Position numbers and translations under genes: made by a program
Shown here: one piece after another, positions 1 to 13,245 of the stretch
How positions within the stretch are numbered: the stretch's first letter is position 1
Layout: each line of letters opens with the position of its first letter
The notes under the pieces: model-generated
The model's database searches: none
What the model was told of the DNA's origin: nothing
What the model saw: only the letters and a program-made list of their open reading frames with translations
Source of the DNA: Anaerolineales bacterium
Lineage (GTDB): Bacteria > Chloroflexota > Anaerolineae > Anaerolineales > UBA6663
Length of the DNA: 13,245 bases
Assembly: GCA_017999235.1 (NCBI GenBank)
Contig: JAGOBN010000034.1
Coordinates: 1 to 13,245, forward strand
Direction: 5' to 3'

Positions 1-404
1 TTACCCTGCCGCCCAGCCTAATTACGTGGGAGGTCCTGGCCTCGGCCGCCAACGGCGCGGCGGCGCCTGATGACGCCACGCTGTATCTGGGCGACCAGGC
101 CGCGTTCCGGTTCTGGCCCATCCGGCCGGTGACCTGGACACGGGTGTCGGAGCTGACCCTCAGCTTGATCGGCTCCAGCTATGGCGTCTCCACCAGCGGC
201 ACGACCACGCCGGAGGTGGCGCTGTGGGATTTCACCCGCGCGGCCTGGGTGCCGTTGGACGGCCTCCAATATGGCGTTCAAACCGTCGAAGCGCCGGAGC
301 GGTTTGTGGGCGCCGGCGGCGAACTGCGCGCCCAGCTCACCAATCGCACCCCGGACACCCTGAACGTGACCAGCCTGGAATTCACGCTGACGGTCGAGCC
401 TTAA
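1..404 (+). CDS. C-terminal end of a beta-rich protein, 5' truncated by the window edge
   Basis: The frame beginning at base 3 is open from the window edge to a TAA at 402-404, giving about 133 residues with no start visible, so this is the tail of a longer gene. The sequence is rich in Thr, Val, Leu and aromatic residues in alternating strand-like stretches (for example WTRVSELTLSLIG, PEVALWDFTRAAW and the closing NVTSLEFTLTVEP). That pattern suits a beta-sandwich or jelly-roll module exposed outside the membrane. No transmembrane helix or catalytic motif is visible in the part present. The next gene starts one base after the stop, so the two are almost certainly cotranscribed and translationally coupled. 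A role beside the ABC exporter, such as an extracytoplasmic accessory or substrate-binding part, is inference. I do not recognise the family. Confidence 0.72.
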   Translation, partial: TLPPSLITWEVLASAANGAAAPDDATLYLGDQAAFRFWPIRPVTWTRVSELTLSLIGSSYGVSTSGTTTPEVALWDFTRAAWVPLDGLQYGVQTVEAPERFVGAGGELRAQLTNRTPDTLNVTSLEFTLTVEP

Positions 405-405
405 G

Positions 406-1367
<962 letters not shown>

Positions 1368-1371
<4 letters not shown>

Positions 1372-2336
1372 CGGACACCGTCTCCACCCAGCCGCATGCC
1401 GCCGCGCCCCGCGCGCCGCGCCCGACCCTGGGCGCCTGGCTTTCGCGCAATCCGGTCACCCTCAAAGAGCTGCGCGGCCGGATGCGCGGGCCGCGCGCCT
1501 TTGTGGTGCTCTCGGTCTACCTGCTGGTGATGAGCACCTTCATCACGGCCTTGTACGGCGTCTACCTCTCGGCCAACACCAACGTTTACAGCCGGCCGGA
1601 CCGGATGCTGCTGGGCAAGTTTGTGTTTGGCAGCGTGGTCGGCATCGAGATGCTGCTGGTGTGCTTCATCGCGCCGGCCTTCACCGTGGGCGCGGTCAGC
1701 GGCGAGCGCGAGCGCCAGACCTATGACCTGCTCCGCACCACCTTGCTCTCCGAGTGGTCGCTGATCACGGGCAAGCTGGTGTCCGCGCTGACGTATATTT
1801 TTCTGCTGCTGCTGGCGGCCCTGCCGCTCCAGAGCTTGGCCTTCCTGCTGGGCGGCGTCGCGCCGGAGGAGGTGGTGATCGCCAGCCTGCTCTTGATGGC
1901 CACGGCCTTCCTGTTCAGCGCGGCCGGCGTTTTCTTCTCCACCGTGATGCGCCGCACACTGGGCGCCACGATCTTAACGTATGCGTTCGCGCTGCTGATC
2001 ACCTTGGGCCTGCCCCTGCTGCTGTTTCCGGTGGCCCTGCTGGGGCCGATCTTCAGCCTGGATTCGCCCTCCCTGCTGGTGCAGATCATCCTCATCTACG
2101 GCTTGGCCGGCTTGATCGTCATCAACCCGGTGGCGACGCTGATCGCCACCGAAGTCATCCTGGTCAACAACCAGTCCCTGCTCTATTTCACCACCAGCGT
2201 GTACGATCCGCTCACCAGCGCCAGCGTCAACCTGCCGCTGGTCTCGCCCTGGCTGCCGTTCACGCTGCTGGCGTTTTTGGCCGGCGTCGGGCTGATCGGC
2301 CTGAGCATCCTCAACGTCCGGCGCGTGGAGCAGTGA
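1368..2336 (+). CDS. ABC-2 type transporter permease
   Basis: This is the membrane half of the exporter, overlapping its ATPase by the four bases ATGA (1368-1371), a standard sign of translational coupling. In 322 residues there are about seven hydrophobic segments, roughly at 45-68, 86-110, 135-161, 169-190, 200-224, 236-263 and 293-316. The N-terminal cytoplasmic stretch contains NPVTLKELRGRMRGPR. The loop after the second helix has SGERERQTYDLLRTT (111-125), the amphipathic motif with a conserved Gly-Glu-Arg-Glu core that is characteristic of ABC-2 permeases and contacts the ATPase. The length fits a half-transporter that would pair with itself or with the truncated upstream gene product. 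The substrate cannot be read from the sequence. The link to the downstream MoxR/VWA genes by short spacing suggests a shared envelope function, but this is inference. Confidence 0.92.
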
Positions 2337-2343
2337 GGGCGCC

Positions 2344-4020
2344 ATGACCACCCTCGGTTCGCCGGCGCTGCGCGAGTTGGAAGGGCACCTCTCCGGCTGG
2401 CTGCGGCGCGTGCGGGCGCGGGAGGCCGGGGTCTGGGCCGGGCGCGGTCTGCTGGCCGGCCTGGCCGCCGGCCTGGGGCTGGCGCTGGTGGCCCGGCTGA
2501 CGCCCGTTCAGCCGCCGGCGGTGCTGGCGGCGTATGCCCTGGGCTTCGCGCTGGCGGGCGGTCTGGGCGCCGGGATCGTCGGCTACGTCTGGCCGCGTCC
2601 GCGTTTGGCGGCGGCGCGCTATTTTGACCGGGTCCTAGGCCTGGCCGAACGCACCTCGGCGGCGTTGGAATTGGCGGCGCGGCCCGAGCTGGCGCCGGAA
2701 TGGCTGCAGCGCGAGCAGTGGGCGGATGCCGTTCAGGCGGCGCGCGGGGTGCGGGCCGGCCGGCAGCTGCCGCTTTGGGTGGTGCCGCGGCGGGAGCTGG
2801 CGCTGCTGGCGGTGCTGGCGGCGGGGCTGGCGGCCGCGCTGCTGCTGCCCAATCCTCAGCAGGCGGTGCTGGCGCATCAGCAGGCCGTTGAACAATCGAT
2901 CGCCGAACAGCGCCAGCAGATCGAAGCCCTGATCGACCAAATCCAAAATGATCCGACCCTCACCGATCCGCAGAAGGATCAATTAACCCAGCCGCTGGAA
3001 CAGGCCCAACAGACCCTGCAGGAGCCGGGCCTGACGGAAGAGCAGGCGCTGCAGGCGCTGGCCGAAGCCCAGCAGGAATTGCGCGCCCAGGCCGATCCCC
3101 AGGCCGAGGCCCAGGCGGAGGCGCTGCAGGCGGCGGGCGAGACCCTCAGCCAGAACCCGACCACCGAAGCGGCCGGCCAGGCGTTGGCCAATGGCGATAC
3201 CCAGTCCGCCGCCGAGGCCCTGAGCCAGATTGACCCCGGCCAGCTGAGCGAGGCCGAGCGCCAGGCGTTGGCGGACCAGTTGGCGCAGACGGCGGACCAA
3301 TTGCAGAGCACCAACCCGGCGACGGCCGAGCAGCTGCGCGCCGCCGCCGAAGCCTTGCGGCAAGGCGATAACGCCGCCGCCGGCGCGGCCTTGGATCAGG
3401 CGGCGCAATCCATCGCGCAGTCTGGCCAGGCCGCGGCGCAATCGGCAGCGGCCGGCCAAGCCTCCGATGGTGTGGCCAGCGCGCAGCGCGCCATCGCCCA
3501 GGCGGGTGAAGGGCAGACGCCGGCCGCTGGTCTAGGTCAAGGCCAAAACCAGGGCCAGGGCCAGGGCCAGGGTCAAGGACAAGGGCAAGGCCAGGGCCAG
3601 GGACAAGGACAGGGCCAGGGTCAAGGTCAAGGTCAAGGACAAGGGCAGGGCAGCAGCGGCGCCGGCCTCGGCGAAGGCAACGGCCAAGCGCAGGGCGGGC
3701 AGGCCGGCGGCCAGATCGGCCAGGACAACGGCCCCGGCGACGGCGGCGAGCGTGTGTATGAGCCCATCTACTCGCCCTATCGCTTGGGGGGCGCCGGCGG
3801 CCCGGACGTGACTCTGCCGGACCAGGGCAACGGCCAGCCCGGCGATGAGGTGGTCGGGGAAGGGCCAACCGACCCGCAAACCGCCGGCGAAGTGACCGTG
3901 CCGTATAACCAGGTTTTTCCGGCGTACCGCGACGCCGCGTACTCGGCCGTGGATCAGGGCGAAGTGCCGCCCGAGTTGATCCCGGTGGTGCGCGATTACT
4001 TCTCGTCGCTGGAGCCCTGA
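2344..4020 (+). CDS. Membrane protein with Gln/Ala-rich helical region, (Gly-Gln) spacer and conserved-looking C-terminal cap
   Basis: There are 558 residues with three hydrophobic segments (about 33-51, 57-83, 148-168). Positive residues before the first (RRVRAR, 21-26) and before the third (VVPRRE) put the N-terminus and the 84-147 loop in the cytoplasm and everything after 170 outside. Residues about 175-395 are rich in Gln, Ala and Glu and look helical or coiled-coil. A (Gly-Gln) tract follows (398-435), then a Gly-rich stretch. The last 42 residues (PYNQVFPAYRDAAYSAVDQG, ending VRDYFSSLEP) look ordered. Similar endings occur, to my recollection, on membrane proteins next to MoxR genes. 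The N-terminal half resembles DUF4175-like proteins, but I would not assign that firmly. The start at 2344 lies 7 bases after the permease stop with GAGGG at 2335-2339. The role is probably a membrane scaffold or a partner of MoxR/DUF58 (inference). Confidence 0.85.
   Translation: MTTLGSPALRELEGHLSGWLRRVRAREAGVWAGRGLLAGLAAGLGLALVARLTPVQPPAVLAAYALGFALAGGLGAGIVGYVWPRPRLAAARYFDRVLGLAERTSAALELAARPELAPEWLQREQWADAVQAARGVRAGRQLPLWVVPRRELALLAVLAAGLAAALLLPNPQQAVLAHQQAVEQSIAEQRQQIEALIDQIQNDPTLTDPQKDQLTQPLEQAQQTLQEPGLTEEQALQALAEAQQELRAQADPQAEAQAEALQAAGETLSQNPTTEAAGQALANGDTQSAAEALSQIDPGQLSEAERQALADQLAQTADQLQSTNPATAEQLRAAAEALRQGDNAAAGAALDQAAQSIAQSGQAAAQSAAAGQASDGVASAQRAIAQAGEGQTPAAGLGQGQNQGQGQGQGQGQGQGQGQGQGQGQGQGQGQGQGQGSSGAGLGEGNGQAQGGQAGGQIGQDNGPGDGGERVYEPIYSPYRLGGAGGPDVTLPDQGNGQPGDEVVGEGPTDPQTAGEVTVPYNQVFPAYRDAAYSAVDQGEVPPELIPVVRDYFSSLEP
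3535..3651 (+). repeat. In-frame hexanucleotide repeat coding for a (Gly-Gln) tract
   Basis: In the reading frame of the 2344-4020 gene this stretch codes two Gly-Gln units, one Asn-Gln interruption, sixteen consecutive Gly-Gln units and a final Gly. At the DNA level the unit is GGNCAR, and all four glycine codons and both glutamine codons are mixed (for example GGC CAG, GGT CAA, GGA CAA, GGG CAA). The synonymous variation shows that the array is not a freshly slipped identical repeat; either it is old or the dipeptide is selected. It probably acts as a flexible, hydrophilic extracytoplasmic linker between the helical region and the C-terminal cap. Confidence 0.95.
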
Positions 4021-4035
4021 GCCGCCGATTTCACC

Positions 4036-4050
4036 GCGCCGACGCGGCGC
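4036..4050 (+). other. Short GC hairpin in the gap before moxR
   Basis: GCGCCG (4036-4041) and CGGCGC (4045-4050) form a perfect 6-bp stem with the three-base loop ACG. It sits between the stop of the 558-residue membrane protein and the moxR ribosome site. No run of T follows, so it is not a standard intrinsic terminator. It could be a pause or an mRNA-processing or stability element inside the operon, or chance in GC-rich DNA. Confidence 0.4.
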
Positions 4051-4055
4051 ATTCC

Positions 4056-4060
4056 AGGAG
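4056..4060 (+). promoter_or_regulatory. Shine-Dalgarno site of moxR
   Basis: AGGAG lies nine bases before the ATG at 4070 and fixes that start. It is worth noting because it shows that the organism uses canonical ribosome sites, in contrast to the three downstream genes, whose leaders have none. Confidence 0.75.
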
Positions 4061-4069
4061 TGGAGACCT

Positions 4070-5080
4070 ATGGCCGTGGCTGATCCGCAGACCGCCCTGA
4101 AACCCGAGCTGACCGTCGCGCAGTTCCGCCAGATCGCGGCGGAATTGGAGCGCGAGGTCGGCCAGGTGATTGTGGGCCAGAGCGACGTGGTGCGGCATGT
4201 GTTTATCTGCCTGATCGCCGGCGGCCACGCGCTGCTGGAAGGCGTGCCGGGCCTGGGCAAGACCATGCTCATCAAGACCCTGGCCGAGGTGCTGGATCTG
4301 CAGTTCGCGCGCATCCAGTTCACGCCGGACCTGATGCCGGCCGATATCGTCGGCACCGACATTCTGGAAGACGGGCCGGCCGGCCAGCGCGCCTTCCGCT
4401 TCCAGCCCGGCCCGCTGTTCGCCAACCTGGTCCTGGCGGACGAGATCAACCGCGCCACGCCCAAGACGCAGTCCGCGCTGTTGGAGGCGATGCAGGAACA
4501 GTCGGTGACGGTGGCCAAGCGCACGTATAAGCTGGAGCCGCCCTTCTTTGTCCTGGCGACCCAAAACCCCATCGAGATGGAAGGCACTTATCCGCTGCCG
4601 GAAGCGCAGCTGGACCGCTTCTTGTTCAAGATTAACGTGGTCTTCCCCACCGCGGAAGAATTGGTGGAGATTCTGGCCCGCACCACGGGCGGGCCGCGCC
4701 AGGCGCTGCGGAAGACTGCCGCCGGCCAGCAGTTGGTGGCCATGGGCCGGCTGGCGCGGCAGGTGCCGGTGCCTTCACATGTGGCCGAGTATGTGGCGCG
4801 GCTGGTGGTGGCCACGCATCCGGAACACGACAGCGCGCCGCCGCTGGCCAAGCAATACTTGCGCTATGGCGCTTCGCCGCGCGGCGGGCAGGCGCTGATC
4901 CTGGGGGCCAAGATCACGGCCCTGTTCGCCGGCCGCGTCAACGTGGCCTTTGAGGATGTGGCGGCGGTGGCGCCGGCCGCCCTGCGTCATCGGCTGCTGC
5001 TCAACTTTGAGGCCCAGGCGGAAGGTATCACGCCGGATCAAATCATCGCCGAACTGCTCACCGCCGTCCCGCAGAAGTGA
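4070..5080 (+). CDS. MoxR-family AAA+ ATPase
   Basis: This is a cytoplasmic AAA+ ATPase of the MoxR group. Members typically act as chaperones that mature or assemble protein complexes together with VWA-domain partners. In 336 residues (usual length) the motifs are complete: Walker A GVPGLGKT (58-65), Walker B LADEINRA with D124/E125, sensor 1 ATQNP (163-167), the arginine finger in LDRF (R183), and sensor 2 GASPRGGQAL with R271. The segment FTPDLMPADIVGTDI (84-98) is a hallmark of the family. The gene is followed by DUF58 and two VWA genes, the classic neighbourhood, which strongly supports a MoxR-VWA functional unit. The start at 4070 is supported by AGGAG and by similarity beginning a few residues in. 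Both the catalytic and the oligomer-contact residues look intact, so it should be an active ATPase. The client is unknown. Confidence 0.96.
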   Translation: MAVADPQTALKPELTVAQFRQIAAELEREVGQVIVGQSDVVRHVFICLIAGGHALLEGVPGLGKTMLIKTLAEVLDLQFARIQFTPDLMPADIVGTDILEDGPAGQRAFRFQPGPLFANLVLADEINRATPKTQSALLEAMQEQSVTVAKRTYKLEPPFFVLATQNPIEMEGTYPLPEAQLDRFLFKINVVFPTAEELVEILARTTGGPRQALRKTAAGQQLVAMGRLARQVPVPSHVAEYVARLVVATHPEHDSAPPLAKQYLRYGASPRGGQALILGAKITALFAGRVNVAFEDVAAVAPAALRHRLLLNFEAQAEGITPDQIIAELLTAVPQK

Positions 5081-5085
5081 TCCGA

Positions 5086-5150
5086 GAGGCGGGGAGTGGG
5101 AAGCCGGAAGCTGGCCTGTCTCTCACCTTCCACCTCCCACCTCTCGCCTC
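5086..5150 (+). repeat. Long imperfect inverted repeat (purine half / pyrimidine half) between moxR and the DUF58 gene
   Basis: The 76-base gap is a purine-rich arm followed by a pyrimidine-rich arm. GAGGCG (5086-5091) pairs with CGCCTC (5145-5150). The stem continues inward through G-U and G-C pairs and one mismatch, then GTGGGA (5096-5101) pairs with TCCCAC (5135-5140). After a small internal loop, GGAAG (5106-5110) pairs with CTTCC (5127-5131). The remaining loop is about 16 bases. The pyrimidine arm can also be read as near-heptamers from 5124: CACCTTC, CACCTCC, CACCTCT, CGCCTCC, CACCT, ending at the ATG. The purine arm shows a weaker 7-base period. In RNA this would be a stable hairpin ending seven bases before the DUF58 start. 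No T-run follows, so it is not a typical terminator. It could act as an attenuator, a stability element or a degenerate repeat. Confidence 0.75.
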
Positions 5151-5156
5151 CCACCT

Positions 5157-6041
5157 ATGCCCCTCTTCTCTGAGACCACCCTCCGCAAGCTCGATCGCCT
5201 GGCGTTGGCGGCCGCGCAGGTGCGGGCCGGCGTGCTGAAGGGCGAGCGGCGCTCCACCAAGCGCGGCACCTCGGTGGAATTTGCGGACTACCGCGATTAC
5301 ACCCGCGGCGACGATCTGCGGCGGGTGGATTGGAACGTCTACGCCCGGCTGGAGCGGCCGTTTATTAAGCTCCTGGAAGAAGAAGAAGATCTGGCCGTGC
5401 ATGTGGTGGTGGACGAGTCGCGCTCGATGGATTTTGGCGCGGACGACCAGCATAAATTCACCTACGCGCGCCGGCTGGCCGCCGCGCTCGGTTACATCGC
5501 CTTGGCCGCCGGCGACCGGTTGAGCCTGGTGACCGTGCGGGGCGGGGCGCCGGCCGCGCAATATGGGCCGGCGCGCGGGCGCGGCCACGCTCTGCGCCTG
5601 ATCAATTTTCTGGAGGGCCGGCAGCCGGCCGGCGAGACCGTGCTGGATGCCGCGCTGCGCCAATACGCGCTGACCGCGCGCCGGCCCGGCCTGCTGCTGC
5701 TCATCTCCGATCTCTTCTCGCCGGCCGGCTATCAGGCGGGCCTGGCCGGCCTGCAGGGGCGCGGCTATGAAGTGGCGGTGCTGCACCTCCTGGCGCCGGA
5801 AGAGCTGGACCCGCCGCTGGCCGGCGATCTGCGGCTGGTGGATATTGAAACCGGCGCCGCGCAGGACGTCACCCTGGATGGCGGCCTGCGGGATCTGTAC
5901 CGCCGGCGCGTGCAGACCTGGCGCGACGAGATTGAGGCCCACTGCCTCAAGCGCCGCATCACCTATGTCCCGGTTTCCACCGCTGTCCCGTGGGACGAAC
6001 TCGTGCTTTATCAACTCCGCCAACGCGGCCTCATCCGCTAA
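5157..6041 (+). CDS. DUF58 family protein (VWA-like fold), MoxR partner
   Basis: There are 294 residues with no transmembrane segment, so it is cytoplasmic. The DUF58 signature is clear at 37-80: GTSVEFADYRDYTRGDDLRR, then VDWNVYARLERPFIK and an acidic EEEE stretch. A VWA-like core follows with the metal-site motif DESRS (86-90) after a hydrophobic strand, Thr161 at the expected third position, and Asp185 in LLISD. DUF58 proteins are the usual partner of MoxR ATPases. I chose ATG 5157 because family similarity begins close to it. The frame is open further upstream, but that part overlaps moxR and translates to low-complexity Pro/Arg sequence. The start has no Shine-Dalgarno site; it is preceded by the pyrimidine-rich arm of the inverted repeat. 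Many DUF58 proteins carry N-terminal helices that are absent here, so this is the short soluble form. Confidence 0.94.
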   Translation: MPLFSETTLRKLDRLALAAAQVRAGVLKGERRSTKRGTSVEFADYRDYTRGDDLRRVDWNVYARLERPFIKLLEEEEDLAVHVVVDESRSMDFGADDQHKFTYARRLAAALGYIALAAGDRLSLVTVRGGAPAAQYGPARGRGHALRLINFLEGRQPAGETVLDAALRQYALTARRPGLLLLISDLFSPAGYQAGLAGLQGRGYEVAVLHLLAPEELDPPLAGDLRLVDIETGAAQDVTLDGGLRDLYRRRVQTWRDEIEAHCLKRRITYVPVSTAVPWDELVLYQLRQRGLIR

Positions 6042-6073
6042 TCACTTAACCACCCAATCCATCCATCACCCCC
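6039..6073 (+). repeat. Diverged TAATCACC-type leader before the BatA-like gene
   Basis: From the stop codon of the DUF58 gene the sequence reads TAATCACT, TAACCACC, CAATCCAT, CCATCACC, CCC and then ATG at 6074. It therefore starts with the same octamer pattern seen in the cleaner array at 7988-8074. It contains no G at all and no Shine-Dalgarno sequence. The octamer match is clear for the first two units and weak afterwards, so common origin with the later array is inference. Confidence 0.55.
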
Positions 6074-7990
6074 ATGTCCTTCCTCACCCCCCTGGCCCTC
6101 GCCCTTGGCGCGCTGGCGCTCCCCATCTTGGTGCTGTATATGCTCAAGCTGCGGCGGCGGGAGGTGGAGATTCCCTCAGTCATGCTCTGGCAATTGCTGC
6201 TGCGGGACCGCGAGGCCAACGCGCCCTGGCAGCGCCTGAAGCGCAGCCTGCTGCTGCTGTTGCAGCTCTTGCTGCTGGTGTTGGTGGTGGCGGCTTTGGC
6301 CCGGCCGTTTCTGCGCGTGCCGGCCGTGGCGCGCGGGACCGTCATCGTTTTGCTGGATGCCTCGGCTTCGATGAATGCCGCCGACGGGGGCGCCGGCCAG
6401 ACCCGCTTTGAAGCCGCGCGCGCCGCGGTCCGCCAAATTGTGGACGGGCTGGCCGGCGACAGCCGCCTGACGCTGATCCAGGTGGGCCGGCAGCCGCAAG
6501 TGCTGGCCTCCGCCACGGCCGATCAGCCGGCCTTGCGCGCCGCGCTGGCGCAGGCCCGGGTCTCCCAGGGGCCGGCCGATTGGGAGGCCGCTTTTGCGCT
6601 GGCCGCCGGCGCCGCGCGGGCCGGCCGGCTGGACCAGGCCACCATCGTCATTGTGTCGGACGGCGGTTTGCCGGCCGCGGGGCTGCCGCCCCTGCCCGGC
6701 GATGTGCGCTATGTGCCGATTGGGACCGAGGCTGAGAATCTGGCCCTGGCGGCGCTGTCAGTGCGCGCCGCCGCCGGCGGACCGGAATTGTTTGCGCGCG
6801 TCGCCAACGCCGGCGTCACCGAGCGCGCGGTCATTCTCTCGATCGAGCGCGCCGGCGCGCTCTACGGCGCCCAGCAGCTGACGGTGCCGGCCGGCGGGTC
6901 GGCCGATCTGACGCTGACGGCGCTGCCGGATGGCCCGGCGGTATATACCGCGCGTTTGACGGCGCCGGGCGCGGAGCCAGACGCCGCGCTGGATGCCCTG
7001 CCGCTGGATGATGTGGCCTGGGCCGTCTACCAGCCGCCGGCCTCCGGGCGTGCCTTGCTGCGTTCGCCCGGCAACGTCTTTCTGGAACAGATCCTCACCG
7101 CTCTGCCGGGCCTCCAGCCGTTTCGGCTCTTGCCGGGCGCGGAGCCGCCGGCCGAGACCTTCGATCTCTATGTGCTGGACAGCGTCACCGAGACGGTGGC
7201 CCCGGCGGACGGCGCGCTCCTGTGGGTGAACCCGATCTCCAGTGCATTGTTCACGGTCGGCGCGGTCTTCACCAATACCGAGCTGCTGCGCGTGGCCCAG
7301 GATGATCCGCTGACGCGCTACCTGGATTGGAGCGGCGTGCACGTCCTGCAGGCGCGTCAGGTGACCGCGCCGGCGTGGGCGCGCGTGGTGGTGGAGGCGG
7401 CCGGCGGCCCGCTGGTCTTCGCCGGCGAGACGGGCGGCCGGCGCGTGGCGGTGCTCACCTTCCGGCTGCAGGATTCGGATCTGCCCTTGCAGTTGGCGTA
7501 TCCGGTGCTGATGTCCAACCTGATCAATTACCTGGCGCCGGCGCAGGCCTTTTCGGCGCCGGATGGCCTGCGGCCCGGCGGCTCGCTCACCATTCGTCCG
7601 CGCGGCGGGGAGAGCGCCATCGCCATCATCGCGCCGGACGGCACGCGTTTTCAGGCCGCGGCCACCGAAGCCGGCGTGCTCTTTACCAACAGCGACCAAC
7701 TGGGCTTGTATTCCGTTGTCTCCGATCAGGCGCAAGTGGGTGTCTTCGCCGTTAATCTATTTGACCCGGCCGAGAGCGCGCTGCGGCCGGCCGCCGCCAT
7801 CCGGGTGGGCCGCGCCGACGTCAGTGCCGCGCCGCAGGCGGAAGTGGGCCAGTTGGAGATCTGGCGCTGGGTGGCGGCCGCGGCGTTTGTGATCCTGTTG
7901 CTGGAATGGTGGGTCTATCAGCGCGGCGCCACCTTGCCGGCGCTTCCCGGCTGGCGCGGCTTCTTCCGGCGCAAAAAAATCACCCCCTAA
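6074..7990 (+). CDS. BatA-like membrane VWA protein (aerotolerance-type N-terminal domain)
   Basis: There are 638 residues. The N-terminus matches the BatA-type domain: a helix at about 5-24, then LKLRRREVEIPSVMLWQLLL, ANAPWQRLKRS and a second helix at about 58-77 ending ALARPF. The VWA domain follows at about 88-225, with metal site DASAS (95-99) and Asp196 in VSDGG. The middle (about 225-590) is beta-rich and likely extracytoplasmic. A third helix at about 598-614 and a basic tail (FFRRKK) end the protein in the cytoplasm. Charge distribution places the VWA domain outside the membrane. The gene lies in the MoxR-DUF58-BatA order expected for this system. The Bat name comes from Bacteroides aerotolerance genes, but similar proteins occur widely and no link to oxygen tolerance can be read here. 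The start at 6074 fits the family N-terminus; its leader has no ribosome site. Confidence 0.92.
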   Translation: MSFLTPLALALGALALPILVLYMLKLRRREVEIPSVMLWQLLLRDREANAPWQRLKRSLLLLLQLLLLVLVVAALARPFLRVPAVARGTVIVLLDASASMNAADGGAGQTRFEAARAAVRQIVDGLAGDSRLTLIQVGRQPQVLASATADQPALRAALAQARVSQGPADWEAAFALAAGAARAGRLDQATIVIVSDGGLPAAGLPPLPGDVRYVPIGTEAENLALAALSVRAAAGGPELFARVANAGVTERAVILSIERAGALYGAQQLTVPAGGSADLTLTALPDGPAVYTARLTAPGAEPDAALDALPLDDVAWAVYQPPASGRALLRSPGNVFLEQILTALPGLQPFRLLPGAEPPAETFDLYVLDSVTETVAPADGALLWVNPISSALFTVGAVFTNTELLRVAQDDPLTRYLDWSGVHVLQARQVTAPAWARVVVEAAGGPLVFAGETGGRRVAVLTFRLQDSDLPLQLAYPVLMSNLINYLAPAQAFSAPDGLRPGGSLTIRPRGGESAIAIIAPDGTRFQAAATEAGVLFTNSDQLGLYSVVSDQAQVGVFAVNLFDPAESALRPAAAIRVGRADVSAAPQAEVGQLEIWRWVAAAAFVILLLEWWVYQRGATLPALPGWRGFFRRKKITP

Positions 7991-8074
7991 TCACCTAATC
8001 ACCTAATCACCAATCACCAATCACCAATCACCAATCACCAATCACCAATCACCAATCACCAATCACCAATCACC
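7988..8074 (+). repeat. Tandem array: three TAATCACC octamers then nine AATCACC heptamers
   Basis: The array starts on the TAA stop of the BatA-like gene. TAATCACC occupies 7988-7995, 7996-8003 and 8004-8011. AATCACC then repeats exactly nine times from 8012 to 8074, with no substitutions. CAATCCCTC follows, then the ATG at 8084. It fills nearly the whole 93-base gap and contains no G. The three octamers place TAA in all three reading frames. The perfect identity of the heptamers points to recent slippage expansion, so copy number is likely to vary between strains. It is much too short-period for a CRISPR array. It resembles in kind the short tandem heptanucleotide repeats known between genes in some cyanobacteria, but I do not claim the same sequence. 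Confidence 0.97.
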
Positions 8075-8083
8075 CAATCCCTC

Positions 8084-11050
8084 ATGTCCTTCGCCTCCCC
8101 CTGGTTTCTCCTGCTCGCGCTCACCCTGCCGGCCCTGGCCTGGCTCGGGTGGCCGGCGCGCGGGTCCACCCAGGGGCGGGAACGAGTCAGCCTGCTCCTG
8201 CGCCTGCTGATCGCGGCCCTGCTGATCCTGAGCCTGGCCGGCCTGGAGCTGCGCCGCGCCTCGGATACCTTGTCGGTCGTCTTCTTGGTGGACGATTCGG
8301 ATTCGATGCGGCTGCCCCTGCAGACGGAGGCCGGCGCCACCACGCCGCATCAATTGGCGCTGGCCTATGTGCGCCGCGCCCTGGAGACCATGCCGGTGGA
8401 GGACGCGGCCGGCGTGGTGCTCTTCGGCGGCGACGCGGTGGTGGAACGCCCGCTGTCCGCCAGCCGCGCGCTGGCTTTGCCCACGTCCAAAGTCGTCTCC
8501 CTGCAGACGGACCTGGCCGGCGCCATCCGCCTGGGCTTGGCGCTGCTGCCTACCGATACCGCGCGCCGGCTGGTGATCCTCTCGGATGGGCTGGAGACCA
8601 CGGGCGACGCGCTGGAGGCGGCCCGCCTGGCGGCCGCCAACGGCACGCAGATTGTGGTGGTGCCGTTCAACATCAGCGGCGGTTCGGAAGCGCTGGTGAC
8701 CGCGGTCAAGGCGCCCACGCGCCTGCGCCAGGGCGAAGAGTTCGCGCTGGACGTGCAGATTGAGTCGACGCTGGATCAAGTGGTGGGCGTGCGCGTGCTG
8801 GCCGGCGAGGCCGTGGCGTACGAGGGCCAGCTGCAATTGCGGCGCGGCCCCAACGCCTTCGCGCTGCCGCTGAAGGCCGGCGCGCCGGGCTTTGCCGCCT
8901 ACCGGGTGCAGATTACGCCAGCGGCCGGCGCCGACACCTTCTACCAGAACAACGAAGTGGCCGCCTTCACCCAGGTGGCCGGCCCGCCGCGTTTGCTCCT
9001 GATCACCAACCCCCAGCCGCGCGATGGCGTGGCCGGCGAGCCGGAATTGCTGGCGGCTTTGCGCGCCTCCGGCTTCCAGGTGGATGTGCTGGACCCGGCG
9101 CGCCTGCCGGCCGAACTGCCGGCCCTGTCCGAGTATGCGTCGGTTATTTTGGTGGATGTGCCGGCGCGCGCGCTGGCGCAGCGTCAGATGCGGGCGCTGG
9201 AAACCTACGTGCGCGACCTGGGCGGCGGGCTGGTGGCCGTGGGCGGCCCCACCTCGTACGGCGTGGGCGGCTACTTCCGCACCCCGCTGGCGGAGGTCTT
9301 GCCGGTCGATATGGAGATCAAGGATCAGAAGCGCCGCGCGCGGCTGACGCTGGTCTTTATCGTGGACAAATCCGGCAGCATGTCCGAGGTCTCCGGCGGC
9401 GCGCAAAAAGTGGATTTGGCCAAGGAGGCCGTGATCCGCTCGCTGGAATTGCTGAGCCCCACCGACAAAGTGGGCGTGATTGCGTTTGACGATACGGCCG
9501 CCTGGGTGGTGCCGATCACGCCGCTGGAGAACCCGGACGCGGTTGCCAACGCGGTGGGCACCATTCGCGCCGACGGCGGCACCGATATCCTGGCCGGCGT
9601 GCAATTGGCGGCCGGCGCGCTGCCGCAGGATGATTCGGCCGTCAAGCACGTGATCCTGCTCACCGACGGCGGCGCGGACCCGACCGGTATCCCGGAGCTG
9701 GTGCGGCGCCTGAATGAGGAGTACGGGGTCACGCTCTCCACCGTGGGCGTCGGCCCCGGCGCCGCGCCTTTCCTGCCGCAGCTGGCGGAGGCGGGCGGGG
9801 GGCTGCATCACTTCGCGGCTGATCCCAGCACCATCCCGGCCATCTTCGCCGAGGAGACCACGCTGGCCACCCGCGCGTACATTGTGGAGCAGGATTTCTT
9901 CCCGGCCCAGGTCAGCCCCAGCCCGATCCTGGCCGGCCTCACCGCCGTGCCGCGCCTGCTAGGCTACATCGGCACCACGGCCAAGAGCGCGGCCCAGACC
10001 ATCCTGGTCAACCCAGACAGCCCCAACCCGGAAGCTCCCGATCCCGTGCTGGCGGCCTGGCAGTTTGGCCTGGGGAAGTCCGTGGCCTGGACTTCGGATG
10101 CCACCGGCCGCTGGGCCAAGTATTGGGTGAGCTGGGATGAGTACGCGCGGTTCTGGGCGCAGGCGGTGCGCTACACCATTTCGGCCGGCGCGGCGTCCCC
10201 GGCCGGCGTGCGGGTGGAACGGTCCGGCGAACAGGCCGCCCTCACCGTGGACGCTCAGACGCCGGCCGGCGCGTTCCTCAATGGGTTGACGGTGCAGGCC
10301 AATGTGGTGGGGCCGGATGGCGAGACGCAGACCGTGACGCTGGCGCAGGTCGCGCCCGGCCGCTACACCGGCGCATTCACGCCCGCGGCCGAAGGCGCCT
10401 ATTTGATCCGGGTGACCGGGGTAGAGGGCGCGGCGGACGGCGAGCCGGCCGTGGCGCAAACCGCCGGCTGGGTGCTCTCGTATTCGCCGGAGTATCAGCG
10501 CCTGGCCGCGCCGCCCGAAACCGATTCACAAGCGATGCCGGCGCAGGTGCGTTTCCTGCTCCAAGTGGCGGCGCTGACCGGCGGCGGGGCCGTGACCGGG
10601 GACTATGCCCGGGTCTTCGCGCATGATCTGCCGCAGCCGCCCAGTTCCGCGCAGCCGGTGTGGCCGGCGCTGCTGCTGGCCGCGGCGCTGTTGTGGCCGG
10701 TGGATATCGCCGTGCGCCGGCTGGTGATTACGCGCCTGGATCTGCGCCGGGCGTGGGAGCGGGGGGTGAGCTGGCTGGGGCTGGGCGCGCGCCCGGTCGT
10801 GGCGGCGCCGCCCCGGCCGGAGCGCCTATCCGGGTTGTTCCAGGCTAAACAGCGCGCCGGCGAGGCGGCCCCCCGGTCGCCGGCGGGTGAGCGGCCGGCC
10901 GCAGGCCCGCCGCCAGCGGCGGCTTCCCAGGTGGACAGTCCGCCGCCCCCAATGAGTCCGCCCGCGACGCCGCCGGCCGCGTCACCTACCACGACCTCGG
11001 CGGCGCTGCTGGCGAAGAAGAAAGCGCGCGAGAAGAAGCCCGGCGATTAG
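8084..11050 (+). CDS. Large membrane protein with two VWA domains flanking a glutamine-amidotransferase-like domain
   Basis: There are 988 residues. Helices lie at about 6-23 and 36-54, giving an extracytoplasmic body. VWA-1 spans about 62-200 (metal site DDSDS 70-74, T142, D168 in LSDG), followed by a beta-rich segment. Residues about 301-415 form a class I glutamine-amidotransferase-like domain (RLLLITNP, GGGLVAVGGPTSYGVGGY, TPLAEVLPV). VWA-2 spans about 421-595 (DKSGS 428-432, T500 in DGGTD, D528 in LLTDG). A beta domain with YTGAFTPAAEGAYLI follows, then a helix at about 857-873. The final 110 residues are cytoplasmic and rich in Pro and Ala, ending in a Lys-rich tail. I see no cysteine, so the amidotransferase-like domain cannot use the usual Cys nucleophile and is probably structural or ligand-binding. 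This architecture is known in VWA proteins near MoxR. It begins MSF like its upstream neighbour and has no ribosome site. Confidence 0.92.
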   Translation: MSFASPWFLLLALTLPALAWLGWPARGSTQGRERVSLLLRLLIAALLILSLAGLELRRASDTLSVVFLVDDSDSMRLPLQTEAGATTPHQLALAYVRRALETMPVEDAAGVVLFGGDAVVERPLSASRALALPTSKVVSLQTDLAGAIRLGLALLPTDTARRLVILSDGLETTGDALEAARLAAANGTQIVVVPFNISGGSEALVTAVKAPTRLRQGEEFALDVQIESTLDQVVGVRVLAGEAVAYEGQLQLRRGPNAFALPLKAGAPGFAAYRVQITPAAGADTFYQNNEVAAFTQVAGPPRLLLITNPQPRDGVAGEPELLAALRASGFQVDVLDPARLPAELPALSEYASVILVDVPARALAQRQMRALETYVRDLGGGLVAVGGPTSYGVGGYFRTPLAEVLPVDMEIKDQKRRARLTLVFIVDKSGSMSEVSGGAQKVDLAKEAVIRSLELLSPTDKVGVIAFDDTAAWVVPITPLENPDAVANAVGTIRADGGTDILAGVQLAAGALPQDDSAVKHVILLTDGGADPTGIPELVRRLNEEYGVTLSTVGVGPGAAPFLPQLAEAGGGLHHFAADPSTIPAIFAEETTLATRAYIVEQDFFPAQVSPSPILAGLTAVPRLLGYIGTTAKSAAQTILVNPDSPNPEAPDPVLAAWQFGLGKSVAWTSDATGRWAKYWVSWDEYARFWAQAVRYTISAGAASPAGVRVERSGEQAALTVDAQTPAGAFLNGLTVQANVVGPDGETQTVTLAQVAPGRYTGAFTPAAEGAYLIRVTGVEGAADGEPAVAQTAGWVLSYSPEYQRLAAPPETDSQAMPAQVRFLLQVAALTGGGAVTGDYARVFAHDLPQPPSSAQPVWPALLLAAALLWPVDIAVRRLVITRLDLRRAWERGVSWLGLGARPVVAAPPRPERLSGLFQAKQRAGEAAPRSPAGERPAAGPPPAAASQVDSPPPPMSPPATPPAASPTTTSAALLAKKKAREKKPGD
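11047..11050. other. Overlapping convergent stop codons (TTAG)
   Basis: The plus-strand VWA gene ends with TAG at 11048-11050. The minus-strand peptidase ends with TAA, read from 11049 to 11047. The two genes therefore overlap tail to tail by four bases, with no intergenic space for an intrinsic terminator for either operon. Confidence 0.93.
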
Positions 11051-12138
11051 GGCCGGAAGGCGCCGCGCACCGTGGCGGCCAGCGCCTGCAGGCCCTTGGC
11101 CACCGGTGCGGTTTCGATAAACTCATCCGGCCGGTGAGCGTTGCCGCCGTGGGTCAGGCCAATGCACACGCACGGCCGGCCCTGGCTGAGGGGGATGTTG
11201 GCGTCGGTGGAGCCGGTGTCGAACTTGGCGGAGTAGCCCACGTCTTGCAGGGCGCGGGCGGCGGTCTGGACCAGCGGGTGTTCGCGCGGGATCGAGCCGC
11301 TCGGCCGATCCCCAATCACAGTCATCTCCAAGAGAACGCCCTGCCGGCGCTGGGCATCCGCCAGCGCTTCCACTTGTTTGACCAGCGCGGCCAGCGCCGC
11401 CGGGTCTTCCGACCGCAGGTCCAAATCCAGGGTGGCTTCGCGCGCGATGGTGTTGATGGAGGTGCCGCCGGCCAGCGTGCCGATGTTGAAGGTGGTCCGC
11501 GGCGCGGCCGGCACACTCAAGCGCGTGAGCTCGGCCGCCAACTGCACCAAGTGGTGGATGGCCGACGGCCGGCCGAAATTCAGCCAGCTATGCCCGCCCT
11601 CGGCCCGCGCCGTGAAGCGCAGGCGGCGCACCCCGATGCCGCCGTGGTAGATGTAGCCCAGCGTCATCCCTTCCAGCACCACGGTGGCTTGCACCGTCTC
11701 GCCCAAGCGTTCCATCACCCGGCGCATGCCGCGCAGGTCGCCCAGCCCTTCTTCACAAATATTGGCGGCCAGCCACAGGTCGCCGGGCAGGCGCTCACCC
11801 TCCAGCGCCCAGATCAGGCCAAACAAGCCGGCTACCCCCAGCGAGTTATCGCCGATACCGGGCCCGTTCAGGCGCTCGCCGGCGCGGGTCAGGGTGAGCG
11901 GGGTCTCGGCGGGGAAGACCGTGTCGGTGTGCGCGGTGACCAGCACCGGGCGGCTGGCGCCCTGGCCGGGCCGGCGGGCGAAGACGTTGCCGTCCGCGTC
12001 CAGGCTGACATCGCTCAATCCCAGGATCGCCAGCCGGTCGCGCACGAACTGCGCGCGCTGAAGCTCCTGAAAGGTGGGCGCCGGGATCTGCTGGATGGCG
12101 CCGGCCAACTCCACGACGCGCTCGGCTAAGGTGGGCAT
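11047..12138 (-). CDS. M20 family metallopeptidase (PepT/carboxypeptidase-like)
   Basis: This is a 363-residue, probably cytoplasmic, zinc-dependent peptidase or amidohydrolase. The M20 metal and catalytic residues are present: AHTDT (H70, D72), GIGDN (D97, bridging ligand), ICEEG (E129 general base, E130 ligand), Glu156 in VVLEG and His335 in GGNAHRPDEF. A dimerisation-domain His (GGHSW, H183) is also seen. GSTDAN and THGGNAHRPDEFIE at the C-terminus are typical of PepT-like M20 proteins. I chose the ATG at 12138-12136. A longer frame exists upstream, but its extra 63 codons overlap the kinase gene and translate to Arg/Gly-rich noise. AGAGG (12147-12143 on this strand) overlaps the kinase stop and serves as ribosome site with a short spacing. 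The substrate (di/tripeptide, or acylated amino acid) cannot be decided. It is coupled to the PfkB kinase. Confidence 0.92.
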   Translation of the reverse strand: MPTLAERVVELAGAIQQIPAPTFQELQRAQFVRDRLAILGLSDVSLDADGNVFARRPGQGASRPVLVTAHTDTVFPAETPLTLTRAGERLNGPGIGDNSLGVAGLFGLIWALEGERLPGDLWLAANICEEGLGDLRGMRRVMERLGETVQATVVLEGMTLGYIYHGGIGVRRLRFTARAEGGHSWLNFGRPSAIHHLVQLAAELTRLSVPAAPRTTFNIGTLAGGTSINTIAREATLDLDLRSEDPAALAALVKQVEALADAQRRQGVLLEMTVIGDRPSGSIPREHPLVQTAARALQDVGYSAKFDTGSTDANIPLSQGRPCVCIGLTHGGNAHRPDEFIETAPVAKGLQALAATVRGAFRP

Positions 12139-12146
12139 AGGGCCTC

Positions 12147-13154
12147 TCACACCACGCGGACGGAGCCGCGCAAAGCGTCCAGCCGCGCCCGCGCCAGGCC
12201 GGGCGTGCTGTCCAGGGCATATAAAGCGCCGGTGCCTTCCACCACCAGGGAAGCGGAGACGGCGCCGCGCAGGGCTGCTTCCACCGGGTCGTCGGTTTCG
12301 GCCAGACCCACCAGGAAGCCGCCGCAATACGCATCGCCGGCCCCGGTCACATCCCGCACCTTGGCCGGATAGGCCGGCATGTGCCAGCGCCGGCCGCCGG
12401 CGGTGTCATACAGGAACTGGCCGCGCGCGCCCAGCTTGAGCACCACCAGCTTGGCGCCCAGCGCGCCGAAGGCCTCGGCCGCCTCCCACAGGTCCGCCAG
12501 CGGCTCGCGGAAGAAGGCGCGCGCTTCCATCTCCGAAGGCAGAAAGGCGTCCAGGCCGTTGACAATCTGCTTCACGTCGTCGGAGAAGGCCGGCTGCATG
12601 TAGCGGACCGATGGATCACACGTGATGTAACGGATGTGGCTGCGCCGGAAGGTGGCCGGGAAGGTGTTGTGGACCACGAACTCGCAGGGCGCGAGGTGGG
12701 CGCCCCGCGCCGTTAAGTATTCGGCCGGGATCTCGGTGGGGCGGGCGGCCAGCGGGCCAAAGCGCGTGCGCTCCTCCTGGCCGTCGGTGGAGGTCGCATA
12801 GCCCTCCAATTCCGGGGGCAGCGCGCGGCCCAGGCGCGCGAAGTGCGTGGCCGGCTCGGTGTCCTGGCGCTCTTCCAGCGAGCGATAGGCGTAGAACGTG
12901 CGCGTGTCCTGCGCGTCCGGCAGGACCTTAACGCCGGCCACGTCCAGGCCGCGCGCCGCCAGCTGCTCCAGCCACTCGGCTGGGTAATTCGCGCCGACGC
13001 GGCCCACCAGACCGGTGCGGGCGGCCCAGACGCGCGCGCCGGCGGCCGCGTACACGGCATTCCCGCCCAGCTTGCGCAGGTGCATTTCGCCGGCGGCGGT
13101 GAGCGCGTAATCTTCGCGCAGCCCGCCCACAAAAATGTATTGCGGATTGATCAT
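12147..13154 (-). CDS. PfkB family carbohydrate/nucleoside kinase
   Basis: This is a 335-residue soluble ATP-dependent kinase of the ribokinase/PfkB family. It has the N-terminal Gly-Gly substrate-site motif in KLGGNAVYAA (28-37), FLPSEMEARAFF (204-215) in the position of the usual Asn/Glu motif, and the second PfkB signature RDVTGAGDAYCGGFLVGL (267-284), in which GAGD provides the anion hole and catalytic base Asp274. Length and domain order are normal. Substrate specificity (ribose, fructose, adenosine, ADP-heptose-like sugars) cannot be read from motifs alone. The gene is first in a two-gene minus-strand operon, 8 bases before the M20 peptidase. The start at 13154 is the first Met before the family N-terminus. 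The 16 bases upstream contain no Shine-Dalgarno sequence, so initiation may be leaderless or near-leaderless. Confidence 0.92.
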   Translation of the reverse strand: MINPQYIFVGGLREDYALTAAGEMHLRKLGGNAVYAAAGARVWAARTGLVGRVGANYPAEWLEQLAARGLDVAGVKVLPDAQDTRTFYAYRSLEERQDTEPATHFARLGRALPPELEGYATSTDGQEERTRFGPLAARPTEIPAEYLTARGAHLAPCEFVVHNTFPATFRRSHIRYITCDPSVRYMQPAFSDDVKQIVNGLDAFLPSEMEARAFFREPLADLWEAAEAFGALGAKLVVLKLGARGQFLYDTAGGRRWHMPAYPAKVRDVTGAGDAYCGGFLVGLAETDDPVEAALRGAVSASLVVEGTGALYALDSTPGLARARLDALRGSVRVV

Positions 13155-13165
13155 AGGGTGGGTCT

Positions 13166-13171
13166 ATTTTA
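13166..13171 (-). promoter_or_regulatory. Possible -10 element for the kinase-peptidase operon
   Basis: On the minus strand TAAAAT (13171-13166) differs from the TATAAT consensus at one base and lies 11 bases before the ATG at 13154. A start about seven bases downstream would give a nearly leaderless mRNA, matching the lack of a ribosome site. There is no convincing -35 box at the right distance, so this is a weak call. Confidence 0.35.
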
Positions 13172-13183
13172 GTCGAGACCTGC

Positions 13184-13194
13184 TTCCGGCGGAA
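13184..13194. promoter_or_regulatory. Short inverted repeat upstream of the kinase, possible operator
   Basis: TTCCG (13184-13188) and CGGAA (13190-13194) are perfect inverted copies around one central G, in the region where a -35 box of the kinase promoter would lie. A small dyad here could bind a repressor, or may be chance. A second dyad, CCCCGC (13214-13219) and GCGGGG (13233-13238), lies further out with a 13-base loop and no T-run. Confidence 0.25.
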
Positions 13195-13245
13195 ATCAGG
13201 GAATGTTAACGATCCCCGCCGCCTTATCTTGCGCGGGGCGTGGAG

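Follow-up and report, generated by a model that had tools for sequence, protein, structure and literature searches.

A G-free heptanucleotide array before a VWA-domain gene belongs to a class of intergenic heptamer repeats in Anaerolineae

In the window, the 13,245-nt stretch of Anaerolineales DNA analysed here, the gap before a gene for a 988-aa VWA-domain protein carries a heptamer array that is real, with its sequence and unit counts confirmed. The array is the single-arm, unstructured form of a class of heptamer arrays present in many, but not all, of the Anaerolineae examined. Since relatives carry many fast-changing intergenic heptamer repeats, the window array is probably no dedicated switch but a changeable spacer.

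The array lies in an operon with the gene order ABC ATPase, permease, repeat-rich protein, MoxR-type AAA ATPase (4070..5080, with an SD-like AGGAG upstream; SD, Shine-Dalgarno), DUF58 (5157..6041), BatA-like VWA protein (6074..7990) and, last, the 988-aa VWA-domain protein (8084..11050). The closest matches to the proteins of the window are from Anaerolineales of the Chloroflexota. The four located genes and the gap features described below are on the + strand, and two genes on the opposite strand follow the operon. The repeat-rich protein, of 558 aa, had no Pfam match at E 1e-5, and a low-complexity tract in its gene (3529-3651) encodes a Gly-Gln repeat.

The array (7988..8074) consists of three copies of TAATCACC, at 7988, 7996 and 8004, and nine AATCACC units from 8012 to 8074; counting the one within the last TAATCACC, ten perfect AATCACC 7-mers follow each other without interruption (8005-8074). 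A nine-base linker, CAATCCCTC (8075..8083), separates the last unit from the ATG at 8084. These unit counts and the nine-base distance were given correctly in the first-pass annotation, which also equated the array with the whole gap. The repeats are as counted there, but the first TAA (7988-7990) doubles as the stop codon of the BatA-like gene, and the gap proper is 7991..8083. The lag-7 identity of the array is 28/28, compared with 21 for the best among 2000 shuffles of the gap.

The gap forms a VWA-gene leader of 93 nt that contains no G and no ATG, GTG or TTG, and its predicted minimum free energy (MFE) is 0 kcal/mol, i.e. it is predicted to be unstructured, as had been proposed for a G-free leader. 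Since the leader has no G at all, it has no SD sequence either, which bears out the earlier description. The longest G-free run in the window extends beyond it (7972..8085, 114 nt; 48 C, 47 A, 19 T and 34 YC dinucleotides) and qualifies as a possible Rho utilisation site by its C-rich, G-poor composition. At least 90% of 25 aligned homologues retain the first Met of the 988-aa frame, supporting the frame as originally called. The proposal that the array replaces the ribosome-binding region holds for the VWA gene but not for arrays in general: SD sequences are present in 15/45 array gaps, compared with 303/740 other co-directional gaps and 69/619 at a control position. Arrays do not exclude SD sequences, and SD sequences are used in the relatives' genomes.

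The operon contains a second heptamer gap, before the DUF58 gene (5081..5156), in which G-rich units are followed by C-rich, CTCCCAC-like units. This array is degenerate (lag-7 identity 21/28), and its two mirrored arms are predicted to form a hairpin (5084-5152) whose stem stops four bases short of the ATG; the predicted folding energy of the segment 5080-5197 is -37.6 kcal/mol, whereas its shuffles average -33.35 (z -1.25). The leader of the BatA-like gene (6042..6073) is also G-free and is not heptameric by the lag-7 test. Two arrays in one operon are unusual, arrays being rare in the genomes nearest to the window (G001, G002, G003 and G010, in the family of the nearest relative), where they occupy 4/263 gaps.

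To place the array, we sampled 80 loci (1.23 Mb) centred on homologues of the VWA gene and a further 1.60 Mb of stretches from relatives, and took gaps of 35-600 nt between genes called by a small script of our own, eye-checked on the window and one locus only. After removal of exact duplicates, period-7 arrays were found in 59/1125 unique gaps of these Anaerolineae (Chloroflexota), similar gaps of sister species remaining in the array, fold, per-genome and VWA-gap counts. Counts at other lags in the same gaps were 24 at lag 14, 18 at lag 8 and 0-6 at lags 2-6, 9-13, 15 and 16; lag 7 gave none in 1165 shuffled gaps and none in 1135 coding pieces. Once the last set of stretches is included, period-7 arrays occur in 78/1237 unique gaps. 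In 628 upstream stretches, matches at lags greater than 3 are most frequent at 7, 14 and 21, and 566 downstream stretches are much alike. A stricter scan of whole loci (80% over 28 positions) returned 18 arrays lying mostly in gaps, which make up 153,228 bases, and eight lying mostly in coding DNA, which accounts for the other 1.08 Mb. Coding DNA is therefore strongly depleted in period-7 arrays but not free of them. After 7, the basic short period seen most often is 8, in 18/1125 gaps and 0/1135 coding pieces.

The class is unevenly distributed among genomes. Array gaps number 18/85 in G017, 10/72 in G018 and 8/56 in G019, from which we extrapolate, on the sampled stretches, to roughly 930, 470 and 620 array gaps in these genomes; G012 has period-7 arrays in 0/114 gaps. 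The first-pass annotation had named an invariant copy number and no other arrays in the genome as the outcome that would speak against a variable element. This outcome was not found among the relatives, where several genomes have arrays in abundance.

Comparison of orthologous gaps supports the view that arrays of this class vary between species in 7-base steps and also by replacement of the word. The gaps before the VWA gene in G017 and G018 are exactly 7 nt apart (58 vs 51 nt) between flanks that are 98.9% identical, and those of G013 and G016 (266 vs 249 nt, flanks 91.7% identical) show two 7-nt indels among others. The earlier suggestion that leader length may vary between strains in 7-base steps is supported, for the class, between sister species at the orthologous gap, in arrays of other words. 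Where the flanks are 84-89% identical, the words nevertheless differ (ATCACGC in G017, CTGCTCA-type in G025 and ATTACCC-type in G031), and each replaced word has its own complementary arm (loci L036, L044, L035, L041, L037 and L047). The predicted folds of these six gaps, two of which are near-identical, range from -17.3 to -33.5 kcal/mol. Indels of size 7 number 22 in 38 array pairs, against 14 each for sizes 6 and 8, while 137 other pairs give 31, 45 and 34 for sizes 7, 6 and 8; this table is only supportive, as alignment over replaced arrays means little and events recur across pairs. Among relatives with a readable leader, the closest (L029, 72% identical in protein) has CATCCGYT-like units without a clear period, and the leaders before the VWA gene in L002 and L003 have no such units.

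Arrays are found at the VWA gap in 12/59 cases and in 22/383 other gaps of the same 80 loci (by subtraction from 34/442; P = 6e-4), with relatives that are not independent and the 12 arrays representing about seven lineages by our own reading without a tree. This excess, together with an uneven distribution of unit mismatches among the seven positions (standard deviation 0.059; highest of 40 controls, 0.057), hints at selection.

Array gaps in relatives are mostly predicted to fold. The fold z of 55 co-directional array gaps no longer than 260 nt has a median of -5.65, with 75% below -3, compared with -1.41 and 29% in a sample of 150 non-array gaps, relative to shuffles that preserve base counts only. 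Many of the folding array gaps consist of mirrored heptamer arms. In 45 of the 55 gaps z falls below -2; the 5' arm is G-rich in 35 of these, C-rich in eight and equal in two (P = 4e-5, sister gaps included). None of 24 hairpin gaps (at most 120 nt, below -20 kcal/mol) has a terminator-like U-run, scored as at least six T in the 10 nt after the stem, and we rejected intrinsic terminators as a reading of these gaps.

Heptamer words vary among genes and species yet keep a loose pattern. When C-rich units are aligned by rotation, the pattern Y-S-N-Y-Y-A-C emerges at 3.33 bits, and none of 20 permuted controls exceeded 2.59; with 101 arrays the value is 3.11 bits, and none of 40 controls exceeded 2.47. 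AATCACC (rotated, CAATCAC) and CTCCCAC fit it roughly. The word AATCGGT recurs in 15 gaps of six genomes. Words are shared in 64/264 pairs within genomes and 379/2738 between genomes, but the observed 0.242 is below the largest of 500 permutations (0.253), and we dropped the spread of words within genomes as a strong claim.

Strand polarity was counted in co-directional gaps only, since "toward start" is true by construction in divergent gaps and false in convergent gaps. The sense strand is C-rich in 35 of 49 co-directional arrays, G-rich in 11 and equal in three (P = 5e-4). The distance from array end to start codon is at most 5 nt in 18 of the 49, and that from stop codon to array beginning is at most 5 nt in 16. 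Where an array ends no more than 20 nt from a start (35 cases), it is C-rich in 24 and G-rich in eight; these 35 arrays contain 3.98 start codons per 100 nt, compared with 7.22 in their reverse complements. SD-like 4-mers show no such difference between strands (1.54 vs 1.59 per 100 nt), so that avoidance of false SD sequences is not supported. The C-rich sense polarity is not universal, as the 16 arrays near an upstream stop only show no strand preference (eight C-rich and seven G-rich).

The window's own word is found elsewhere in Anaerolineae. Three AATCACC in a row occur in 20/396 genomes, whereas AATCACC pairs are scarce in relatives (2/8 and 7/20 genomes), and we rejected the word as a lineage marker; the marker is period 7. 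The same word read backwards is no null for these counts, as it fits the same pattern and forms arrays too. Nine AATCACC units lie 15 nt before a His_biosynth gene in L245 (genome G234), two lie before a peptidyl-tRNA hydrolase (Pept_tRNA_hydro) gene in L091, where the stop codon of the upstream gene overlaps the array, and three lie before a DNA polymerase III gamma/tau-like gene in L235. Among the matches listed, 44 AATCACC loci were inspected, of which 33 are distinct: 12 precede a gene on the C-rich strand, 10 precede a gene on the other strand and 11 lie inside called genes, with the C-rich strand sense in 10/11. Arrays within genes are seen at L230, L232, L241, L247, L083, L084, L090, L094, L095 and L097. 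Three AATCACC units make 21 nt, or seven codons, and the opposite strand reads TGA. We found no function shared among the six downstream genes checked.

We consider it probable that the window array is a slippage-prone array tolerated as a G-free, SD-less leader, in the single-arm form of the intergenic heptamer class. Units would be gained and lost by strand slippage and may be copied across mirrored arms by template switching, and the gap would tolerate such changes, many stop-to-start lengths being permitted. Purifying selection would act near starts, and the C-rich orientation may persist beside the start codon because fewer start codons would be brought there. The VWA gene would be started without an SD sequence from an open A/C/T-rich region, possibly with help of the ribosomal protein S1 type; S1-domain proteins occur in 10/10 relatives, this being a broad Pfam family and not proof of ribosomal protein S1. 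A change in copy number would move the start codon nearer to or farther from the upstream stop. It may alter expression to a small degree, which would be a by-product and not a selected switch, and the array perhaps has graded effects on translation or Rho termination. The scarcity of arrays in the genomes nearest to the window, the incomplete polarity and the signs of selection noted above weigh against this reading.

A more speculative reading, which we hold to be rather doubtful, is that a rapidly rewritten element occupies the operon gaps of many Anaerolineae. Its G-rich arm would follow the stop and its complementary C-rich arm precede the start, with the letters replaced and the pairing, period, polarity and place kept. 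The window array would then be an arm without a partner, now tuning the last gene by its length. Such an element would point to selection on architecture (e.g. stop-start proximity or protection of the operon mRNA) or to a dedicated copying process.

The first-pass annotation proposed for the array a phase-variation-like or rheostat control of the last gene of the MoxR operon. On such a reading, slippage would alter the unit number and hence the translation of the VWA gene, giving adaptive cell-to-cell variation. The ten identical 7-mers, which suggest recent turnover, the 7-nt length differences that separate sister species at the orthologous gap and the higher array frequency before the VWA gene (12/59 vs 22/383, not independent) are in keeping with it. 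However, arrays also precede unrelated genes, some of housekeeping families, and their words turn over; several hundred array gaps per genome, as extrapolated above for G017, G018 and G019, are too many for private switches; and no reading frame is switched. Phase variation was also judged unlikely for the heptamers of Xanthomonas and Nostoc (Rehm et al. 2015, PMC4692102). We regard a selected control of this kind as unlikely, and this part of the original interpretation is not supported.

The most concrete rival is a Rho-dependent attenuator, since the leader fits the C-rich/G-poor description and each unit adds YC dinucleotides. The 114-nt stretch would be a rut site that becomes stronger with each unit, and copy number would set how much operon mRNA reaches the last gene. 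With 48 C, 0 G and 34 YC dinucleotides, the stretch has the composition described for Rho utilisation sites (C-rich, G-poor, unstructured, about 70 nt or more), binding and termination being putative, and Rho protein is found above the cut-off in 10/10 relatives. Rut sites are described as C-rich/G-poor unstructured stretches, and C>G bubble properties track the efficiency of the weaker terminators of E. coli, but the correlation is absent for stronger terminators (PMC9160355). Composition alone is weak evidence; in the relatives, the folding predicted for most array gaps (z below -3 in 75% of 55) would mask a rut site, and one directly ahead of a translated gene would cost expression. An attenuator seems to us improbable here.

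We give little credence to the idea that the array is a landing strip for an RNA-binding protein of the S1, cold-shock or KH type, which would recognise a YNAC-like core every 7 nt and control a set of genes. This reading is modelled on the proposal for TAACTGA repeats by MacGregor (2015, PMC4679880), who named the S1, Csp and Csr families as candidates; the KH type is added here. The unit pattern common to different words and the 18/49 co-directional arrays that end within 5 nt of the start codon are consistent with it, but orthologous gaps carry replaced words, base pairing is predicted for many arrays and the six downstream genes checked have no common function. An assembly artefact, in which the assembler made the repeat or mis-set its length, is highly improbable: perfect repeats exceeding a k-mer are often mis-sized in assembly and the array is known from an assembled contig, but nine AATCACC units are present in G234 (L245) as well and three in a row in 20/396 genomes of the class.

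Similar heptamers are already in print for Xanthomonas, Nostoc and Beggiatoaceae. The repeats GGGAATC of Xanthomonas and GGGGA(C/T)T of Nostoc are G-rich heptamers (Rehm et al. 2015, PMC4692102) and, like the Anaerolineae arrays, have a period of 7 and are intergenic, preferably between aligned ORFs. Their G-rich strand is antisense within 50 bp upstream of ORFs, so that the C-rich strand is sense as in the Anaerolineae, and is sense within 50 bp of stop codons; some repeats overlap the stop codon, as the window array does. Xanthomonas also has convergent repeat pairs (70 and 75 cases), and repeat length differs between relatives, the type (single or pair) being usually kept (PMC4692102). That study followed quadruplex-forming word families, whereas the Anaerolineae have many words, and AATCACC/GGTGATT has no GGG on either strand and thus lacks the run of at least three G of GGGAATC-type units. 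Nostoc has few pairs only, and 83% of Xanthomonas repeats stay in the same gene context between two species (PMC4692102), whereas the Anaerolineae replace words; single Anaerolineae arrays also lack a G-rich excess near stops (eight C-rich vs seven G-rich). Heptamer gaps of Xanthomonas occupy more conserved genomic places than controls (Rehm et al., PMC4692102), which counts against reading the arrays as tolerated spacers.

TAACTGA repeats of Beggiatoaceae, Cyanobacteria and Bacteroidetes (MacGregor 2015, PMC4679880) are likewise heptamer arrays near start codons; SD sequences occur in only about 10% of the repeat gaps, indels between two Cyanothece strains are mostly 7-nt increments and Microcystis has mixed heptamers. 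Rotated to TGATAAC, the word fits the Anaerolineae unit pattern, but it is not the window unit, and the general pattern alone is in common. Unlike here, one word was followed, related heptamers being rare as direct repeats in the main genome, and one indirect repeat is mentioned in the text drawn on, while Anaerolineae commonly have folding mirrored arms; Chloroflexota are not among the groups named there (PMC4679880). In surveys of long simple sequence repeats, heptanucleotides are the most abundant class in most genomes, with polymerase slippage proposed (Mrazek et al. 2007, via PMC4679880). The window array is such an intergenic simple sequence repeat, with perfect or near-perfect tandem 7-mers in a gap, but that class is statistical and lacks the Anaerolineae anatomy. 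The AGAT repeats of Moraxella uspA2 are also tandem repeats in a 5' untranslated region, between promoter and start, with a strain-variable copy number; unlike the arrays here, they are tetranucleotides before one surface-protein gene, with an effect on expression shown experimentally (via PMC4679880). In the open-licence literature we found no Chloroflexota study on heptanucleotide or heptameric repeats, and for Chloroflexi intergenic heptamers only "Satellites in the prokaryote world" (PMC6749651), in which Chloroflexus aurantiacus is among the genomes with many short satellites.

The origin and role of intergenic heptamers were left unsettled in what we draw on from Rehm et al. 2015 and MacGregor 2015. 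Because orthologous gaps of the Anaerolineae swap words and keep pairing, the question of selected structure or mutational by-product becomes testable by sequence comparison. The window array, as a single arm, offers a clean substrate for relating SD-less starts and Rho sensitivity to copy number. Beside the known systems, the Anaerolineae form a rich comparative set, with many words under one loose grammar and words that are swapped with their pairing ability retained.
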